From a virus: DNA of 64,000 nucleotides. The notes below the pieces were generated by a model that worked only from the letters and a program-made list of their open reading frames with translations, had not been told where the DNA came from and searched no databases. How positions within the stretch are numbered: position 1 is the stretch's first letter; the number at the start of each line of letters is the position of its first letter. Below are positions 1-64,000 of the stretch, in pieces. Location of the stretch: IMG/VR virus record IMGVR_UViG_3300034284_003265, positions 1 to 64,000 of that record; one strand, given 5' to 3'. The position numbers and the translations under genes were made by a program.

Positions 1-309
1 ATGAAGCTACTGACCAAGGAACTGACCGCTAAACTCAACCGTGCTGGATATGCTGGTACCAAGCCGATCTGCAAGCTGTTTACGCCGTGGGGACGGGCTA
101 CCTGGCTGATCACTGGGATTGAGGATGGCATTCTGTATGGGTATGCCGATCTGGGTATGGGCTGTGTGGAATGGGGTGGTATTGAGTCTGTGGAGGGTCT
201 GGAGGCGATCCGTGGACCGTTTGGGATGCGGATTGAACGAGATCTGTATTGGGAGCCGGTGGAGGGTGAGGTTGAATATTGTGGGATGGAAAGTCTGATT
301 GGGGCTTGA
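1..309 (+). CDS. DUF2958-like small protein
   Basis: A 102-aa protein opening MKLLTKEL with the later motif RGPFGMRIERDLYWEP. This layout matches the DUF2958 family of plasmid and phage proteins (family recognised from memory; function unknown). The ATG is the first base of the window, so an upstream start cannot be excluded. Codon use is more GC-rich than in the following genes. The stop codon overlaps the -35 box of the next promoter. Confidence 0.75.
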   Translation: MKLLTKELTAKLNRAGYAGTKPICKLFTPWGRATWLITGIEDGILYGYADLGMGCVEWGGIESVEGLEAIRGPFGMRIERDLYWEPVEGEVEYCGMESLIGA

Positions 310-333
310 CATTCGATAAAAAGCTGATAGACT
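306..333 (+). promoter_or_regulatory. early promoter for the gene at 344
   Basis: TTGACA, 16-nt spacer, TAGACT; 10 nt from the -10 box to the ATG, so the mRNA should have almost no leader. Confidence 0.75.
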
Positions 334-343
334 AGTCTCCACA

Positions 344-607
344 ATGAAGAACGTCACGTTTACGCGAGTCAAGAATCAAAGTCTTCCCAATTTGTATAGT
401 GGTACAATTAATGGTGAGATTGTTGGGTTTATCTACAAGCCTACTGATACTAAGACTGACAAGAATGCTTGGCGTAGTTATGTTGGTGTTGGTGATAAGG
501 CTAAGTTTTTGTATCATACGTGGGATATGAATGATGCTATGGAGGCGGTTGAGTTAGCGGTTGATACGCAATATGCTGGTGATTGGCCTAGTAGTGTGGT
601 TAAGTAA
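344..607 (+). CDS. hypothetical early protein
   Basis: An 87-aa soluble protein (MKNVTFTRVKNQSLP...) that I do not recognise. It follows its own promoter by 10 nt. There is no Shine-Dalgarno sequence; the ATG is preceded by CCACA, as in most early genes here. Confidence 0.65.
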   Translation: MKNVTFTRVKNQSLPNLYSGTINGEIVGFIYKPTDTKTDKNAWRSYVGVGDKAKFLYHTWDMNDAMEAVELAVDTQYAGDWPSSVVK

Positions 608-625
608 TAATAACTAAAATAATAT

Positions 626-826
626 ATGAAGGATTTGATTTTGACTGCGGTTGGATATACTATTGGTGTGTTGGTTGCTAATGGTATAGTTATGTGGGTG
701 TATAATAGTGTTGTACCTGATGTATTTGGGTTTAAGCCTATTGGGTATTGGCAGTTGTTTGGGTTGTATATGATTTGTCATTATTTGTTCAAACCCCATT
801 CGTATGCTAAGAACAAGAACAATTAA
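626..826 (+). CDS. small membrane protein
   Basis: 66 aa with two hydrophobic stretches (about residues 3-27 and 41-55) and a basic C-terminus. No separate promoter is visible; it starts 18 nt after the previous stop in an AT-rich TAATATATG context, so it is probably co-transcribed. Function unknown. Confidence 0.6.
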   Translation: MKDLILTAVGYTIGVLVANGIVMWVYNSVVPDVFGFKPIGYWQLFGLYMICHYLFKPHSYAKNKNN

Positions 827-843
827 GTAGTTAAAAAAAGTGG

Positions 844-871
844 TTGACATTTTAGAAAAAGCTGATAATCT
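844..871 (+). promoter_or_regulatory. early promoter for the gene at 881
   Basis: TTGACA, 16-nt spacer containing an A-run and GCTG, TAATCT; 9 nt to ATG. Confidence 0.8.
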
Positions 872-880
872 ATTTAAACA

Positions 881-1171
881 ATGAAGAACACGTTTCCCAC
901 TTTGGAAGAAATTCAAACGGCTCGTAATGTTGATGCTCCTCTTACGGCTCAACAGATGCTTGATAGGATTGCGGATAGTGTTCGTAATAGTATTAAACAG
1001 AATCCTCATAGTACATTTGTCAATGTGAAATTTCCTGAGTTTGCTTCTTGTAATAGTGACTACAATTTTAACTTATTGTGTAATGAAGTGTGTCACAATG
1101 TTCCGTCTCACTACGACTGTAAGTGGATTTGGACGACTAACACACTACTATTCACGATTCGTTGGAACTAA
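881..1171 (+). CDS. hypothetical early protein
   Basis: 96 aa (MKNTFPTLEEIQTARN...). The N-terminal half looks helical; the C-terminal half holds three Cys and aromatic residues. Not recognised. Start chosen because the ATG lies 9 nt downstream of a clear -10 box. Confidence 0.6.
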   Translation: MKNTFPTLEEIQTARNVDAPLTAQQMLDRIADSVRNSIKQNPHSTFVNVKFPEFASCNSDYNFNLLCNEVCHNVPSHYDCKWIWTTNTLLFTIRWN

Positions 1172-1175
1172 CCGC

Positions 1176-1203
1176 TTGACATTTTAAAAAAAGCTGGTAA
1201 ACT
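1176..1203 (+). promoter_or_regulatory. early promoter, duplicated module copy 1
   Basis: TTGACA, 16-nt spacer, TAAACT. The 24-nt stretch to the ATG is identical to that of the promoter at 1710, so promoter and leader form an exact repeat of about 56 nt. Confidence 0.8.
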
Positions 1204-1227
1204 AAAAGAGTAAATTAAATAAAACAT

Positions 1228-1692
1228 ATGGGATACACAACTGATTTTGAGGGTGGTTTTAATATTACGCCGAATCTTTCACAGAAGGACAATGAGTTTC
1301 TCACTAAGTTTCATAACACTCGACGGATGGCTCGTAGTGTTGGACCTGAGTATGGTGAGGAGGGTGAGTTTTATGTTGATGGCACTGGATGGGCTGGTCA
1401 AGATCATGATAAGAATGTGATTAATTACAATAGGCCTCCTGGTACACAACCTGGATTGTGGTGTCAATGGATTCCTACTGATGATGGTTGTGAGCTTATT
1501 TGGGATGGTGGAGAGAAGTTTTATAACTATGTGGAGTGGTTGGATTATTTGATTGATAAGATTCTGGCTCCCCGTGGTTATACACTCAATGGTGAGTGTC
1601 AGTGGTTTGGTGAGGAACGTGATGATGTTGGTGTTATTATTGTTAAAAACAATAAGGTGACGACCAAGGTTGGCAAGTTGACGTATGATTGA
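1228..1692 (+). CDS. conserved phage hypothetical (MGYTTDFEG family)
   Basis: 154 aa. The opening MGYTTDFEGGFNITPNL and the TRRM and CQW segments resemble a small protein family I have seen repeatedly in phages of many hosts; no function is known to me. It has its own promoter and forms a pair with the next gene, which carries an identical promoter and leader. Confidence 0.7.
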   Translation: MGYTTDFEGGFNITPNLSQKDNEFLTKFHNTRRMARSVGPEYGEEGEFYVDGTGWAGQDHDKNVINYNRPPGTQPGLWCQWIPTDDGCELIWDGGEKFYNYVEWLDYLIDKILAPRGYTLNGECQWFGEERDDVGVIIVKNNKVTTKVGKLTYD

Positions 1693-1709
1693 TTAATCAA
1701 AAATACTTG

Positions 1710-1737
1710 TTGACATTTTAAAAAAAGCTGGTAAACT
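1710..1737 (+). promoter_or_regulatory. early promoter, duplicated module copy 2
   Basis: TTGACA, 16-nt spacer, TAAACT, with the same downstream leader as the copy at 1176. Confidence 0.8.
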
Positions 1738-1761
1738 AAAAGAGTAAATTAAATAAAACAT

Positions 1762-2184
1762 ATGGCTACTCGTTCTAATATTGGTATTGTCAATGGTGAT
1801 GGTAGTGTTACTGGTATCTATTGTCATTGGGATGGTTATCCTGAGAACAATGGTAAGCTTCTGTTGAAGCACTACAATAATTCTGGTATTGTCAATGAGT
1901 TGATGGATTTGGGTTATCTGTCTAGTTTGAACAAGAATCTCTATTGTGAAGACAACAATCACTCTTTTAACAATCCGGCCGACGGAGTGTGTGTTGCTTT
2001 TGGTCGGGATCGTGGTGAGAAGAATGCTGATAGTAAGTCGTTCACCAATATCAGTGAGTTTGAGAAGTTTATGGATCGTACTACGGCGGACTATCAGTAT
2101 TTGTTTAACAATGGTAAGTGGCAGTACCGCAATTATGATAGTACTTGGAATGAATTGACCGCTCGTGTTTGTAAGTGTGATTAA
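1762..2184 (+). CDS. conserved phage hypothetical (MATRSNIG family)
   Basis: 140 aa. The N-terminus MATRSNIGIVNGDGSVTGIY followed by CHWDGYPENNG is a widespread, well-conserved phage protein signature; its role is unknown to me. The HWDGYP motif is intact. The gene has its own promoter and is followed by a terminator-like hairpin. Confidence 0.75.
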   Translation: MATRSNIGIVNGDGSVTGIYCHWDGYPENNGKLLLKHYNNSGIVNELMDLGYLSSLNKNLYCEDNNHSFNNPADGVCVAFGRDRGEKNADSKSFTNISEFEKFMDRTTADYQYLFNNGKWQYRNYDSTWNELTARVCKCD

Positions 2185-2191
2185 CACAAAA

Positions 2192-2230
2192 GGTTGGGGG
2201 TGATCCTATGTAAAACCCTCAAACTTTTTC
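2192..2230 (+). terminator. terminator after the MATRSN gene
   Basis: GGTTGGGGGT can pair with AACCCTCAAAC (one bulge and one wobble) and is followed by TTTTTC. Confidence 0.55.
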
Positions 2231-2240
2231 AAAAAAGCTG

Positions 2241-2268
2241 TTGACTTTCAGCCTGGTTGGTCTATACT
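2241..2268 (+). promoter_or_regulatory. early promoter for the gene at 2278
   Basis: AAAAAAGCTG, TTGACT, 16-nt spacer, TATACT; 9 nt to the ATG at 2278. This decides the start codon. Confidence 0.8.
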
Positions 2269-2277
2269 GTTTCCACG

Positions 2278-2610
2278 ATGAAGATCAGCCCTCAAGTTAC
2301 CAACTACGTCAAGAACCAACTGTCCTCCAATCCCGCCTGGGTTCAACGAGCCATCGTGAAGCTCTGGCAACGTCAAACGGCTGATGAGCAGGCTAGCCAG
2401 AACACTGGTCACGACAACGGTGTGGGTTTCAATGGTACGGATGCTTTTATTCTTAGCTCGTTTGCAGAACAAATCAACAAGGGTAGAACTCTTAGTCCTA
2501 AGCAATTGACTATTGCATTCAAGAAACTTCCCAAGTATAGTCGTCAGATTATCAGTGAGATACCCGCTGATAAACTGAGTGAGATTGAGAAGAAAGCGGT
2601 TGTAGCTTGA
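2278..2610 (+). CDS. hypothetical early protein
   Basis: 110 aa from MKISPQ. A longer frame opens at 2257, but that ATG lies within the -35/-10 region, and the ATG at 2278 sits exactly 9 nt after the -10 box like its neighbours. Mostly helical, soluble, rich in Gln and Lys. Not recognised. The first third uses more C-ending codons than its neighbours. Confidence 0.6.
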   Translation: MKISPQVTNYVKNQLSSNPAWVQRAIVKLWQRQTADEQASQNTGHDNGVGFNGTDAFILSSFAEQINKGRTLSPKQLTIAFKKLPKYSRQIISEIPADKLSEIEKKAVVA

Positions 2611-2636
2611 CAAATGGGTGTGGTATAGCTTATAAT
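2607..2636 (+). promoter_or_regulatory. promoter for the gene at 2644
   Basis: TTGACA overlaps the preceding stop; 18-nt spacer, perfect TATAAT, 7 nt to ATG. Confidence 0.7.
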
Positions 2637-2643
2637 ATAATAT

Positions 2644-2850
2644 ATGAATACTGATTTAACGCAGCTTTTTAAGACTATTACAGAGAGTGTTCCCCATTAT
2701 TTGATGTTTATGGGGTTAGTGTTTCTTGCTTACACTCTCACTATTGCTACTATCAAAGTGATTAGTGATAATGTGGTTAAAGTGGTATTGGCTGCTCGTG
2801 CTCCGGTTGCCTTCAAGATTAAGGATGGCAGCGATGATGAAAATACCTAA
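2644..2850 (+). CDS. single-pass membrane protein
   Basis: 68 aa with a hydrophobic helix at about residues 19-41 (LMFMGLVFLAYTLTIATI) and an acidic C-terminus (DGSDDENT). Unknown function. The promoter spacing predicts a leaderless transcript. Confidence 0.6.
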   Translation: MNTDLTQLFKTITESVPHYLMFMGLVFLAYTLTIATIKVISDNVVKVVLAARAPVAFKIKDGSDDENT

Positions 2851-2859
2851 AAATAGGTG

Positions 2860-2888
2860 TTGACGTTTGACTTGGGTCGTGATAATCT
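2860..2888 (+). promoter_or_regulatory. early promoter for the helicase gene
   Basis: TTGACG, 17-nt spacer, TAATCT, 9 nt to ATG. Confidence 0.8.
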
Positions 2889-2897
2889 ATTTACACA

Positions 2898-4256
2898 ATG
2901 AACGTTGAACTTCTACTTCCTCCCCAACGGGAGCACGCTGTTAATATGCTTAACAGTTTGTATATCAATGGTGTTGCTTGTGATCAGAGTGAGACTGGTA
3001 CTGGCAAGACTTATGTGGCTGCTTGGATTGCTAAGAATCTTAATAGTCCTGTGGTTATTGTGTGTCCCAAGGTAGTTATTCCTAGTTGGACCAAGGTACT
3101 TAGCCATTTTGGTATTAAGGCTCATTGTTTGATTAACTATGAGAAATTGATTCGGGGTAACACTGAACATTTATCATTTAAAGATGGTAAGGATAATAGT
3201 GCTAGTGATTATATTATTAACTTCCCCAAGAATAGTTTGGTTATTCTGGATGAAGTACATAAGTGTAAGTCTAGTACCAGCAAGAACAGTGATTTTCTCA
3301 TTAAGTTGAAGATGGATGGTTATAAGTCATTGTTGCTTAGTGCTACTGCTGCTACCAATCCATTGGAGATGAAAGCGTTTGGTTTTGCTACTACTCTTCA
3401 CAATCTCACTAGCTATCGTCAGTTTATCACTGATAGTGGTGCTTATGTTGGTCGATATGGTGGATTTCAGATTGATCTACAGAGTCAAAAGACTGTAGAG
3501 GCTATGTCTAACATTCACGATAAGCTGTTTAATCTGTATAAGGTTAGTAGCCGTATGACCCGAAAGATGTTTGATAAGATCTTTCCTGACAACCACGTGA
3601 TGGCTGAATGTTTTGATATGGGTAGTAATACCGATAAGATCAATCGGGTTTATCAACAGATGGAATCTGAATTGGCTGCTTTGGAGGAATCCAGTGTCAA
3701 TTATAGTCAACATCATTTTGCTATTATGACCAAGGCTCGTCGTATGGCTGAATTGTTGAAGGTACCCACTATGGTTGAAATGATTGAGGATTGGTATGAT
3801 GAGGGTATTAGTCCTGTTGTGTTTGTTAACTTCACTGACACTGTTGAGGCTATTGAGAAACAATTGGCTAAGAACCGGAAGTTTGATGGTAAGATTGCTA
3901 GGATTGTTGGGGGACAATCTGATAAGGTTCGACAGAAGGACATTGAATTGTTTCAGAGTGATGACAAACGAATTATGATTGCTAATTTGGCTGCTGGCAA
4001 TGCTGGTGTTAGTTTACACGATTTGATTGGTAATTTTGCTCGTGGTAGTATTATCAGTCCTAGTTACAGTGCTATTAATCTGTTACAGGCACTTGGTCGT
4101 ATTCATCGTGCTGAGGGTAAGACTAAGTGTATACAGAAAGTTATGTTTGCTGCTGGTACCATTGAGGAAGATGCTTGTAAACGTGTACAGTCTAAGCTTA
4201 ATAACTTGGAATGTCTTAATGATGGTGATTTGACTTATAGTGTTCGTATTGCTTAA
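2898..4256 (+). CDS. SNF2-type DEAD/H-box helicase
   Basis: 452 aa. Superfamily 2 ATPase that probably moves on or remodels DNA. Visible motifs: Walker A ETGTGKT (residues 32-38), DEVH (118-121), motif III SAT (148-150), and in the second RecA-like domain NAGVSLHD followed by QALGRIHRAEGK (motif VI arginines). This is close to the short SNF2-like helicases that phages carry, which lack accessory domains. It is the longest gene in the early region and has its own promoter. Likely roles are replication-fork or recombination support, or host takeover; the sequence does not decide between them. Confidence 0.88.
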   Translation: MNVELLLPPQREHAVNMLNSLYINGVACDQSETGTGKTYVAAWIAKNLNSPVVIVCPKVVIPSWTKVLSHFGIKAHCLINYEKLIRGNTEHLSFKDGKDNSASDYIINFPKNSLVILDEVHKCKSSTSKNSDFLIKLKMDGYKSLLLSATAATNPLEMKAFGFATTLHNLTSYRQFITDSGAYVGRYGGFQIDLQSQKTVEAMSNIHDKLFNLYKVSSRMTRKMFDKIFPDNHVMAECFDMGSNTDKINRVYQQMESELAALEESSVNYSQHHFAIMTKARRMAELLKVPTMVEMIEDWYDEGISPVVFVNFTDTVEAIEKQLAKNRKFDGKIARIVGGQSDKVRQKDIELFQSDDKRIMIANLAAGNAGVSLHDLIGNFARGSIISPSYSAINLLQALGRIHRAEGKTKCIQKVMFAAGTIEEDACKRVQSKLNNLECLNDGDLTYSVRIA

Positions 4257-4267
4257 TTTATAAATAT

Positions 4268-4540
4268 ATGACTAAAGTACTTGCGGTTAAGTATCCATCT
4301 AGTGTGGATCGTGTTCGACAGAGTTTTGATCATTTGCGTCAGGTGTTTGATGTACCTGATGTATCTACGATCAAGGATATGTTTGGGTCATTGTTGTTTA
4401 ATGACAGTGCGTTGTACCGATACAATTATTGTTTGGTAAGGTTTGATAATAAGATGTATGTGATTGAACCGGTGGATTTGGCTAAGTGTACATATGTGAG
4501 AAAGCAAGTGGAGTATCATCCGTTGCAGCATATGATTTGA
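4268..4540 (+). CDS. hypothetical protein downstream of helicase
   Basis: 90 aa (MTKVLAVKYPSSVDRVRQSFDHL...), soluble, not recognised. It starts 11 nt after the helicase stop in an AATATATG context, so it is probably translated from the helicase mRNA. A second frame (GTG at 4486 to 4698) overlaps its end but has no convincing start. Confidence 0.55.
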   Translation: MTKVLAVKYPSSVDRVRQSFDHLRQVFDVPDVSTIKDMFGSLLFNDSALYRYNYCLVRFDNKMYVIEPVDLAKCTYVRKQVEYHPLQHMI

Positions 4541-4614
4541 TCTTCCCCGGTGTTTATACAGTTTCATCGGGTTCTACAACAAACAAAAAGCTATTGGTTG
4601 GTGTTCATTGTATT

Positions 4615-4645
4615 GAGGCTGGAGGAGCAATCTTCCAGCCTCTTT
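4615..4645 (+). terminator. hairpin after the helicase unit
   Basis: GAGGCTGGA pairs with TCCAGCCTC (9 bp), followed by only three T. It is terminator-like but could also be a processing signal. The stretch 4541-4734 holds no other convincing gene. Confidence 0.4.
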
Positions 4646-4732
4646 GGTTGCGCCCAGAGGCTGCTAGGTTGACGTTTGATGAAGAGGCTGCAGCGTAGAT
4701 ATGGTCCGGAAATCAAAGAGGCCTATAACCGA

Positions 4733-4803
4733 ATCTCTAACGCTAACGTTATAACGTAATTTGGGTAGCTCCTGGTCCCCTACCCTGGCTGTGAGCCGAT
4801 CTT
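4733..4803 (-). ncRNA. small structured RNA, minus-strand copy
   Basis: Read on the minus strand this matches the RNA near 12509: both share AGATCGGCT, then AGGGTRGGGGACCA, then ATTACGTTA. Here GGGTAG pairs perfectly with CTACCC around a GGGGACCA-containing loop, and ACGTTA/TAACGT forms a second hairpin. A promoter of the early type sits directly upstream on the minus strand. No ORF is present. The 3' end is estimated. Confidence 0.6.
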
Positions 4804-4809
4804 GTAAAT

Positions 4810-4837
4810 ATCTTATCAGGGTTGGCGGCGACCACAA
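4810..4837 (-). promoter_or_regulatory. minus-strand promoter of the small RNA
   Basis: Minus strand: TTGTGG, 16-nt spacer, TAAGAT, followed by ATTTACAAG as at other early promoters. Confidence 0.55.
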
Positions 4838-4881
4838 GCTAAAAGTGGCGAAAAAATGTGGAAAAAAGTTGAAGAAAGTGC

Positions 4882-4910
4882 TTGAGGTTTGGCGCGGGGT
4901 GGTGTAGGAT
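4882..4910 (+). promoter_or_regulatory. early promoter for the gene at 4920
   Basis: TTGAGG, 17-nt spacer, TAGGAT, 9 nt to ATG. Confidence 0.75.
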
Positions 4911-4919
4911 ATATCCACA

Positions 4920-5135
4920 ATGAACATTGAATCTTCTATGAAAGTTAAAGTTACTGGTATTGTGTACGATACTGATATTGATGATGATAGTTCTCAATTT
5001 GTGCTTAATTCGGATTTGCCTAGTGAGATGATTGTGGAGGTTGATGGTATTATTGATGTTGAGAGTGAGATTGCTGATGCTATCAGTGATAAAACTGGAT
5101 GGTGTGTACAGGGTTTTAACTACGAGATTCTCTAA
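4920..5135 (+). CDS. hypothetical acidic protein
   Basis: 71 aa, strongly acidic (DTDIDDDSS, VDGIIDVESE), not recognised. Start fixed by the 9-nt distance to the promoter. A small acidic early protein could bind host proteins, but nothing in the sequence shows it. Confidence 0.6.
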   Translation: MNIESSMKVKVTGIVYDTDIDDDSSQFVLNSDLPSEMIVEVDGIIDVESEIADAISDKTGWCVQGFNYEIL

Positions 5136-5144
5136 AAAAAGTTG

Positions 5145-5172
5145 TTGACGTTTTAAAAAAAGCTGATAGGAT
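5145..5172 (+). promoter_or_regulatory. early promoter for the gene at 5183
   Basis: TTGACG, 16-nt spacer, TAGGAT, 10 nt to ATG. Confidence 0.75.
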
Positions 5173-5182
5173 ATTACCCACG

Positions 5183-5413
5183 ATGAAGAATATGACGTTT
5201 GAAGAGATTCAGTCCAAGATTCAGAATCTTCTTAAATTGGCTGGTGTGAAAGTTGGTACTAAGAAAGCTAATGAGTTTGAGCACGTGTATGTATATGCAC
5301 TTCGTGATGCTGGAGTGACTATTCCAGCAGCTGTTGATGTGATGTTGTTGAGTGGACGTAGTGTGGCTGGATACAAGCCTAGTAACATTGGCAAGCGGGT
5401 TCAACTTCCCTAA
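5183..5413 (+). CDS. hypothetical early protein
   Basis: 76 aa (MKNMTFEEIQSKIQNLLKLAGVKVG...), helical and basic, not recognised. It has its own promoter; its stop is followed 34 nt later by the next gene. Confidence 0.6.
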   Translation: MKNMTFEEIQSKIQNLLKLAGVKVGTKKANEFEHVYVYALRDAGVTIPAAVDVMLLSGRSVAGYKPSNIGKRVQLP

Positions 5414-5446
5414 AAAAGTTGGTAAACTCTTAAAATAAATAAAATT

Positions 5447-5758
5447 ATGAATACCGGCAAGATTAACAACATTTTGGCTTTGTTTGACAATTATCGTGTG
5501 TGTATTCCTAATGAGGATGCTATTGCTACTATTGTGAGCAAGAGTGATGTGGTTGGTGAATTTGATAATGAGGTATTGTATTTGGGTTGGGAGAGTGAGG
5601 ATGGTGATGAGTATTGTGTTAAGTTTAGTGAGGATGGATTGAATGGTGCTTTTGTTAGTAATGGAATGTTGGTGATGAAAGATATTGAGGGTGATGATAT
5701 TGAGATTGAGTTTCAGGAGATTAAGATGCATTATTTGGTGAGTGAAGAACTTGATTGA
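5447..5758 (+). CDS. hypothetical acidic protein
   Basis: 103 aa, acidic and beta-rich in appearance (LYLGWESEDGDEYCVKFSEDG). Not recognised. The upstream stretch resembles the -10 and leader of the genes at 1228 and 1762 (GGTAAACT then an A/T-rich leader) but lacks a clear -35 box. Confidence 0.6.
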   Translation: MNTGKINNILALFDNYRVCIPNEDAIATIVSKSDVVGEFDNEVLYLGWESEDGDEYCVKFSEDGLNGAFVSNGMLVMKDIEGDDIEIEFQEIKMHYLVSEELD

Positions 5759-5768
5759 ATAATAAAAA

Positions 5769-5939
5769 ATGAAAATTAATCGTGAAGAACTTGTTATCGG
5801 ATATATCGCTACTTTGGTTGCGGGTGTTTTATTTGCGCTCGGTCCAATTGGAAATGATCAAACAAAAGAAATGGCTTTGTTCTTTTTTAAACTGAGCGTT
5901 ATTCTGTTTGTTATCTTTAGGGTAACAAAAGAAAAATAG
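5769..5939 (+). CDS. small membrane protein (56 aa)
   Basis: MKINREELVIGYIATLVAG... has two hydrophobic segments (about residues 9-24 and 37-51) separated by a short polar turn. It starts 10 nt after the previous stop, so it is probably coupled. Unknown function. Confidence 0.55.
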   Translation: MKINREELVIGYIATLVAGVLFALGPIGNDQTKEMALFFFKLSVILFVIFRVTKEK

Positions 5940-5960
5940 AAAAACTAAATTATTTCCACG

Positions 5961-6128
5961 ATGAAATCTGAATCTGTTGTAATTTACCGATCTCAATTTG
6001 AAGCTGATGCTGATGCTTTTTGGCACGATAATCCTCAATATGTTATTTACTTTTTCGCTGCAATTCTAGGATTATTTCTCATTATGATGATTTACAAGAA
6101 ATTTCAGGAGAAGAATCGGAAATTTTGA
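5961..6128 (+). CDS. small membrane protein (55 aa)
   Basis: MKSESVVIYRSQFEADADAF..., with one hydrophobic helix (about residues 27-45: YVIYFFAAILGLFLIMMIY) and a basic tail. A -10-like TAAATT lies 9 nt before the ATG but the -35 box is weak. Unknown function. Confidence 0.55.
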   Translation: MKSESVVIYRSQFEADADAFWHDNPQYVIYFFAAILGLFLIMMIYKKFQEKNRKF

Positions 6129-6137
6129 AAAAAGCTG

Positions 6138-6166
6138 TTGACTTCTGGGTTGGTTGGTGGTAAAGT
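6138..6166 (+). promoter_or_regulatory. early promoter for the gene at 6176
   Basis: TTGACT, 17-nt spacer, TAAAGT, 9 nt to ATG. Confidence 0.8.
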
Positions 6167-6175
6167 ATTCCCACA

Positions 6176-6337
6176 ATGAATGAAGAACTTGTCACTTACG
6201 AGGTTGAACTGGATAGTCCCGACTTTTTTGTCAGTTTTCAAGCTGAAAAGGGTTTGAGTTTGGAGCAAATTGAGTTTCTTGCTATTCAAGAAATGACCCG
6301 AAACACTAGGGTTTGGAATGTCAAGATTGTTGAGTAA
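6176..6337 (+). CDS. hypothetical early protein (53 aa)
   Basis: MNEELVTYEVELDSPDFFVS..., soluble, not recognised. The call rests on its dedicated promoter, an in-frame ATG at the standard spacing and the next promoter immediately after the stop. Confidence 0.6.
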   Translation: MNEELVTYEVELDSPDFFVSFQAEKGLSLEQIEFLAIQEMTRNTRVWNVKIVE

Positions 6338-6350
6338 TTAAAAAAAGCTG

Positions 6351-6379
6351 TTGACTTCCCCGAGGAATTCCTGTAAAGT
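6351..6379 (+). promoter_or_regulatory. early promoter for the gene at 6389
   Basis: AAAAAAGCTG, TTGACT, 17-nt spacer, TAAAGT, 9 nt to ATG. Confidence 0.8.
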
Positions 6380-6388
6380 ATTTGAACA

Positions 6389-6694
6389 ATGAAACGCACT
6401 CTTTATTTTCTCCGAGATAGTGTTAGTGGTAGTTATTATAATGGTAATCTTCCAGATGGTCCCAAAAAAGACGAAGGGTTTGTTGAATTTGATTGTGCTC
6501 CTATCTTCGTTAATGAGAAGAATGTGAAAACGAAGCTCAAATATCTTGTTGAAAAATGGGTGTGGGCAGAGGGTTGTTTGCCTGTTTGGAAGAAAGAAAA
6601 GCGTTGTGTTGGTATGGATAAGATGGTGAAACAACGCAAAGACTTGCCTAACTGGGGTATTGAAATTGTGACGGTTGAACTTAGTGTAAAGTAA
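6389..6694 (+). CDS. hypothetical early protein
   Basis: 101 aa, basic, with several Trp and Lys in the second half (EKWVWAEGCLPVWKKEKR). Not recognised. Confidence 0.6.
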   Translation: MKRTLYFLRDSVSGSYYNGNLPDGPKKDEGFVEFDCAPIFVNEKNVKTKLKYLVEKWVWAEGCLPVWKKEKRCVGMDKMVKQRKDLPNWGIEIVTVELSVK

Positions 6695-6703
6695 ATAAAA
6701 TCT

Positions 6704-6898
6704 ATGAATACGACTATTAGGTTTAATTTGATTAATAAGGTTGCTTCGTATGCATACAACGGATATTATGATACACAAGAATTGATGTGGGTTATTGGTA
6801 TGTTAAGTGATGTAAGAAATAGTGATGATATGCTTATCACTGAAATTGAAAAGGTAAAGAACCAATTCCCAGAGTTTGTTGAAATGTTGACTTTTTAA
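6704..6898 (+). CDS. hypothetical protein, coupled
   Basis: 64 aa (MNTTIRFNLINKVASYAYNG...), helical. Starts 9 nt after the previous stop without its own promoter. Not recognised. Confidence 0.55.
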   Translation: MNTTIRFNLINKVASYAYNGYYDTQELMWVIGMLSDVRNSDDMLITEIEKVKNQFPEFVEMLTF

Positions 6899-6916
6899 AA
6901 AATTTAAAAAAAGCTG

Positions 6917-6946
6917 TTGACTTCCCCCACGGAAAACCTGTAAAGT
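6917..6946 (+). promoter_or_regulatory. early promoter for the gene at 6956
   Basis: TTGACT, 18-nt spacer, TAAAGT, 9 nt to ATG. Confidence 0.8.
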
Positions 6947-6955
6947 ATTCTCACA

Positions 6956-7138
6956 ATGAACAAAGATAAATTCACTTGTCTAGTCTGTAAAAAACAGCTT
7001 AGTTTCAATTATGAATCAACTGTTGTTCGTAAGGCAATCAAGCCGCCGAGACAACCTCATCGTTGGATTGAATTGGGTTGCGTACACGAAGAGTGTGAAC
7101 ATTTGATTGAATTGGAACAAGATTTTTGGAAAAAGTAA
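6956..7138 (+). CDS. small zinc-finger-like protein
   Basis: 60 aa. CLVC near the N-terminus and GCVHEECEH near the C-terminus supply four Cys and two His in a spacing that suits zinc binding, a common design in small phage regulators. No specific family recognised. Confidence 0.6.
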   Translation: MNKDKFTCLVCKKQLSFNYESTVVRKAIKPPRQPHRWIELGCVHEECEHLIELEQDFWKK

Positions 7139-7146
7139 AAAAGCTG

Positions 7147-7175
7147 TTGACTTCCCCGAAGAAATCCTGTAGGAT
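7147..7175 (+). promoter_or_regulatory. early promoter for the gene at 7185
   Basis: TTGACT, 17-nt spacer, TAGGAT, 9 nt to ATG. Confidence 0.8.
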
Positions 7176-7184
7176 ATATCCACG

Positions 7185-7373
7185 ATGAAAGAACAACCAC
7201 ACAACCCTTACGATTATCCAAACGATTATTTGAATCAATATGGAATTACTGACTCAGATGGTTTCAGGAAGTCTCAAAAAAGAAATCAAGATATCTATGA
7301 AAAAGTGTTGTTAACGGCTTACCAAAATTTGACGGGTTCAAATAAGACGAATAAAATCAAGAAAAAGGGTTGA
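7185..7373 (+). CDS. hypothetical early protein
   Basis: 62 aa, polar, rich in Asn, Tyr and Lys, basic C-terminus (NKTNKIKKKG). Not recognised. The stop overlaps the next -35 box. Confidence 0.55.
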   Translation: MKEQPHNPYDYPNDYLNQYGITDSDGFRKSQKRNQDIYEKVLLTAYQNLTGSNKTNKIKKKG

Positions 7374-7398
7374 TTTCTGGGGTGATCTGGTGTAAGAT
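7370..7398 (+). promoter_or_regulatory. early promoter for the gene at 7408
   Basis: TTGATT, 17-nt spacer, TAAGAT, 9 nt to ATG. Confidence 0.75.
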
Positions 7399-7407
7399 AT
7401 ATCCACA

Positions 7408-7590
7408 ATGAAACTGATTGATGTTGATAACGCCGAGGTTGAAGTGGAAGATAGTTGGCAAGAGGAATGTCCCCAATGTGGTGACACGAATGTGGAATGT
7501 TTCTATGTGCCAAACTGGGCTGCAACTCGTTGTTATGACTGCCTGATTAACGAAGCGATCAAGTTTCATTATCGGGTTGAAGAAAAGTAA
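7408..7590 (+). CDS. zinc-ribbon protein
   Basis: 60 aa with CPQC (residues about 21-24) and CYDC (about 42-45), a classic two-knuckle zinc ribbon. Probably a small nucleic-acid- or protein-binding regulator; no family assigned. Confidence 0.65.
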   Translation: MKLIDVDNAEVEVEDSWQEECPQCGDTNVECFYVPNWAATRCYDCLINEAIKFHYRVEEK

Positions 7591-7599
7591 AAAAAGCGG

Positions 7600-7628
7600 T
7601 TGACTTTTTCGGGTGGGTAGGGTAAGAT
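7600..7628 (+). promoter_or_regulatory. early-type promoter of ncRNA A
   Basis: TTGACT, 17-nt spacer, TAAGAT, then ATTTTCA; no ATG follows at the usual position. Confidence 0.75.
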
Positions 7629-7634
7629 ATTTTC

Positions 7635-7740
7635 AAGGTTGGTTGATAGTCTCCCCAGCAGAACATTTGGGAGTGTGAAGCGGTTGAAGAAACATTAGAA
7701 ATCTGTCCAGCTCACTATCAATCAACCCCAAAGATTTTCT
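7635..7740 (+). ncRNA. structured RNA A
   Basis: Starts where the promoter at 7600 should initiate. The first bases (7637-7650, GGTTGGTTGATAGT) pair over 14 positions with ACTATCAATCAACC at 7714-7727, closing the molecule. It ends near AAAGATTTTCT, similar to the end of RNA B. No ORF in any frame. Function unknown. Confidence 0.65.
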
Positions 7741-7749
7741 AAAAAGCGG

Positions 7750-7778
7750 TTGACTTTTCGGGGTGGGTAGGGTAAAGT
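7750..7778 (+). promoter_or_regulatory. early-type promoter of ncRNA B
   Basis: TTGACT, 17-nt spacer, TAAAGT, then ATTTTCA; no ATG. Confidence 0.75.
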
Positions 7779-7784
7779 ATTTTC

Positions 7785-7892
7785 AGAGTTGAGGGGGTTG
7801 TAACGAAGAGGACTCCAAAAGACCTTGTGAAACATCAAGAGTTCCTATGGATCAAAGTCCAAGAGTAGTTCCTCTCAATTCAAGATTTTAGA
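7785..7892 (+). ncRNA. structured RNA B
   Basis: GAGTTGAGGGG at 7786 pairs (with two G-U) with CCTCTCAATTC at 7871-7881. Same architecture as RNA A: private promoter, terminal helix made from the first bases, and a trailing AAGATTTT. No ORF. Confidence 0.62.
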
Positions 7893-7900
7893 AAAAGTTC

Positions 7901-7928
7901 TTTACAAGTCAGAGAAATCTGATAAGAT
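7901..7928 (+). promoter_or_regulatory. promoter of the large noncoding region
   Basis: TTTACA, 16-nt spacer, TAAGAT, ATTTTCA; no ATG. Confidence 0.65.
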
Positions 7929-7934
7929 ATTTTC

Positions 7935-8399
7935 AGTTGATGGGACCGGAAGGAATACGACTGGCAACCCTGAAACTAAAAGATTGACGATTAAGTTCAC
8001 CCGGTTTTCATCCGGGAAACCAAGAAATAGAGGGCAGTGGGTTACGATTCACTGATAAATACTTGGATGTCAATCTAGTTAGTGGAAAATAACCGGAACT
8101 AATGTGCCGGACCTCCACCGGGAAACAACGGGATCCTGAGGAGGTGAGATACGTAATCATCGTGTATCCATTAACAAATTTGTTAGTTATAGATGGTATT
8201 ATATGAGTAGACGGAGAATGATGCTGATGTTACCGTCAGTAATCGACCAGTAGGGGTATAATACAGGCAGTTAAATGCGGTCATCGAAGCTAACAAACCA
8301 ATTTTATAATTTGATTGAATATCTGATATTAGCTTAAGTAGAGCCGTCTGTTGAGTCAGCGAGGTGTAGTATCAAATCTACATATCAGTAAAAGTCAAA
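7935..8399 (+). ncRNA. large structured noncoding RNA region C
   Basis: About 465 nt without ORFs, starting at a promoter. Many local and long-range helices are visible: CCCGG/CCGGG near 8000, CAGTG/CACTG near 8035-8055, AGATTGAC with GTCAATCT (7979 with 8069), GATACG with CGTGTATC near 8149-8167, and AAGCTAA with TTAGCTT (8287 with 8330). The start (GTTGATGG) can pair with CCATCAAC near 8459, so the transcript may extend into the tRNA-like units. Its size and folding recall the giant ornate phage RNAs (GOLLD/ROOL type), but I cannot show homology. Confidence 0.5.
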
Positions 8400-8474
8400 T
8401 TGGTTGATGAGGTTCTAGACCAATCCAACATCTATAAAGCAGAGAAATTTGGGACTCTGCCATCAACCAAACCA
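8400..8474 (+). ncRNA. tRNA-like RNA unit 1 (ends in CCA)
   Basis: A 75-nt unit: TTGGTTG pairs with CAACCAA, followed by A and CCA exactly as in a tRNA; the helix extends to 10 bp. GCAGAG/CTCTGC forms the 3' hairpin. No normal anticodon arm is recognisable. Confidence 0.45.
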
Positions 8475-8482
8475 ATTTTTAT

Positions 8483-8617
8483 GCCAAGGAGAGTGCGAGT
8501 AATACGCCTCCAATCATCTGTAATAACCAATGGATGAATAGGGATAGAACACAGGACACCGGAATGGTTATCGGATCAACCTGTTGTAGATGGATAACGA
8601 ACCATCCTTTGGCTCCA
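8483..8617 (+). ncRNA. tRNA-like RNA unit 2, expanded body
   Basis: GCCAAGG pairs with CTTTGGC, then T and CCA. Directly before the acceptor strand lies a T-arm-like hairpin GATGG/CCATC, and a D-arm-like GCG/CGC hairpin follows the 5' strand. The centre is expanded to about 70 nt with an ATAACCA/TGGTTAT helix. Total length 135 nt. It may be a tRNA with an insertion or a tRNA-like functional RNA. Confidence 0.45.
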
Positions 8618-8630
8618 ATTTTTTGAGTAA

Positions 8631-8704
8631 TATATACAGGCGGTCATTCTAAACTGATCTGATCAATTAGTGGTGAATGAGAGGTTCAAATCCTCTGTAT
8701 GTTA
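8631..8704 (+). ncRNA. tRNA-like RNA unit 3
   Basis: 74 nt with a perfect canonical T-arm (AGAGG, TTCAAAT, CCTCT), an acceptor of six pairs (TATATAC/GTATGTT) and a stem-loop ACTGAT/ATTAGT in anticodon position. No normal D-arm and no encoded CCA. A degenerate tRNA is the simplest reading. Confidence 0.45.
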
Positions 8705-8730
8705 TTCAATAGCAAGTAACAGATAGACTA

Positions 8731-8796
8731 TAGGTGTAGCATTCGGGCAATGCGCCGGTAATTACAGGAGACTAGGTTCAATTCCTAGACACTTAC
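8731..8796 (+). ncRNA. tRNA-like RNA unit 4
   Basis: T-arm CTAGG, TTCAATT, CCTAG; acceptor TAGGTGT/ACACTTA; a D-arm-like GCATT/AATGC hairpin. No convincing anticodon stem and no CCA. It is followed by AT-rich DNA up to the next promoter. Confidence 0.4.
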
Positions 8797-8872
8797 AACG
8801 AGGAACATACGGGTAATTTTAATTAATCATTCGGTGAAATCCTGAAAACTTGTTATTTTTTCACTTTTTCCG

Positions 8873-8901
8873 TTGACTTTTCCCAATCCGTGGGGTATAG
8901 T
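8873..8901 (+). promoter_or_regulatory. early promoter for the gene at 8911
   Basis: TTGACT, 17-nt spacer, TATAGT, 9 nt to the ATG at 8911. Confidence 0.8.
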
Positions 8902-8910
8902 ATTTCCACG

Positions 8911-9117
8911 ATGAACAAAGAAGACAAGAAAGCCTTCAACGAGATTTCCGCTCAAATTCGGTTGGTTAAGAAGCAGAAGGCTCAAGCTTATCGTGAAAAT
9001 CGGTTGGAGGATGCCAAGAACTTTGAACGAGAAGAGACTTACCTTCGCCAGATTTCCAACAAGGTTCAAGGTAGGGATTTGGAACTTTTTCTCGGCAAAA
9101 GCATCTTTTCCATTTGA
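8911..9117 (+). CDS. hypothetical helical protein
   Basis: 68 aa from MNKEDKKAF. An upstream in-frame ATG at 8890 overlaps the -10 region, so the start at 8911 is preferred. Highly charged, probably coiled coil (residues about 5-50). Not recognised. Confidence 0.6.
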   Translation: MNKEDKKAFNEISAQIRLVKKQKAQAYRENRLEDAKNFEREETYLRQISNKVQGRDLELFLGKSIFSI

Positions 9118-9141
9118 CTTTTCACTAAAACCTGTTAATCT
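9114..9141 (+). promoter_or_regulatory. early promoter for the gene at 9151
   Basis: TTGACT overlaps the previous stop; 16-nt spacer, TAATCT, 9 nt to ATG. Confidence 0.8.
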
Positions 9142-9150
9142 ATTTCCACG

Positions 9151-9315
9151 ATGAAGACTATGTGTAAGAATGTGAAGCCCGTAAATTGTGTTTGTGGGTC
9201 CAAGGCGAATGGAAAGGGACGGTTAATTGAATGCTCTTCAAGAAATTGTCTGCGGTTTGTTTCACGGCCAACGAGAGCTGAAGCCGTCATCCGATGGAAT
9301 GAAATGAACGCTTGA
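9151..9315 (+). CDS. Lar-like small zinc protein
   Basis: 54 aa. CVCGSKA near residues 13-19, two further Cys (28, 33) and the ending TRAEAVIRWNEM match the layout of Lar-type restriction-alleviation proteins (CPxCG...C...C...T..eAi..WN). Those small zinc proteins modulate type I restriction in some phages and prophages. Here the first knuckle is CVC rather than CPFC, so anti-restriction activity is only an inference. Confidence 0.6.
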   Translation: MKTMCKNVKPVNCVCGSKANGKGRLIECSSRNCLRFVSRPTRAEAVIRWNEMNA

Positions 9316-9324
9316 AAAAAGTTG

Positions 9325-9352
9325 TTGACTTTTCACTGAAACCTGTTAATCT
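9325..9352 (+). promoter_or_regulatory. early promoter for the gene at 9362
   Basis: TTGACT, 16-nt spacer, TAATCT, 9 nt to ATG; nearly identical to the promoter at 9114. Confidence 0.8.
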
Positions 9353-9361
9353 ATTTCCACG

Positions 9362-9664
9362 ATGATTCCTCCGAGCAAGACTGAAACCATCAAGACAATC
9401 GCTGACCTCAAGGCTTATTTTGTTGAGGTTGATGAATTGAACCGCTATAATGGTGTTACCGCCGTTAGAACCACAAAAGAAATTGCTACTGAGTTGTTGA
9501 TGGATAATGTGAGTATTATTCGTGGTGGTAATATCCGATACTTTCAGATTAAACATATTGGTCTGGGAGTCTATGAAGTTAAGTTACGGGATAATAACCG
9601 AGTTAATACAATTTTAGTAGAAAATTGGGAAAAACGGGTTATTAATAATACTGAACATTTCTGA
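9362..9664 (+). CDS. hypothetical early protein
   Basis: 100 aa (MIPPSKTETIKTIADLKAYF...), mixed alpha/beta appearance, not recognised. Codon use shifts from C-ending to T-ending codons along the gene. Confidence 0.6.
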   Translation: MIPPSKTETIKTIADLKAYFVEVDELNRYNGVTAVRTTKEIATELLMDNVSIIRGGNIRYFQIKHIGLGVYEVKLRDNNRVNTILVENWEKRVINNTEHF

Positions 9665-9673
9665 AAAAAGCTG

Positions 9674-9702
9674 TTGACTTTTTATCACGGGTAACTTAAT
9701 AT
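9674..9702 (+). promoter_or_regulatory. early promoter for the gene at 9712
   Basis: TTGACT, 17-nt spacer, TAATAT, 9 nt to ATG. Confidence 0.75.
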
Positions 9703-9711
9703 ATTTTTACA

Positions 9712-9873
9712 ATGAAATACAAAATGTTTGTTTGTGTTAACGGCAACAAAACTTTAATTGCTAGTTCTTATGAGTTTAAGGGGCTTGAGAAACTTATTGA
9801 GGAACTTGAAAATTTTGGTACTCTATGGGAAGTGACTGAAGATGGTGTTACGGTGATTACTAATTTTAATTAA
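9712..9873 (+). CDS. hypothetical early protein (53 aa)
   Basis: MKYKMFVCVNGNKTLIASSY..., one small alpha/beta domain. Not recognised. Supported by its promoter spacing and by tight linkage (8 nt) to the next gene. Confidence 0.6.
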   Translation: MKYKMFVCVNGNKTLIASSYEFKGLEKLIEELENFGTLWEVTEDGVTVITNFN

Positions 9874-9881
9874 TTAACAAT

Positions 9882-10259
9882 ATGAATTACGTTAACTTTT
9901 TTGAACTTAAGGGTAAGACTATAACTTCAATTGATGGTAGTAACTCTGATGATAGTGACACTATTATCACTACCAGTGATGGTTCTATTTATACTTTAAC
10001 GCATATACAAGATTGTTGTGAACACGTTAGAGTGTATGGTTCTGTTGGTAATATTGATGATGTGCTTAATGTAGAAGTAATTGATGCTGAGGATACTAAT
10101 CCTATGGATAATCCTAATGCACCTGACTATAAGGCTTATGATTCTGCTACTTGGACTCAATTTAGAATTGTTACCAACAAGGGTACTTTTGAAATTTGGT
10201 GGTTGGGTGAATCAAATGGATATTACGGTGAAACTGTTTCTGTAATTAAGAACTCATAA
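9882..10259 (+). CDS. conserved phage hypothetical (QDCCE / GESNGYY family)
   Basis: 125 aa. The order GKTITSIDG, TSDGSIYTLTHIQDCCE, ATWTQFRIVTNKGTFEIWWLGESNGYYGE is the signature of a conserved phage family that I believe is catalogued as DUF7448; the function is unknown. It is coupled to the preceding small gene and lacks its own promoter. Confidence 0.75.
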   Translation: MNYVNFFELKGKTITSIDGSNSDDSDTIITTSDGSIYTLTHIQDCCEHVRVYGSVGNIDDVLNVEVIDAEDTNPMDNPNAPDYKAYDSATWTQFRIVTNKGTFEIWWLGESNGYYGETVSVIKNS

Positions 10260-10331
10260 TTTCTGAAATAAAATAATATCGTACTTTTATAAAAACACTA
10301 ATTATTTGCGCAGAAAGCGCCTGAAAAGTGC

Positions 10332-10358
10332 TTGACTCCTGAAAAATTCCTGATAAAT
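10332..10358 (+). promoter_or_regulatory. promoter for the gene at 10366
   Basis: TTGACT, 15-nt spacer, TAAATT, 7 nt to ATG. Confidence 0.6.
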
Positions 10359-10365
10359 TATAAAA

Positions 10366-10497
10366 ATGAAAATTAAAGTTAGAAAGAGCTGGGGAGACAC
10401 CAAACCCATCACCAAGCGCATTGAGAGTGCCAAACTCTACAAGCGCAACAAGAATAAGTTCAGCTATTCAAATTACAGCTGGGGAGATCTTAACTAA
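10366..10497 (+). CDS. small basic protein (43 aa)
   Basis: MKIKVRKSWGDTKPITKRIE..., with the word SWGD at both ends and a very basic middle. Not recognised. Promoter spacing supports it as a real gene. Confidence 0.55.
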   Translation: MKIKVRKSWGDTKPITKRIESAKLYKRNKNKFSYSNYSWGDLN

Positions 10498-10521
10498 ATT
10501 TAAAATAATATAAATAATAAT

Positions 10522-10818
10522 ATGCCTGAAATTGATCCTGAATTGCAAGATGAACAGCTAGAAGATGCTAAATACCTGGAAGAACTTAATCACTATGTAA
10601 ACACTCTTTCAGCGCCTAGTGCAGAAGCAGTAGCTCTATATAGTGCCAAACTGTCTATGCTTGAAGATATTCATACAGAAATTAGAGCTAAATATCCTGA
10701 TTTCAAGCCTGTATATGATTCCAGTATGGATGCTGCACTCAATCAAGATCTAGGCAAATATCAAGAAATGACTTACAGCTTCTCAAGCCGTGACCTCAGC
10801 GGAAATCGCTCGGAATAA
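10522..10818 (+). CDS. hypothetical protein
   Basis: 98 aa, acidic and helical (MPEIDPELQDEQLEDAKYLE...). No own promoter; follows the previous gene by 24 nt. Not recognised. Confidence 0.55.
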   Translation: MPEIDPELQDEQLEDAKYLEELNHYVNTLSAPSAEAVALYSAKLSMLEDIHTEIRAKYPDFKPVYDSSMDAALNQDLGKYQEMTYSFSSRDLSGNRSE

Positions 10819-10830
10819 GCTAAAAAACTG

Positions 10831-10858
10831 TTGACTTTGGCCAAAACTAGTGTAGACT
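10831..10858 (+). promoter_or_regulatory. early promoter for the gene at 10870
   Basis: TTGACT, 16-nt spacer, TAGACT, 11 nt to ATG. Confidence 0.7.
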
Positions 10859-10869
10859 GTATCTCGTAA

Positions 10870-11442
10870 ATGAAAAAGCTCCAAAAGGAATTCACCGGTA
10901 ATTACGACAAGGTTGGCATGAACAAGTTCGTGCAAATCAAGAAAGAGAATGGTGTGGCTATCTATCAGAGGTTCAACACTGATGGTACTCCTCGTAGTTA
11001 TGAAGTGTTTATTGTGAAGGTTGTGCCTAAGGGTGCTCCTCTGCCCAATGGTAAGACTGTAGAGGAATCGTATGAACAGTATCCAGGCGCTAATGCATTT
11101 GGTAAGACTGCTTATGATTGTCGTACACTTGGTCAAGCAGAAGAACGTTTTGATCAACTTGTGATTAAGGCTAAGGATAGTGCTGAAGCCAAGGAAGAAT
11201 CTGCTAAGACTGGTATTCGTAATCGTGGTCGTCGTGGTACTAGCAAGAAGATTAAGCTGGATATGACACTCAATAAGGGTACCAAGTTTACCGCTAAGTT
11301 TCTTATGAGTGCTTTGGGAGTGACTCAGCCTGTGTTGTTTCCTATTCTCAAACAGTGGGAGAAGGAAGGTAGTATCAAGGTTAATGGTACTGTAAAGGCA
11401 GAAGGTAAAGGACGACCTGCTACTGAGTACATTGTGGTTTAA
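10870..11442 (+). CDS. DNA-binding protein with C-terminal winged-helix-like domain
   Basis: 190 aa. The N-terminal half is unassigned. A basic linker (GIRNRGRRGTSKK, about 115-127) leads to a C-terminal segment with KFTAKFLMSALGVTQPVLFP as a helix-turn-helix candidate and a wing-like KGRPATEYIVV ending. The same ending type (GRKGKPANIF) recurs in the next gene, so the two probably share a DNA-binding fold. A strong terminator follows. Likely an early transcription regulator; its target is unknown. Confidence 0.55.
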   Translation: MKKLQKEFTGNYDKVGMNKFVQIKKENGVAIYQRFNTDGTPRSYEVFIVKVVPKGAPLPNGKTVEESYEQYPGANAFGKTAYDCRTLGQAEERFDQLVIKAKDSAEAKEESAKTGIRNRGRRGTSKKIKLDMTLNKGTKFTAKFLMSALGVTQPVLFPILKQWEKEGSIKVNGTVKAEGKGRPATEYIVV

Positions 11443-11465
11443 AGTATCACTATTAAGCATTTACC

Positions 11466-11503
11466 AACCAGATAGGGTCAAAGTACTCTATCTGGTTTTT
11501 TGT
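11466..11503 (+). terminator. rho-independent terminator
   Basis: ACCAGATAG and CTATCTGGT form a 9-bp stem followed by TTTTTT. Confidence 0.85.
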
Positions 11504-11574
11504 TGTGGGTATTTAATATTAATTTCAGTATATAGTCTACCCAAAAGATTTTTGAAGAAAGTTGCAGAAAACCC

Positions 11575-11602
11575 TTGATTCCGCCACAAACTCTGGTAGA
11601 TT
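11575..11602 (+). promoter_or_regulatory. early promoter for the gene at 11612
   Basis: TTGATT, 16-nt spacer, TAGATT, 9 nt to ATG. Confidence 0.7.
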
Positions 11603-11611
11603 AGACACGTA

Positions 11612-11956
11612 ATGAACAACGTCTCCAACGATTCGAATATGAACTCCACCTCCACCAAGACCACCTCCAAGGCTGGTCGTCCTGCCAAGAACCTTAAGCT
11701 GATCCTCAACAAGAGCTTCACTCTCAAGGATCTTCAAACCCTCAATCCCGATGTCAAGGCCGTGACCATCCGAGCCGCTGTTCTTCGGGGTCTGTCCAAT
11801 GGCAAGTATACCAAGCTTCCTCGTAATGTCCAGACCGGTCGTAAGGGTAAGCCTGCCAATATCTTCATCAATACCAAGGTGTACAAGGCTAACCTCGCTA
11901 ACCTTGCCAAGTCCAAGGCTGTCGCCACTGTGACTGCCGAGGTTGTGACTGCTTAA
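11612..11956 (+). CDS. small basic DNA-binding-like protein
   Basis: 114 aa. AT-hook-like KAGRPAKN near residue 20, then a basic domain with FTLKDLQTLNPDVKAVTIRA as a possible HTH and GRKGKPANIF as a possible wing. Resembles the C-terminal domain of the protein at 10870. Codons are markedly C-rich compared with most neighbours. Confidence 0.55.
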   Translation: MNNVSNDSNMNSTSTKTTSKAGRPAKNLKLILNKSFTLKDLQTLNPDVKAVTIRAAVLRGLSNGKYTKLPRNVQTGRKGKPANIFINTKVYKANLANLAKSKAVATVTAEVVTA

Positions 11957-11985
11957 AGATAATTTAGAACTAGTTCAAAAACCCC

Positions 11986-12014
11986 TTGACTTTGAACGGT
12001 CAAGGGTTTATTCT
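11986..12014 (+). promoter_or_regulatory. early promoter for the gene at 12024
   Basis: TTGACT, 17-nt spacer, TATTCT, 9 nt to ATG. A small inverted repeat (CCCCTTGACTTTGAACGGTCAAGGG) spans the -35 box and spacer and could be an operator or a terminator for the preceding gene. Confidence 0.7.
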
Positions 12015-12023
12015 TTTTACACA

Positions 12024-12383
12024 ATGAAACGCAATCTTATTAATATTATTTACCCAGACGAAGCCGTTAACTCCTTTGTGATGACTACTGATATGTCCAC
12101 AGCTGACATTCTGGAACGTGTGTTCGCTGAATGGAACCATGGATCTGGTAGGGAGTGTGAGATGTTCATCAACTCTAAGAAGCGCTCATTGAGCGTCAAT
12201 GATATCGTGTGTGTCAATGGTACGTATTTTCAGTGTGCTAGTGTTGGATGGTATGAAGTAAGTCCTGAGTATGTCAATGCTTTGGAAAAGGAAGTAGCTG
12301 ACCATCCCAGTCGGCTCGACGGTGCTTGGTTTGCTTTGAGTGAAGTAATGTGGGGTCGAAAGTGTGTGGTTGAGACCGTTTAA
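12024..12383 (+). CDS. hypothetical early protein
   Basis: 119 aa (MKRNLINIIYPDEAVNSFVM...), soluble, mixed. Not recognised. It has its own promoter and terminator, so it is a complete monocistronic unit. Confidence 0.6.
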   Translation: MKRNLINIIYPDEAVNSFVMTTDMSTADILERVFAEWNHGSGRECEMFINSKKRSLSVNDIVCVNGTYFQCASVGWYEVSPEYVNALEKEVADHPSRLDGAWFALSEVMWGRKCVVETV

Positions 12384-12430
12384 AGGGTAGCCAGAACGCC
12401 CTATAGGCCTCATACAGACACTTTGATTGG

Positions 12431-12463
12431 TTGGGAGGGTCAACATACCCTCCCAATTTTTTT
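12431..12463 (+). terminator. rho-independent terminator
   Basis: TTGGGAGGGT and ACCCTCCCAA form a 10-bp stem with a 6-nt loop, followed by seven T. Confidence 0.9.
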
Positions 12464-12474
12464 GCACTCTAGTG

Positions 12475-12502
12475 TTGACTTTTTGACTGGGTAGTGTAAA
12501 GT
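12475..12502 (+). promoter_or_regulatory. early-type promoter of the small RNA at 12509
   Basis: TTGACT, 16-nt spacer, TAAAGT; no ATG downstream. Confidence 0.7.
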
Positions 12503-12508
12503 CTTTAC

Positions 12509-12582
12509 AGATCGGCTGAACAAGCTAGGGTGGGGGACCAACTCCTACTCTGATTACGTTAACATTAACGCACAAAGTTGAA
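12509..12582 (+). ncRNA. small structured RNA, plus-strand copy
   Basis: Homologous to the minus-strand RNA at 4733-4803. AGGGTGGG pairs with CCTACTCT (8 bp, two wobbles) around a loop with GGACCA, and CGTTA/TAACG forms a second hairpin. Helix 1 differs between the copies while pairing is kept. The sequence between 12384 and 12590 holds no other gene. Confidence 0.6.
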
Positions 12583-12590
12583 GAAAGTGC

Positions 12591-12618
12591 TTGAAATTTG
12601 GCCTGGGTAGTCTAAGAT
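12591..12618 (+). promoter_or_regulatory. early promoter for the gene at 12628
   Basis: TTGAAA, 16-nt spacer, TAAGAT, 9 nt to ATG. The upstream GTTGAAGAAAGTGCTTGA is shared with the promoter at 4882. Confidence 0.75.
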
Positions 12619-12627
12619 ATTTCCACA

Positions 12628-12870
12628 ATGAACGTTGCTTCTATCGCTTCCAACAAGATCAAGGTCGAATATTCCGCCGTACCGGGTGACAACCGTGAGT
12701 TCCTCACCTTCAGCGTGCCGAACGGCTGGGATGATGTTAAGAAGCTGACCAACAAGGTGCTGACCTACAACAACAAGGACTTCACCTTCAGCGGCTGGAA
12801 CAGTGACCGTAACGAGTGCTACTTTGTTCGATTGGTCAATGGAATGAGCTTCGTGGCTTCGATTCGGTAA
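12628..12870 (+). CDS. hypothetical early protein
   Basis: 80 aa (MNVASIASNKIKVEYSAVPG...), beta-rich in appearance, codons strongly C-ending. Not recognised. Confidence 0.6.
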   Translation: MNVASIASNKIKVEYSAVPGDNREFLTFSVPNGWDDVKKLTNKVLTYNNKDFTFSGWNSDRNECYFVRLVNGMSFVASIR

Positions 12871-12883
12871 TCAAAAATAGTTG

Positions 12884-12911
12884 TTGACTTTCTCTAAAAA
12901 GCTGATAATCT
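12884..12911 (+). promoter_or_regulatory. early promoter for the gene at 12921
   Basis: TTGACT, 16-nt spacer, TAATCT, 9 nt to ATG. Confidence 0.8.
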
Positions 12912-12920
12912 ATTTACACA

Positions 12921-13112
12921 ATGAAAGTTCAAATTGAGTTTGATACCGATAACGCCGCTTTCGAGGATTCCTTCCTTATGGAAGTTACTCGGACTCTTCA
13001 ACAGTGCAAGAGTGCTTTGTTGGATAGTGAACGAGGTACTATTACTATTCGTCATATTCTCAAAGATTCCAATGGTAATAGGATTGGTGTGGTTAGTATT
13101 GGTAACAATTAA
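12921..13112 (+). CDS. hypothetical early protein
   Basis: 63 aa (MKVQIEFDTDNAAFEDSFLM...). The opening and the alternation of a beta-strand and a helix recall small phage proteins that begin KVxIxFDTDNAAF; function unknown. Confidence 0.6.
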   Translation: MKVQIEFDTDNAAFEDSFLMEVTRTLQQCKSALLDSERGTITIRHILKDSNGNRIGVVSIGNN

Positions 13113-13134
13113 ACAATAAAGAATAAACAATAAT

Positions 13135-13419
13135 ATGACTCTCACTGAACATTATAGTAATGATAATAAGATCCGCAACTATACTCGTATTTATGATCCT
13201 GGTCATAGTTGGCTAGAAGTGCCTGCTAAAGATGTACGAGATATTGCTGGGGTTTGGGATGATATTACAGCTTATTCCCCACTTAAACGTCATAAGTTCT
13301 ATCTGGAAGAAGATTGTGATCTATACACCTTCTACAAAGCTATGACTGATAAAGGATACACTATCAATATCACCGAGGTCGATGTGGATGACTTTGATCA
13401 ATATCTACAGAACCAATAA
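13135..13419 (+). CDS. hypothetical acidic protein
   Basis: 94 aa, acidic and aromatic-rich (YTRIYDPGHSWLEVPAKDV). It resembles the small phage family that opens with a Tyr/Asp-rich stretch and GHSWLEV; role unknown. Co-transcribed with the gene before it. Confidence 0.6.
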   Translation: MTLTEHYSNDNKIRNYTRIYDPGHSWLEVPAKDVRDIAGVWDDITAYSPLKRHKFYLEEDCDLYTFYKAMTDKGYTINITEVDVDDFDQYLQNQ

Positions 13420-13424
13420 ACACT

Positions 13425-13631
13425 ATGAGTACACTAGAACAATACAAAGAAAACCTCAGTATGAAGATATTTAGCCGTAGTGTCATACTAGCACAAGCCG
13501 GTAACCAATGTGTTGAATGTGGTAAACAAGCAACATACTTTCGTGACGCTCTTAGTGCAAAAGAGTATAAGATTGCTGCCACTTGCCAACACTGCCAAGA
13601 CAAGTACTGGGGTCTTCACCAAGCTGAGTAA
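13425..13631 (+). CDS. small zinc-binding protein
   Basis: 68 aa. CVEC (residues about 29-32) and CQHC (about 54-57) form a paired zinc-knuckle layout. Starts 6 nt after the previous stop, so translation is probably coupled. Confidence 0.6.
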   Translation: MSTLEQYKENLSMKIFSRSVILAQAGNQCVECGKQATYFRDALSAKEYKIAATCQHCQDKYWGLHQAE

Positions 13632-13655
13632 TCAAAAAAAACTTTTAGAAAAAGC

Positions 13656-13684
13656 TTGAGGTTTCGGTCTGGGTACGGTAGGAT
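13656..13684 (+). promoter_or_regulatory. early promoter for the gene at 13694
   Basis: TTGAGG, 17-nt spacer, TAGGAT, 9 nt to ATG. Confidence 0.75.
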
Positions 13685-13693
13685 ATTTCCACA

Positions 13694-13996
13694 ATGAACG
13701 TTGATTCTGTCCCTTTCATCCCTACCCGTGATGACCTGATCGGCTACATCTCGGATACCTACAAGGAGATCAACGGCTTCCGCCCTCGTCCCACCTGGTC
13801 CGAGTTGACCTACAACCAGCTGGACCAGTGGGGCCGACAGTTGGCGGCTGAGGCGGTTACTCACCGCAAGCAGGAGGTTATCCGTAACCGCATCGCCCGA
13901 GGCCTCCGTCGTGCTCAACAGCGCGCCTGGGTTGAGAAGAAACGGGGCTACTTCACTCCGTCTACATTCACCCTCGGAAATCTGGTCAACTTCTAA
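13694..13996 (+). CDS. hypothetical early protein
   Basis: 100 aa. The segment IGYISDTYKEINGFRPRPTW is typical of a small conserved phage protein family; the rest is basic and helical (RNRIARGLRRAQQRAWVEKK). Function unknown. Codon third positions are rich in C and G, unlike the AT-rich neighbours. Confidence 0.65.
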   Translation: MNVDSVPFIPTRDDLIGYISDTYKEINGFRPRPTWSELTYNQLDQWGRQLAAEAVTHRKQEVIRNRIARGLRRAQQRAWVEKKRGYFTPSTFTLGNLVNF

Positions 13997-14005
13997 AAAA
14001 AGCTG

Positions 14006-14033
14006 TTGACTTTCTCCTCAACTCTGATATTCT
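14006..14033 (+). promoter_or_regulatory. early promoter for the gene at 14043
   Basis: AAAAAAGCTG, TTGACT, 16-nt spacer, TATTCT, 9 nt to ATG. Confidence 0.75.
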
Positions 14034-14042
14034 ATTTACACA

Positions 14043-14195
14043 ATGAACGTTGACTTCAGCACGATTGATCCCCAGAACGAACTGTCTGACCTCTACACTC
14101 CCGACTATCGGGAACAGGCTCCCAACGAGGATGCCTATTTGGACCAGGCCTACGAGGACCGATTTGAATGTGCTTGTATGGCCGACTACCAGTAA
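14043..14195 (+). CDS. small acidic protein (50 aa)
   Basis: MNVDFSTIDPQNELSDLYTP..., very acidic and Tyr-rich, GC-rich codons. Not recognised. Promoter spacing supports it. Confidence 0.55.
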   Translation: MNVDFSTIDPQNELSDLYTPDYREQAPNEDAYLDQAYEDRFECACMADYQ

Positions 14196-14240
14196 TTTGT
14201 TCGGGGTAATACAATAACTTTAACTAACACTAACACTACT

Positions 14241-14753
14241 ATGGCTATTAAAAAGAACGACATCGTTACCAATAACAAAGATATCCGCGTTGGTTCACCC
14301 TCTAACCCTCTTGTTATTCCTGCTGGTACTCAACTCCGTGTATGGAAAGCTACTCGTCGTGGCACTCTCTTCTGCAACGCTGTTGATCGTATTCTCTCCT
14401 ATTACACCGTCAATGCATATGCAACTGATGTCACTAAGGTTGAACAACCCAAACCCAATGTCAATGTAGGCGACATCTTTGTGTGTAGTTGGGGTTATGA
14501 CCAAACCAATATCGACTACTACATGGTTACCAATGTAAAGAACAAGACCGTCAACCTCGTTAGTATCGGTCAGAAGCGCAACTACACCGGACCTATGCAA
14601 GGCGAGTGTGTGCCTGATACTAGTGTTGTTGGCAACAAGATCTACACCAAGCGCATGATCAACGATGGTAATAGTGTCAGTTTCAAAATGACCAGTTACA
14701 GCTGGGCTTACAAGTGGAATGGTAAAACCAACTGCTTCACTGAGTGGGCTTGA
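14241..14753 (+). CDS. hypothetical protein
   Basis: 170 aa, beta-rich, basic. The segment PSNPLVIPAGTQLRVWKATRRGTLF suggests an SH3-like barrel, and VGDIFVCSWGYDQTNIDYYMV opens a second repeat-like unit. Not assigned. No clear promoter; it follows the previous gene by 45 nt. Confidence 0.6.
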   Translation: MAIKKNDIVTNNKDIRVGSPSNPLVIPAGTQLRVWKATRRGTLFCNAVDRILSYYTVNAYATDVTKVEQPKPNVNVGDIFVCSWGYDQTNIDYYMVTNVKNKTVNLVSIGQKRNYTGPMQGECVPDTSVVGNKIYTKRMINDGNSVSFKMTSYSWAYKWNGKTNCFTEWA

Positions 14754-14803
14754 TAGGGTAGCTGGGTAGGGGGCTATGTCACTTTTAGCCTATTTATAAA
14801 CTT

Positions 14804-14843
14804 GACGGGGTAGGGGGTATAGCTCCCTACCTCTTTTTATTAT
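14804..14843 (+). terminator. terminator-like hairpin
   Basis: GGTAGGG pairs with CCCTACC around a short loop, followed by TCTTTTTATT. Confidence 0.6.
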
Positions 14844-15123
14844 AATAGGGGGGAGGGGGTATGGGGTACCCTACCGAAGATGGTTCTGAACATGAGAGGC
14901 TGCGCGCGGTACCCCGCGCGGGGATACGCACAGCACACATTGAGGTTTTTTACTTGGGAAAAAGCACATATGAACATTTGTTTAGTGTGCTTGGGGGTAG
15001 TTATAAAAAGTGGGGATAAAAGGGTGTTTTTGGAGGGTATTTTTTGGGTTTTTTTGAGAAGATGTGAAAAAAACAGGGGGAGTATTTTTTTGTTGGGGGA
15101 ATTTATATATGTTGACGTTGATA
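14844..15123 (+). other. G-rich intergenic stretch
   Basis: No supported gene. The + strand is strongly G-biased (repeated GGGGTAGGGG-type words, GGGGGAGT, TTGGGGG). A very GC-rich hairpin CGCGCGG-TACC-CCGCGCG lies at 14903-14920. The composition differs from all other intergenic DNA in the window. Confidence 0.5.
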
Positions 15124-16014
15124 TTAATTATCGTAGTATATTTTGCAGGAGTGTAGACTTTCCATATTTGGATATTTAGTTAATAAATTTTGTAGATCTT
15201 GTTTGGTTTTTATGTCTGGTAATGTTGATATACAATTTGAATTTACTTTCCAACTAAACGAGAAAATTCCGCATATAATTGATACTATTTCCCATGGTTC
15301 ATAATATAATAGATTCCTTTGATTATTATAATATAGTAGATGATTGGATGGTTTATATTTTTCTGTTAAGTTTATTATTTGTTGTATTAGGTATACAACG
15401 TCTTTTTTTCTGTCGATGAAAGTTGAGTGAATTTTTTTTGTTTTGACAATTGAATTTGCACCAAAGCATGTTCTCATGTCATTTTTTGCGGCTGTGTCTA
15501 GATCTATATTAATTTTTTTGCAAACGTCATTTAAGTCACTATAGAATTTTCGAAAATTTTCGAGACGTATTGTATCATTTTCTCCTAATTTCATCCATGT
15601 ATTTAAAAATAACCATGTTACTTTAAGATCTGAGAGATTATCTGGACAATATATGTCTATGTTATTTTTGTTATAAGAATTGTCTATTGTTTTAAAGAAC
15701 ATTGAATCTGGTTCGGCTAATATAAAATAATTTGTATCTATAATAGAACATGGTTTTACGAATATATTATAAATCCAGTCTATGATATCGTTTATTTCAT
15801 CTTTGGTAAAAATAGGATATTTATATTTTTTATTTGGTGTATAAGTTATGATGTTTAAGTTTTGGCATAAATTTTGATATTCAGGTAACTGTTGTACATT
15901 TACTGCTATTACATTTTGATTGTTATATAGCATATAATCTGAAATGCTTTTTTCTATGGATTTTATATGATTTGTTGTGCCTCCTAAAGATAACAATGTT
16001 AAATCGTCGTTCAT
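15124..16014 (-). CDS. glycosyltransferase-like protein
   Basis: 296 aa, minus strand, very AT-rich and Asn/Ile-rich. YFILAEPDSMFF (about residues 97-108) resembles the acidic nucleotide-sugar-binding segment of GT-A glycosyltransferases, and the fold order (start LLSLGGTTNHI, later YCPDNLSDLKVTW) fits a small phage glycosyltransferase. It is alone on its strand between early genes and the tRNA array, as a horizontally acquired gene might be. Activity and substrate are inferred only. Confidence 0.45.
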   Translation of the reverse strand: MNDDLTLLSLGGTTNHIKSIEKSISDYMLYNNQNVIAVNVQQLPEYQNLCQNLNIITYTPNKKYKYPIFTKDEINDIIDWIYNIFVKPCSIIDTNYFILAEPDSMFFKTIDNSYNKNNIDIYCPDNLSDLKVTWLFLNTWMKLGENDTIRLENFRKFYSDLNDVCKKINIDLDTAAKNDMRTCFGANSIVKTKKIHSTFIDRKKDVVYLIQQIINLTEKYKPSNHLLYYNNQRNLLYYEPWEIVSIICGIFSFSWKVNSNCISTLPDIKTKQDLQNLLTKYPNMESLHSCKIYYDN

Positions 16015-16093
16015 GTATAATTTAACAATATCTATATAATTGTTAAATTATTAATTTTTTATAATGTTTTAATTTGTATGTATTATAAAATAT

Positions 16094-16243
16094 ATGTTAT
16101 CGTTGAATGAAAGTCAGTTGATGTTATTGGGTTGGGTGATTACAATAGGCAGCAGCATTATTGTGATGGGGTTGACGTTATTGATGATGTATTGTATATA
16201 TAGTTTATATAGAATTGTAAAGAATTTTAGCAATAAAAATTGA
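16094..16243 (+). CDS. tiny membrane protein (49 aa)
   Basis: MLSLNESQLMLLGWVITIGS..., with one long hydrophobic helix (about residues 9-40) and a basic tail (VKNFSNKN). It could be a spanin- or holin-like peptide, but no lysis gene is next to it. No Shine-Dalgarno sequence. Confidence 0.45.
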   Translation: MLSLNESQLMLLGWVITIGSSIIVMGLTLLMMYCIYSLYRIVKNFSNKN

Positions 16244-16276
16244 TATTTGTATATATTGATGATATATATTAACGTA

Positions 16277-16360
16277 ATGAGAGTACATTATACAAATATT
16301 AAACGTTGGAATACCTTTACAAATTGTGAAGATAGAGGTATGGCGGCTGATATTGTGTAA
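16277..16360 (+). CDS. possible 27-aa peptide
   Basis: A short ORF (MRVHYTNIKRWNTFT...) in the AT-rich stretch before the tRNA leader. Only the open frame supports it. Confidence 0.2.
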   Translation: MRVHYTNIKRWNTFTNCEDRGMAADIV

Positions 16361-16388
16361 ATGTAGATCTAAAACCCAAACAATATCA

Positions 16389-16418
16389 ACCGTCACCAAA
16401 AAAAGTGACGGTTTTTTT
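16389..16418 (+). terminator. rho-independent terminator
   Basis: ACCGTCAC/GTGACGGT 8-bp stem followed by a T-run; separates upstream DNA from the tRNA operon. Confidence 0.9.
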
Positions 16419-16428
16419 ATTTTTGGTG

Positions 16429-16456
16429 TTGACGTTCTTTGGATGTGTGGTAAAGT
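16429..16456 (+). promoter_or_regulatory. promoter of tRNA array 1
   Basis: TTGACG, 16-nt spacer, TAAAGT; no ORF follows. Confidence 0.75.
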
Positions 16457-16518
16457 AATTAAACAGTGAACGAAGTAAGTAGTTCATTAAATGATGAAAA
16501 AGAAATTTTAAAAGTCAG

Positions 16519-16546
16519 TTGACAACAGTGAAAGCTGTGATAGACT
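16519..16546 (+). promoter_or_regulatory. second promoter of tRNA array 1
   Basis: TTGACA, 16-nt spacer, TAGACT; directly upstream of the conserved leader RNA. Confidence 0.65.
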
Positions 16547-16559
16547 GAGTGAAGAGTAA

Positions 16560-16708
16560 GGAAGGTTTGAAACTCCATCTGTTGAACCTCCTCCAGTGAA
16601 CCGAGTAATCGGCGATAAGGTAAAGTCTGGGAAAATCAATTGATTGGTCCGTGGGTGTTATGCTGAAATACAGAACCCATAGGGCGATGACAGTATTACT
16701 GAGGTGAT
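16560..16708 (+). ncRNA. conserved leader RNA, copy 1
   Basis: Shares two blocks with 24540-24640, which precedes the second tRNA array: GGTTTGAAACTCCATCTG (here) against GGGTTGAAACTCTATCTG, and an identical GTTATGCTGAAATACAG flanked by GGGT and ACCCA that can pair. Copy 1 has an extra segment of about 40 nt with a CCGA/TCGG hairpin. No ORF. I do not recognise the family. Confidence 0.65.
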
Positions 16709-16740
16709 TACTGTGAATGTTGAAGTAAAGAAAATTTAAC

Positions 16741-16822
16741 GCCGTTGTGAGTTGAGTGGTTGAAAACACCAGTTTTGTAAACTGGAAAATCATCGCAGGT
16801 TCGAATCCTGTCAACGGCTCCA
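16741..16822 (+). tRNA. tRNA-Thr(UGU)
   Basis: Acceptor GCCGTTG/CAACGGC, anticodon loop TTTGTAA, T-loop TTCGAAT, D-loop with GG, encoded CCA. Canonical. Confidence 0.9.
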
Positions 16823-16834
16823 GATTATAGTAAT

Positions 16835-16910
16835 GGTGATATTGGTGTAACAGTTAGCACCTGAGTTTGTGAAACTCAAGGAACGAGGGCAGCACTCGTA
16901 TATCACCCCA
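16835..16910 (+). tRNA. tRNA-His(GUG), A18/G55 type
   Basis: Acceptor pairs perfectly with an extra G-1:C73, the histidine identity element. Loop TTGTGAA. The T-loop is GGCAGCA and the D-loop TAACAGTTAG lacks GG. Confidence 0.9.
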
Positions 16911-16918
16911 ATTTTAAT

Positions 16919-16994
16919 TACCCTATCGTCTAGGTTTAGGACGGATGTGTTCTCTGAGACATCAACCTTGGTGAAAATCCAAGTGGGGTAACCA
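16919..16994 (+). tRNA. tRNA, isotype unclear (Glu-like body)
   Basis: Acceptor TACCCTA/TGGGGTA, D-arm of tRNA-Glu type (CGTCTAGG), encoded CCA. The anticodon stem GATGT/ACATC encloses a 10-nt loop GTTCTCTGAG, so the anticodon cannot be assigned (CUC or UCU possible). T-loop TGAAAAT is unusual. Confidence 0.6.
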
Positions 16995-17000
16995 ATTTAT

Positions 17001-17078
17001 GCTTCGGTGGTGAAAATGGATTTATCACGCAACGCTACGAACGTTGAGTTTGGGGTTCGAATCCTCACTGAAGCGCCA
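17001..17078 (+). tRNA. tRNA-Arg(ACG)
   Basis: Loop CTACGAA, acceptor GCTTCGG/CTGAAGC, T-loop TTCGAAT, discriminator G, CCA encoded. Confidence 0.9.
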
Positions 17079-17089
17079 ATTTACATAAT

Positions 17090-17166
17090 GGCCTCATCGT
17101 CTAATGGCAAAGGACGGTAGACTTTCAATCTACAAATCGTGGGTTCAATTCCCCGTGGGGCTACCA
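17090..17166 (+). tRNA. tRNA-Glu(UUC)
   Basis: Loop CTTTCAA, T-loop TTCAATT; G1-U72 pair at the acceptor end; CCA encoded. Confidence 0.9.
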
Positions 17167-17174
17167 TTTTAAAA

Positions 17175-17260
17175 GTGACGAGGGCAACAAAGAGACTTAA
17201 ACCCAAAAGATTGAAGGAGCCCTGCATGCCGGGTAATTCCTACTGGGGTAATCTCGTCAC
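17175..17260 (+). ncRNA. interleaved structured RNA E1
   Basis: 86 nt closed by GTGACGAG/CTCGTCAC (8 bp), with GGGC/GCCC inside. It has tRNA size and an acceptor-like helix but no CCA, T-arm or anticodon arm. Confidence 0.5.
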
Positions 17261-17270
17261 AATATTTAAC

Positions 17271-17347
17271 GGTCGCATCGTCTATGTGTGATAGGACACC
17301 ATCCTCTCAAGATGGAGAATAGGGTTCAAATCCCAATGCGACTACCA
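17271..17347 (+). tRNA. tRNA-Glu(CUC)
   Basis: Loop CTCTCAA, acceptor GGTCGCA/TGCGACT with G1-U72, T-loop TTCAAAT, CCA encoded. Confidence 0.9.
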
Positions 17348-17357
17348 TTTATAGTAT

Positions 17358-17435
17358 ATCCGCCAATGTTCCAAGGATTAGGCGACAGGCTCTCCAAAAG
17401 CCCGTGGGTAAGTTCGATTCTTACGGTGGATGCCA
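17358..17435 (+). tRNA. tRNA-Trp(CCA)
   Basis: Loop CTCCAAA, acceptor ATCCGCC/GGTGGAT, T-loop TTCGATT, discriminator G, CCA encoded. Confidence 0.88.
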
Positions 17436-17442
17436 TTTTTCA

Positions 17443-17556
17443 AATACATTAGGTGAAGGCAACGAACGTAGCTTAACTGGTAAAGCAACCGCACGAATAA
17501 GCGGGAGTCATTCAGTTCGAATCTGAATCAATAGTTGAAGTAGTAAGTAATGTATT
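17443..17556 (+). ncRNA. interleaved structured RNA E2, tRNA-like core
   Basis: Closed by AATACATTA/TAATGTATT (9 bp). Inside lie a D-arm-like GCTTAACTGGTAAAGC and a T-arm-like ATTCAG-TTCGAAT-CTGAAT, but the loop between CCGC/GCGG has no U33 and there is no CCA. Confidence 0.45.
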
Positions 17557-17584
17557 GACACTGATAGACATTGAAGGTTATAAT
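17555..17584 (+). promoter_or_regulatory. internal promoter in tRNA array 1
   Basis: TTGACA, 18-nt spacer, TATAAT (both consensus). It overlaps the end of E2 by 2 nt. Confidence 0.6.
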
Positions 17585-17647
17585 CTGACGAGGTTATAAT
17601 TAGTAGGTGGAACAAGCATAGTGAAATCCAGTAAACATTTTTTTAAT

Positions 17648-17721
17648 TCTCGGATCGTATAATAGTATTACCTTCGGTTGTTACCCGAATGATAAGGGTG
17701 CGATTCCTTTTCCGAGAGCCA
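17648..17721 (+). tRNA. tRNA-Asn(GUU), A18/G55 type
   Basis: Acceptor TCTCGGA/TCCGAGA, loop TTGTTAC, T-loop TGCGATT, D-loop TAATAGTAT (AG in place of GG), discriminator G, CCA. Confidence 0.88.
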
Positions 17722-17729
17722 TTTTCAAT

Positions 17730-17855
17730 TCCAGAGTAGCTCAATGGTAGAGCATTCGGCTGTGGGCCATAAAGTATTATTTAATAGAGAGTGCAAATCT
17801 CATAAGGCCAAAGTTAACCGAAATGTTGAAGGTTCGAGCCCTTCCTCTGGAGCCA
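17730..17855 (+). tRNA. tRNA-Asn(GUU) with 51-nt anticodon-loop insertion
   Basis: Outside the anticodon loop this is a standard tRNA-Asn: acceptor TCCAGAG/CTCTGGA, D-arm GCTC-AATGGTA-GAGC, stem TTCGG/CCGAA, variable loop ATGTT, T-loop TTCGAGC, G73, CCA. The loop (17760-17817) is 58 nt; removing 51 nt (17763-17813 or 17764-17814) leaves CTGTTAA, the exact tRNA-Asn loop. The insert folds with GGCC/GGCC and an inner GAGA/TCTC hairpin. Confidence 0.85.
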
Positions 17856-17864
17856 TTTTCAAGT

Positions 17865-17961
17865 GGGACTAGTAATTGATAAAAAACAAATCAGATAGAT
17901 AAGCAAGTTCGAAATTGTTTGACCCGTGTGAAATCCTGATGTAAGTTTAGATGAAAGTCCC
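17865..17961 (+). ncRNA. interleaved structured RNA E4
   Basis: 97 nt closed by GGGACT/AGTCCC, followed by a T-rich run. Contains AAGCAA/TTGTTT. No tRNA features, no ORF. Confidence 0.45.
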
Positions 17962-17973
17962 TTTTAATTTTTT

Positions 17974-18088
17974 ATATGATGTATGGAGTATGCTGATTAA
18001 GGGTTAGGCAGTTGATCAAATTGCAATAGTATGAACATAAAGTGCCTTAAGAGATTTAAATAATTTCATTGTTCATCATACATTATAT
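17974..18088 (+). ncRNA. interleaved structured RNA E5
   Basis: 115 nt closed by ATATGATGTATG/CATACATTATAT (12 bp, one wobble). Inner helices TTAAGG/CCTTAA and GCAGTT/AATTGC. No tRNA features. Confidence 0.5.
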
Positions 18089-18095
18089 ATTTTTT

Positions 18096-18182
18096 GGGAG
18101 TATCGCATAGCAGCAATTGCAAGAGACTGTAAATCTCTCGGCCGAAAGGCCTACGTAGGTGCAAGTCCTACTGCTCCCACCA
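18096..18182 (+). tRNA. tRNA-Tyr(GUA) 1, A18/G55 type
   Basis: Acceptor GGGAGTA/TGCTCCC, loop CTGTAAA, long variable arm with CGGCCGAAAGGCC, T-loop TGCAAGT, D-loop with CAGCA; A73, CCA. Confidence 0.9.
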
Positions 18183-18187
18183 TTTTT

Positions 18188-18275
18188 GGGTTATTATACT
18201 ACTAAAGACGTAGCTCTGACTGTAAATCAGAAGGCCATAGTGCCTGGGTAGGAGCATTACCTACATAACCCACCA
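18188..18275 (+). tRNA. tRNA-Tyr(GUA) 2, A18/G55 type
   Basis: Acceptor GGGTTAT/ATAACCC, loop CTGTAAA, long variable arm, T-arm GTAGG-AGCATTA-CCTAC, D-loop TAAAGAC without GG; A73, CCA. Confidence 0.88.
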
Positions 18276-18286
18276 TTTTTATTCGG

Positions 18287-18437
18287 TGTCAGCAGGCTCA
18301 CGATGCTGAAGAAAGAGTTGATAATTGCAAGTATCAATGTCGTGGAGAGTGAGTGGGTTGATCTATACAAGATATCGTGCTATAGGTCGTAATGATGTCT
18401 GTTAAACATTCCCGTAAACCAACATCGAATTGTTTTT
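18287..18437 (+). ncRNA. interleaved structured RNA E6 region
   Basis: About 150 nt with hairpins CAGCA/TGCTG, TTGATA/TATCAA and CACGA/TCGTG. No gene and no clear single closing helix. Confidence 0.35.
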
Positions 18438-18514
18438 GACAGGTGCTAGTGCGCATGGCGTGGTAAAGGAGCGGGCGACTCTGTTCCGAGAAGGTTCGAT
18501 TCCTTTGACTTGTC
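18438..18514 (+). ncRNA. tRNA-like RNA without CCA or usable anticodon
   Basis: Acceptor GACAGGT/ACTTGTC (7 pairs) and T-arm GAAGG-TTCGATT-CCTTT are good. The anticodon region GGAG-CGGGCGA-CTCT has no U33 and no CCA follows. A decayed tRNA or tRNA-derived RNA. Confidence 0.5.
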
Positions 18515-18528
18515 AATTTATTTTTAAT

Positions 18529-18604
18529 CCCAGTTAAGCTAACCTAGTGAAAGCGCAAGTCTGAAGAACTTGAGAGGTTGGGGCGGAACCAACAACTGGG
18601 ACCA
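18529..18604 (+). tRNA. tRNA-Phe(GAA), A18/G55 type
   Basis: Acceptor CCCAGTT/AACTGGG, loop CTGAAGA, T-arm GTTGG-GGCGGAA-CCAAC, D-loop AACCTAGTGA; A73, CCA. Confidence 0.88.
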
Positions 18605-18620
18605 TTTTTTAAGAAAGATG

Positions 18621-18648
18621 TTGACGGAACTATAAAGTGTGGTAAGAT
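18621..18648 (+). promoter_or_regulatory. internal promoter in tRNA array 1
   Basis: TTGACG, 16-nt spacer, TAAGAT, about 43 nt before tRNA-Lys. Confidence 0.6.
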
Positions 18649-18690
18649 GATTATAGTTCGTTGACAATGTAAGATGAAATTTTTAATAAT

Positions 18691-18769
18691 GGAAGTGAAG
18701 CTACAATAGACGGGCATCTGACTCTTAATCAGAATATTCGTGTGGGGGCAGTACCCACCACTTCCACCA
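18691..18769 (+). tRNA. tRNA-Lys(CUU) 1, A18/G55 type
   Basis: Acceptor GGAAGTG/CACTTCC, loop CTCTTAA, T-arm GTGGG-GGCAGTA-CCCAC, D-loop ACAATAGAC; A73, CCA. Confidence 0.88.
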
Positions 18770-18772
18770 ATT

Positions 18773-18886
18773 TTGAGTGGCGTATGAAAGATTCAATCGG
18801 TTCCATAAGGATTTAAAGAAGATATTCTTTTTTTCCGGGTATAAAAAATCCGTAATGGTCTCATAACTACGAGATATCCCGCTCAA
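18773..18886 (+). ncRNA. interleaved structured RNA E7
   Basis: 114 nt closed by TTGAGTGG/CCGCTCAA (8 bp, one wobble), with a TCTC/GAGA hairpin near the 3' end. No tRNA features. Confidence 0.5.
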
Positions 18887-18896
18887 GTTAATTTAT

Positions 18897-18974
18897 GGAT
18901 CGGTAACTCAACTGGATTAGAGTATTCGGCTCTTACCCGAAAGGTTGTGGGTTCAAATCCCACCCGGTCCACCA
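18897..18974 (+). tRNA. tRNA-Lys(CUU) 2, canonical
   Basis: Acceptor GGATCGG/CCGGTCC, loop CTCTTAC, T-loop TTCAAAT, D-loop with GG; A73, CCA. Same anticodon as the A18/G55 copy at 18691. Confidence 0.9.
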
Positions 18975-18978
18975 TTTT

Positions 18979-19065
18979 GTAAGTCTAGCGGTAACTCGTA
19001 ACCGATATTTGCCGGGGTTGAAATCCTAGGGATTAAAGAGTGACAGAGGGAAAGACCCACCAATT
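18979..19065 (+). ncRNA. interleaved RNA E8, unclear
   Basis: Tail ends GACCCACCA like a tRNA, and CGGT/ACCG forms a hairpin, but no acceptor partner or anticodon arm was found. Possibly a decayed tRNA. Confidence 0.3.
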
Positions 19066-19068
19066 TAT

Positions 19069-19147
19069 GGAGTCAAAGCCACAATAGACGGGCAGCCGGC
19101 TTTTAACCGGACGATTCGTGTGGGAGCATTACCCACTGGCTCCACCA
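19069..19147 (+). tRNA. tRNA-Lys(UUU), A18/G55 type
   Basis: Acceptor GGAGTCA/TGGCTCC, loop CTTTTAA, T-arm GTGGG-AGCATTA-CCCAC, D-loop ACAATAGAC; A73, CCA. Confidence 0.88.
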
Positions 19148-19149
19148 AT

Positions 19150-19232
19150 TTAATGGGTAACTGACCCCATAAGTGACTGCCGACCGGTACAATCGGTAAA
19201 ACACAGAGACGGCGTGGAGAGCACAGCACCAA
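19150..19232 (+). ncRNA. interleaved RNA E9, unclear
   Basis: ATGGG/CCCAT and ACCG-GTACAAT-CGGT hairpins, GCCG/CGGC closing, tail GCACCA. No tRNA fold could be completed. Confidence 0.3.
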
Positions 19233-19242
19233 TTTTTGTTAT

Positions 19243-19271
19243 TTGACAAAGCTAGTCAAGAAGGTTTGTAT
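19243..19271 (+). promoter_or_regulatory. possible internal promoter
   Basis: TTGACA, 17-nt spacer, TTGTAT. Confidence 0.4.
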
Positions 19272-19273
19272 TG

Positions 19274-19400
19274 GGTCGCTCCTGATACTATTTCCTTGAA
19301 GATAGATACGAATATAGTTTAAGAGAAGAACGCCGGCGTGTGCTGGAGGCTTGAGGTGCAATTCCTCAATGAGTGTAGAACGTAATTTTACGTGAAATCC
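19274..19400 (+). ncRNA. interleaved RNA E10 with TGC-type T-arm
   Basis: Contains a T-arm TGAGG-TGCAATT-CCTCA and an acceptor-like CGCTCCT/ATGAGTG (6 of 7), plus CCGGC/GCTGG and ACGTAA/TTACGT hairpins. No CCA and no clear anticodon. Confidence 0.35.
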
Positions 19401-19419
19401 TTTAAAAAATCCAATTTCG

Positions 19420-19482
19420 TTATGTGTTTGATATAATATTCACGGTGTGAAAAGCTTCCGTGGCAAAAAATCAAATACATAA
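19420..19482 (+). ncRNA. interleaved structured RNA E11
   Basis: 63 nt closed by TTATGTGTTTGAT/ATCAAATACATAA (13 bp, one wobble) with an inner CACGG/CCGTG hairpin. Confidence 0.5.
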
Positions 19483-19485
19483 TAT

Positions 19486-19564
19486 GGGGGTATAGTGTAA
19501 TTGGCTAACATCGCACACTGTCACTGTGCAGACTTGCTCGGTTCGAATCCGGCTACCCTCGCCA
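19486..19564 (+). tRNA. tRNA-Asp(GUC)
   Basis: Loop CTGTCAC, acceptor GGGGGTA/TACCCTC, T-loop TTCGAAT, discriminator G, CCA. Confidence 0.9.
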
Positions 19565-19571
19565 TTTCAAT

Positions 19572-19645
19572 TGGCTATTAGCTCAATAGTAGAGCATTCG
19601 GCTGATAACCGAAAGAACACGGGGCGGTACCGTGATAGCCAACCA
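19572..19645 (+). tRNA. tRNA-Ile(GAU), A18/G55 type
   Basis: Acceptor TGGCTAT/ATAGCCA, loop CTGATAA, T-arm CACGG-GGCGGTA-CCGTG. The D-arm GCTC-AATAGTA-GAGC differs by one base (A for G at 18) from the tRNA-Asn D-arm at 17730. Confidence 0.9.
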
Positions 19646-19652
19646 TTTTAAC

Positions 19653-19729
19653 GCACTCGTAGCTCAATTGGATAGAGCAACTCGTTTCTACCGAGAAGGT
19701 TGCAGGTTCAAGTCCTGCCGGGTGTGCCA
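19653..19729 (+). tRNA. tRNA-Arg(UCU)
   Basis: Loop TTTCTAC, acceptor GCACTCG/CGGGTGT, T-loop TTCAAGT, G73, CCA. Confidence 0.9.
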
Positions 19730-19734
19730 TTTTT

Positions 19735-19808
19735 GCCTTCATAGTATAAAAGTATTACACATCATTGGTAATGATGAAACGCAGGGGCGGTACCTGCTGG
19801 AGGCTCCA
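19735..19808 (+). tRNA. tRNA-Thr(GGU), A18/G55 type
   Basis: Acceptor GCCTTCA/TGGAGGC, loop TTGGTAA, T-arm GCAGG-GGCGGTA-CCTGC, D-loop TAAAAGTAT; U73, CCA. Confidence 0.88.
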
Positions 19809-19861
19809 TATTAAAAATATATTTAGAAGTGTGGGGATTATATATATAGTAAAATAAATTT

Positions 19862-20665
19862 ATGGAATCTACAAACGCTCCCCAAACATTTTCGTTTACT
19901 AATAAAAAGGTATTATATGCAATAATTGCTGTAATTGTATTGGTAATTTTTGGATTATACACATTATTTAGTTCATTGAATAGAGATAATAAAGCTTTAA
20001 CTAAGAAGGTTGTTAATCAGACTGAGATTGTTGTAAATCAAAGTTTATTAATTACCAATTTAAATCAAAAGAATGTGGAATTGGCGACGTTATTGAAGAG
20101 TTATGACAATAAATTGAGTATATTGCATACTAATTTAACTCAGTTACAAAGTATTACCGAGAAGTTAAAAGTATCATCTGATGAAAAGGATGTGAAGATT
20201 AAAGATTTGTCTCAAGAAAAAACTGCGCTTGAATCTGATTTAAAGTCTTTGCGTAATACGCTTACAAAAATGACTAAAGAGATCGTAGATTTGAGTGATG
20301 AACTTAAAGTTGCTAAGACTGACAAAGATCAAAATGATCTTGTAGCTAAGATTGAAGAGCTTACGAAAGAAAGAGATTTTTTGAAGAACAAGATTGCTGA
20401 GTATGAAAAGATCATAGAAGAATTGAAGAAAGAAAATGCACTTTTGGCTCAAAATTTGCGACAAAATCTGAAAAAAGATGGATATGAATTTCACAACAAA
20501 TTGGGAGAGTGGCCAAAAGGTGCAGAAGTGTTGATGAGGATTGCTAAGCAAAATGCACAAAAGATTTTAGATGAAGTTAACAAAACTGATGAGCCAAAAG
20601 AAGAAGAAAAACCTAAAAAAGTAGGTTTTTGGAAGCGTATTTTTGGTTCGGGTGAAACTGAATGA
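19862..20665 (+). CDS. membrane-anchored coiled-coil protein
   Basis: 267 aa. N-terminal cytoplasmic tail, one transmembrane helix (about residues 19-40, YAIIAVIVLVIFGLYTLF), then a long heptad-rich coiled coil (about 45-200, repeated LKS, IEEL and KEN words), ending in a basic/aromatic tail (KKVGFWKRIFGSG). It interrupts the tRNA array between Thr(GGU) and Thr(CGU). Possible roles are membrane organisation or superinfection-related; nothing specific is shown. Confidence 0.7.
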   Translation: MESTNAPQTFSFTNKKVLYAIIAVIVLVIFGLYTLFSSLNRDNKALTKKVVNQTEIVVNQSLLITNLNQKNVELATLLKSYDNKLSILHTNLTQLQSITEKLKVSSDEKDVKIKDLSQEKTALESDLKSLRNTLTKMTKEIVDLSDELKVAKTDKDQNDLVAKIEELTKERDFLKNKIAEYEKIIEELKKENALLAQNLRQNLKKDGYEFHNKLGEWPKGAEVLMRIAKQNAQKILDEVNKTDEPKEEEKPKKVGFWKRIFGSGETE

Positions 20666-20671
20666 TTTAAT

Positions 20672-20745
20672 GCCTGTTTAGTTTAGTGGTAAAACGGTTG
20701 TTTCGTAAACAACGATCACAGGTTCGATTCCAGTAACAGGCTCCA
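20672..20745 (+). tRNA. tRNA-Thr(CGU)
   Basis: Acceptor GCCTGTT/AACAGGC, loop TTCGTAA, T-loop TTCGATT (one A-A mismatch in the T-stem), U73, CCA. Confidence 0.88.
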
Positions 20746-20752
20746 TATTAGT

Positions 20753-20827
20753 GTCTCGTTGGTCGAGTAGTTAGGCAGCTGTCTGCAAAACAGCATTAGG
20801 TTGGTGCAAATCCAACACGGGACTCCA
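20753..20827 (+). tRNA. tRNA-Cys(GCA), A18/G55 type
   Basis: Acceptor GTCTCGT/ACGGGAC, loop CTGCAAA, T-arm GTTGG-TGCAAAT-CCAAC, D-loop with TAGTTA; U73, CCA. Confidence 0.88.
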
Positions 20828-20850
20828 TTTTTTATATATTTATTATGTAT

Positions 20851-21321
20851 ATGATATTATTGAGAAATTTACTCTCTGAGGCGCCTATTGGGTTAACAGT
20901 ATATAGAGGGGTTAATCCAGCTTATGGAGATGTAGGTTTGGGTATCAATAGTACCAAGATAGGTGATAAATTAGTTGCGACATTGGGGCCTAATCATACT
21001 GATAATTTAGATGTTGCTAAGCGATTTGGCAAACAGATAATAACTACTAAATTAAATGGATCTGGATTGGAATTGGCTCATTATAATGATATAATTAATT
21101 TATATAAGCAGTATGAAAATATGTTACCGCCTGGTCTTGCAAAACAAATCAAATATAGTAGTGGACAAGAACAATTGAATCTAATACAATTAGCTGGTAA
21201 AGAATTGCGTAATATATTGAGTAAGAAATATGGATATATCAAGAGTCCGCTAGCGGTGAGTGATGCTAATTATTTAAGTCAAAAAGGATTAACAGGAGAT
21301 TTGTATATACCGTTGAGATAA
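20851..21321 (+). CDS. ADP-ribosyltransferase-fold-like protein
   Basis: 156 aa from MILLRNLLSEAP; a start at 20845 is also open, but TATTTATT ends right before it, while the ATG at 20851 lies 6 nt after the motif as in other late genes. TVYRGVNP (YRG-type first motif) and later a LATLGPNHTDNLDVAKRFG segment resemble the layout of phage ADP-ribosyltransferase-like proteins, and of the protein at 28082. The catalytic Glu is not evident, so activity is uncertain. Confidence 0.45.
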   Translation: MILLRNLLSEAPIGLTVYRGVNPAYGDVGLGINSTKIGDKLVATLGPNHTDNLDVAKRFGKQIITTKLNGSGLELAHYNDIINLYKQYENMLPPGLAKQIKYSSGQEQLNLIQLAGKELRNILSKKYGYIKSPLAVSDANYLSQKGLTGDLYIPLR

Positions 21322-21340
21322 TCAAACTACTTATTTAGGT

Positions 21341-21514
21341 ATGGAAAGATCTAATCTCTATCAAAAGTTTTTGCAGTTAAAAAATGAAATAGAAAAACAC
21401 AAATGGATAGAGAGTGAGAAAAAAGGTAATGATATAGGTTTTGAGCGAGCATTAGTTGATTGGATGTCTAAACATAGAAATGGTTGGTGTGAGAATATAA
21501 AGCAGAATAAATAA
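21341..21514 (+). CDS. small hypothetical protein (57 aa)
   Basis: MERSNLYQKFLQLKNEIEKH..., helical and charged. A TATTTAGG motif lies just upstream. Not recognised. Confidence 0.5.
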   Translation: MERSNLYQKFLQLKNEIEKHKWIESEKKGNDIGFERALVDWMSKHRNGWCENIKQNK

Positions 21515-21534
21515 AATTAATATATTTATAATAT

Positions 21535-21963
21535 ATGACCAAATCCGATTTTAAAAAAATTATAAAAGAATTGATGCTAGAAGTACTTTCCGAAGATTAT
21601 AAAGGTGAACCAAATCACGCAGCAGAAGTAGAAAGTGATAAATTAACCGCAACTCTTTCTGAAGATGACACCATTAAAGACATTAAGGATTTAGAGAAGT
21701 TGTTGAAGAACCCGGATCCAAGTAGAGTAAAAGATTATGGTTCTATTGATAAGTATAAAAAAATGTTAATAGCTAAAATTGCTAGATTAAAGAAACAAAA
21801 AAATGAAAGTGGCGATCCTTTTAGAGACATTGTGAAAAAGTATGCTAGTCTTTATAGAGATAGTGAATTATCCCGTAGAGAGAAGGAAGATTATTTTAAA
21901 TGGTTGCAAACAAATCAGCCTGAAAAATTCAAAAAGGTTGTAGATAAGATTAAAAAGAAGTAA
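21535..21963 (+). CDS. small phage protein with LSE-type N-terminus
   Basis: 142 aa, highly charged and helical. The opening KIIKELMLEVLSEDYKGE matches the N-terminal tag (IIxExxxEVLSE) found on many head- or core-associated proteins of large T4-like phages, suggesting a virion or scaffold role. TATTTATA lies 4 nt before the ATG. Confidence 0.5.
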   Translation: MTKSDFKKIIKELMLEVLSEDYKGEPNHAAEVESDKLTATLSEDDTIKDIKDLEKLLKNPDPSRVKDYGSIDKYKKMLIAKIARLKKQKNESGDPFRDIVKKYASLYRDSELSRREKEDYFKWLQTNQPEKFKKVVDKIKKK

Positions 21964-21990
21964 AAATATAGGTTTAAATTTAAACAAGTG

Positions 21991-22027
21991 AAACGATTAA
22001 TGTAAAAATTAATCGTTTTATTTTTTA
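21991..22027 (+). terminator. rho-independent terminator
   Basis: AAACGATTAA/TTAATCGTTT stem (10 bp) followed by ATTTTTT. Confidence 0.8.
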
Positions 22028-22055
22028 TTGACAATCGACCGTTAACAAGTATAAT
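22028..22055 (+). promoter_or_regulatory. promoter for the gene at 22067
   Basis: TTGACA, 16-nt spacer, TATAAT, 11 nt to ATG. Confidence 0.75.
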
Positions 22056-22066
22056 AAAAGTATAGT

Positions 22067-22390
22067 ATGAATGAATTAAGTAAAATTGATATGGCGAATT
22101 TAGTCTTTAGTGAAGACAAAAAGATTAAAATCAAAAATGTATTATGTGATAAGTATGGTGCGACTGACGTTCAATATAGAGACCTATCATATGGTATTTG
22201 TATTGATGTAGTTGGAACTGACAGTTTTAGATTTGTCAAGAATGCCATAATGAAAACATTGGACGTTCATGAAGAAACGTTATCTGTTTTGGGCGAAAGT
22301 AAGAGAAGCATGAAAGCTTCTTATGTTTATTTGCCTGAAAAAGATAAAGCATTGAACAAACGTCTTAAAAAGTTAAAGACTACAGTCTAA
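22067..22390 (+). CDS. hypothetical protein
   Basis: 107 aa, alpha/beta appearance (VLCDKYGATDVQYRDLSYGICIDVVG). Own strong promoter and an upstream terminator. Not recognised. Confidence 0.6.
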   Translation: MNELSKIDMANLVFSEDKKIKIKNVLCDKYGATDVQYRDLSYGICIDVVGTDSFRFVKNAIMKTLDVHEETLSVLGESKRSMKASYVYLPEKDKALNKRLKKLKTTV

Positions 22391-22475
22391 AAATAATAAG
22401 TTATAATATTATTATAATAACTATATATAAATTAAATAATCAATTTCGAAAGGTGCATTTTTGACTTTTCGGATA

Positions 22476-22496
22476 ACGTTAAGCTGTTCTTAACGT
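22476..22496 (+). promoter_or_regulatory. 5' UTR hairpin before the barrel gene
   Basis: ACGTTAAG and CTTAACGT form a perfect 8-bp hairpin with a 5-nt loop about 40 nt before the ATG. Probably an mRNA stability or regulatory element. Confidence 0.45.
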
Positions 22497-22537
22497 CGTT
22501 AGTAAACATAAACAAACAAAATAAAGGATAGTTAAAT

Positions 22538-23248
22538 ATGAAGAAAGTATTAGTATTATTGTCAGTATTGGCCGCTCTAGCAGTATCAGCTGGCGACAAC
22601 TCAAACCTCTCAGTAGAAGCTGGGTACAACAACCAATACATCGTAAATGGTGTAGCTCGTTCCGAGGGATCAGCATTTGTTGGTGTAGGTGCTGTAAAGA
22701 GTTTAAAGTATGCGGATGTATACTTGGGTGGTACTCTATTGGCTAATGGTGATCAAGATCAATCACACTGGACGTTGGGTGCTGGTAAGGAAGTTAGTGT
22801 ATGGAAGGATGTATTTTCTGCCCGTGCTGACGCTACTGTAACTCGCCATCAAGCTGGTAGTTTTGGTATTCCAAACAGTACTGAATTTGGTGTTAAGTTG
22901 GCTCTACCAAACAAGTTGGCAACTCCATATGTACGTGGTGCATTTGACATTGACCTAGACCAAAAGGGTGCATTCGTTGGTTTGGAACGTGCTCAAAAGT
23001 TGCCATTTGGTTTTGTAATTACTCCCGCTGTTGAATACGGTAAGGTATTTGGCGTATCGAGTGATTATACAGCTGTAAATGCTAAGGCATCATTGACTCG
23101 TCCATTCGAAACTTCATTTGGTGTATTGACTCCATTTGCTACTGTTGGATGGTATGATAATAATTTCAAGGTTGGCAATTATAATTGGGCAACCCGTGAA
23201 TTTAGTGGAGATGTAGTATATTCTGGTGGTTTGAGATTAACCTTCTAA
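22538..23248 (+). CDS. outer-membrane beta-barrel protein
   Basis: 236 aa. Signal peptide (MKKVLVLLSVLAALAVSA, cleavage near SAG), then alternating amphipathic strands and a C-terminal Phe (GGLRLTF), the standard BAM insertion signal of outer-membrane barrels. A real Shine-Dalgarno sequence (AAAGGA, 9 nt from the ATG) precedes it, unlike almost every other gene here, and codon use is less AT-biased. Likely moved from a Gram-negative host; it could block phage receptors or alter the infected surface. Confidence 0.8.
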   Translation: MKKVLVLLSVLAALAVSAGDNSNLSVEAGYNNQYIVNGVARSEGSAFVGVGAVKSLKYADVYLGGTLLANGDQDQSHWTLGAGKEVSVWKDVFSARADATVTRHQAGSFGIPNSTEFGVKLALPNKLATPYVRGAFDIDLDQKGAFVGLERAQKLPFGFVITPAVEYGKVFGVSSDYTAVNAKASLTRPFETSFGVLTPFATVGWYDNNFKVGNYNWATREFSGDVVYSGGLRLTF

Positions 23249-23272
23249 TCTAAACCAGAATAGTGTATGATG

Positions 23273-23300
23273 ACCCGCTTAGAAATAAGCGGGTTTTTTT
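23273..23300 (+). terminator. rho-independent terminator
   Basis: ACCCGCTT/AAGCGGGT stem and a T-run directly after the barrel gene. Confidence 0.9.
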
Positions 23301-23339
23301 ATTTTAATAGTCTATTTATAATTAAAGAAAGGTTTATTT

Positions 23340-24293
23340 ATGTCATCAACAAGTGGATCAAGTGGTAGTAGCGGAATAGGCACTTCCTCATTAAAAACAA
23401 TAGTTCTTCAATCGAAATCTGTAGTAACTAAATTTATATCTAATATATTGGTACCAAAAGTGATACATAGTACGGCAGTTGGTAGTAGTGGAATAGGTGG
23501 CAGTAGTGGATCTTCTGATAGTGTACGTACTAATTGGATATCGAATATTAAATCCACACTGATAAAAATGATGGTAGCCAGCAAAGACCGTAGTTTATTC
23601 AGTGCATTTATCCAATCTACTTTTTCTTGGGTTCGAAATCCTGCTTCTTGGGTGACATCTTATAAATGGACAGGTACTGCTGCTGGTATAAATGGACTTG
23701 GTGGTGTTGGAGGTGGAACTCTTATTACTAGCAAGCATGTCTTATTGTCTGCACACGTTCCTTATTTGCCAAATTCAGAAATCTTTTTTGTTAACGATAA
23801 CAATGTGACTTTCAAATACAACATCATCAAGATCGACAAGATTGATGGAAGTGATATTGCAATTGGAACGCTTGATCGATCAATTGATAGTAGTCTTAAG
23901 ATATATTCAGTATTACCAGACAACTGGCAACAATATATCAAAACTGAAATTAATAGTGTGATGGGGGTACAATTCATAACTTTACGGTTACCTGTGTTGT
24001 TCCTCAATCAAGACAAAAAAGTTTCAATTGGAGATATGACACGATTGATTGATGCAGTTGCTGATGTAGAATCTTCAGTATTTGGTACATCACAATCGTA
24101 TTATGAAACACAAAGAGTTGGTGATTCTGGAAATCCAATATTTGTGCAGGTAGGCAGTGAACTGGTACTGTTGGGTGCGTGGTATAAAGTTGGATCTTTT
24201 GCTTGGGTAATCAGTAGAAAAACTCAAATTGAGTCTATTATTGGTCAAAAACTGAACGTAATTAATATGACTGGATTTGAGAAGGTATCCTGA
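23340..24293 (+). CDS. trypsin-like serine protease
   Basis: 317 aa. A Ser/Gly-rich N-terminus (residues 1-60, no signal peptide), then a chymotrypsin-fold domain: GGGTLITSKHVLLSAHV gives His139, SDIAIGTLD gives Asp172, and GDSGNPIF gives Ser263, the complete catalytic triad in order. The His box is LLSAH rather than the usual TAAHC. A Shine-Dalgarno-like AGAAAGG and a TATTTATA box precede it. This is not the usual phage prohead protease family; it may process virion or host proteins. Confidence 0.8.
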   Translation: MSSTSGSSGSSGIGTSSLKTIVLQSKSVVTKFISNILVPKVIHSTAVGSSGIGGSSGSSDSVRTNWISNIKSTLIKMMVASKDRSLFSAFIQSTFSWVRNPASWVTSYKWTGTAAGINGLGGVGGGTLITSKHVLLSAHVPYLPNSEIFFVNDNNVTFKYNIIKIDKIDGSDIAIGTLDRSIDSSLKIYSVLPDNWQQYIKTEINSVMGVQFITLRLPVLFLNQDKKVSIGDMTRLIDAVADVESSVFGTSQSYYETQRVGDSGNPIFVQVGSELVLLGAWYKVGSFAWVISRKTQIESIIGQKLNVINMTGFEKVS

Positions 24294-24385
24294 AAGTTAA
24301 TGAAGTTTATTTGAAAATTATTTAATAATTTTGTTGATTTTGAATTTCAAACACTATATATTATTACGAATATGAATTTAATTTC

Positions 24386-24437
24386 ACAACCTAGTCAAGC
24401 CAGTCAACTCCCATCCGGAAGTTGAGTGAGAGGTTGT
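24386..24437 (+). ncRNA. small hairpin-closed element
   Basis: ACAACCT/AGGTTGT closes an inner CAACT/AGTTG hairpin. It lies in the gene-free stretch 24294-24668 between the protease gene and the terminator. Confidence 0.35.
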
Positions 24438-24453
24438 TTGCTATAAAGATCCA

Positions 24454-24489
24454 ACCCGTCACTCTACGAAAAAAGAATGACGGGTTTTT
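24454..24489 (+). terminator. rho-independent terminator
   Basis: ACCCGTCA/TGACGGGT stem with TTTTT. Confidence 0.85.
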
Positions 24490-24500
24490 GATTTTAGTGG

Positions 24501-24528
24501 TTGACAATTTGAGAAGGTATGGTAAATT
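24501..24528 (+). promoter_or_regulatory. promoter of tRNA array 2
   Basis: TTGACA, 16-nt spacer, TAAATT; no ORF follows. Confidence 0.75.
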
Positions 24529-24537
24529 AGAAATATA

Positions 24538-24645
24538 ACGAACGGGGTTGAAACTCTATCTGATGTCCCCAACGAAAGTTAAAACATTTGATCGGTCACT
24601 GGGTGTTATGCTGAAATACAGAACCCAACTGGCGATAATTAAAAT
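24538..24645 (+). ncRNA. conserved leader RNA, copy 2
   Basis: Matches the leader of tRNA array 1 (16560-16708) in two blocks, including GTTATGCTGAAATACAG enclosed by a GGGT/ACCC helix and the following GGCGAT. CGGGG pairs with CCCC(A) to close block 1. It lies between promoter and first tRNA in both arrays. Confidence 0.65.
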
Positions 24646-24668
24646 AAGTTAAATAACAATTTTTAAAT

Positions 24669-24743
24669 GGGCGGTTAGCTCAGTGGAAGAGCAGGACCTT
24701 TACACGGTCAAGGCCAGAGGTTCAAATCCTTTACCGCCTACCA
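24669..24743 (+). tRNA. tRNA-Val(UAC)
   Basis: Loop TTTACAC, acceptor GGGCGGT/ACCGCCT, T-loop TTCAAAT, A73, CCA. Confidence 0.9.
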
Positions 24744-24750
24744 TTTTAAT

Positions 24751-24824
24751 CGGTCACAAGTGTTACGGTAGCATACGTGCTTTGGGAGCATGGGGAGACA
24801 GTTCAATTCTGTCGTGGCCGACCA
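24751..24824 (+). tRNA. tRNA-Pro(UGG) 1, canonical
   Basis: Loop TTTGGGA, acceptor CGGTCAC/GTGGCCG, T-loop TTCAATT, D-loop with GG, A73, CCA. Confidence 0.9.
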
Positions 24825-24831
24825 TTTTATT

Positions 24832-24916
24832 GGGCATATGATGTAATTGGCAGCCATGCGAGTCTTAGAAGCTCGTGGAGAAATCCGTGGGGGTTCAAGT
24901 CCCTCTATGCCCACCA
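24832..24916 (+). tRNA. tRNA-Leu(UAG)
   Basis: Loop CTTAGAA, long variable arm, acceptor GGGCATA/TATGCCC, T-loop TTCAAGT, A73, CCA. Confidence 0.9.
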
Positions 24917-24924
24917 ATTTAAAT

Positions 24925-25002
24925 GGTTACGTAGACCAACTGGAAGGAGTCGTCTATCTCAAAAATAGAATAGTGCTGGTTCGAATCCAGTCGTAACTAC
25001 CA
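24925..25002 (+). tRNA. tRNA-Leu(CAA)-like with short variable loop
   Basis: Loop CTCAAAA gives anticodon CAA, acceptor GGTTACG/CGTAACT, T-loop TTCGAAT, CCA. The variable region is short, unusual for Leu; the body resembles elongator tRNA-Met, so its charging is uncertain. Confidence 0.75.
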
Positions 25003-25010
25003 ATTTCAAT

Positions 25011-25095
25011 GGGTGTGTGGATGAGGGAAACTGGCACAACCGCAATACTTAAGATATTGTATCCTATGTAGGTTCGAATCCTACCACACCTACCA
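25011..25095 (+). tRNA. tRNA-Leu(UAA)
   Basis: Loop CTTAAGA, extended variable arm, acceptor GGGTGTG/CACACCT, T-loop TTCGAAT, A73, CCA. Confidence 0.9.
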
Positions 25096-25104
25096 ATTTT
25101 ATAT

Positions 25105-25197
25105 GGATGATAGGCAGATATAAGCTGGCTGCACTAGTCTTGAAAACTAGGTCCGTCTAAAAAACGGAGGTCCGGGCAGTACGGACATCATCCGCCA
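25105..25197 (+). tRNA. tRNA-Ser(UGA), A18/G55 type
   Basis: Loop CTTGAAA, long variable arm GTCCGTCTAAAAAACGGA, T-arm GTCCG-GGCAGTA-CGGAC, G73, CCA. The D-loop ATATAAGCTGG contains AAG at the expected place. Confidence 0.88.
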
Positions 25198-25205
25198 TTT
25201 TAATA

Positions 25206-25272
25206 CAACTCCACTTGACAATGGAACCGAAGACTGATAATATCGTCTCTTGAAGAAATCGGAGTTTGTCAA
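25206..25272 (+). ncRNA. interleaved structured RNA E12
   Basis: CAACTCC/GGAGTTTG closing helix. TTGACA, 17-nt spacer and TAATAT at 25215-25243 could alternatively be a promoter for tRNA-Ser(GCU). Confidence 0.4.
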
Positions 25273-25281
25273 AAGATTTAT

Positions 25282-25374
25282 GGAGGTGACGTAGATAGTC
25301 AGGTTTCTACAGCAGTTTGCTAAACTGCCGTGGTCTAAAAGCCACTGAGGGGGCAGCACCCTTCGCCTCCGCCA
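25282..25374 (+). tRNA. tRNA-Ser(GCU), A18/G55 type
   Basis: Loop TTGCTAA, long variable arm GTGGTC/GCCAC, T-arm GAGGG-GGCAGCA-CCCTT, acceptor GGAGGTG/CGCCTCC, G73, CCA. Confidence 0.88.
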
Positions 25375-25377
25375 TTT

Positions 25378-25451
25378 GCGGGTATAGCTTAGTGGTAAAG
25401 CGCCAGTCTTCCAAACTGGCAAGGTGAGTTCGATTCTCACTACCCGCTCCA
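25378..25451 (+). tRNA. tRNA-Gly(UCC)
   Basis: Loop CTTCCAA, acceptor GCGGGTA/TACCCGC, T-loop TTCGATT, U73, CCA. Confidence 0.92.
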
Positions 25452-25458
25452 ATTTAAC

Positions 25459-25532
25459 TGGGGATTTGCATAATGGTAGTGCGGCAGACTTTGAATCTGC
25501 TTGTGGTGGTTCGATTCCATCATCCCCAACCA
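25459..25532 (+). tRNA. tRNA-Gln(UUG)
   Basis: Loop CTTTGAA, acceptor TGGGGAT/ATCCCCA, T-loop TTCGATT, A73, CCA. Confidence 0.92.
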
Positions 25533-25539
25533 ATTTAAT

Positions 25540-25615
25540 CGGAATGTAATGTCAATAGTAGACGGCCTGGTTTGGAGCTAGGAGGTTGCAGGTGCGAGTC
25601 CTGTCATTCCGACCA
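25540..25615 (+). tRNA. tRNA-Pro(UGG) 2, A18/G55 type
   Basis: Loop TTTGGAG, acceptor CGGAATG/CATTCCG, T-loop TGCGAGT, D-loop with AATAGTA; A73, CCA. Same anticodon as the canonical copy at 24751. Confidence 0.88.
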
Positions 25616-25621
25616 TTTTAT

Positions 25622-25736
25622 ATATCAGACAACGGTAGAGGTTTGAACTTGGCTAGGTCCGAAACAATAACCAACGGCTGTGTTCGGCTAATAATCTGTG
25701 GGTTAAATATGCCCATAAAACCGCCAAGGTGTCTGG
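25622..25736 (+). ncRNA. interleaved structured RNA E13
   Basis: Closed by TATCAGACA/TGTCTGGTA (one wobble); inner CTTGGC/GCCAAG, CCGAA/TTCGG and TGGG/CCCA helices. Followed by a T-rich run. No tRNA features. Confidence 0.5.
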
Positions 25737-25755
25737 TAATTTTTTGTTTTTTGAT

Positions 25756-25784
25756 TTGACTTATACTATATATTGGTGTAAGAT
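25756..25784 (+). promoter_or_regulatory. promoter for tRNA-Ala
   Basis: TTGACT, 17-nt spacer, TAAGAT, ending 8 nt before the mature tRNA-Ala, which may need almost no 5' processing. Confidence 0.6.
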
Positions 25785-25792
25785 TTTTAAAT

Positions 25793-25867
25793 GGGCTGTT
25801 AGTGATAGTGGTAGCACGGGAGCTTTGCAAGCTTTAGGGAAGAGTTCGATTCTCTTACGGTCCACCA
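25793..25867 (+). tRNA. tRNA-Ala(UGC)
   Basis: Loop TTTGCAA, acceptor GGGCTGT/ACGGTCC, T-loop TTCGATT, A73, CCA. Confidence 0.9.
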
Positions 25868-25919
25868 TTTTAAATTAATGTATGTTGGTTAGTTTCAACT
25901 ATATATTAATGTTGAGATC

Positions 25920-25993
25920 GCGGGTATGATGTAGTGGTAGCCTGCAACCTTGCCAAGGTCGATGTGCCGGTTCGATTCCGGCTACCCGCTCCA
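25920..25993 (+). tRNA. tRNA-Gly(GCC)
   Basis: Loop TTGCCAA, acceptor GCGGGTA/TACCCGC, T-loop TTCGATT, U73, CCA. A hairpin (TAATGTA...TATATTA) lies before it at 25874-25906. Confidence 0.9.
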
Positions 25994-26008
25994 ATTTTAT
26001 AATGTGTT

Positions 26009-26809
26009 ATGTATAAAGGCAAAAAAGTTATATTGACTACAACTGCTTGTAAAAGAATTAATTTATTAAAAGCAGCCATTAAAAGTTTTGGAATTTTTTG
26101 TACAGATAAACACGTAATAGATGAAATTCATTATTATGATGATTCTTCAACACCAGAAGAACGTAATATTGCGATGGAATATTACAAGAAACATATTCCA
26201 GATAAATTGATTAGTTTTAGATTTTTTGAGAAAGAATCTTTTCCGGATAATTATAGACATGCTAGAGTGTTAAATTATTGGAGACAGGGAATTATTAACT
26301 CAAACGCGGAGTATGTATTTCACTTAGAAGATGACCATCAATTCTATAATATGTTTACAATAGGCGATCCTATTGATATTATGGAAGAAAATCAAGAATA
26401 TGGATATATTGGATATTGTCAGAGTTGGAAAAATTTTCCAAAAGATATGTATCCTAAAAAAATAATAGGAAAGTTTTGGGAAACTGTTTACTTTGATAAT
26501 AAACCTATTAATGACCTTTTATTTTTAGACGATGTTATGGCGATGCACACTGGATTAGATTGGTGGATGTATTATATTAACTGGCCATATTTTTCATTGA
26601 GACCGGGAGTACATGATGTTAAAAAGTTATTGTCAGTTGGCGAGTTTTCTACAACATATGATCGTGAAAAAATGAGTGTAGAATTAGAATTTGCAATACG
26701 CTGGAAAAATATGGGATATAAGAGTATGATGTCAAAAATATTTACATCTTTACATACAGGCCAAAATCCAGAATTAAGTGCGTATAAAATTAATAATTCA
26801 GCTAGATGA
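26009..26809 (+). CDS. GT-A type glycosyltransferase
   Basis: 266 aa. Family-2-like start (KVILTTTACKRINLLKAAIKS), then IHYYDDSSTPEE and the acidic HLEDDHQF (about residues 103-110), the metal/nucleotide-sugar site of GT-A enzymes. Starts without Shine-Dalgarno right after the tRNA array and overlaps the next gene by 4 nt (ATGA). Likely sugar transfer to phage DNA, virion or host surface; the acceptor is unknown. Confidence 0.75.
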   Translation: MYKGKKVILTTTACKRINLLKAAIKSFGIFCTDKHVIDEIHYYDDSSTPEERNIAMEYYKKHIPDKLISFRFFEKESFPDNYRHARVLNYWRQGIINSNAEYVFHLEDDHQFYNMFTIGDPIDIMEENQEYGYIGYCQSWKNFPKDMYPKKIIGKFWETVYFDNKPINDLLFLDDVMAMHTGLDWWMYYINWPYFSLRPGVHDVKKLLSVGEFSTTYDREKMSVELEFAIRWKNMGYKSMMSKIFTSLHTGQNPELSAYKINNSAR

Positions 26810-27423
26810 AAGATAATATAGATCCTAAAAAATTAGTGGATTATTGTGTTAACTCTGAGTTAATGCATAAGTGCATATTTATGCAAGTGTATGAAGAGTT
26901 TTTAACCTTTTCATATTGGTTAAAAGGTTTTCAGCCAAATAATATTCTTGAAATAGGTACTATGGGTAGTACTTTTTGGATAATGAATAAACTATCTTCT
27001 GGGAAAAAAGTTTCTATAGACATAGAAAATAGAGAATCTATAATACATCATTTTATGTGGGAAGAAGATTGGATGTTTGTCGCTGGATCATCCCAAGATC
27101 CAAACAATTTTGATAAAATAAAAAATAAATGTGACAAGTATGATCTAATTTTTATAGATGGTGATCATAGCTACGATGGAGTTAAAAATGATTTTAATTT
27201 GTACAAAAGTCTTTTATCAGACCGTGGTTATATAGCATTTCACGATATCGATCCAAATCATATATTTGCTGGATCTTATGCTGGAGAAGTTTATAAATTC
27301 TGGCAAGATTTAGACGAAGGGTCCAAAATTAATTTGACATGTACCAAGTCTTCTGGTAAAGTAAAACTAAATGGAATATATTCACATGGATTTGGTGGAA
27401 TAGGTCTTTGGACTCCAAATTGA
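26806..27423 (+). CDS. class I SAM-dependent methyltransferase
   Basis: 205 aa. ILEIGTMGSTFW (SAM-binding motif I, about residues 45-56), VSIDIENRE (motif II acidic residue) and LIFIDGDHSYDGVKNDF with FHDIDP match the Methyltransf_24 / macrocin-O-methyltransferase-like group that acts on sugars. Translationally coupled to the glycosyltransferase, so the two probably build or decorate one glycan. Confidence 0.75.
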   Translation: MKDNIDPKKLVDYCVNSELMHKCIFMQVYEEFLTFSYWLKGFQPNNILEIGTMGSTFWIMNKLSSGKKVSIDIENRESIIHHFMWEEDWMFVAGSSQDPNNFDKIKNKCDKYDLIFIDGDHSYDGVKNDFNLYKSLLSDRGYIAFHDIDPNHIFAGSYAGEVYKFWQDLDEGSKINLTCTKSSGKVKLNGIYSHGFGGIGLWTPN

Positions 27424-27431
27424 TATTTATA
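27424..27431 (+). promoter_or_regulatory. late-type TATTTATA motif upstream of tmRNA
   Basis: TATTTATA, 23 nt before the tmRNA 5' end; the same motif precedes many late genes. Confidence 0.4.
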
Positions 27432-27453
27432 ATTAGTTCTTTTAAAATTTTAT

Positions 27454-27838
27454 GGGCGCGTACTGGTATCGATTTAATAGTACACGTATGTTAGGCACGT
27501 AGAGGATGATAGTTGGCCTCTTTAATACACCTATCGAAATATTAACTGCTGAAGATAACGTAGTTAGCTATGACTTCTCTTACGATGAAGTAGTAGCCCT
27601 TGCAGCCTAAGTTGTTGCACATTCAATACAATGAAGTCTGATATTTGTGTTGAGTGTAAATTATTGGACTGGACCAAATATTTGATTTGCGTAAATGGTC
27701 GAGATATTAGTAAATCTTAAGGGTAATATTTTTAGATATTTTTCATTATTACTCCCTAACAATTTAAAATATATAAGCGTGTAGTCTGATGTAGGTTATC
27801 TGTTAAACACGGCGGTTCAACTCCGCCCGCGTCCACCA
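27454..27838 (+). ncRNA. ssrA: phage-encoded tmRNA
   Basis: 385 nt. The 5' end GGGCGCG pairs with CGCGTCC before A-CCA; CTGGTATCGA and GGCACGTAGAGG...GGTTGGCCTC match conserved tmRNA 5' segments, and GGCGG-TTCAACT-CCGCC is the T-arm. The resume codon is GCT at 27548 after TAACT, and the tag reads AEDNVVSYDF then SYDEVVALAA to the TAA at 27608-27610. A proteolysis-type ALAA end is kept. It should rescue stalled ribosomes during infection. Confidence 0.92.
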
Positions 27839-27840
27839 TT

Positions 27841-28056
27841 TTATTCTGGTTCAAAATCAATGTAGCTATCAATAATCAACACTCCACTATCATTGATGTA
27901 ACCTTCTTCAATTAAATACTTCGTGATTCGTTCTCTACAACAATCATCCTCGTATAGATCACATTTTTCTGGATGTCTTAGTACAACAAATCTGTTAGCC
28001 CAAACAGTTATATCGTGGTTGTTTATACTAACTTGGTGAAAATTAATCTCTTCCAT
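27841..28056 (-). CDS. hypothetical protein
   Basis: 71 aa, minus strand (MEEINFHQVSINNHDITVWA...), with a CCRERITKYLIEEGYI helix. Divergent from the gene at 28082. Not recognised. Confidence 0.55.
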   Translation of the reverse strand: MEEINFHQVSINNHDITVWANRFVVLRHPEKCDLYEDDCCRERITKYLIEEGYINDSGVLIIDSYIDFEPE

Positions 28057-28081
28057 TAAGTATAAGTATATTTATACAGTA

Positions 28082-28492
28082 ATGAAAAGATATAGTTTAT
28101 TATACGAATCTAGCATATATGATTATCTAGTGTGGGAACCAACTGGAAAATTTCAGTATATTGCTGATGAGTTAGATAAAATTCCTACAGACAGTACTAA
28201 ACTTTATAGAGGAATGTCTGAGAAAGAATATAATATTTTGAAGAGTACTGGTAAAGTTACTTCAAGAGGTAAAGGAAATACCCGAAACATATCAGGTAGT
28301 TATCTAGCGAGTGATTTTAAATTGGCAGCTAGGTTTGCCTTGGTCAATTACAGAGACAAAGGAGAAGGTATTATAGTAGTAGTAGATAAAAGTAAGTTAC
28401 CCGATTTAAAAAATGTAGATCCAGGTAATTATGTTACTAGTTATATACCGATAGAAGCAGTAACCAAAATTATAGACTTAAAACAGTTATGA
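28082..28492 (+). CDS. ADP-ribosyltransferase-fold-like protein
   Basis: 136 aa. LYRGMSEKEYNILKSTGKV (YRG motif), then NISGSYLASDFKLAARFAL and GEGIIVVVDKSKL, followed by YVTSYIPIEAV, follow the R-S-E order of ADP-ribosyltransferase-fold proteins found in many phages. The catalytic Glu may be in the SYIPIEAV segment. Targets would be host proteins or nucleic acids; activity is inferred. TATTTATA lies 5 nt before the ATG, pointing to late, leaderless expression. Confidence 0.55.
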   Translation: MKRYSLLYESSIYDYLVWEPTGKFQYIADELDKIPTDSTKLYRGMSEKEYNILKSTGKVTSRGKGNTRNISGSYLASDFKLAARFALVNYRDKGEGIIVVVDKSKLPDLKNVDPGNYVTSYIPIEAVTKIIDLKQL

Positions 28493-28674
28493 GTAACATT
28501 AAACTAACAAAGGCTGAAGCCGAAAAGAAAGTATATCAACTAACCGAAGATCTCTTACACGTTAAGAAAGACTTCAAAGATGTAGCTGCTGGCTACAAAG
28601 ATCGTATGAAAGAAATTGAATCTGAAATTAAAGCTATCGTAGAAGAAGCTTCAATTGGAGATCCAACTAAGTAA
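28489..28674 (+). CDS. small coiled-coil protein
   Basis: 61 aa, charged and helical, overlapping the previous stop by 4 nt (ATGA). Followed by a strong terminator. Unknown. Confidence 0.6.
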   Translation: MSNIKLTKAEAEKKVYQLTEDLLHVKKDFKDVAAGYKDRMKEIESEIKAIVEEASIGDPTK

Positions 28675-28680
28675 AACAAA

Positions 28681-28707
28681 ACCCGGTCTTTCGACCGGGT
28701 TTTTTAT
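28681..28707. terminator. bidirectional terminator
   Basis: ACCCGGT/ACCGGGT stem with A-run before and T-run after, between convergent genes. Confidence 0.9.
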
Positions 28708-28989
28708 TTATTGTTTAGATATTGGTTTAAACGTACCGTCTTTTAAATTCAGACTGCCGTCACCGTATTTTTGACTCAACGAGTTTAGTAAATTATCTTC
28801 TTCTTGTTGAGTTTTCTTCCAATTTTCAAATACTTCATTTCTACGAAGTGTCAATTCTTTAATTTGTTGTTCCAAATCTGTTTTCTCCAAATCAACTTGA
28901 CCTAAAGTAAAGATATGTTGTTGATAATCATTTTGCAATTTAGCAATTGATTGCATTTCTTGCTCTGTAAACTTAATAACGTCACTCAT
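28708..28989 (-). CDS. small coiled-coil protein
   Basis: 93 aa with clear heptads (KLQNDYQQHIFTLGQVDLEK... LEQQIKEL), rich in Gln, Glu and Lys. Minus strand, downstream of the collagen-like gene. Unknown role, possibly virion assembly. Confidence 0.6.
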   Translation of the reverse strand: MSDVIKFTEQEMQSIAKLQNDYQQHIFTLGQVDLEKTDLEQQIKELTLRRNEVFENWKKTQQEEDNLLNSLSQKYGDGSLNLKDGTFKPISKQ

Positions 28990-29044
28990 AGTATTTTTAT
29001 ATACATATGAACGACGTTATTTTTTTAGTTTTTATAATCGATTA

Positions 29045-31732
29045 TTATTTGTTTATATTTTTTAACAAATTACCAAGTTTTGTTATCGATTCTGCTGCGC
29101 CTTTAGTATCTCCTTTAGATTGAATACCAAAACCTTTTACTTGTGGTTCAGAAGTACTCGTTGGTTCTGGTTTGATAGATTTAGGTTTCTTGGAACCTTT
29201 TGGTTGTTCTTCTGGTTTGTTAGGAGTTATTTGACTGCCGTCTTCTTCAAGAATGAACGTTCTAGCTGTAGTTACAGCGAATATAAATTTAGGTTTATAT
29301 TTTTCGTTCATTGGATCATCGATGAATTTAGATATAAATCTAGTGTGGGTTTGTAACATACTAGAAATTTCGCCACTCAATTGATCGTCGCCTTGAATAC
29401 ACTCATTAACTTTATCAAATAGTACTTGATACGAAGCTTGACTTTGGAACTTATATTTTTTAGGATTAAAAGTAGGATCTTTCATTATTCCATTTGTAAG
29501 AGCCATTACAAAGTGAGAAGTAAATTCTTTTTTCATTGACTCAACAGATAGATTAACTACAGCTTCTTTCAATTTTCCTTTGAATGAATCTACATATGTT
29601 TTTGATATGAGATTTTTATTACCGATTCTAAATGCCATCGGTTTTCCATTCATCAAAATTGTGTATCTAGCACTTACATTTGATGAATTTTTGATATAAT
29701 AAACAACACTTACTTTGTCTGGACCTGTTAATTTTGGTTTCGTATAATCTCCACCTTGAGGAATTACGAATCCTTGTAAACGTAACGCGAATACTTGTTT
29801 ACGAGCAATTTTTCTAATCTTGTCACAATCTTCTGGACCAAATAGATTATCATCGCCTGGTTGTCCTGGTTTTGGAGGAGTAACTAGTCCAGGTTGTGGT
29901 GGTTGTGGAACTGGTGTTGGACCAGGTTGTGGGGTAGGAGTAACTGGTTCTGGTACAATTGGAGTTGGGCCAGGAGGAGTTGGAGTTGGTTGTGGCGCTG
30001 GTACTTTATCTGGAAGTGCTTCTTTATCTGATTTACGTGGATACAACCAATCTTTAACTTTCATCAAGTAGTCATAAACGTTTTTATCAGTTTCCAATAT
30101 TTTTTTCTCAACATCTGCTCTTGTTGGATTTTTAAGTTTGAGTAATATACCAGCATTTGTTAAGAACTTATTATAAGCACTTTCGACTGATTTATAATCC
30201 ATTCTTTCAGCACCCATATTTGCGCCTCTAGTACCAAACGCATATTGAAGAGGATTTGCTTCGGCTAATAATTCAGCTTTAATCACATCTAGTTCCAAAG
30301 CTTCTTGTATACCGAATTTCTTGCTAAACATACTCAATAGTCCTTTTCGCATAAGTTGTTGTCTTATGCCAGGAGCATTTATTAATTGTTTTGCTTCACC
30401 TACGTCTTTTATGGAATTTATCCACATTTCTAATGCTTCTTTAGGCTGTACATATTGACCATTAATAAGTTTTACAACGTCTTGGGTTAACTGCCCAGCT
30501 TTTAAAGAAGTCCAATCTGGTAAATTATTCAATGCATTTATTTTTGATTGAATTGTATCGCCTGTTATTGATGGTACAGTGGTTGTAGTAACTCCTCCAG
30601 TGCCACCACCAAATGATGCTCCAGCGGGTCCTGCTGGACCTTGTGGCCCAGCTGGGCCTTGTGGTCCCGCAGGTCCAGGTCCACTCTCTCCTGGTACTCC
30701 AGGTTCACCAGCTGCGCCTGCTGGACCCATTCCGCCTGCTGGTCCTTGTGGTCCCATTGCTCCAGCTGGTCCTTGAAATTTATGCATCAACCATTCCATT
30801 ATTTTTGGAATGTATTTTGTGAACAGATCGCTAATTCCAATTGCTGCAGCGGTAACGGTTGCGCCTTTAACACCGGCACGTACAGGTTCTTCTCCTTTTA
30901 GTATGCCCACTATGGTTCTTAATGCGGTACCCAATATAAATGTTGATATCTTTGGAATCAATGCTAATGGACCAAGTTTAACAACGAGCAAACTAACGAG
31001 TGCGCCAATAAGTATATTGGTTATATAAGGATGTTCTCTTGCAAAAATACCAATTTCATCTAAAGCATCATTGAATGATTGTGGCAATTTAGCACGTAGT
31101 TTATTCAATAACTGTTCTACTTTAGATTGTTTTGCAGCAATTTCTTCTGGAGTGCCTGCTGACCATTGTAGTTTAGGATTTGGTCTTAAATTTGCAAATC
31201 TTTTACCAAATAGTACACCTAAACCAGGAATGCCTTGTTTAGTATTTTGTGTATTTGCGGTACCTCCGAATTTATCGGCACTTGTTTCTGGATCTGGTGC
31301 ATATTGACTTGGACCAGGACCAACTCCTCGATAATTTTGAAGTGCAGCTGAAACATTAGCTGGCATACCTGAAAGCGCAGGCGGAGGAGTTGTTGTAACG
31401 TATGGTTCGGTTTGTTGTTTAAACGTCTGAAAATAGGTATCTAGTTTAGTTTTAGCGTCTCCAGCTTTAAATATATTTTTGAAACCAGCGGTTGCTCTTT
31501 GAAATATATCTTCGCTTAATTTAGAATCTTGTTTTATTATTTCGTATAAAACCTCTGTTTGTAATTCTATACCCTGATTGATACCCTCTTGATATAATTT
31601 ATAGAATTTTGATTTTTTACTAACTCCTAAATATGATTCGGTCAAAGACTTCTTAGAATTAAATTCTGTATATATAAATTCTCTTAAAATGTCTTTTATT
31701 ACAGCTTCTTTATGATTTAAATTTTGGTCCAT
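29045..31732 (-). CDS. collagen-like, proline-rich virion-type protein
   Basis: 895 aa. N-terminal LSE-type helix region ([15 protein letters not shown]...), a hydrophobic segment near residue 237, a collagen-like GPxGPxG stretch (about 320-376), a Pro/Thr-rich linker (about 574-630), and a C-terminal globular domain (about 640-870). Minus strand, with TATTTATT 4 nt before its ATG. Gly-X-Y trimers occur in phage fibres and internal proteins; the N-terminus resembles internal or core proteins of large T4-like phages. Role unproven. Confidence 0.6.
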
Positions 31733-31773
31733 ATTAAATAAATATAGATTTGATCTAGAACTTTAAAATAATA

Positions 31774-31802
31774 TTGACATCTTCAGCTTCTGTATATATA
31801 CT
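31774..31802 (+). promoter_or_regulatory. promoter for the gene at 31883
   Basis: TTGACA, 17-nt spacer, TATACT, about 80 nt before the ATG; this unit has a true leader. Confidence 0.65.
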
Positions 31803-31882
31803 TGATTGAGTATGAGACTGGTAATCTTGTATTTCTAATTATATATACCAACAGTTAAACACTTAAAAAGTAATAATATAGT

Positions 31883-32077
31883 ATGTCAGTAGTCAAAAAT
31901 AACATATCAATGGAGAGACAGAGTAAATACGTTGTTATTCGTAATGGTCTAAGAGTATCCGATTTAGAATATTCGAATAAAGAAGAAGCTAAAGTGGAAT
32001 ATGATCATTGGAAGAATATCATTACACGTTGGCCAGATGGAAGTAAACTAGAAATTCTCGAAACGAAAGGTAGGTAA
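31883..32077 (+). CDS. hypothetical protein
   Basis: 64 aa (MSVVKNNISMERQSKYVVIR...), small alpha/beta, linked (2 nt) to the next gene. Not recognised. Confidence 0.55.
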   Translation: MSVVKNNISMERQSKYVVIRNGLRVSDLEYSNKEEAKVEYDHWKNIITRWPDGSKLEILETKGR

Positions 32078-32079
32078 TT

Positions 32080-32307
32080 ATGGGATTAAAAGAACAAATT
32101 AAAAATGCAAGTTCCGAATCGGAGATTTCCTCTTTATTGACAAAAGGAAAATCTTTTGAATTTGCAAACGAATCCACAAAACGGTCATGGAAATCAGCAG
32201 CTAGAGTTAGGTTAACTTCATTAACTGGCAATGACGTTACTCAAACTCCTGAAAAAGAAGTTGTTGCAAAAAAGACTCCAAAAAAGAAAAAAGATAAAGT
32301 TGGTTAA
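32080..32307 (+). CDS. hypothetical basic protein
   Basis: 75 aa with a Lys-rich tail (KKTPKKKKDKVG). KRSWKSAARVRLTSL suggests nucleic-acid contact. Unknown. Confidence 0.55.
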   Translation: MGLKEQIKNASSESEISSLLTKGKSFEFANESTKRSWKSAARVRLTSLTGNDVTQTPEKEVVAKKTPKKKKDKVG

Positions 32308-32330
32308 CTATAAATAAATCACTCGAAATA

Positions 32331-32360
32331 AAGGCGTTACGTAATGGTAACGCCTTTTTT
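32331..32360 (+). terminator. rho-independent terminator
   Basis: AAGGCGTTAC/GTAACGCCTT 10-bp stem and T-run. Confidence 0.9.
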
Positions 32361-32387
32361 GTTTTTATTTTTCTATTTATTGAATGA

Positions 32388-32747
32388 ATGGATAAATCAT
32401 TTAGTGTAATGTCTTTACCGTTTGAGTATGATGAAATGGAATCATTTATTCAAACATACAAAGATAAGTTAATGGAACAAATTGTATCATCGGTACAATA
32501 TGCGTTGGACAATGATTATCCTACTGTCGAGGTATTTTCTTTTAAAAATTCAGATTTTATTGTTATATTAACCCAATCGGAATTCAAGGATAATATTGAT
32601 AATGTCTTTGAATATTATGTGAATACGGAGCAATATGAATTTTGTTCCCGTTTAGTAAAATTAAAAAAACAAATAGAACAACATGAGCAAAAACAACAAG
32701 AAAGACACAAGCCCAAAAGTTCATCAAAACGCAAAGATCAGAGATGA
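32388..32747 (+). CDS. hypothetical protein upstream of phoH
   Basis: 119 aa, acidic N-terminal half and Lys/Gln-rich tail (EQHEQKQQERHKPKSSSKRK). Overlaps the phoH start by 65 nt, so the two are translationally linked. TATTTATT lies 6 nt before its ATG. Confidence 0.6.
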   Translation: MDKSFSVMSLPFEYDEMESFIQTYKDKLMEQIVSSVQYALDNDYPTVEVFSFKNSDFIVILTQSEFKDNIDNVFEYYVNTEQYEFCSRLVKLKKQIEQHEQKQQERHKPKSSSKRKDQR

Positions 32748-33399
32748 TATCAAGATCGATAAACGTGAATTAACACCAAAACAAAAAGAATTATTAGAAT
32801 TATTACAAAATAAGAATACAAAGTGTGTCTTTATTGCTGGTCCAGCCGGTACATCAAAAACTTATACATCTGTTTTAGCCGGTTTGAATTTATTGAATCA
32901 AAAAAGAGTAAGTGAAATAGTATATGTTAGAAGTATAGTTGAAAGTAGCGATAGTAAGTTAGGATTTTTGCCTGGGGAAATGGATGAAAAAATGAGTCCA
33001 TATATTCAACCACTTATTGATAAGTTAGAAGAATTGGTACCAAAACACGATATTGATAAGTTGAAAAAAGAAGAACGTATCCATGGATTTCCAATAAACT
33101 TTTTACGTGGTTTGAGTTGGAATGCTAAATGTATTGTAGCGGATGAAGCACAAAACATGACTAAAAAAGAACTTACTACGTTAATTACGCGTGTAGGCGA
33201 ATTTAGTAAATTGTTTATTTGCGGTGATCCAGATCAAAGCGATATTAATGGTAAAAGTGGATTTGTACCAATGATGAATGTATTTGACGACGAAGAAAGT
33301 AGAAATAATGGTGTATATGTATTTAGATTCGAAGAAGAAGATATTGTGAGAAGTGGATTAGTTAAATTTGTATTAAAAAAACTAAAAACTCTGCAATAA
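32683..33399 (+). CDS. phoH: PhoH-like ATPase
   Basis: 238 aa. Walker A GPAGTSKT (residues 53-60), VYVRSIVESSDSKLGFLPGEMDEKM and VADEAQNMTKKEL (Walker B) followed by GDPDQSD are diagnostic of the PhoH family, common in T4-like and cyanophages. The family has an SF1-type ATPase core; its role in phage is not established. The 3' end is followed by a TATTTATA box for the fibre genes. Confidence 0.9.
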   Translation: MSKNNKKDTSPKVHQNAKIRDDIKIDKRELTPKQKELLELLQNKNTKCVFIAGPAGTSKTYTSVLAGLNLLNQKRVSEIVYVRSIVESSDSKLGFLPGEMDEKMSPYIQPLIDKLEELVPKHDIDKLKKEERIHGFPINFLRGLSWNAKCIVADEAQNMTKKELTTLITRVGEFSKLFICGDPDQSDINGKSGFVPMMNVFDDEESRNNGVYVFRFEEEDIVRSGLVKFVLKKLKTLQ

Positions 33400-33417
33400 T
33401 TATATTTATATAAAATT

Positions 33418-34791
33418 ATGCCAGTCTTATCTAATAACGGAAGATTAATTTCGAGTTTACCTATTGCGTCAAGTATAACTGGCGCCGATGAATTATTGAT
33501 TCAATCAAGCGGTGTCACTAAACGAATATATTACGCCACAATTTCTTCCAGCTTATTTTCTAGTTTGAGTTCTTATAACGGACTTGTTATATTAACAAAT
33601 GACAATAATCAGTTTACAGGCAGTTTTTACAACCCAGATTTTAAATCATCTAATTTTTATACAGTTGCGGTTAGAAATACACTGACGGGTAATACTATTA
33701 TTGCAACCTCTGGTTTTTCTGGAAATGTAACTGGCAACATAACATCTACTGGAACAAGTACATTTAGTAGTATTGATGTTAATGGAGGCGCTATAGATGG
33801 AACATCTATAGGAAATTCATCCGAATCAACTATAAAAGGAACGAGAATAAGCGCTAGTATAGGTTTCAGAGGTAATATAACGTCTATAGGAACAAGTACA
33901 TTTAGTAACATTGATGTCAATGGTGGAACTATAGATGGTACGTCTATAGGAAATTCATCCGAATCAACTATAAAAGGAACGAGAATAAGCGCTAGTATAG
34001 GTTTCAGAGGTAATATAACAGGTTCGTTAAGAGGAGATATATATAGCCAAAATGGTAACAAAGTACTAGAAAATGGCACCAGTGCAAATCCAAACGGGAA
34101 TATACCTACAGCATTTTTTTACGGAACAAGTTCATATGCTATACAAGCACTAACAGCCGCCTATGCAGCTGCTGGTGGATCAGCAATAAATGGTATACCA
34201 AGCGGCGGAACTCAGTACCAAGTTTTAACTAAAAATACTGGAACTAACTATGATGTTGGATGGATAACTCCTATTACACGAAGTAGTGTACCAAATTCAA
34301 ATTATTTAGCATTTTGGAATAATCCTACTACTTTATCAGATACGCAGATTTTATATACAACTTCTCCAAATGTTTTAACTTTTAATCCTGGTACACTGAG
34401 AGTTCAAAATATAGAAATAATAGGCAATGGCTCCATTACTGGTTCATATAGAGGCAATCCTACAGATACAAAAACTATTAGTTCATTAAACCAGGGTAGA
34501 TTTTTAAATGGGGTAAAATATGCAACACTTATACTTGAGTTAAGTCAGAGTGGAAACGTTACAATGTCATTATTGGATGGACAAACATCGACTGTTTTGG
34601 TAAAAAACAGTAATACATATACTATTCAACACTGGTCAGGTAGTTTAAATGGATCGACTGCTAATACTAAAATTTATTGGAAATCTGGCGTGGAACCATC
34701 TGTAACATCAGGCAATTTAAAACAAGATGTTTTCACATTTGTTAATGTTAAAGATAGAATTTATGGTTCTGCAATTCAGAATTTTAGTTGA
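33418..34791 (+). CDS. tail fibre protein with tandem repeat
   Basis: 457 aa. N-terminal SLPIASSITGADELLIQ module shared in outline with the fibre proteins at 35266 and 35623 (ISQL...DvLmI). Two long near-identical repeats follow (SIDVNGGAIDGTSIGNSSES... and NIDVNGGTIDGTSIGNSSES...), encoded by a direct DNA repeat of about 138 bp at 33765-34018. Beta-rich C-terminus. Probably a trimeric fibre shaft. Confidence 0.65.
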   Translation: MPVLSNNGRLISSLPIASSITGADELLIQSSGVTKRIYYATISSSLFSSLSSYNGLVILTNDNNQFTGSFYNPDFKSSNFYTVAVRNTLTGNTIIATSGFSGNVTGNITSTGTSTFSSIDVNGGAIDGTSIGNSSESTIKGTRISASIGFRGNITSIGTSTFSNIDVNGGTIDGTSIGNSSESTIKGTRISASIGFRGNITGSLRGDIYSQNGNKVLENGTSANPNGNIPTAFFYGTSSYAIQALTAAYAAAGGSAINGIPSGGTQYQVLTKNTGTNYDVGWITPITRSSVPNSNYLAFWNNPTTLSDTQILYTTSPNVLTFNPGTLRVQNIEIIGNGSITGSYRGNPTDTKTISSLNQGRFLNGVKYATLILELSQSGNVTMSLLDGQTSTVLVKNSNTYTIQHWSGSLNGSTANTKIYWKSGVEPSVTSGNLKQDVFTFVNVKDRIYGSAIQNFS

Positions 34792-34792
34792 T

Positions 34793-35233
34793 ATGAGAAA
34801 TTTTGCATTTTGGCAACAAGTTACATCAGGTGGAGGTACCAGTTATAATTTTAGTGATTATAGTCATCCAAGTAATTTTTCAACTTGTAAAACGACGGTT
34901 AGAAATTTAATTACGGCACAAAGTTTAAGTAATATTGGAGATGATACAAAAATAGTATTACAATTTGTTGTGAATAGGTTAACTACTGTTACAAATGTAA
35001 CTAATACAAATTCTTGGGCGCCGTATGGTACAACTACAATTAATTATAATTTAACATATCCAACAAAAGATCCTGATCCTGTAGTTCCAACTGGAAATAA
35101 CATCGTTACTTTTGAAGTAAGAAAAAATTCAGATAGCTCATTAGTTGCTAATGGAACTCTTACGTTTTTAAGCAATGATGGTGCATCTGAATCTTATATA
35201 GAAATTGACTTTATTATATCACAAGTTATATAA
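34793..35233 (+). CDS. fibre-associated hypothetical protein
   Basis: 146 aa from MRNFAFWQQV, 1 nt after the previous stop; a longer frame from 34727 would overlap the fibre gene and is less likely. Thr/Asn-rich, beta-type composition. Probably a virion protein or fibre tip, by context. Confidence 0.55.
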   Translation: MRNFAFWQQVTSGGGTSYNFSDYSHPSNFSTCKTTVRNLITAQSLSNIGDDTKIVLQFVVNRLTTVTNVTNTNSWAPYGTTTINYNLTYPTKDPDPVVPTGNNIVTFEVRKNSDSSLVANGTLTFLSNDGASESYIEIDFIISQVI

Positions 35234-35265
35234 CTAAATTTCTTATTTAATTATACTTATAATAT

Positions 35266-35610
35266 ATGGCAATAAGTCCCTGTAACACTTTAAATGTAAA
35301 AACGCTTAGAATAAGTCAATTAGCTTCTTCTGCTATTAGTTCCAATGATGTACTGATGATTTCTCAGTATGATAGTATCAATAACGTATATTATTCTAAA
35401 AAAGCTACATTTGGAAATTTAATAACATATTTTGGTACCGTTAACGCTTCTTACAAAGGTTCGTTTACAGGTAGTTTAGACATAACATCTGGTTTGACAG
35501 GATCTAGTGTGGTTATATCACCAAGTGCTGGTACATTTTTTAATGACAATTTCTTATCTATATATTTGAATGGAAATCCATACAAAATTCCATTGTATCC
35601 AAACGTTTAA
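35266..35610 (+). CDS. short fibre protein
   Basis: 114 aa. VKTLRISQLASSAISSNDVLMISQYD is the same N-terminal module as in the neighbours, followed by a single SYKGSFTGSL unit. Looks like a truncated or minimal paralog of the next gene. Confidence 0.6.
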   Translation: MAISPCNTLNVKTLRISQLASSAISSNDVLMISQYDSINNVYYSKKATFGNLITYFGTVNASYKGSFTGSLDITSGLTGSSVVISPSAGTFFNDNFLSIYLNGNPYKIPLYPNV

Positions 35611-35622
35611 TATTTATTATAT

Positions 35623-36774
35623 ATGCCTTTACCATGTAATAATGTCAGTGTAACTCCAATTAAAGTAAGTCAACTAGTTAGATATTCAAATTTAGACGGT
35701 GGCGATATATTGTTGACAGTAGAATCAGGTTCTTTACTTTGGTCAAGACGTAGTACTGTTAATGATTTAAAAGTTTCTATGGGAAAACTTACAGGATCGT
35801 ACTCTGGTAGTTTTACCGGAAGTTTTGTAGGAGTATCATCTGGTAGTTTTAGCGGTAGCTACTGGGGAAAAATAACTAGTAAAAATGTTAAAGCCACGGG
35901 TAGTTTTAGTGGAAGTCATTGGGGAAGTTTAATTAGCAAAAACACTAAAGCCACAGGCAGTTTTAGCGGTAGTTATTGGGGAAGTTTAATTAGCAAAAAT
36001 ACTAAAGCCACAGGCAGTTTTAGCGGTAGTTATTGGGGGGCTATAGTAAGTAAAAACATTAAAGCCACAGGTAGTTTTAATGGTACTAATAATAAATTAA
36101 GTGGCAGTTTTAGTGGCAGTTATTGGGGATCCATAAATAGTAAAAATGCTAAAGCCACCGGCAGTTTTAGTGGCACAAACAACAAACTGAGTGGCAGTTT
36201 TAGTGGCAGTTATTTTGGAAAAGTAGTTAGTAAAAATTCACTTTTAACCGGTAGTTTTAGAGGCATAGATAATATCACAAATTTTAAAAATACAGGCAAA
36301 AAAGTATCTTTTAATGGCACATCAAGTTATGCTGTAAGTAGCAGTTATGCACAAACCGCAAGTTTAATTACATCAGGTATTGGTGGATTTCCAGTTTCAT
36401 TATACAAAGAACAATTAAGTACAAACACAGTTGCTTTTTTCATAGGCGGCGGCAATGAAGGAGTCGGGACTTTTAATTTCGCAATAACACATGGTTTTGG
36501 TACTAGTCCATCTTTGGTTAGAGCTACGTTATATTGTAATAGTAATGATTTAGGATACGTAACAGGTGATGAAGTAGGAGTTGAAGTAGCTGAAGATGAC
36601 ACTGGAGGCGCCGATGATGAAAGAAACATCTTTGCGGTTTGGACAAATTCCACATATGCAGGTGTATCAATAGGAGAGTATTCAGCTGGAGTTTATATAT
36701 CACAGAAAACAGGCGGTACAAGATCTCCAATCAATCAAAATAGTTGGAAATTAAAAATTAGAGTTTGGAAATAA
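35623..36774 (+). CDS. repeat-rich tail fibre protein
   Basis: 383 aa. After the ISQL-type N-terminus come at least nine GSFSGSYWG-type units (about residues 60-215) with SKNxKATGSF linkers, a collapsed beta-helix-like shaft. The C-terminal domain (about 250-383) starts at SLYKEQLSTNTVAFFIGGG and may be the receptor-binding head. The repeats vary in number and sequence in a way typical of slippage-prone adhesins. Confidence 0.65.
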   Translation: MPLPCNNVSVTPIKVSQLVRYSNLDGGDILLTVESGSLLWSRRSTVNDLKVSMGKLTGSYSGSFTGSFVGVSSGSFSGSYWGKITSKNVKATGSFSGSHWGSLISKNTKATGSFSGSYWGSLISKNTKATGSFSGSYWGAIVSKNIKATGSFNGTNNKLSGSFSGSYWGSINSKNAKATGSFSGTNNKLSGSFSGSYFGKVVSKNSLLTGSFRGIDNITNFKNTGKKVSFNGTSSYAVSSSYAQTASLITSGIGGFPVSLYKEQLSTNTVAFFIGGGNEGVGTFNFAITHGFGTSPSLVRATLYCNSNDLGYVTGDEVGVEVAEDDTGGADDERNIFAVWTNSTYAGVSIGEYSAGVYISQKTGGTRSPINQNSWKLKIRVWK

Positions 36775-36776
36775 AC

Positions 36777-36805
36777 TTGACATTTTTCAAAAACTAGTTT
36801 ATATA
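36777..36805 (+). promoter_or_regulatory. promoter of the Hsp20 gene
   Basis: TTGACA, 17-nt spacer, TATATA, then a leader of about 95 nt with a GAATGACAC/GTGTTATTC hairpin and an AGAAAGG Shine-Dalgarno sequence. Confidence 0.6.
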
Positions 36806-36902
36806 TATTCTTGAATGACACAGATGTGTTATTCACTATAGTGCTCGAGTGAGGCTATTAGGTTAATAAGTTCAACAGAATTATTAAAAGAAAGGTAAAT
36901 AT

Positions 36903-37385
36903 ATGTCAGTAATTAGATACAATCCGGCGTTTCGCCATTTAAATCGTGATGAGTTTTTAACTCCATTCGATAAGTTGTTTGATGAAGTATTCACTTCACA
37001 ATTCCCAGAAATCACAAAAGAACTAGGTATAGGATTCTTTGAAAAACAAAGTTATCCCCGTGTAGATGTGATTGATTACAATGATCGTGTAGAAATTTTA
37101 GCAGAAATTCCAGGTCTGTCTAAAGAAGAAGTATCAGTTGATGTACAAGAAAACGTACTTACTATTAGCGGTCAAAAGATTCGAAAACTTGAAGATACAG
37201 ATCTACAAGATCGCAGATACATTCGTAGAGAATTAAAACATAGTAGTTTCAAACGTAGTTTTACGTTAGGCGATATCATTGATAAAGACGAACCATTGGC
37301 TAAATTTGAAAATGGTTTGTTGACAGTCACTCTTAATAAGTTGAAACCAACTGTACCGACAAGTAAGAAAGTAAAGATTGATTAA
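36903..37385 (+). CDS. small heat-shock protein Hsp20
   Basis: 160 aa. Alpha-crystallin domain (about residues 45-150) with RVDVIDYNDRVEILAEIPG, the VLTISGQK strand, and FENGLLTVTL before a short C-terminal tail (KPTVPTSKK). ATP-independent chaperone that holds unfolding proteins, known from several T4-like and cyanophages. One of the few genes here with a Shine-Dalgarno sequence (AGAAAGG) and a long leader, so its control may differ from the rest. A terminator follows. Confidence 0.9.
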   Translation: MSVIRYNPAFRHLNRDEFLTPFDKLFDEVFTSQFPEITKELGIGFFEKQSYPRVDVIDYNDRVEILAEIPGLSKEEVSVDVQENVLTISGQKIRKLEDTDLQDRRYIRRELKHSSFKRSFTLGDIIDKDEPLAKFENGLLTVTLNKLKPTVPTSKKVKID

Positions 37386-37409
37386 GTAATATTCAATCAA
37401 GGTTATATT

Positions 37410-37438
37410 AACCCCGTTATTAAATTAACGGGGTTTTT
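37410..37438 (+). terminator. rho-independent terminator
   Basis: AACCCCGTTA/TAACGGGGTT stem plus TTT. Confidence 0.9.
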
Positions 37439-37460
37439 AATTTTACAGATATTTATATAT

Positions 37461-38474
37461 ATGATAAAATTTCAACATTTGGTACTATTTACTTCACTTT
37501 TGATAGCTGGATGTGCAGCTTACTTTAGTGTATATGGTATAGGACTATTATTCTCTGGCGCAACTATTGCTGCTATGGTAATGGCATCTTCTTTGGAACT
37601 CGGTAAACTTGTAACAACTTCTTGGTTATTTAGATATTGGAATAAATCCAATGTTTTGATGAAGACTTATATGATCGTAGCTATATTTGCTTTGATGGGT
37701 ATAACTTCATTGGGTATATTTGGATTTTTAACAGCGGCTTTTCAAAAGTCATCGTTAGAAACAGAATTGTCCGTAAATAAAATCTCTACATTAGAAACTC
37801 AAAAAATTGAAGAAAAGTTAAAAATGGACTCTGTAAAAAAGTCCATTGAAAAAATTTATGCATTGAGAAGTTCTCAAGAATCTAGATTAACCGAAGTGTT
37901 AACTAATACATTGATAGCTAGAAATCCTATTCAATTACAGAATATACAAAATCAAATTAATGATCAAATTGGCGACTTAAACAAACAATTGGAATCTGAA
38001 AACGAAAAGTCTAAAATATATGGAGACAAAGTTTCAAAAATCGATGAAGAAATTTTCAAGTTAAAAGTTGATAATAGTCAGAAAAAAGATATTACCACTT
38101 TTAAATTCGTAGCGGATCAATTTAGTACAACGATTCAAAATGTTGTTAAGTGGTTTATTGCTGTATTAATTGCTGTATTTGATCCATTGGCAGTTATACT
38201 ACTATTAGCATATAACATTTCTTCAAATAGAGTTTATGACGAAGAAAAATTAGAAAGTGTTCAAGAAAACAAAGATATTTCCCAAAATAAACCCGAACAA
38301 ATCATCATAGAAAAAATAGTGGAGAAGCCTGTTGAGGTTGAAAAGATTATTGAAAAACCAGTAGAAATTGAAAAAATAGTGGAGAAGCCTGTTGAGGTTG
38401 AAAAGATAGTGGAGAAAATAATAGAGAAACCTGCTAAAAAATCTACGGGTGTAAGAGGAATGTTCAGTTTTTAA
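37461..38474 (+). CDS. multi-span membrane protein with coiled coil
   Basis: 337 aa. Hydrophobic segments at about 5-28, 34-50, 68-95 and 225-250 flank a coiled coil (about 100-215). The tail repeats a VEKPVEVEKIIEKP-type unit several times (about 275-325). TATTTATA lies 3 nt before the ATG. Possibly a cell-envelope or tail-channel protein; not recognised. Confidence 0.6.
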   Translation: MIKFQHLVLFTSLLIAGCAAYFSVYGIGLLFSGATIAAMVMASSLELGKLVTTSWLFRYWNKSNVLMKTYMIVAIFALMGITSLGIFGFLTAAFQKSSLETELSVNKISTLETQKIEEKLKMDSVKKSIEKIYALRSSQESRLTEVLTNTLIARNPIQLQNIQNQINDQIGDLNKQLESENEKSKIYGDKVSKIDEEIFKLKVDNSQKKDITTFKFVADQFSTTIQNVVKWFIAVLIAVFDPLAVILLLAYNISSNRVYDEEKLESVQENKDISQNKPEQIIIEKIVEKPVEVEKIIEKPVEIEKIVEKPVEVEKIVEKIIEKPAKKSTGVRGMFSF

Positions 38475-38523
38475 ATAAAAAAATAATTTTTCTTTATTCT
38501 ACTATATATGTAAATACACGTAT

Positions 38524-38673
38524 ATGGACGAAGAAGAAATTTTTAAATTATATAAGAATCTAAAAAGAGGATTCGATTTATCTGATTGGGACTTAGTAGA
38601 AGAATCAATTGAGTATTTAGCTGAATACATTGACTTAGGCGACGAAGACGAAACTTTTGACGAATTAAACTAA
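38524..38673 (+). CDS. small acidic protein (49 aa)
   Basis: MDEEEIFKLYKNLKRGFDLS..., net strongly negative. Its stop overlaps the next start (TAATG), a coupling signal. Unknown. Confidence 0.6.
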   Translation: MDEEEIFKLYKNLKRGFDLSDWDLVEESIEYLAEYIDLGDEDETFDELN

Positions 38674-38987
38674 TGATATATGTTATATTGATAGCATTAT
38701 TGGCATCACTAATAGTGAATATTTTTTTATTAGTGGCCCTTAAAAAGTCTTTTGAACAAATAGACCAATTGGAGTCTTGGTTATTAGAATTCAAATTGCT
38801 TGTAAAAAATACATATAATAAGTTGAAATTTGTTGATGATCGGGGTATCTTTGTTAAAGATGATGATGTTGGCTTTTTATTTACAGATCTGCTTAATATC
38901 ATCGAACTAACGAATAAAAGAATTCAAACTGATGATAATGATAAACCCACCGCTATTAATGAAAAAAACAAAATCGAAACCTTCTAA
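38673..38987 (+). CDS. membrane-anchored small protein
   Basis: 104 aa with one N-terminal transmembrane helix (residues about 2-24) and an acidic cytosolic part. Coupled to the gene before it. Unknown. Confidence 0.55.
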   Translation: MIYVILIALLASLIVNIFLLVALKKSFEQIDQLESWLLEFKLLVKNTYNKLKFVDDRGIFVKDDDVGFLFTDLLNIIELTNKRIQTDDNDKPTAINEKNKIETF

Positions 38988-39921
38988 AAAAATAAAGAAG
39001 ATCGCTGTTACTAAAGACAGTGTTAAAAAAATTAAGAAAGTAGTAAAGAAGGTTAAATCGGTAAAAAAACCTAAAATTACCATCGATATTGTTATTACAA
39101 AAAAAGAAAAAACTCCCAAGACTATTTCTAATATAGAAGTTCCAAGAACAATTCAAATAGAACATATAGCAGATAATGCCTCTGACTCACACGAAGAATC
39201 TGCTTTTGACATTAACGGAGAACGTAAAAAACGTCGTGGTAGAAATAAGAAAGAAAAGATATATTTTTCCAAGAAAACTGAAGATGCTATTATTGAATAC
39301 AACAATGAAGAAGATGAAGTAAGACGAAATGAAATTTATGAAACAAAGATAAAGTTTAGTTTTGATAAATTAGTAGAAAATATATTTAATACATTTAAAT
39401 TCACGTATTTTGACAATAGTCCATTGGAAATTCAGAAAGAAACTGTTTCACATTTAGTAACAAATATTCATAAATTTCAAGCTGGAAAAGGAAAAGCATT
39501 TAGTTATTTCAGTATTGTAGCTAAAAATTATTTGATATTTCACAACAATAACAATTATAAGAAATTCAACCAACACGTAGATATTAGTGAAACACCAAGC
39601 GAATCATCGGTTTGTTTACAAACAGAAGATGCACATCATAAAGATATTCAGACTCAAGAATTTATGAAGTTGATTGTAAATTATTGGGAAGCAAATATAA
39701 CTAAGATTTTCAATAAACAAAAAGATTTAAATATTGCATACGCCGTTATAGAACTATTCAGAAACTGTGAAAGAATAGAAAATTTCAACAAAAAAACTTT
39801 GTACCTGTATATCAGAGAATTGAGTAATTGTAAAACCCAACAAATTACAAAAGTTATCAACAAAATGAAAACATATCAAAACCTCGTAATGAGAAATTAT
39901 AGTAATAGAGGAACATTATAA
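38959..39921 (+). CDS. putative late sigma factor (gp55-like)
   Basis: About 320 aa from the MKKTKSK start; an in-frame ATG at 38932 is also possible. Very basic N-terminus, then a domain with LVTNIHKFQAGKGKAF and FSYFSIVAKNYLIFHNNNNY (about residues 167-208 of the shorter form), which matches the conserved region-2-like core of phage late sigma factors. These direct host RNA polymerase to a single -10-type late box. The recurrent TATTTAT[AT] motif before late genes is a plausible target. A terminator follows. Confidence 0.65.
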   Translation: MKKTKSKPSKKIKKIAVTKDSVKKIKKVVKKVKSVKKPKITIDIVITKKEKTPKTISNIEVPRTIQIEHIADNASDSHEESAFDINGERKKRRGRNKKEKIYFSKKTEDAIIEYNNEEDEVRRNEIYETKIKFSFDKLVENIFNTFKFTYFDNSPLEIQKETVSHLVTNIHKFQAGKGKAFSYFSIVAKNYLIFHNNNNYKKFNQHVDISETPSESSVCLQTEDAHHKDIQTQEFMKLIVNYWEANITKIFNKQKDLNIAYAVIELFRNCERIENFNKKTLYLYIRELSNCKTQQITKVINKMKTYQNLVMRNYSNRGTL

Positions 39922-39940
39922 TATCTAAATTGTTAATAAA

Positions 39941-39965
39941 ACCACTCCGATTGGAGTGGTTTTTC
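39941..39965 (+). terminator. rho-independent terminator
   Basis: ACCACTCC/GGAGTGGT stem with TTTT. Confidence 0.85.
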
Positions 39966-39973
39966 TATTTATA
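39966..39973 (+). promoter_or_regulatory. late promoter candidate of the baseplate operon
   Basis: TATTTATA, 5 nt before the ATG of the first baseplate-operon gene; with T4-like spacing, transcription would start at or next to the AUG. Confidence 0.55.
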
Positions 39974-39978
39974 GGTAT

Positions 39979-40320
39979 ATGGACTTAAATTTTGAAATTT
40001 ACAAAGGGAAGAATTTTTCTGGTCTTTGTAAAGACATAGTAAAAAATTCAGAGAATAAGAAAGATCAAATTGATATTTTGATCTCAGAATTACGCACTTT
40101 AATTAAAACTGTAAATGATGCTGTAATCATCGTACCTCTTATCAAAGATTATTACGATGTGGGAATTAAAAACGACGAACAGTTAGTTAAATTAGCCGCA
40201 GTAGTACAAAGATTGGTCGCAAAAGGAGAATCTACTGGAGAAGGCAATGCTATGGTTCTCAGTGAAGATGAAAGAAAACAGTTAATGGAAGAAGTTATAA
40301 CAATTAGCAAAGGAGAATAA
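39979..40320 (+). CDS. small baseplate-operon protein
   Basis: 113 aa, helical, charged; overlaps the next start by 1 nt (TAATG). First gene of the long tail operon. Not recognised; possibly an assembly factor. Confidence 0.55.
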   Translation: MDLNFEIYKGKNFSGLCKDIVKNSENKKDQIDILISELRTLIKTVNDAVIIVPLIKDYYDVGIKNDEQLVKLAAVVQRLVAKGESTGEGNAMVLSEDERKQLMEEVITISKGE

Positions 40321-42026
40321 TGAGTACGAATGTATCAAGTATAGTTAGATCGTTAAATCCTTCTACTTCAACTGTTATGAATACATCTATCAGTAATATA
40401 GATGCTAATTTTTTGAAATTGGCGGTTGTAGTTGATATTATTTTAGATGACAAACATCCATTCTTTGGAAAAACTACAACAGATAAAAATTCACAACCTC
40501 CTCCGACCGTAAGATACCAACAGATACCGGTAAATTACGATAATAAAATACCAGTGGCAACAGATACCGATTTTAGTTATATTGGAAGAGCTAAAATTCG
40601 TGTTTTAAGTGAGGAAAAACAAACTGCTTATGATAAGCTACCATGGGCTATTCCGTTGGAGAACACTATTACTCAGTTTCCATTATTAAACGAAACAGTT
40701 TTAGTTATAAAAATAGGAGATAACTATTACTACACGAAACCATTTAATCGTTTAAACTTTTTGGGTACAAATGGAGAGTTTATAACTGAAAAATCAAGTA
40801 GTGACGATGGTAAAAGTGCAATTGCATACTTACAACCCAAGAGCCGAAAAAGCTATGTAAGTCATCCAGCATTTATAAATCAAAATCAAACGGGATATTT
40901 TGGTAATTATTTTATATGTAATCCATTCATACGTAGTGTACGTCAATTTGAAGGAGATACCATAGTAGAAAGTAGGTTCGGACAATCTATAAGATTTAGT
41001 GCGTATGATGATAATCGTTCGAATGATAAAGGTGCTTATCCATCTTATGCTTTAAACGGAAATCTATTTAAAGATTCAGTTGATGGTGGATATGGAAATC
41101 CTAAACTAACTATACGCAATAGACAACGTAATATTGCTCAAAAAACCGCACAACAGTTACATCCTAAACTTCCTCCTATACCAGCTATAACTGAAAAGGA
41201 GAAGAATTATGGTGGTCAGATTGATGAAGATATAAATAATGATGGTAGTACTATTCAGTTTACCAGTGGAAATACTTTAAGTACTTGGCAAACAACTGTA
41301 TATAAAAGTATATTTGGTGTTAATAGTGAAAATAAGCCTACAGAAGAACAACCACGATTTAATCCTAAAGGATCAACATCTTTTAAATTTCCTACTTTAG
41401 ATCGTGATCAAATTGTAATAAATTCTGATAGATTAATATTAAGTAGTAGATTTGCAGAGACCCTACACTTTAGTAAAAAACGATATGCTGTAACTACCGA
41501 TAGTGAATATACAGTTGATGCTAATGATCAAGTTGTTATAACCACTAACAATGTAACTACTATAAATTCTCCACAGATATTTTTGGGTCAATATGGAGAA
41601 ACTAATGAACCTGCTTTATTGGGCCAAACAACTGTAGATTGGATGTATGATCTTTGTAATTGGTTGTTGGATCACGTACACTGGTATCATCACGTTCATC
41701 CACATCCACATGGTCACGTAGATGCTGGTAAAATTGATGCAGAAAATACGAATGATGCAAATCCAGATCAAACACAAATACCAGTACAACAAATTAAGCT
41801 TAAATTACTAAGAGATAATTTGCATAAAACGTTAAGTAGACGAGTATTCGTTACTGGAGGTGGTTATGCGCCTGGTAGTAATGGAGTTAAACCAACTGGA
41901 AGTGGTGGAGAGTGTAAAGATCCAGTAGAAATTAATACTGTTACAGGAGCTGGAGTTGTGGGTGATTTCAAAGGTAGAAATCGTCGTGAAGGTCCAGTAC
42001 AAGTTGAATTTGAATTTGAGGATTAA
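40320..42026 (+). CDS. baseplate spike-like protein
   Basis: 568 aa. The FSYIGRAKIRVLSEEK, LPWAIPLEN and FPLLNETVLVIKIGDNYYY stretch (about 85-150) has the look of the OB-fold domain of gp5/VgrG-type spikes. Later strands (about 360-430) and a His-rich HWYHHVHPHPHGH segment (about 458-470) may bind metal near the spike tip. The position next to gp25 and gp6 fits. No lysozyme domain was seen. Confidence 0.55.
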   Translation: MSTNVSSIVRSLNPSTSTVMNTSISNIDANFLKLAVVVDIILDDKHPFFGKTTTDKNSQPPPTVRYQQIPVNYDNKIPVATDTDFSYIGRAKIRVLSEEKQTAYDKLPWAIPLENTITQFPLLNETVLVIKIGDNYYYTKPFNRLNFLGTNGEFITEKSSSDDGKSAIAYLQPKSRKSYVSHPAFINQNQTGYFGNYFICNPFIRSVRQFEGDTIVESRFGQSIRFSAYDDNRSNDKGAYPSYALNGNLFKDSVDGGYGNPKLTIRNRQRNIAQKTAQQLHPKLPPIPAITEKEKNYGGQIDEDINNDGSTIQFTSGNTLSTWQTTVYKSIFGVNSENKPTEEQPRFNPKGSTSFKFPTLDRDQIVINSDRLILSSRFAETLHFSKKRYAVTTDSEYTVDANDQVVITTNNVTTINSPQIFLGQYGETNEPALLGQTTVDWMYDLCNWLLDHVHWYHHVHPHPHGHVDAGKIDAENTNDANPDQTQIPVQQIKLKLLRDNLHKTLSRRVFVTGGGYAPGSNGVKPTGSGGECKDPVEINTVTGAGVVGDFKGRNRREGPVQVEFEFED

Positions 42027-42029
42027 TAT

Positions 42030-43670
42030 ATGGCATTACAAGTAGTAGACATATTTGGCAATTTACAACCAGCAACTGGAAGAACTTTTCCAAAAAACTC
42101 TTTGGAAATAATTCCATATTTTAACAAATATAAAACCGGTGTTGGAGCTGTATTTAAAATAAATCCACAGGGCACATCTGTTAGTGATGATAATAAAATA
42201 AAGCCAGAGTCCTATCAATCGTTATATGAATTTTATAGTCCTACTGAATTATTGAATAATGGATATGCACAAATTGGAGATAATAAGTATATTAAAATTT
42301 ATAAAAAATACGATAGAACTTTTCAATTTTTTCAAAATTATTTTACAGAAACTTATACGCCAAAATCAGGAGGAACTCCTAAAATAAACGTATTCGTCGA
42401 TTTGGAGAAATATCCAATATTTAATGAAAGCATAGGCGATAGACTTTCTTGTTTAGCACAATATGATTCTATCAAATCTTCGACACTATCCAATACACAA
42501 CTTGGTTTTAGACGATTTTTTAACGTTCAAGCATTCAACTGGCCAACTGTTACAGACGCATTCAATTACGAATTTTCGTATAATCGATCATTAAATAGTG
42601 TTAAAGCTGACGTAAATTATATATTTGAAGAAATTAAAAATAAAGTTTCTTCGGGTCAACTTGATAAGAAACTAGTACCAGATTGCTTTTTACCTGATCC
42701 TGATCCAGCATTACCAGGACCTCCTACACAAGCAATTAATGGTGTAGCAAATAAAGCTCCTGTAGTAGATAATCCTAATTTAAAACTACCGTCCCAAGAA
42801 GTAAAGGGGTTAGACGCAAATGCAGCACAACAAGCAGCATCACAAGCGCAAGGCGCAGCAAGTAATGCTGCATCTCAAGTACAAAGTGCGGCCGGTGGAT
42901 TGACTAGCCAAGTACAAGGCGTCGCTGGTCAAGCTCAAGGTGCAATTGGTGGTGCTCAAGAATCAGCAGGAGGCGTGCTTAGTAATTTATCATCCGGAGT
43001 TAAAGGTGCAATTGGAGGAGGAGCTTTAGGAGCTGGTATTGGAGCATTAGCCGGTGGCGGTAAAGGAGCATTAATAGGAGCCGGTGCTGGATTGGTTGCG
43101 GGTGGTGTAGCTGGTAAAGTATTTGATAAACTAAATCCTAAAGGTATTAAACCAGATGGGTTGGGTAAGGATTGGTCTCCAGATAAGTTTAGTCCTGAAT
43201 CTATAGCTGGAAATGATAAATTTGTAAATGCTAAAACAGGTATGGTTGAATCTACGTCTGAATTAGCTAAAGGATTAAAAGGTGGATTGTTAGGTGGTGC
43301 TCTTGGAGCCGGTATTGGAGCATTAGCCGGTGGTGGTAAGGGAGCATTAATAGGTGGATTAAGTGGTACTGCACTTGGTACCGGATTATCTGTTGGAGGT
43401 GTAACAGGAGGAGCTTTAGCAGGTGGTGGGTTAGGGGCCGGAATCGGAGGAATAGTGGGAGGTGGAAAAGGAGCTGTAATTGGTGCCGTTTCAGGAGGAG
43501 CAGTTGGGGCGGCTGCAGCTAAATTAGCGAGTGTACAAAAAGGAATGCCTAAACCAAATATACCAAAACCACCTAGTACACCACGCATCAAGACAGTCAA
43601 AATACCAAGACCATCAAATCCAAAAGGTGCAACAGATTTATTAAATTTACCTAAATCTCCGTTGGGTTAA
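42030..43670 (+). CDS. baseplate protein with glycine-zipper repeats
   Basis: 546 aa. Residues 1-225 are a conserved-looking globular part. An Ala/Gln-rich stretch follows (about 268-320), then long Gly-zipper segments with GALGAGIGALAGGGKGALIG repeated (about 325-365, 420-490), and a Pro/Lys-rich tail. Gly zippers suggest membrane insertion, so it may form or line a channel during DNA entry. Confidence 0.55.
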   Translation: MALQVVDIFGNLQPATGRTFPKNSLEIIPYFNKYKTGVGAVFKINPQGTSVSDDNKIKPESYQSLYEFYSPTELLNNGYAQIGDNKYIKIYKKYDRTFQFFQNYFTETYTPKSGGTPKINVFVDLEKYPIFNESIGDRLSCLAQYDSIKSSTLSNTQLGFRRFFNVQAFNWPTVTDAFNYEFSYNRSLNSVKADVNYIFEEIKNKVSSGQLDKKLVPDCFLPDPDPALPGPPTQAINGVANKAPVVDNPNLKLPSQEVKGLDANAAQQAASQAQGAASNAASQVQSAAGGLTSQVQGVAGQAQGAIGGAQESAGGVLSNLSSGVKGAIGGGALGAGIGALAGGGKGALIGAGAGLVAGGVAGKVFDKLNPKGIKPDGLGKDWSPDKFSPESIAGNDKFVNAKTGMVESTSELAKGLKGGLLGGALGAGIGALAGGGKGALIGGLSGTALGTGLSVGGVTGGALAGGGLGAGIGGIVGGGKGAVIGAVSGGAVGAAAAKLASVQKGMPKPNIPKPPSTPRIKTVKIPRPSNPKGATDLLNLPKSPLG

Positions 43671-43687
43671 TAATTATATATAATAGT

Positions 43688-44158
43688 ATGAAAATAGAAG
43701 TATTAAAAGAATTCATCAAGAAAACGGTACAACAAGAAGTACGTAATGTAATACACTCTGAAATTAAACTTCAATTGGCAGAAATATTTTCCAAAGAAGT
43801 TGGTCAGAATAAGAAAAAGTCATCTGAATCTGACTTGGAACAACAAATTCTCAAAGAGTTGGAAACTATGGATGATGTTCAAGTTATCGAAGAGGAAGTT
43901 AAACCGGTCAAAAAGTTTGTAAAATATACAAACAATCCAATGTTGAATGATATTTTGAATCAAACTACAGGCGGAGTACCACAAGAAGGTGGTTTGGTTA
44001 GTATGATGGGAGGACTTGGCGGTGGATCAACACAAGTAATTGCGGAAGCAAAAGCTCCAGAGAATGCTCCTGAACCAGTAAAAAGTGTTTATAGTGCTAT
44101 GAATAGAGATTATAGATCACTAATGAAAGCGGTAAACAAAAAACGTGGCGACAAGTAA
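43688..44158 (+). CDS. hypothetical tail-operon protein
   Basis: 156 aa. N-terminal LKEFIKKTVQQEVRNVIHSE helix of the LSE-like type, acidic centre, Gly-rich GGLVSMMGGLGGGS. Probably a virion or assembly protein by context. Confidence 0.55.
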   Translation: MKIEVLKEFIKKTVQQEVRNVIHSEIKLQLAEIFSKEVGQNKKKSSESDLEQQILKELETMDDVQVIEEEVKPVKKFVKYTNNPMLNDILNQTTGGVPQEGGLVSMMGGLGGGSTQVIAEAKAPENAPEPVKSVYSAMNRDYRSLMKAVNKKRGDK

Positions 44159-44163
44159 AATAA

Positions 44164-44565
44164 ATGGCAACTCCAACCAAATCTATAGGTTTATCATTAC
44201 CAATACAACTTGGTAATCAAGGTTATTTTAACACAAATAAAGATACGATCTCACAGATTGGTACAAATATTCAAAATTTATTGTTAACTATTCCTGGAGA
44301 AAGAAGATTTAATAATACATTTGGATCTGGATTATACAATTTATTATTTAATAATATAGGAGATGATATATCAAATGATATCATTATTGATGTAATTCAA
44401 CGTGACGTTGACAAATTTATGCCTGGCACAACAATATTGAAAGTGGAACTATCTCCAATTCAACCAGATAATAATAGTAAAAATTCGATATTTATAAGTA
44501 TTACCTTTAGATATAACAATACTGTGGGTGAAACCGAGTTTAACTTGGAAACTAATAAAATCTAA
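44164..44565 (+). CDS. gp25-like baseplate wedge subunit
   Basis: 133 aa. LLTIPGERRFNNTFGSGLYNLLF and the later QRDVDKFMPGTTILKVEL match the GPW/gp25 family (phage P2 W, T4 gp25), an inner baseplate wedge component that helps nucleate the sheath. Overlaps the next gene by 1 nt. Family-typical length. Confidence 0.85.
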   Translation: MATPTKSIGLSLPIQLGNQGYFNTNKDTISQIGTNIQNLLLTIPGERRFNNTFGSGLYNLLFNNIGDDISNDIIIDVIQRDVDKFMPGTTILKVELSPIQPDNNSKNSIFISITFRYNNTVGETEFNLETNKI

Positions 44566-46544
44566 TGTCAACGCTAATTAACAAAACATTTGACGCGAAT
44601 ACAAAAGATGTAAATTATCTTAATAGAGATTTTACGTCTTTACGTCAACAACTAATTGATTTCACAAAACAATACTATCCACAAAGTTATAAAGATTTTA
44701 GTGAAAGTTCTCCAGGTCAAATTTTTATAGACCAAGCGGCGTATGTTGGAGATGTATTATCTTACTATACAGATCAGCAATTTTTCGAAAGTTATATTCA
44801 ATTTGCTCAAGATCGTAGAAATATTATAAATTCGGCTAAATATTTGGGTTATAAACCAAAAGTGTCTTCAGCATCTTCATCTGATGTTGATGTATTCCAA
44901 TTATTACCATCTATTCGTACCAAGGATAATGAATATATTCCAGATGAACGTTATTGTTTGATACTACAACCATTTTCACAACTATCTAGTACGCCAGGAG
45001 TCAATTTCGTAATAGAAGAAAGTATAGATTTTAGTCAAGATACTAAATTTTCCCCTAGAGAAATAACTGTGTATAGCCGTGATAACACAGGTGCTCCTCA
45101 ATTCTATCTAATCAAGAAAGCAGCTAAAGCTTATTCTGGAACAGTAATTACTAAACAAGTTAGTGTGGCGGATCAAGTGCCTTTTTATAGTCTAATATTA
45201 GATGAAACGAATGTTCTTAAAATTATAAGTGTAATTGATAGTAATAACAACAATTACTACGAAGTAAATTATTTAGCTCAAGACACAATTCCAATTGAAG
45301 TTGATAACGTACCACTAAACAATCAAACTCTATCTCCATACAGAAGTGAAACTCCTAAAATTCTAAAGTATTTGAGAACAGAAAAACGTTTTGTTACCGT
45401 TGTCGATGAAAATAATAAAACTACTTTACAATTTGGTGCAAATACTGAAAATTTTGAGAATACTATTGTTATACCAAATCCTACTAATGTTGGCGTAGCA
45501 CTATCTAATTTAAAAAATCTAAACATTTCATTGGATAATACTAATGCGTTAAAAGAAAAGTCGTATGGTATGTCTCCATCTAATACGACATTGACTATAA
45601 CGTATGTTATAGGCGGAGGTTTAAATTCAAACGTAAACTCTGGGGAAATCAACAAGATTTTAGGAATTTCTTATTTAAATGATACTACATCATTAACTGA
45701 CAGCGAAGTTATATTATTGAATACTATAAAAAATTCTTTAAGAGTAAACAATATAGAGGCTGCTACAGGCGGTGACGATGCTGAATCTGACGAAGAAATT
45801 AGACAAAATGCAATGTTGAATTTTTCCACACAAAATCGTATGGTTACAGAAGACGATTTCTTGTTGAGAATTTATGCATTGCCACCGCAATTAGGCAATA
45901 TAGCTAAAGCGTTTGTACAAAGTAATTTAACTAGAGAAGTTCAATATAATGGATTGATTAGTGGTATTTTAAATACAGAAAACAATTCAACTGTAAATTT
46001 AGCTCCATTAAATCCTCTTGACAGAAAGAAATTCTTACAGTCAAATAGCCCATTTACTAATAATTTATATTTGCTTGGATATGATGCAAATAAAAATTTA
46101 ACACAAGTAAATCCAGCAACTCTTCAAAATCTAACCACATATATTCAGAACTATAAGATTCTGACAGATAAGATTAATATCATCGATGGTTACATAATCA
46201 ACATTGGAGTTGAATTTAAAATAACTGTATTTAAAGGATTTAATAAATCTGAAGTGTTAAATAACTGTATACAATCTGTAAAATCATTTTTTGATATAGA
46301 TAAATGGAGTTTTAACCAACCAATAAATTTAAGTCAAATAAATTTCGAGATAATGCAAAATGAAGGCGTTCAATCCGTGAGCGACATTGTTATAAAAAAC
46401 TTAACTATTGATGACGGTAATTATTCTTCCGTTGCATACAATATTAGTATCGCGACACAAAATAATATAGTGTATCCACCAAAGGATCCTGCTGTATTTG
46501 AAGTTAAGTTTCCAGATTCTGACATAAAAGGACTTGTAGTATAA
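44565..46544 (+). CDS. gp6-like (baseplate J family) wedge protein
   Basis: 659 aa. NYLNRDFTSLRQQLIDFTK, SSPGQIFIDQAAYVGDVLSYYTDQQF and GGDDAESDEEIRQNAMLNF are diagnostic of T4 gp6 / baseplate J proteins, which form the iris-like ring of the baseplate. The gene order gp25-gp6 equals that of many contractile phages and injection systems. Confidence 0.88.
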   Translation: MSTLINKTFDANTKDVNYLNRDFTSLRQQLIDFTKQYYPQSYKDFSESSPGQIFIDQAAYVGDVLSYYTDQQFFESYIQFAQDRRNIINSAKYLGYKPKVSSASSSDVDVFQLLPSIRTKDNEYIPDERYCLILQPFSQLSSTPGVNFVIEESIDFSQDTKFSPREITVYSRDNTGAPQFYLIKKAAKAYSGTVITKQVSVADQVPFYSLILDETNVLKIISVIDSNNNNYYEVNYLAQDTIPIEVDNVPLNNQTLSPYRSETPKILKYLRTEKRFVTVVDENNKTTLQFGANTENFENTIVIPNPTNVGVALSNLKNLNISLDNTNALKEKSYGMSPSNTTLTITYVIGGGLNSNVNSGEINKILGISYLNDTTSLTDSEVILLNTIKNSLRVNNIEAATGGDDAESDEEIRQNAMLNFSTQNRMVTEDDFLLRIYALPPQLGNIAKAFVQSNLTREVQYNGLISGILNTENNSTVNLAPLNPLDRKKFLQSNSPFTNNLYLLGYDANKNLTQVNPATLQNLTTYIQNYKILTDKINIIDGYIINIGVEFKITVFKGFNKSEVLNNCIQSVKSFFDIDKWSFNQPINLSQINFEIMQNEGVQSVSDIVIKNLTIDDGNYSSVAYNISIATQNNIVYPPKDPAVFEVKFPDSDIKGLVV

Positions 46545-46545
46545 T

Positions 46546-48213
46546 ATGCACACATTTATTTATCCATCTCAAGATACCTACATAAACAATTCGCCTGAAT
46601 TTGTCAATAAAAATTTTGGCATTGATGAAATTTTAGAAATCTACGCTTCCAATATTGGTAATTCCGTAGTTTACACAGATCCAGTTTGGCACGATGCGCC
46701 ACAGACTGCTTCCTCTTATGGAAACAATGGATGGTTAGCCTATACAACATCCTCATTATTTATTTATTCAGGAAGTGCTTGGTATGCATATTCTTTAACT
46801 TCGTCTGTAATACCAAATACATCTTTTATATCAAATTTTACCGGAAGATTATCTAATAAAACAAATCCTCCACGAAAACCACTTTACATTTCAGGATCAG
46901 CTACTTTTGCATCTGGATCTTTTGTTGGACAGTTTACCTCAGCTCAATGTGTAACTTCTTCATTTAGTGGAAGTTTTAGTAGTTCTAGCTTTAAAGGAAT
47001 CATCAGTACCAATACGTCTAGTAATTTATACTATGTCGATGTAGTAAATTTCGCTGGATATTTTAAAGGGATTTATAGTGGATCATTTGAAAGACCATCT
47101 ACAGCTACATATCTGAATAGACCTGAATTTTCAAGAACATTGATAAAGTTTGATTTAACTGAGTTAAGTAAATCTGTATCAGATAATAATATAAGCGGTT
47201 CTAATATTAAATTTACTTTGAATTTGAAAGCATGTGGATCTAGAAATTTACCACTAAATTATAGTATATATGCTTATCCAGTCAGTCAAAGTTGGAATAA
47301 TGGAAATGGAAGATATGCAGATCACGGATCTCAATTGGGATCTAGTTGGTTATATAGAAACTACGATGGAAATGGTTTATGGTATGGGAATTCGATATCA
47401 AATAGTTATCAACAAGTAGATTATTTGACGAATCCATCTTATGCTAGTGCTAGTTTTCAAAATCAAGGAGGTACGTGGTATTATAAAGTACCAGCTTCTT
47501 ATACAAACAAGCCAAAATGGATTTGCAATTCAACGAAGTATCCATCTTTGGTAAATGCAAGTTTAATTTGTAGTCAGTCATTTAGTTACGGACAACAAAG
47601 TGACGTTACTATGGATATAACTAAAATCGTTAGAGGATGGTTATGTGGATGCGTTCCAAATCAAGGACTTATGTTATTGAGTTCTTTGGAAATTTCAACT
47701 CCTCCATTACAACCAACCAATGGACTACTACAGTTTTTTAGTAAAGAAACAAATACTATTTATAGTCCATATATTGATGTAGCCTGGGATGACAGTATAT
47801 TTAATACCGGAAGTTTGAAACCTGTTTCAGGATCAATTCAAAATTTAATTACATTGAATTACTTGAAAGAAGCCTATAAAGCTGGAAGTTTACCAAAAAT
47901 ATTTGTATTTGCTAGAGATAGATATCCGTTGAAAAACTTCCAAAAAGCTTATCAACAACCAGCTATGGTTACGCCGCAGTATCTTCCAACTAGCTCATAT
48001 TATATGATTAAGGACGCTGAATCAGAAGAAGTTTTAGTGGGATTTGATCAATATACAAAGTTGAGTTGTGATCCAAATCAAGGTAATTATTTTAAATTAC
48101 AAACAACTGGATTGCCACAAGAAAGATATTTGAAAATATTTATAAAATCGGAATATAAAGATGGAACTATAGATATTACAGATACCCAAAAAATATTTAA
48201 GATAACAAGATAA
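46546..48213 (+). CDS. DNRLRE-like baseplate or fibre protein
   Basis: 555 aa. FIYPSQDTYINNSPEFVNKNFGIDEILEI and FSRTLIKFDLTELS with KACGSRNLPLNYSIYAYPVSQSW follow the layout of DNRLRE domains, extracellular beta-sandwiches. Internal SGSFSSSSFKG-type units resemble the fibre shafts at 35.8 kb. Probably a peripheral baseplate/adhesin subunit. Confidence 0.6.
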   Translation: MHTFIYPSQDTYINNSPEFVNKNFGIDEILEIYASNIGNSVVYTDPVWHDAPQTASSYGNNGWLAYTTSSLFIYSGSAWYAYSLTSSVIPNTSFISNFTGRLSNKTNPPRKPLYISGSATFASGSFVGQFTSAQCVTSSFSGSFSSSSFKGIISTNTSSNLYYVDVVNFAGYFKGIYSGSFERPSTATYLNRPEFSRTLIKFDLTELSKSVSDNNISGSNIKFTLNLKACGSRNLPLNYSIYAYPVSQSWNNGNGRYADHGSQLGSSWLYRNYDGNGLWYGNSISNSYQQVDYLTNPSYASASFQNQGGTWYYKVPASYTNKPKWICNSTKYPSLVNASLICSQSFSYGQQSDVTMDITKIVRGWLCGCVPNQGLMLLSSLEISTPPLQPTNGLLQFFSKETNTIYSPYIDVAWDDSIFNTGSLKPVSGSIQNLITLNYLKEAYKAGSLPKIFVFARDRYPLKNFQKAYQQPAMVTPQYLPTSSYYMIKDAESEEVLVGFDQYTKLSCDPNQGNYFKLQTTGLPQERYLKIFIKSEYKDGTIDITDTQKIFKITR

Positions 48214-48214
48214 T

Positions 48215-48688
48215 ATGGCGGATATACAATTAAATTATGATGTAGCTACAGATGAAGTTTCAAGCTTTAAAAATTTTGGAACATTCACTAACAATTTGGA
48301 TTCTTTTGGCAATTTCCAATTGGTATTTTCTGCGGCTCAGTCTGTTAATGGAAACGTTAATTATGTTAAAGTTCCATTAAAAACATTCTTATACAACGAG
48401 AATAAAATTCTTGATGCAAATACTGCAGATTTTACTGAACTTCAAACTGTTCAACAAGAAGAAAAACGTAATGTGGATGAAGTTTTGAATCAATATAATA
48501 ATCTACTTGAAGAAAATAGAATTCTCAATCAGACGGTTAATGAATTGGTTGAGAAGTATGAGAACAATGATGATAAACAAGTAATCGCAGAGCAAAAGAG
48601 AACAATAATCGGCCTTAGAATTCAATTGGGACAGGGATCTGTTCCATCAGACTTTTCAGATGACTTTCCGTTTTTACCACTAGTATAA
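48215..48688 (+). CDS. coiled-coil baseplate protein
   Basis: 157 aa. An N-terminal beta part, then a coiled coil (about 75-135, EVLNQYNNLLEENRILNQTV). The shape fits a trimeric connector between wedge and fibre proteins. Not assigned to a family. Confidence 0.55.
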   Translation: MADIQLNYDVATDEVSSFKNFGTFTNNLDSFGNFQLVFSAAQSVNGNVNYVKVPLKTFLYNENKILDANTADFTELQTVQQEEKRNVDEVLNQYNNLLEENRILNQTVNELVEKYENNDDKQVIAEQKRTIIGLRIQLGQGSVPSDFSDDFPFLPLV

Positions 48689-48689
48689 T

Positions 48690-51600
48690 ATGCCTTACGA
48701 CTATTTAACAATTAATGAACTTGATCTCGCTAATGGTATAGCAAGTGCTTCGTATTTTCAACAAGACTTACAATCTTTATACGAACAACAAGTTTTAAAC
48801 TCTGAAAACTTTTTCGGGGACACGAATGATGATATATTAGAATTAAGCGTTTATAATAGTAACCAAGAGCCAATTCTTTTTAATAGGGTAATACCGAAAA
48901 CAACTTATAGCATCGTACAATCGTCGTATAAAGATATAAACAACGTTCAACGATCATATAAAGTTGCAAATCCATTTACAAATTATGCTTTATATGGCAA
49001 TGAATTGTTGTTACACAGTCAATTCGATCTTAAGTTTGATGAATTAAGCCCTGGTTTGTATTATGTTCTATATAATCCAATTAGAAACATTGCTGGGAAT
49101 ACGTCTAATAGATTATTTATAAAAGAAATATCTCCAAGTCGAACCGAATTAAGATTGTCTTACGCATTTGATCCAACTCTTAATGAAGCCAATAGAGTAG
49201 ATTCAGTAAAAATATCAGCATTTGCGGATAAAAAATTTGTTTTCTTACAAGTAATAGACCAAATTATTCCTATCGTAGATAGAAACCCTATAGACGAATC
49301 ATTTAACGCAAATTCTCCTAATTTTAATTATTTGAAATATGCACAACTACTTGGGTTTAAATCTTCGGCTGAATTGCAAGAATTTATAAATTCAGTTTAC
49401 GTTGGCTATAATAAAGTTGTAAATCTATCTAATGATGCTGATTCTGTAATTAGTCAGAATATAAAATTTGCAGGAATTGCCGAACAAATAAAAAACTTTG
49501 TTTACACTTATAATGAAACTGAATTTTCCCAGGACGAAATACTGACGGCTATTTCATTGATTGTAGCAAAAGTAAGTCAAGACGCAATATTACAAAGAAC
49601 AACTTTAACAGACACAGATCTCGCCGAAACAGTAAATGTATTTGTAGAAATCGCATACAGATATTGGTTGCAACCAAAGATTACAGAATTATTAAATGAC
49701 TATAGTCTAAAGTTTTATGGATTTTATAAAAATGCATTAAATTTTGATAATGGAAATTTAGTAAAAATATTAACTCACACAAGTTATTTAAATGTAGTAG
49801 ATAATCGTATTAACGTTCAAATTAAATTAGATAGTCCACTTCCATCTGAGTATTCTATAAGAGACACTTGTTGGATTTCTAACATCTCATTGGCTCCTTT
49901 ATATTTTAAAATTAACTTATATACTGCTCCGATTTCACGAAAAGTTTATTTGAATGGAGTTAATTTTACAGTTGCAGTACCATCTGTTAATCCAACGAAT
50001 GACAAGTTTAACGCTACAAATGATAATACATTATTTGCAGCTAAAGCTAGAACTCAACAAAAAATAAATGATTTGTTGATTAACTATAATGATTTTAGCA
50101 ATTTTATTAATTTTTCTTCCGCTGAATTAAGAACTAAGATAGCTAAAAGTAAAATTTCTAAATATGACTCATATGAAACATCCAAGAGTCAAATAAAGAA
50201 CCAAGCATCCGCAACATCTAACATTTCTATATCTGCTTCGTATTCAAATGATTTTACTAAGATTATAAACGAACAAATTTCATTACTAGATAGCTTCGAT
50301 GAATATGAATCTTATCTATTTTATTCTACATCTAGTATAGATCAAAAAATAGAAGATGGCATAAGTTTTGATAAAAGCAATTACAATTCTTTATTTTATC
50401 AATTGCCAGAGTATATTAAGACCGAAGAATCCAATGCTGATTATATAAAGTTTACAGCAATGGTTGGACATTTCTTCGACAACATTTTGGTTTTTGTTAA
50501 GAAGTTTCCGAAATCTTATCCAATTAATTGGGACGATAACAATAGTTATCCTAAAAATTATATAGAAGAATTATTAAATAATTTTAACTGGGATGTTACT
50601 AATTTTAAGTTTAACAAAAGCGATGTAAATCAATTGTTGTTTAACAATACGCAAATGTCTGGAAGTTTATCATCCTCATATTTTGATTATGCTAAATCTA
50701 TATTTAATAGAATAACAAATAATTTAAGTTACATATATAAAACTAAAGGAACATCTACATCGTTTAATCTGATCCGTTCAATTTTTGGAATATCTTCAGA
50801 TTTGATTAATGTAGTTGAATATAGCAGTCCAAATGTTTTAATAAATAGAAATGTTTACTATGATTTTGATGATATAGTGTATGCTACTAAGTATCAAGAT
50901 AATCAATTCATTAACTTCAATTTTACGAGTAGTGAATTTAAATATTTAGTTACTCAAGATAGTTTGAGTGGAAGCTATACAGGAAGTTATAACGGAGACA
51001 CAATATATTTAACAAGATCTTATATAGAAAATTTTACAGGAGTTTCTACTGTAGAATGTACATTTAGATCAAATGAATGGAATAAATATAATTATAAAGA
51101 TAAAATTCCACTTATTAAGAAACTAAGAAATGATAATTTAGACTGGCAAGTTTATTTGTATAAAACAAAACAAAGAGAATCTGCAAAATTAATTTTTGAA
51201 TTAAGTCCTATAGGATCCACAATAGCTACATCCAGTATAGAAAGTATTGAAATGCCTTATTTAAATGGCGATTTTTATACTTTCATGGTTAGAAAAGAAC
51301 CAAATGATTCAATAAGATTTGATGCGTTGTCACCGTCATCCTCAATGACATCAAGCATTGGATATTATGGAAATTATAATGTAACTCAATCTATCTGTGA
51401 AACTTTTTATCCAAATGCGTACAAGTATATACCTCAGACATATACATTATATGTAAATCAATATTATGGAAGTTTATTAAATTTCACAGATAAAAAAACC
51501 AAGACGATATTGTATGATCAAAATCAATATTTCTCTTCTGGAAGTTACTATGTTGGAAACTTTTCATCTTCTATTCAATTTAATGGAAATATAGATAAAA

Positions 51601-53189
51601 TTAAAGTTCAAAAATATGCATTGAGCGATGCTGATTTCCAAGAACACTCTTATAATTTGAGTTCGATTTCAATACCCGAAAAGTCTTTGGTGTATGAAAA
51701 TATGTATTATTTATGGAGTTTTGATACTCCTGTAAATTTGTATGGAAGTCCATCTGTTATTCCTAATCAAAATAATAGATACAACACAGAATTCTATGCG
51801 TATAATTTTCAAAGAACACCAGTGGTATGTGGAGCTCCTATTTGTGATACCATATTATCTGATATTTTCCCATATCAATTTGATAAATTTAATGTTAAAC
51901 AAGCTATTAACTCAAATCGATTTGGGCCAAATTATAAAGACAATGCTAATATCAATAAAATAATACAGGACGTAAGTTCTAATTTGTTACCATACGAATA
52001 TTCCACATATACAAGAGATATAATCGGAAGCGATTCTAATTTGGTAGGATATTATATTTCCCCATATAGATATTTAAACGAAAATATAGAAGACTTTTTA
52101 GGAAAAGAAGGAATATCTGATATCATTGGAGATCCTAAATATCTCACATCAAGAAACTATCCGGAATTAAAACTAAGACAAAGAGAATTTGAAGATTCAA
52201 ATAAAAAATATATTTATCCACAAGAATATTATAGTACCTATAAGTTTTATATCGATTTTTCAATATTTGATTTTATTAAAAAATTGACTCCGACCCGTGG
52301 TACTTTAAAGAGAGGACTTTTATTGGAACCTTCTATATTTGAACGAGTAAAGTTTAATTATAAAGATGCCGTATTTTCCCCTCTTGATCCAAATACAACA
52401 TCTAGCTTAATGTTATATGAAATCAGACCGTCATTCTTATCTTCGTTAATAGATACAGTCAATTCATCAAGTAATACGGTTATAAACATTGAATCTGTTA
52501 ATGGAATTGATACTGATCGTGATACTTATAATTTTTCAAGATTTGAAATCAAAGATAAAGTGGATGATAGAGATTTTATATTTGCTAAATATGGTAAATA
52601 CGTAAATGTTAATAAAAACGGATACATTGTACGAAATACTATAAATTATTCTGAAAATGATTATTATCAATCCCATAATAATACAGGTTCTATTGTAACA
52701 TTCACATCAAGTTATAAATCCGTACAAACTATTGGTTCCGGATCGGGAGATTTAAATAATCAAATTACAGGTAGTCGTTCATTAACAGACATTTATTACG
52801 GAAACATGAGTAGTGGTTATTCCCAAAGACATTTAAGTAAATTTGTACGAGTTGGTAGTAGACTAAAAAGACAAGCCGTTTCTGGATCTTATTACGTTAT
52901 TAACAATGGTATAAAAACATTGGCTAATGGTAAATTATCATACTACACTTATACAAAAGGTCAAAACGATTATACAACCACAGTGAACAGACAAGGTTTA
53001 CCAAATGGATCATCTCCTATTATATCAATACCAGGATATTTGTCAGTTGACATTGAAAGCGATAATTTCCCTAAATATGGTATTCTAACTGGATCGGTTG
53101 GATCGCCAAATAGTTTATTTATACAACAACCACTTACATGTTCTACGTGTACCAGTGCTAGTATGAATATGTATATTATGAATTTATAA
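48690..53189 (+). CDS. giant baseplate wedge/fibre protein
   Basis: 1499 aa, the longest gene of the window. Size, position after gp6 and beta-rich composition suggest a gp7-like or fibre-carrying wedge protein. A lectin-like (concanavalin/LamG-type) region is suggested at about 760-990 (TVECTFRSNEW, LKLIFELS-like strands, YVGNFSSSIQFNGNIDKIKVQKYALSD). No T4 gp7 identity can be claimed by eye. Confidence 0.55.
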   Translation: MPYDYLTINELDLANGIASASYFQQDLQSLYEQQVLNSENFFGDTNDDILELSVYNSNQEPILFNRVIPKTTYSIVQSSYKDINNVQRSYKVANPFTNYALYGNELLLHSQFDLKFDELSPGLYYVLYNPIRNIAGNTSNRLFIKEISPSRTELRLSYAFDPTLNEANRVDSVKISAFADKKFVFLQVIDQIIPIVDRNPIDESFNANSPNFNYLKYAQLLGFKSSAELQEFINSVYVGYNKVVNLSNDADSVISQNIKFAGIAEQIKNFVYTYNETEFSQDEILTAISLIVAKVSQDAILQRTTLTDTDLAETVNVFVEIAYRYWLQPKITELLNDYSLKFYGFYKNALNFDNGNLVKILTHTSYLNVVDNRINVQIKLDSPLPSEYSIRDTCWISNISLAPLYFKINLYTAPISRKVYLNGVNFTVAVPSVNPTNDKFNATNDNTLFAAKARTQQKINDLLINYNDFSNFINFSSAELRTKIAKSKISKYDSYETSKSQIKNQASATSNISISASYSNDFTKIINEQISLLDSFDEYESYLFYSTSSIDQKIEDGISFDKSNYNSLFYQLPEYIKTEESNADYIKFTAMVGHFFDNILVFVKKFPKSYPINWDDNNSYPKNYIEELLNNFNWDVTNFKFNKSDVNQLLFNNTQMSGSLSSSYFDYAKSIFNRITNNLSYIYKTKGTSTSFNLIRSIFGISSDLINVVEYSSPNVLINRNVYYDFDDIVYATKYQDNQFINFNFTSSEFKYLVTQDSLSGSYTGSYNGDTIYLTRSYIENFTGVSTVECTFRSNEWNKYNYKDKIPLIKKLRNDNLDWQVYLYKTKQRESAKLIFELSPIGSTIATSSIESIEMPYLNGDFYTFMVRKEPNDSIRFDALSPSSSMTSSIGYYGNYNVTQSICETFYPNAYKYIPQTYTLYVNQYYGSLLNFTDKKTKTILYDQNQYFSSGSYYVGNFSSSIQFNGNIDKIKVQKYALSDADFQEHSYNLSSISIPEKSLVYENMYYLWSFDTPVNLYGSPSVIPNQNNRYNTEFYAYNFQRTPVVCGAPICDTILSDIFPYQFDKFNVKQAINSNRFGPNYKDNANINKIIQDVSSNLLPYEYSTYTRDIIGSDSNLVGYYISPYRYLNENIEDFLGKEGISDIIGDPKYLTSRNYPELKLRQREFEDSNKKYIYPQEYYSTYKFYIDFSIFDFIKKLTPTRGTLKRGLLLEPSIFERVKFNYKDAVFSPLDPNTTSSLMLYEIRPSFLSSLIDTVNSSSNTVINIESVNGIDTDRDTYNFSRFEIKDKVDDRDFIFAKYGKYVNVNKNGYIVRNTINYSENDYYQSHNNTGSIVTFTSSYKSVQTIGSGSGDLNNQITGSRSLTDIYYGNMSSGYSQRHLSKFVRVGSRLKRQAVSGSYYVINNGIKTLANGKLSYYTYTKGQNDYTTTVNRQGLPNGSSPIISIPGYLSVDIESDNFPKYGILTGSVGSPNSLFIQQPLTCSTCTSASMNMYIMNL

Positions 53190-53236
53190 TATAATTTTTG
53201 ATTAAAAACCGAAAAGATTTGATAATTATTTAATAT

Positions 53237-53878
53237 ATGGCATATCTTAATAATAACGTTCTCACTGTTAACGCGATATTGACGAAAAAAGGTCGTGAAG
53301 TATTAGCAAAAACAGGCGGATTGAACATTACAGCATTCGCTTTAGCTGATGACGAAATCGATTACACACAGTTTAACCCAAATCACCCATTGGGCAGTGC
53401 ATATTACGATATCGCTATTCGTAATACTCCAATCATGGAACCTATTACAGATGAATCACAGACGATGAAATATAAGTTGGTCACTCTAAATGATGGAGTC
53501 ACATCTGTACCAACCATAAGCATCGCCCCTCCATTAATTTCTGTACCACGTACTTATTCAGCGGCAATTGATATTATTCCTAGTACAACTCCTGTTTATA
53601 ACGTAACATTGGGATATACAGCAATATTATCTAATAAAAACGTAGGTACTTTAGTAGTTACTGAAACAAATAGTTTGAACTCTACCTCAGCAACCATTCC
53701 AGCATTTACCGGAGATTTAGCGTCACAAGCTTCACAGGTTGTCATAGGTAATAAGTTTAGATTTATCCCAAATAGTTCTTTGTCTAAGACAACTACTACT
53801 AATATTACTATTATCGGTAATGAAAGTGGCGGAAGTTCTTCCATCAACGTAACTGTCAGTGTTCCTACCACAACTTAA
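53237..53878 (+). CDS. structural protein
   Basis: 213 aa. VNAILTKKGREVLAKTGGLNITAFALADDEIDY (residues about 10-42) is a conserved opening of phage virion proteins; the C-terminal half is Thr/Ser-rich and Ig-like. Stand-alone start after an AT-rich gap (TTTAATATATG). Confidence 0.6.
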   Translation: MAYLNNNVLTVNAILTKKGREVLAKTGGLNITAFALADDEIDYTQFNPNHPLGSAYYDIAIRNTPIMEPITDESQTMKYKLVTLNDGVTSVPTISIAPPLISVPRTYSAAIDIIPSTTPVYNVTLGYTAILSNKNVGTLVVTETNSLNSTSATIPAFTGDLASQASQVVIGNKFRFIPNSSLSKTTTTNITIIGNESGGSSSINVTVSVPTTT

Positions 53879-53884
53879 TAATAT

Positions 53885-54994
53885 ATGATATTCACCCCAT
53901 TTACTCCAGACGATATAGTAGCAGGCAGAATTAACCAAGTATCATCGGGTATGTTTGGTACTGGTAGTTTAACAGTAGCACAATCGTCCTTCGTAACATC
54001 ATCTGCTCAAGCAAATGTCATGACAGGATCAAGTCCATATGATGTTAAAAATGGACAGTACTATGTAGATGTTTATAGCGGAGCCGATCAATATTTTGCT
54101 ATTGCTTATGGAGATTATTATAATTCAGGAAGTAGCTATTTTGATTGGCCGGGTCAGTCCGTAGCGAGTGTATATACCAATGAAACCAAAATTATATACA
54201 GTCAATATAAAAATACACTTCTTCAACCAGGCGACACATTTTTTAGTTTTGCCTCAGGCAGCGTAGATTCTCCAACCGATAGTTCGGCTATATTCGTACT
54301 AAACTACGTAACAGATAAATTCCAAGATCAAATTGATCCTGGTCAAATTCAATTAAATTTTACAGGCGCTTTAGGTCAATTCTCATATATTGACGATTCA
54401 CAAGTAGTTAATACACAACAAAACGTTTATAATTTGATCTCGGGATCAGTTATTAATGGCGTCCCTACTCCATATACCAAAGGAGGAACAGTTTCGGCTG
54501 TTTACGAAGGAATTGGTTTATTTTATCCAACAAACGGAGTTGTTATATTGAATGCACTAAAGTTAGATGCAAAAGTTGGTATTACCGGAAATCCTCCGGA
54601 AATTACTAGTGCTAGAACCACAAATCAGTATTCAGTTAACTGGAAAAGTTATTGGAGAAATTGGTTGCGTAAATTTTATTTAAGTCTTAGAAGATCAAAT
54701 AAATACATGGCAATTCGTAAATCCGAATTTGTACCATCTACGAATTACTTCATAAGAGTTAAAAATAAAGAGTTCAACTATAGTAACAATCCAACATTTG
54801 TATCAGATGGTACGGATGGTCAAACAAAGGGGACTATTATCTATCCAGAATTGATTAGTAATCCTCGTACTTATATTACTACAATTGGATTGTATGATTC
54901 TAATAATGAATTACTTGCAGTTGGTAAATTAAGTAGACCTACGCAAAAATCATTTGATAATGAATTGTTAATTAAGTGTCGTATTGATTTTTAA
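53885..54994 (+). CDS. virion protein with shared C-terminal module
   Basis: 369 aa. The C-terminal segment (about 325-369), NPRTYITTIGLYDSNNELLAVGKLSRP, recurs in the protein at 55785 (APYITTVGLYSGAELVAIAKLAQP), so the two share a docking module. Beta-rich otherwise. Confidence 0.6.
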   Translation: MIFTPFTPDDIVAGRINQVSSGMFGTGSLTVAQSSFVTSSAQANVMTGSSPYDVKNGQYYVDVYSGADQYFAIAYGDYYNSGSSYFDWPGQSVASVYTNETKIIYSQYKNTLLQPGDTFFSFASGSVDSPTDSSAIFVLNYVTDKFQDQIDPGQIQLNFTGALGQFSYIDDSQVVNTQQNVYNLISGSVINGVPTPYTKGGTVSAVYEGIGLFYPTNGVVILNALKLDAKVGITGNPPEITSARTTNQYSVNWKSYWRNWLRKFYLSLRRSNKYMAIRKSEFVPSTNYFIRVKNKEFNYSNNPTFVSDGTDGQTKGTIIYPELISNPRTYITTIGLYDSNNELLAVGKLSRPTQKSFDNELLIKCRIDF

Positions 54995-55029
54995 TCTAAA
55001 TACGTTGAAATCTTCCTATTTATATTGGG

Positions 55030-55773
55030 ATGATTAAATTTCTTAAAAATCAAGACATACAAATCACTACATTTTCAGTAGCAAAAGAAAAGATTGCTAA
55101 TAACATCTTTTCCGATTTGATTTTTGCTAGCGATGGAACTTATAACTTTCCATTGATTATTCCTGTACAAGAATGTGATTACAATTTTAATTCATTGTCT
55201 ACAGGATCTTTTGCCACAGTTAATACACAAACGTGTTATGCGTCAATTGTTAATCAAAATGGATTTTTAGCTTGTTCGCCGATAAACGATCCAAATAATC
55301 CACAGTTTCAACTTGGTTTAAAATTACCAACTGGATCAGTATTTTATCCAGTCGATAATATTCATTATAATGCTGAAACTAATCCTACTAATTTAGACGG
55401 CACTTATCAGGGACAGGTTTATAATACAATTAAGAAAATGTATTATAATAATTATAACAATGCCTACAATATTTTTGGATTTGATAGTTATGATATATCT
55501 GAAGCTAGTTTGAGTCTGGATGATAAATTTGTAAGTTATACATTAAATGTCACTCAGAGTGGCGATAGAATTAGTCCTTTTAGTGTATTAATTAACAATC
55601 AGACAGGCGATATAGTTGGCAGTATTTTAGATGATGGAAATAATAATTTGTATTTATCTGGATCATATTTCATCAATGATTTTGAAGTTTATTCGACCAA
55701 CACGGAAAGTGTGGTTAATTATGGCATAACAGGACTAGGACAATATTTGTATTATGGATCAATGTCCACATAA
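55030..55773 (+). CDS. virion-associated hypothetical protein
   Basis: 247 aa, Asn/Tyr/Ser-rich, beta-type, several Cys in the first third. A TATTTTATA box lies 5 nt before the ATG. Not recognised; probably tail or fibre. Confidence 0.5.
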   Translation: MIKFLKNQDIQITTFSVAKEKIANNIFSDLIFASDGTYNFPLIIPVQECDYNFNSLSTGSFATVNTQTCYASIVNQNGFLACSPINDPNNPQFQLGLKLPTGSVFYPVDNIHYNAETNPTNLDGTYQGQVYNTIKKMYYNNYNNAYNIFGFDSYDISEASLSLDDKFVSYTLNVTQSGDRISPFSVLINNQTGDIVGSILDDGNNNLYLSGSYFINDFEVYSTNTESVVNYGITGLGQYLYYGSMST

Positions 55774-55784
55774 GTATATAAAGT

Positions 55785-58439
55785 ATGAATTTGGAAAATA
55801 TATATAATCAAAATTATGGTAGTGTAGTAACTACTAATGGCGATCTTGTTGCTATTGGAAATCCGCCATCAGATGTATTTACTACATGTGAGGGGTTTAG
55901 TAAAGTAGGTCAGGTTTATTTGATAAAAAAGGATAGTTTTAAAACAAACTATTCTGTATCTAAAATATTAAAGAAAACGATTTTTCCACAAAACGGCGCA
56001 TTGGTTCCATATTACACGGAACAAAGTTCTAGTGCTGCATTAACAGCTTCTCTGATAATTGAAAGTGGTTCTAAAAATGATTCTTTATCAAATTGTGATT
56101 TTATCGTTGTAGAAACTGATAACTTAAAAGTAAACCAATCCAATTATGGATCGGCTATCGATTTATCCACATATTTCTTGGCAGTAGGAGATACAGGAGT
56201 ATCATCTAGTTATTATCTTGGACACACAAATAACTTTGCATGTGTAGATATATTTAAGATTAATCCAAACTATACTTTTGATAATACAGATGGAATTACT
56301 CCTTCTTCCCCGGAAAATTCTATACCAGTTGATCAATATAATATAAGTGATATTCCATTTTGTACTATTACAGGATCTATGTCCGATAAATTCGGAGGAT
56401 CTGTATCCATTACCAACAACTATTTAGTGGTTGGATCGCCAGAATACAATAATGGTCGGGGAGCTGTTTATATATACAAATATACAGATGCTGATTGTAC
56501 TTATTCTCTTCAACAAATATTAAGTTGTAGTGTTACTAACTATCCACATCAATATGGTTTTGGTTATTCTATCTCTATAGATAAAAAAACTGAGAGTATA
56601 TTAGTGGTTGGAAGTAATCAATTATCACAATCTAATGTTTATTTATTTTCTGGATCCGCAAATAATTGGAGATTAAGTCAAGTATTATCTCAAAATACAA
56701 GTTCACAATATTACACGATTCAAAATACGAACTTTGAATTAATTCCTAGTGGAAGTCAAATTAATAGTAGATATGGATATTCTGTATCATTATATGATAC
56801 AGTTCTAGCTGTAGGTGCTCCCAACGATTTAGTTTATTGGGAATACTCTGGTTCAAATGTTTTGAGACAGCGTGGATCTGTTTACGTATATAATAATCAA
56901 CAATGTCCAGCTGACATTAATTGTGGATTCCAACTTATAACAAAATTATATGGCGATGATGTAACGTTTAAAGATAATTTGTTTGGATATTCAGTGTCTG
57001 TTTTTAATAAAAAAATATTGATAGGTTCACCAAAACCATATTTTCCATTTAGTTCATTATTTATTTCAAATTCTATAAACTATTACGATAAAACGTTTAA
57101 TCAATATGACTTTGGAGAATCTACATATTGCGGACAAACGCTTCTTTATCAAGTTACAGAGTCACTTGTAAATGGAAAAATATTTAGTTCATCGTTGATT
57201 TATCAGATGACAACCGATCCTATATCAAAACGAAAAGAAATAGGAAAGCCATTTACAGCTTACGGTTATTCAGTATCACTATCAGATACAAATTTAGTAG
57301 TAGGTGCTCCTATTCCACTAAATAACGACTTTTATTTATCTGCTCCATTAATAACTGAGTCCGGTAGCATTAATGATTTAAATTATATTTATACATCTTC
57401 ATATCAAAGTGAAGATTGTTTTATTACTTCTAGTTTTGTTTATTTACAGATGGAAGATTGTCTAAGTTGTAACGGATCGGTACCTATTTCAGGCGCATTT
57501 TTAGGCGCATGTGATAATCTGATAATATTTGTAGACGAACAAGGGGAATATTCCTATGCATCTAGTAAGATATTCGGAAAATCATACATTTATGATATAT
57601 CCGATTTACAAACCAATTTTAACGTTGGAAATGTATTTTATAACAATAATAAGTTGATAATAAATAATACAGGAAGTGTATTAAAAAACTTAACGCTTGA
57701 TCCTACCGATCCAAATAATACATATTTGTATATGAAATACAATAGTCAGATAACATTGCATGAAAAGCAATATATCTGCACTGTGGAACCAGGCGAGTTT
57801 AATGTTTCAACCAATCCAACTGCAATAACATCTTCTTTATTTGACTATGGAGTGATTAATACTGAGACATTTAATTTTGATAACTTGGATATAATTTTGA
57901 GATATATCAATACCAGAATTACTGTTAATAACTCGGAAAAATGGTGGAATAATTTTGTGTCAGGAGACATTGAAGAATCTATTTTCAATTTTTACTCATC
58001 TTCTTACACGAATTATCAAGCAAATAGATTAACAAACGAATTGAAATCAAAGTGTAGTACTTTAAACTTCGATGTCAACGGAGATGGTACAGCTAATTAC
58101 CAAGATGCAACAACTATTTGGAAGTATTTTATTCAAGATTTTACAATAAACAATTATCAGAATTATTTGAACCCACGTTCTAGACGCAATAATTACGATG
58201 ATATGGTTTCTTTTTTAAATGATAAAACAGGAAAATCAAACGAAAAATTAGTAAAACAAGAGTTCTTTGGATACAACTATAGTAGTTCATTGGATCCAAC
58301 TGGATCTTATTTGGCGCCATATATAACAACTGTTGGATTATATAGTGGCGCAGAATTGGTTGCTATAGCTAAATTAGCTCAACCAATTAAAAATACGGGA
58401 GAAATTCCTATTAATATTGTTGTTAAATGGGACACTTAA
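55785..58439 (+). CDS. FG-GAP beta-propeller adhesin with dockerin-like EF-hand
   Basis: 884 aa. Five or more FG-GAP-type blades: YGSVVTTNGDLVAIGNP, FGGSVSITNNYLVVGSP, YGYSVSLYDTVLAVGAP, FGYSVSVFNKKILIGSP and YGYSVSLSDTNLVVGAP, i.e. an integrin-alpha-like propeller (about 1-520). Near residue 762, DVNGDGTANYQDA is a dockerin/EF-hand calcium loop. It ends with the ITTVGLY module shared with the protein at 53885. Probably a receptor-binding tail protein. Confidence 0.7.
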   Translation: MNLENIYNQNYGSVVTTNGDLVAIGNPPSDVFTTCEGFSKVGQVYLIKKDSFKTNYSVSKILKKTIFPQNGALVPYYTEQSSSAALTASLIIESGSKNDSLSNCDFIVVETDNLKVNQSNYGSAIDLSTYFLAVGDTGVSSSYYLGHTNNFACVDIFKINPNYTFDNTDGITPSSPENSIPVDQYNISDIPFCTITGSMSDKFGGSVSITNNYLVVGSPEYNNGRGAVYIYKYTDADCTYSLQQILSCSVTNYPHQYGFGYSISIDKKTESILVVGSNQLSQSNVYLFSGSANNWRLSQVLSQNTSSQYYTIQNTNFELIPSGSQINSRYGYSVSLYDTVLAVGAPNDLVYWEYSGSNVLRQRGSVYVYNNQQCPADINCGFQLITKLYGDDVTFKDNLFGYSVSVFNKKILIGSPKPYFPFSSLFISNSINYYDKTFNQYDFGESTYCGQTLLYQVTESLVNGKIFSSSLIYQMTTDPISKRKEIGKPFTAYGYSVSLSDTNLVVGAPIPLNNDFYLSAPLITESGSINDLNYIYTSSYQSEDCFITSSFVYLQMEDCLSCNGSVPISGAFLGACDNLIIFVDEQGEYSYASSKIFGKSYIYDISDLQTNFNVGNVFYNNNKLIINNTGSVLKNLTLDPTDPNNTYLYMKYNSQITLHEKQYICTVEPGEFNVSTNPTAITSSLFDYGVINTETFNFDNLDIILRYINTRITVNNSEKWWNNFVSGDIEESIFNFYSSSYTNYQANRLTNELKSKCSTLNFDVNGDGTANYQDATTIWKYFIQDFTINNYQNYLNPRSRRNNYDDMVSFLNDKTGKSNEKLVKQEFFGYNYSSSLDPTGSYLAPYITTVGLYSGAELVAIAKLAQPIKNTGEIPINIVVKWDT

Positions 58440-58465
58440 TTATATTTATTATAAAATAGACATTT

Positions 58466-58960
58466 ATGGCAACCATTAATTCCGATACTTCTAAGATAAA
58501 TCGAACATCCGTATTCAAAGGAATTTTAGATCTTTATTATTCCAAAGCTCCAGCAGGAGGAGCATTTTCCGCATATGATTCTGGAAAGAATACTATGATC
58601 AAAGGTGTAACCGCTCCATATGGATTTACACAAAAATCAGTGGAATATACAGTTGAACCAGGATTTACGGTAGGTGCAAATAATGGTAAAGAAAATTTCA
58701 ATGGTAAGGCTCTAAATTATAGTGATAAAACTGCCAATGGTCCTGTTCTAAAAACCGGAGTAAATAAAATTTCTACAAATTGGAATGGAAATGCTTCATT
58801 GCAAGATGCTCTATATACTAAGGATCCTGGTTTTAGACTACAAACTTCACTTGGAGCTAGTCAGTTTAAAGACGTAGCTGGACAAAGAAGTTTAGAATTA
58901 TCCAGATACGTTAAAGGATTTAATGACAAAAAATATACCAACGGATCATTTACCCGTTGA
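58466..58960 (+). CDS. structural protein
   Basis: 164 aa, Gly/Asn/Lys-rich (KGVTAPYGFTQKSVEYTVEPG). Last gene of the tail block. TATTTATT lies 15 nt upstream. Not assigned. Confidence 0.55.
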   Translation: MATINSDTSKINRTSVFKGILDLYYSKAPAGGAFSAYDSGKNTMIKGVTAPYGFTQKSVEYTVEPGFTVGANNGKENFNGKALNYSDKTANGPVLKTGVNKISTNWNGNASLQDALYTKDPGFRLQTSLGASQFKDVAGQRSLELSRYVKGFNDKKYTNGSFTR

Positions 58961-58972
58961 TATATATTTTAA

Positions 58973-59482
58973 ATGGTTATATTAGGATTAGATTCATCAA
59001 CATCTACAACTGGTTGGTCTTTCTGTGAAAATGGAAAGATTCTTTCTGCTGGTTTCGTAGATACAAAAAAATTAGAAACTACAAAAGAAAAAACTTTTCA
59101 TGTTATTTCGTATCTCGAAAAGACAAAAGAGATTGAAAGATTTGATGAAATTAATCTTGAAGCTGCATTGAGTGGATTTGCGGGAGGATTTACTAGTCAA
59201 CAAGTTATTATTACATTAGCCAGACATAATGCTGTTTTTGCATATATTATAGAAGAACATTTTAAAAAGAAAGTTAATTTGTTATCGGTTAATACGATGA
59301 GAAAACAACTGTTTGGTAAATGTAGAATCAAAGGAATCAAGTCAAAAGATTTTGTCAAACAAGAACTTGAATCGTTAATCCCAGATGTATTGAATTTTAC
59401 TGCTAAAAATAAAAAAGGTAATTGGGATGAACGTAATGGCGATATGTATGACGCTATAGTTGCAGGTTTGTATAAGAATTAA
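58973..59482 (+). CDS. RuvC-like Holliday junction resolvase
   Basis: 169 aa. LGLDSSTSTTGW (Asp7), INLEAALSG (Glu63) and the C-terminal NGDMYDAIVAG (Asp157/Asp160) supply the acidic residues of the RNase H-fold RuvC family. It should cut branched DNA before packaging or during recombination, replacing T4 endonuclease VII. It starts the replication/recombination block. Confidence 0.85.
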   Translation: MVILGLDSSTSTTGWSFCENGKILSAGFVDTKKLETTKEKTFHVISYLEKTKEIERFDEINLEAALSGFAGGFTSQQVIITLARHNAVFAYIIEEHFKKKVNLLSVNTMRKQLFGKCRIKGIKSKDFVKQELESLIPDVLNFTAKNKKGNWDERNGDMYDAIVAGLYKN

Positions 59483-59524
59483 AAGACTTGATTTTATTTA
59501 AATCATCTGTTATTCTAAGATGAA

Positions 59525-60439
59525 ATGATTAATAGTTCGGTTATAGAAACACTATCAAAGTTGTTTAAGCAAAAACCACATATTCAAAAAGGTGGAGCTG
59601 AAATACTTGTGTTTTGTACAAACTGCAATCATCACAAACGTAAACTGAACATTAATACTACAACTGGATATTACCAGTGTTGGGTATGTGGATTTAGCGG
59701 CAAGAGTTTTACATCTCTTCTTAAGAAACTAAAAGCGTCTTCTGAATATTATCAGATTTTATGTAAGAATAAAATCAGAGTAAGTTATGTACCCGAAGAG
59801 AAAAAGACACTAACTTTACCAATTGAATTTAAACCATTATACAAATCAAATGGTGATTTGATATATAAACACGCACTTAATTATTGTTTTAAACGAAATT
59901 TAAGTATACACGAAATTGTACGTTACAATATAGGATATTGTGCGTCCGGTCAATTTGCTAATAGAGTAATAGTGCCGTCATATGATAAAGATGGAAATTT
60001 AAATTTTTATTGTGGTAGAGATTTTTATAACAGTAAACTCAAATACAGATTATGTGATGGTAGTAAAGACATTATCGGATTTGAACTGTTTACCGATTTT
60101 ACTAAACCCATTACAATCGTTGAAGGACCATTTGATGCACTTTCTGTAAAGTATAATGTTGTGCCTTTATTTGGGAAAACTATGTCTCGGAAGTTAAAAA
60201 TGAAACTAATGGAATATAGACCGCCATATGTAAATGTTTTGTTGGATAATGATGCTTTGGGATCTAGTTTGAAAATATGTGAATTTTTAATTTCTAATGA
60301 TATTGAAGCTCGTCTAATTTTACTGGACGGAAAAGATCCGAATGAAATAGGACATATAAAAACTTGGCAAACCATCAGCAGCAGTGTTATAATGGATGAA
60401 AGTCTACTATACAGATATAAATTAACAAATAAACTATGA
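59525..60439 (+). CDS. DNA primase (CHC2 zinc finger plus Toprim)
   Basis: 304 aa. Zinc ribbon C31-x2-C34...C52-x2-C55, then a Toprim domain with ITIVEGPFDAL (about 197-207) and VLLDNDALG (about 238-246). Compact, like T4 gp61 or a short DnaG without the helicase-binding domain. Synthesises RNA primers for lagging-strand synthesis. Overlaps the next start by 4 nt (ATGA). Confidence 0.85.
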   Translation: MINSSVIETLSKLFKQKPHIQKGGAEILVFCTNCNHHKRKLNINTTTGYYQCWVCGFSGKSFTSLLKKLKASSEYYQILCKNKIRVSYVPEEKKTLTLPIEFKPLYKSNGDLIYKHALNYCFKRNLSIHEIVRYNIGYCASGQFANRVIVPSYDKDGNLNFYCGRDFYNSKLKYRLCDGSKDIIGFELFTDFTKPITIVEGPFDALSVKYNVVPLFGKTMSRKLKMKLMEYRPPYVNVLLDNDALGSSLKICEFLISNDIEARLILLDGKDPNEIGHIKTWQTISSSVIMDESLLYRYKLTNKL

Positions 60440-63400
60440 TCGTATTAAAAAATACCGACGACAAAATCAATTGTGTGATGCATATTGCAGATATTCACAT
60501 TCGTTTGACAAAACGACACGATGAGTATACATCTGTATTTGAAAGATTTTATAACGCATTAGACAAAGCTAAGACTTTAAATGCAATCTTAGTTATTGCT
60601 GGCGATGTTTTTCATAATAAATCGGATTTGAGTCCTGAATGCGTTAAGATCGGAAGCGATTTTCTAAAAAGTTGTGCGGATCGTGTACCCGTAATTTTAA
60701 CAGCCGGCAATCATGACGCTACACTGGCTAACAAGTCAAGATTGGATTGTTTAACTCCAATTGTACAGGCAGTAAACCATCCAAATCTTTATTATCTAAA
60801 AGATACCGAAGTATATCGTTATCAAAACATCTTGTTTAATAATTTCAGTGTATTTGATGATCCCGATAAGTATATTAGATATACAGATATTCCATCTAAA
60901 CATCGTGTAGAAACAGATCATCACATTGCATTATTTCATGGTCCGGTAAACAATGCAATTACTGATGTTGGATATACTGTTAGTAATCGTGCTATTACAA
61001 ATGAACTATTTGATGGACATCATATCGCAATGTTAGGAGATATTCACAAACATCAAATTCTACAAGAATACGATGAAAATGAAAGTAAGCCTATAATTGT
61101 ATATGCTGGTTCTATGATCCAACAAAATCACGGAGAAGAACTAAAAGGACACGGATTTTTGATGTGGGATCTAAAAAGAAAAGTCTATAAACACTATGAG
61201 CTAAAGAACGATTATGGCTTTTATACAATTGAAATCAATAAAGGTATTTTGTTCACTGATATTAGCGACATTCCAAAGAAAGCTCGCATCCGTACAAAAT
61301 GTTTTGAGTCTATACCATCGCACGTTAAGGAGGTAATGAATTCTATCAGGGACAAATGTGAAATCCTTGAGTCTACCTTCATTAGAGTAGATGATGCAAC
61401 GACTGATTTAACTTTAAAATCTGGCCAGATATTTGATATTCATAATATTTTTGATGTAGACTATCAAAATAAATTAATTGAAGAAAATCTTCTCTCTAAG
61501 AGTATTTCCACTGATTTGATTTACAAAGTTAAAGAGTTGAATAAAACTATTAATTTAGAAATACCAAAAGATAAAGCTCCAAAGAATATTCGTTGGAAGC
61601 CAAAGACTTTTGAGTTTGATAATATGTTTAGTTATGGTGAAGGAAACGTAATTGACTTTACCAAATTAAAAGGTACAATTGGATTATTTGCACCTAATGC
61701 TAGCGGTAAGTCTAGTATTATGGACGCATTGGCATTTTGTGTATTTGATAAGTTTAGCAAAGGATATAAAGCCGTTCACGTATTAAATACTCAGAAAATG
61801 AGTTTTCGTTGTAAGTTCAACTTTGAAGTAAACGGCGTAGATTATTTCATTGAACGAGATGGTAAGGCTGATAAAAAAGGAAACGTTAAAGTTGAGGTTA
61901 AGTTTTACAAGATTGAAAATGGAAATGAGGTTCCATTAAATGGAGAAGCTCGTCGTAGTACCAATGACATTATCAGAGATTATGTAGGTACTTATGAAGA
62001 TTTTATTCTTACGGTATTAAGTATTCAAAATAGTAAGGCTGGATCATTTATTGATTTGGGTCAAACAGAACGTAAAGACTTATTGTGTCAATTCATGGGT
62101 TTAACTGTATTTGATCAGTTATATACTATTGCGAATGATAAGTTTAAGGAAACAAATATTTTACTTAAAAATCTTAGCAAAGATAACTTGATTGAAGATT
62201 TGCAAAATGTATCGGGTAGCATTGATCTAAATAATAAAAATATATCGCAGTATAATTGTGATATCAAAGATCTAGAGATCAAGAAAGAAGATCAAAACAA
62301 TAAGCTTTTGGAGTTGTCTAACAATATAATTAAAACAGCTAATTTTGATTTTGATATTACCGAATTAGAATCCGAAAAGACACAATTAGAATCAAAGATC
62401 GGTACGTTTGAAACTGATATAAATGAAAAGAAAACTAAGTTTCTATTAATCGAAACCCAACTTTCAAATTTATCCTCTTCATTAAAGAGTTGTGAAAATA
62501 TAGAAAATGATTATGATCATTATAAAATCTGCAAAGAAGACGAATCTAAAAAGTCTTCTGAAATAGAGAAATTGAAAGTTGTAGTCAAGAACAAGATTGA
62601 TAAGTTGAAAAAGTTAGAGGAACATAAGTATGATCCTAATTGCACGTACTGCGTAAATAACGTATTCGTAAAAGATGCTATTAAAACTAAGGAAGAACTT
62701 GAGCTTGATAAAAACAAAGGCAAAATCTTAGTAGAAGAATTTAATGTCATCAAATCTAAGTTGGATTCATTTGGAGATATTGAATCTCGTTATAAGGAAT
62801 GTCAACGTATAGATGCTGAAAAAGTTAAATTAGAAAAGACCAAAGAAGTTTTATCTACGTCAATATTGCGTGATGAAAACTTCAAGATCCGATTGCAAAA
62901 TGATTTGAACGGGGTAATTCAAAATATTGATACTTTTTATAAGAACAAAGATATTATTGAAAACAATTCTAAACTACTTGTTAGTGTTAATGAAGTAAAA
63001 ACTATTGTTAAAAATATTGAATCGGAGATTAAATCAGTAAATAATAGATTGTTTACCTCTTCTACTGAAAAAGGCAAGTTAGAATTACAATATAAAAATA
63101 CTACGGAACAACTAAATAAAGTTAAGGAACTTGAATCATCATATGAGGCTTATAAGCTTTATACTAATATTATTAGTCGAGATGGAATTCCATATGAAAT
63201 CATCACTAAAACATTGCCTGAAATAGAAAAAGAAGTTAATAACATTCTACAACAAATTGTTGAATTCTCTATCACTCTTCAGACAGACGGAAAGAATATT
63301 ATGACCAATATAGTTTATGATGATAAACGTTGGCCACTAGAAATGGCTAGTGGCATGGAGAAGTTTGTCAGTGGTTTGGCTATTAGAGTAGCTTTAATCA

Positions 63401-63621
63401 ATATTAGCAATCTACCAAGACCAAATATTATTTGTATTGATGAAGGATTTGGCTGTGCTGATAGTGATCATTTGGGTCAGATGGGAGCTTTGTTTAGTTA
63501 TTTGAAACATCAATTTGATTTTATTTGGATAATTAGTCACTTGGATCAGATGCGTGACATGGTAGATGAACAAATTGAAATAAAAAAAGAGAATGGGTTT
63601 AGCAAAGTGTTATATAAATAA
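60436..63621 (+). CDS. fused Mre11/Rad50-type recombination nuclease (gp47-gp46 / SbcD-SbcC fusion)
   Basis: 1061 aa. Residues 1-270 are the Mre11/SbcD phosphoesterase: HIADIHIR (D19, H21), GDVFH (56-60), GNHD (91-94) and GDIHKH (201-206). Residues 385-1061 are the Rad50/SbcC ATPase: Walker A APNASGKSS (419-427), a coiled coil with zinc hook CTYC (736-739), the SGMEKFVSGLAIR signature and Walker B IICIDEGFG (about 998-1006). In T4 these are two genes; here one continuous frame, with no internal stop, encodes both subunits. Confidence 0.9.
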   Translation: MIVLKNTDDKINCVMHIADIHIRLTKRHDEYTSVFERFYNALDKAKTLNAILVIAGDVFHNKSDLSPECVKIGSDFLKSCADRVPVILTAGNHDATLANKSRLDCLTPIVQAVNHPNLYYLKDTEVYRYQNILFNNFSVFDDPDKYIRYTDIPSKHRVETDHHIALFHGPVNNAITDVGYTVSNRAITNELFDGHHIAMLGDIHKHQILQEYDENESKPIIVYAGSMIQQNHGEELKGHGFLMWDLKRKVYKHYELKNDYGFYTIEINKGILFTDISDIPKKARIRTKCFESIPSHVKEVMNSIRDKCEILESTFIRVDDATTDLTLKSGQIFDIHNIFDVDYQNKLIEENLLSKSISTDLIYKVKELNKTINLEIPKDKAPKNIRWKPKTFEFDNMFSYGEGNVIDFTKLKGTIGLFAPNASGKSSIMDALAFCVFDKFSKGYKAVHVLNTQKMSFRCKFNFEVNGVDYFIERDGKADKKGNVKVEVKFYKIENGNEVPLNGEARRSTNDIIRDYVGTYEDFILTVLSIQNSKAGSFIDLGQTERKDLLCQFMGLTVFDQLYTIANDKFKETNILLKNLSKDNLIEDLQNVSGSIDLNNKNISQYNCDIKDLEIKKEDQNNKLLELSNNIIKTANFDFDITELESEKTQLESKIGTFETDINEKKTKFLLIETQLSNLSSSLKSCENIENDYDHYKICKEDESKKSSEIEKLKVVVKNKIDKLKKLEEHKYDPNCTYCVNNVFVKDAIKTKEELELDKNKGKILVEEFNVIKSKLDSFGDIESRYKECQRIDAEKVKLEKTKEVLSTSILRDENFKIRLQNDLNGVIQNIDTFYKNKDIIENNSKLLVSVNEVKTIVKNIESEIKSVNNRLFTSSTEKGKLELQYKNTTEQLNKVKELESSYEAYKLYTNIISRDGIPYEIITKTLPEIEKEVNNILQQIVEFSITLQTDGKNIMTNIVYDDKRWPLEMASGMEKFVSGLAIRVALINISNLPRPNIICIDEGFGCADSDHLGQMGALFSYLKHQFDFIWIISHLDQMRDMVDEQIEIKKENGFSKVLYK

Positions 63622-63623
63622 AA

Positions 63624-64000
63624 ATGATAGATTTAGATATTACATATAATTGTACAGAAAATGTTATTACTGTAAAAAATAACGCAACCAGTTTTACAGG
63701 AGTATTATGGTTTTCAATTACAGACTGTGAAACAAATCTTAATGTAACATGTTGGTGGATGAATACTGCTCCATATGAATTCCAAACTTGGAATTTGCCT
63801 TTAAATTATTATGAAGTTGTAAAAGAATTTGATATTAATGTGATGGATGAACAGTTTAATTTACTTTTTAAAAAAAACATACAATTAAAAAAATTCACTT
63901 CCAAAATAGATTTCAAACCAAAAAATAAAATGGAAGTTACATATGGATCTTGGGAGTCGCTTGTTTATAGAAATGAGTATGACATAAAAATTAGATCAGA
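63624..64000 (+). CDS. unknown protein, cut by the window end
   Basis: 125 codons are visible (MIDLDITYNCTENVITVKNN...), open to the edge. Starts 2 nt after the fusion gene. Not recognised; the pattern is beta-rich with Trp. Confidence 0.55.
   Translation, partial: MIDLDITYNCTENVITVKNNATSFTGVLWFSITDCETNLNVTCWWMNTAPYEFQTWNLPLNYYEVVKEFDINVMDEQFNLLFKKNIQLKKFTSKIDFKPKNKMEVTYGSWESLVYRNEYDIKIRS

What the first reader, a model, noticed from the sequence alone, without database searches (positions are those of the whole stretch)
17730..17855. tRNA-Asn gene with a 51-nt intron-like insertion in the anticodon loop
All arms of tRNA-Asn are intact, but the anticodon loop is 58 nt long. Removal of 51 nt restores CTGTTAA, the standard Asn loop. 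The insert has its own GGCC/GGCC helix and an inner hairpin GAGAG-TGCAAAT-CTC that looks like a T-arm. Bacterial tRNA introns known to me are group I introns of several hundred nt, which this cannot be; the size resembles archaeal introns.
Basis: partly seen in the sequence, partly recalled or inferred. Interest (0 to 1): 0.86.

Follow-up and report, generated by a model that had tools for sequence, protein, structure and literature searches.

The report
tRNA-like intron inside phage tRNA-Asn
A phage tRNA gene for asparagine is interrupted in its anticodon loop by a 51-base insert that resembles a shrunken tRNA; the same kind of insert sits at the same place in tRNAs of many unrelated large phages, including cultured ones, so it is very probably an intron that must be cut out by a route not yet described in bacteria.

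Summary
Window 17730-17855 is a tRNA-Asn gene split by 51 nt (17764-17814) between U35 and U36; removal restores CUGUUAA. It is neither chance nor an assembly error: I found 26 distinct inserts at exactly this site in large-phage contigs and in the isolates phiM12, phiM7 and phiM19, 24 in tRNA-Asn and two (related to each other) in tRNA-Lys. Inserts differ in sequence but covary as one structure: an acceptor-like helix whose first pair is G-C (G-U once), a connector often carrying UAAAGG, and a true tRNA T-arm. The 3' splice site lies 16 nt after the T-loop in 20 of 24 (15 in four). An empty-site relative exists, and phiM12 has no other tRNA-Asn gene. The insert is far too small for group I, and no archaeal-type splicing endonuclease was found. 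Best reading: a tRNA-mimicking intron excised by tRNA-end-processing nucleases (RNase P at the 5' site, inferred) and sealed by a T4-type RNA ligase. Splicing itself is not shown. Prior art: "enigmatic" tRNA introns in Lak megaphages (2019), one containing a possible tRNA. The widespread compact family, its anatomy and the cultured test case are not in the papers I could search.

The parts
17730..17763 (+). 5' exon of tRNA-Asn: acceptor 5' strand, D-arm, anticodon stem 5' strand, loop bases C32 U33 G34 U35
   Evidence: U1-A72, G73 and GUU are asparagine determinants (PMC9976931)
17764..17814 (+). 51-nt tRNA-like intron
   Evidence: same site in all 26 distinct variants
17764..17764 (+). first intron base (G in 25 of 26, A in 1), opposite purine R1 of the tail
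17765..17769 (+). acceptor-like helix, 5' strand (GGCC pairs with 17806-17809)
   Evidence: positions 3 and 4 of the helix show 5 pair types each
17770..17786 (+). connector (UAAAG...), D-arm position in relatives
   Evidence: UAAAGG-type motif in 8 of 26 variants, not complete in the window copy
17787..17803 (+). T-arm-like hairpin: stem GAGAG/CTCAT, 7-nt loop TGCAAAT
   Evidence: closing pair G-C 25 of 26, loop A58 26 of 26, T54 and C56 24 of 26
17805..17809 (+). acceptor-like helix, 3' strand
17810..17814 (+). 3' tail of the intron, consensus R-A-R-N-N (A2 in all 26)
   Evidence: one search did not constrain this side
17815..17855 (+). 3' exon of tRNA-Asn: U36 A37 A38, anticodon stem 3' strand, variable loop, T-arm, acceptor, GCCA
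17648..17721 (+). a second, uninterrupted tRNA-Asn(GUU) gene with a different body, directly upstream

Best explanation
The insert is a spliced intron of a phage-specific family that imitates a tRNA. In the precursor, a second tRNA-like element (acceptor helix + D-like connector + T-arm, no anticodon arm in the compact forms) is stacked on the anticodon stem. Shown: fixed site U35|U36, conserved shape, intact asparagine determinants in the exons, exact empty site. Inferred: RNase P treats the element as a precursor tRNA and cuts its 5' side at U35|G, leaving a 3'-OH on exon 1; a second tRNA-processing nuclease cuts at the 3' end of the element before U36, leaving a 5'-phosphate; a T4-type RNA ligase (Rnl1 or Rnl2), whose known job is to rejoin tRNAs broken in the anticodon loop, seals CUGU to UAA and yields a normal tRNA-Asn.
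For: 26 distinct inserts, all CUNU|intron|UAA, and the unconstrained side was correct each time: one search fixed only the 5' side, only the 3' side, searches left the anticodon free. Covariation: 13 of 15 pairs with changes on both sides, score 0.856 against 0.217 shuffled, collapsing at every slide (the helix register is set by the splice sites, but the T-stem register was chosen partly by pairing). T-arm motif with at least 4 bp in 21 of 26 inserts against 0.13 expected in shuffles, maximum 2. Distance from T-loop to 3' splice site 16 nt (20 of 24) or 15 nt (4 of 24) while total length ranges 35-71 nt; 16 nt is the span of tRNA positions 61-76. Empty site: Ochrobactrum phage ORM_20 tRNA-Asn carries CTGTTAA where phiM12 has 46 extra nt in an otherwise very similar gene. 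phiM12 (complete genome) and the 340-kb contig G012 show no uninterrupted tRNA-Asn, so without splicing neither has one. Six of six intron-bearing records of at least 150 kb carry an Rnl2-type ligase and five of six Rnl1; none of 16 tested records carries RtcB.
Against: No spliced RNA has been seen. The RNase P step rests on geometry and conserved bases only: no CCA, the pair directly at the cut would be a G-A mismatch, and the Rfam tRNA model does not match the inserts on their own. No known nuclease obviously makes the 3' cut. Two of 26 inserts (L055, L072) have no standard T-loop. Window-lineage fragments (75-134 kb) show no RNA ligase, though they may be incomplete. RNA ligases are common in large phages; three arbitrary large contigs without a known intron had Rnl1 0 of 3 and Rnl2-type 2 of 3. 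A related Lak-phage insert has a 28-nt leader, so its 5' splice site is not an RNase P position.
Confidence: 0.5

Rival explanations
1. Spliced intron, but cut by a dedicated unknown anticodon-loop endonuclease (phage or host) and re-ligated; the tRNA-like fold is a docking handle or a relic of the intron's origin as an inserted tRNA gene.
For: Same site and shape evidence as the best explanation. The same 340-kb phage carries candidate small introns of other shapes in Lys, Leu and Met tRNAs, and Lak-A1 carries inserts with a leader, which an RNase P cut does not explain. Conserved bases at the junction (n1 purine, A2 of the tail) could be a nuclease signature.
Against: No candidate nuclease identified; strict retention of the T-arm and of its distance to the 3' site suggests the fold itself is measured.
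Confidence: 0.3
2. The insert is kept. The molecule is a stable double tRNA-like RNA that acts as a decoy or regulator, for example for anticodon nucleases or tRNA-modifying enzymes.
For: The window lineage also carries an uninterrupted tRNA-Asn next to it. Large phages carry many odd tRNA-like RNAs (L016 1748-1850).
Against: Loop bases on both sides of the insert and the Asn determinants are conserved so that removal restores CUGUUAA (or CUUUUAA for Lys) in all 26; phiM12 and G012 show no other tRNA-Asn.
Confidence: 0.15
3. Self-splicing: the insert is a degenerate or trans-acting relative of a group I intron that occupied the same site.
For: A 568-nt group I intron with an HNH ORF sits at the same place in a tRNA-Asn of an Ignavibacteriae MAG.
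Against: Inserts of 35-71 nt cannot hold a group I core; no Rfam intron match in the window; last intron base is T or C in half of the variants, not the obligatory G.
Confidence: 0.04
4. Archaeal-type intron removed by a bulge-helix-bulge endonuclease.
For: Size range only.
Against: No PF01974 protein in 16 records while the four archaeal controls ring; site 35/36 instead of 37/38; no clear 3-4-3 bulge-helix-bulge.
Confidence: 0.01

Closest known systems
tRNA introns of Lak megaphages (Devoto et al. 2019, PMC6784885)
   Same: Small inserts in phage tRNA genes, not group I as far as reported; one (tRNA-Thr TGT) is reported to contain a possible tRNA. I also find a Lak-A1 tRNA gene interrupted at the same 35/36 site by 93 nt ending in a tRNA-like element (L189 10003-10167, minus strand).
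   Different: The family here is compact (35-71 nt), its 5' splice site is the first base of the tRNA-like element (Lak has a leader of about 28 nt), it is almost confined to tRNA-Asn, it occurs in many unrelated phages including cultured ones, and its structure is supported by covariation.
Bacterial group I tRNA introns (RF00028)
   Same: Anticodon-loop insertion; L040 shows one at the same place of tRNA-Asn.
   Different: No catalytic core, several times shorter, no conserved terminal G.
Archaeal/eukaryotic tRNA introns (bulge-helix-bulge, EndA/Sen)
   Same: Short, in the anticodon loop, need cut and ligation.
   Different: Site, motif and enzyme not met.
T4 Pnkp/Rnl1 tRNA repair after PrrC cleavage (PMC3400036)
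   Same: Rejoining of a tRNA broken in the anticodon loop by a phage ligase; phiM12 encodes both ligase types.
   Different: Here the break would be part of normal maturation and remove an insert.
tmRNA tRNA-like domain
   Same: Acceptor and T-arm with a reduced D region and no anticodon arm (comparison from memory).
   Different: Here the element is itself the insert within another tRNA.

Membership tests
Group I intron | Conserved catalytic core (P3-P8), about 200 nt or more | tested here: not met
   35-71 nt; no RF00028 hit in the window or at the mini-introns while L040 scores 85.5 bits
Group I intron | Terminal G (omega G) and U before the 5' splice site | tested here: not met
   U before the site in all, but last intron base G 13, T 12, C 1
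Archaeal/eukaryotic tRNA intron | Bulge-helix-bulge at the exon-intron junctions | tested here: inconclusive
   No 3-4-3 motif seen by eye; consensus is CUGUG/RARNN then UAA; no dedicated search was run
Archaeal/eukaryotic tRNA intron | Splicing endonuclease PF01974 available | tested here: not met
   0 of 16 phage records (fragments included); hosts unknown for most
Phage tRNA introns of the Lak type | Small insert in the anticodon loop of a phage tRNA, not group I | tested here: met
Phage tRNA introns of the Lak type | Insert contains a tRNA-like element ending at the 3' splice site | tested here: met
   T-arm to splice site 15-16 nt here, 14 nt in the two Lak-A1 inserts read by eye
Phage tRNA introns of the Lak type | Leader hairpin before the tRNA-like element | tested here: not met
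   In the compact family the element starts at the 5' splice site
Precursor-tRNA-like RNase P substrate | Acceptor/T-stem stack with T-loop and cleavage at its 5' side | not testable with these tools
   Geometry fits; cleavage needs an assay
Functional tRNA-Asn after splicing | GUU anticodon, G73, U1-A72 | tested here: met
   Read directly in the window copy and most variants; a few class-II bodies and L053 have G1-C72

The most novel reading that the evidence does not exclude
Phages use a new tRNA-splicing pathway in bacteria: an intron disguised as a tRNA is released by the host's ordinary tRNA end-processing enzymes, starting with RNase P, and the exons are sealed by the phage RNA ligase, giving phage Rnl1/Rnl2 a role in tRNA maturation as well as repair.
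Probability: 0.3. Interest if true: 0.95.

Novelty: new variant of a known kind. Interest (0 to 1): 0.8.

Why it matters
Bacterial tRNA introns are taken to be self-splicing group I introns (PMC3400036, PMC3984707). A compact, structurally conserved, non-group-I intron family in phage tRNAs implies protein-dependent (cut-and-ligate) tRNA splicing inside bacteria. It would explain part of the 'enigmatic' Lak introns, give phage RNA ligases a further role, and correct annotations: cultured phages have it filed as a pseudogene or as tRNA-Thr. Because phiM12, phiM7 and phiM19 grow on Sinorhizobium meliloti, the question can be tested at once.

Tried and rejected
Assembly artefact: rejected (isolates and independent metagenomes). 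Group I and archaeal type: rejected as above. A nested tRNA-Cys from the GTGCAAA loop: rejected, relatives show it is a T-loop. Mini-introns in bacterial genomes: one scan of 84,980 species gave coding false positives plus the group I case L040, but the pattern would find only 9 of 26 known variants, so absence there is weak. Introns in other isoacceptors with anticodon and position 36 left free: only Asn and two Lys; other D-arms were sampled little. LR756502 hit: an ordinary tRNA-His. Rfam on inserts alone: no meaningful hit. An apparent link between the 16-nt spacing and encoded CCA ends was dropped, because several members with the same spacing lack an encoded CCA. The literature searches found no earlier report of this family; the Lak-phage introns surfaced only through, and the library lacks most subscription papers and preprints.

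Full report
Check of the observation. Window 17730-17855 holds a tRNA-Asn gene whose anticodon loop is 58 nt long. Rfam's tRNA model recovers it at 56.7 bits with the insert looped out; ARAGORN misses it without introns and calls tRNA-Asn(gtt) with a 51-nt intron when introns are allowed. The record is a 91-kb IMG/VR virus contig whose baseplate wedge protein is about 40% identical to that of Microcystis phage Mel-JY01 and 36% to that of Flavobacterium phages. It carries some two dozen tRNAs and a tmRNA.

It is a family. A gapped pattern from the insert ends found 13 further contigs with nearly the same insert. BLAST found a diverged homologue at the same place in the cultured Sinorhizobium phages phiM12, phiM7 and phiM19, where it is annotated as a pseudogene or tRNA-Thr. 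A pattern that fixed only the 5' half and one that fixed only the 3' half each recovered further divergent members, and the unconstrained side was right each time. With this gives 26 distinct inserts: 24 in tRNA-Asn, including six with a long variable arm, and two homologous ones in tRNA-Lys(UUU). Every one lies between nucleotides 35 and 36 (CUNU|insert|UAA).

Anatomy. Order: one purine (G in 25 of 26), a helix of 3-5 or more bp whose first pair is G-C in 25 of 26, a connector of 1-37 nt, a hairpin, usually one linking nucleotide, the second helix strand, and a tail R-A-R-N-N. The connector often carries UAAAGG and in several members forms a D-arm-like hairpin with GG in the loop; the 67-71-nt members (L021, L026, L130, L132) have an additional hairpin where an anticodon arm would be, and L026 folds as a three-armed cloverleaf (z = -5.1). 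The hairpin is a tRNA T-arm: closing pair G-C in 25 of 26, T54 and C56 in 24, A58 in all. A gapless alignment of the conserved blocks gives 13 of 15 pairs with changes on both sides and a covariation score of 0.856 against 0.217 for shuffles, collapsing when the partner is slid by one column. The T-arm motif appears in 21 of 26 inserts against 0.13 expected. From the end of the T-loop to the 3' splice site is 16 nt in 20 of 24 and 15 nt in four, although total lengths run from 35 to 71 nt. In a tRNA, positions 61-76 span 16 nt. So both ends of the insert lie near where the ends of a tRNA would be. A caution: the helix register is fixed by the splice sites, whereas the T-stem register was chosen partly by pairing; the independent motif count guards against that. 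The alignment blocks omit the connector.

Why splicing is likely. The exons keep the determinants of asparagine identity (GUU, G73, usually U1-A72; PMC9976931) and compensatory changes in the anticodon stem (100% paired, 4 of 5 pairs varying on both sides). Ochrobactrum phage ORM_20 has a very similar tRNA-Asn with CTGTTAA exactly where phiM12 carries 46 extra nt. Neither complete phiM12 nor the 340-kb contig G012 shows an uninterrupted tRNA-Asn. In the window an uninterrupted one lies next door (17648-17721), so there the gene is not strictly needed.

Mechanism. The insert cannot be group I (size, terminal base, no Rfam hit) and there is no sign of an archaeal endonuclease. A shape that copies acceptor, T-arm and often the D-loop GG is what RNase P reads in precursor tRNAs (established knowledge), and the first intron base follows a U, the base RNase P favours before its cut (from memory). 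RNase P would leave a 3'-OH on exon 1; a cut at the far end of the element by a tRNA 3'-processing nuclease would leave a 5'-phosphate on exon 2; T4-type ligases join exactly these ends. phiM12 encodes both Rnl1 and an Rnl2-type ligase; six of six intron-bearing records of at least 150 kb have an Rnl2-type and five of six an Rnl1; RtcB, which joins other ends, is absent from the 16 records tested. The steps after the structure are inferred. Against: the mismatch directly at the cut, the lack of CCA, the unknown 3' nuclease, ligases not found in the window lineage (fragments of 75-134 kb), and a small and arbitrary control set.

What is known. Devoto et al. 2019 (PMC6784885) reported introns in Lak megaphage tRNAs as the first in phage tRNAs, called them enigmatic, and noted that one in tRNA-Thr may itself encode a tRNA. 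In Lak-A1 I find that insert and a second one in a tRNA-Asn-like gene at the same 35/36 site; both end in a tRNA-like element 14 nt after the T-loop, but follow a leader of roughly 30 nt (read by eye). So the kind was glimpsed; the compact family, its covariation, near-confinement to tRNA-Asn, fixed spacing and presence in cultured phages are not described in the papers I could search. A 568-nt group I intron with an HNH gene occupies the same tRNA-Asn site in an Ignavibacteriae MAG, which marks the site as open to introns but does not link the two kinds.

Verdict. Real, structured, recurrent, very probably a spliced intron (about 0.8 by my estimate); the specific RNase P plus ligase route is a testable inference (about 0.3-0.4). 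The confidence of 0.5 given to the best explanation is for the statement as a whole, splicing weighted above the enzyme assignment.

Noticed in passing
L023 (CTTT at 9578 of the reverse complement); L066 minus strand, 10254-10374: Homologous tRNA-like introns in tRNA-Lys(UUU), loop CTTT|...|TAA; the L066 contig and the L022/L023 lineage also carry the tRNA-Asn intron.
   Followed up: partly
L173 3054-3159, L172 6380-6521, L170 732-881 (340-kb contig G012): Candidate small tRNA introns of other shapes (simple hairpins, 30, 57 and 73 nt) in Lys, Leu and Met tRNAs of the same phage that carries the tRNA-like Asn intron.
   Followed up: no
L189 10003-10167, minus strand (Lak-A1): tRNA-Asn-like gene with a 93-nt insert at the 35/36 site: hairpin leader, then a tRNA-like element ending at the 3' splice site. 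ARAGORN calls it Ser(gct).
   Followed up: partly
L040, minus strand, about 621-1190: Group I intron (RF00028, 85.5 bits) with an HNH ORF in a tRNA-Asn gene of an Ignavibacteriae MAG, at the same place as the mini-introns.
   Followed up: partly
L054, L055, L066, L070, L079, L128 (second gene, CTGT at 1984): Intron-bearing tRNAs with GUU anticodon but a long class-II variable arm; three keep U1-A72 and G73, others look serine-like. Amino acid identity unclear.
   Followed up: no
window 16919-16994 (also in L005 and L006): tRNA with an apparent four-base anticodon (ctct), kept in relatives; possible frameshift-reading tRNA.
   Followed up: no
L016 1748-1850; L024 2091-2194, minus strand: tRNA-like RNA with a 10-11 bp acceptor stem (changes compensated between the two) and a 37-nt anticodon loop, without CCA.
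   Followed up: no
window 17166-17270, 17440-17575, 17861-18085, 18283-18431: Spacers between tRNAs look like structured RNAs closed by long inverted repeats; the last is shared with L024, though its folding energy is not exceptional.
   Followed up: partly
KF381361.1 95066-95503; KR052480.1 92612-93049: An HNH endonuclease gene overlaps the 3' end of the intron-bearing tRNA in phiM12 and phiM7; possible link to intron mobility.
   Followed up: no
L115 7214-7289 (phiM12): ARAGORN calls a tRNA reading a stop codon (anticodon tta) in phiM12.
   Followed up: no
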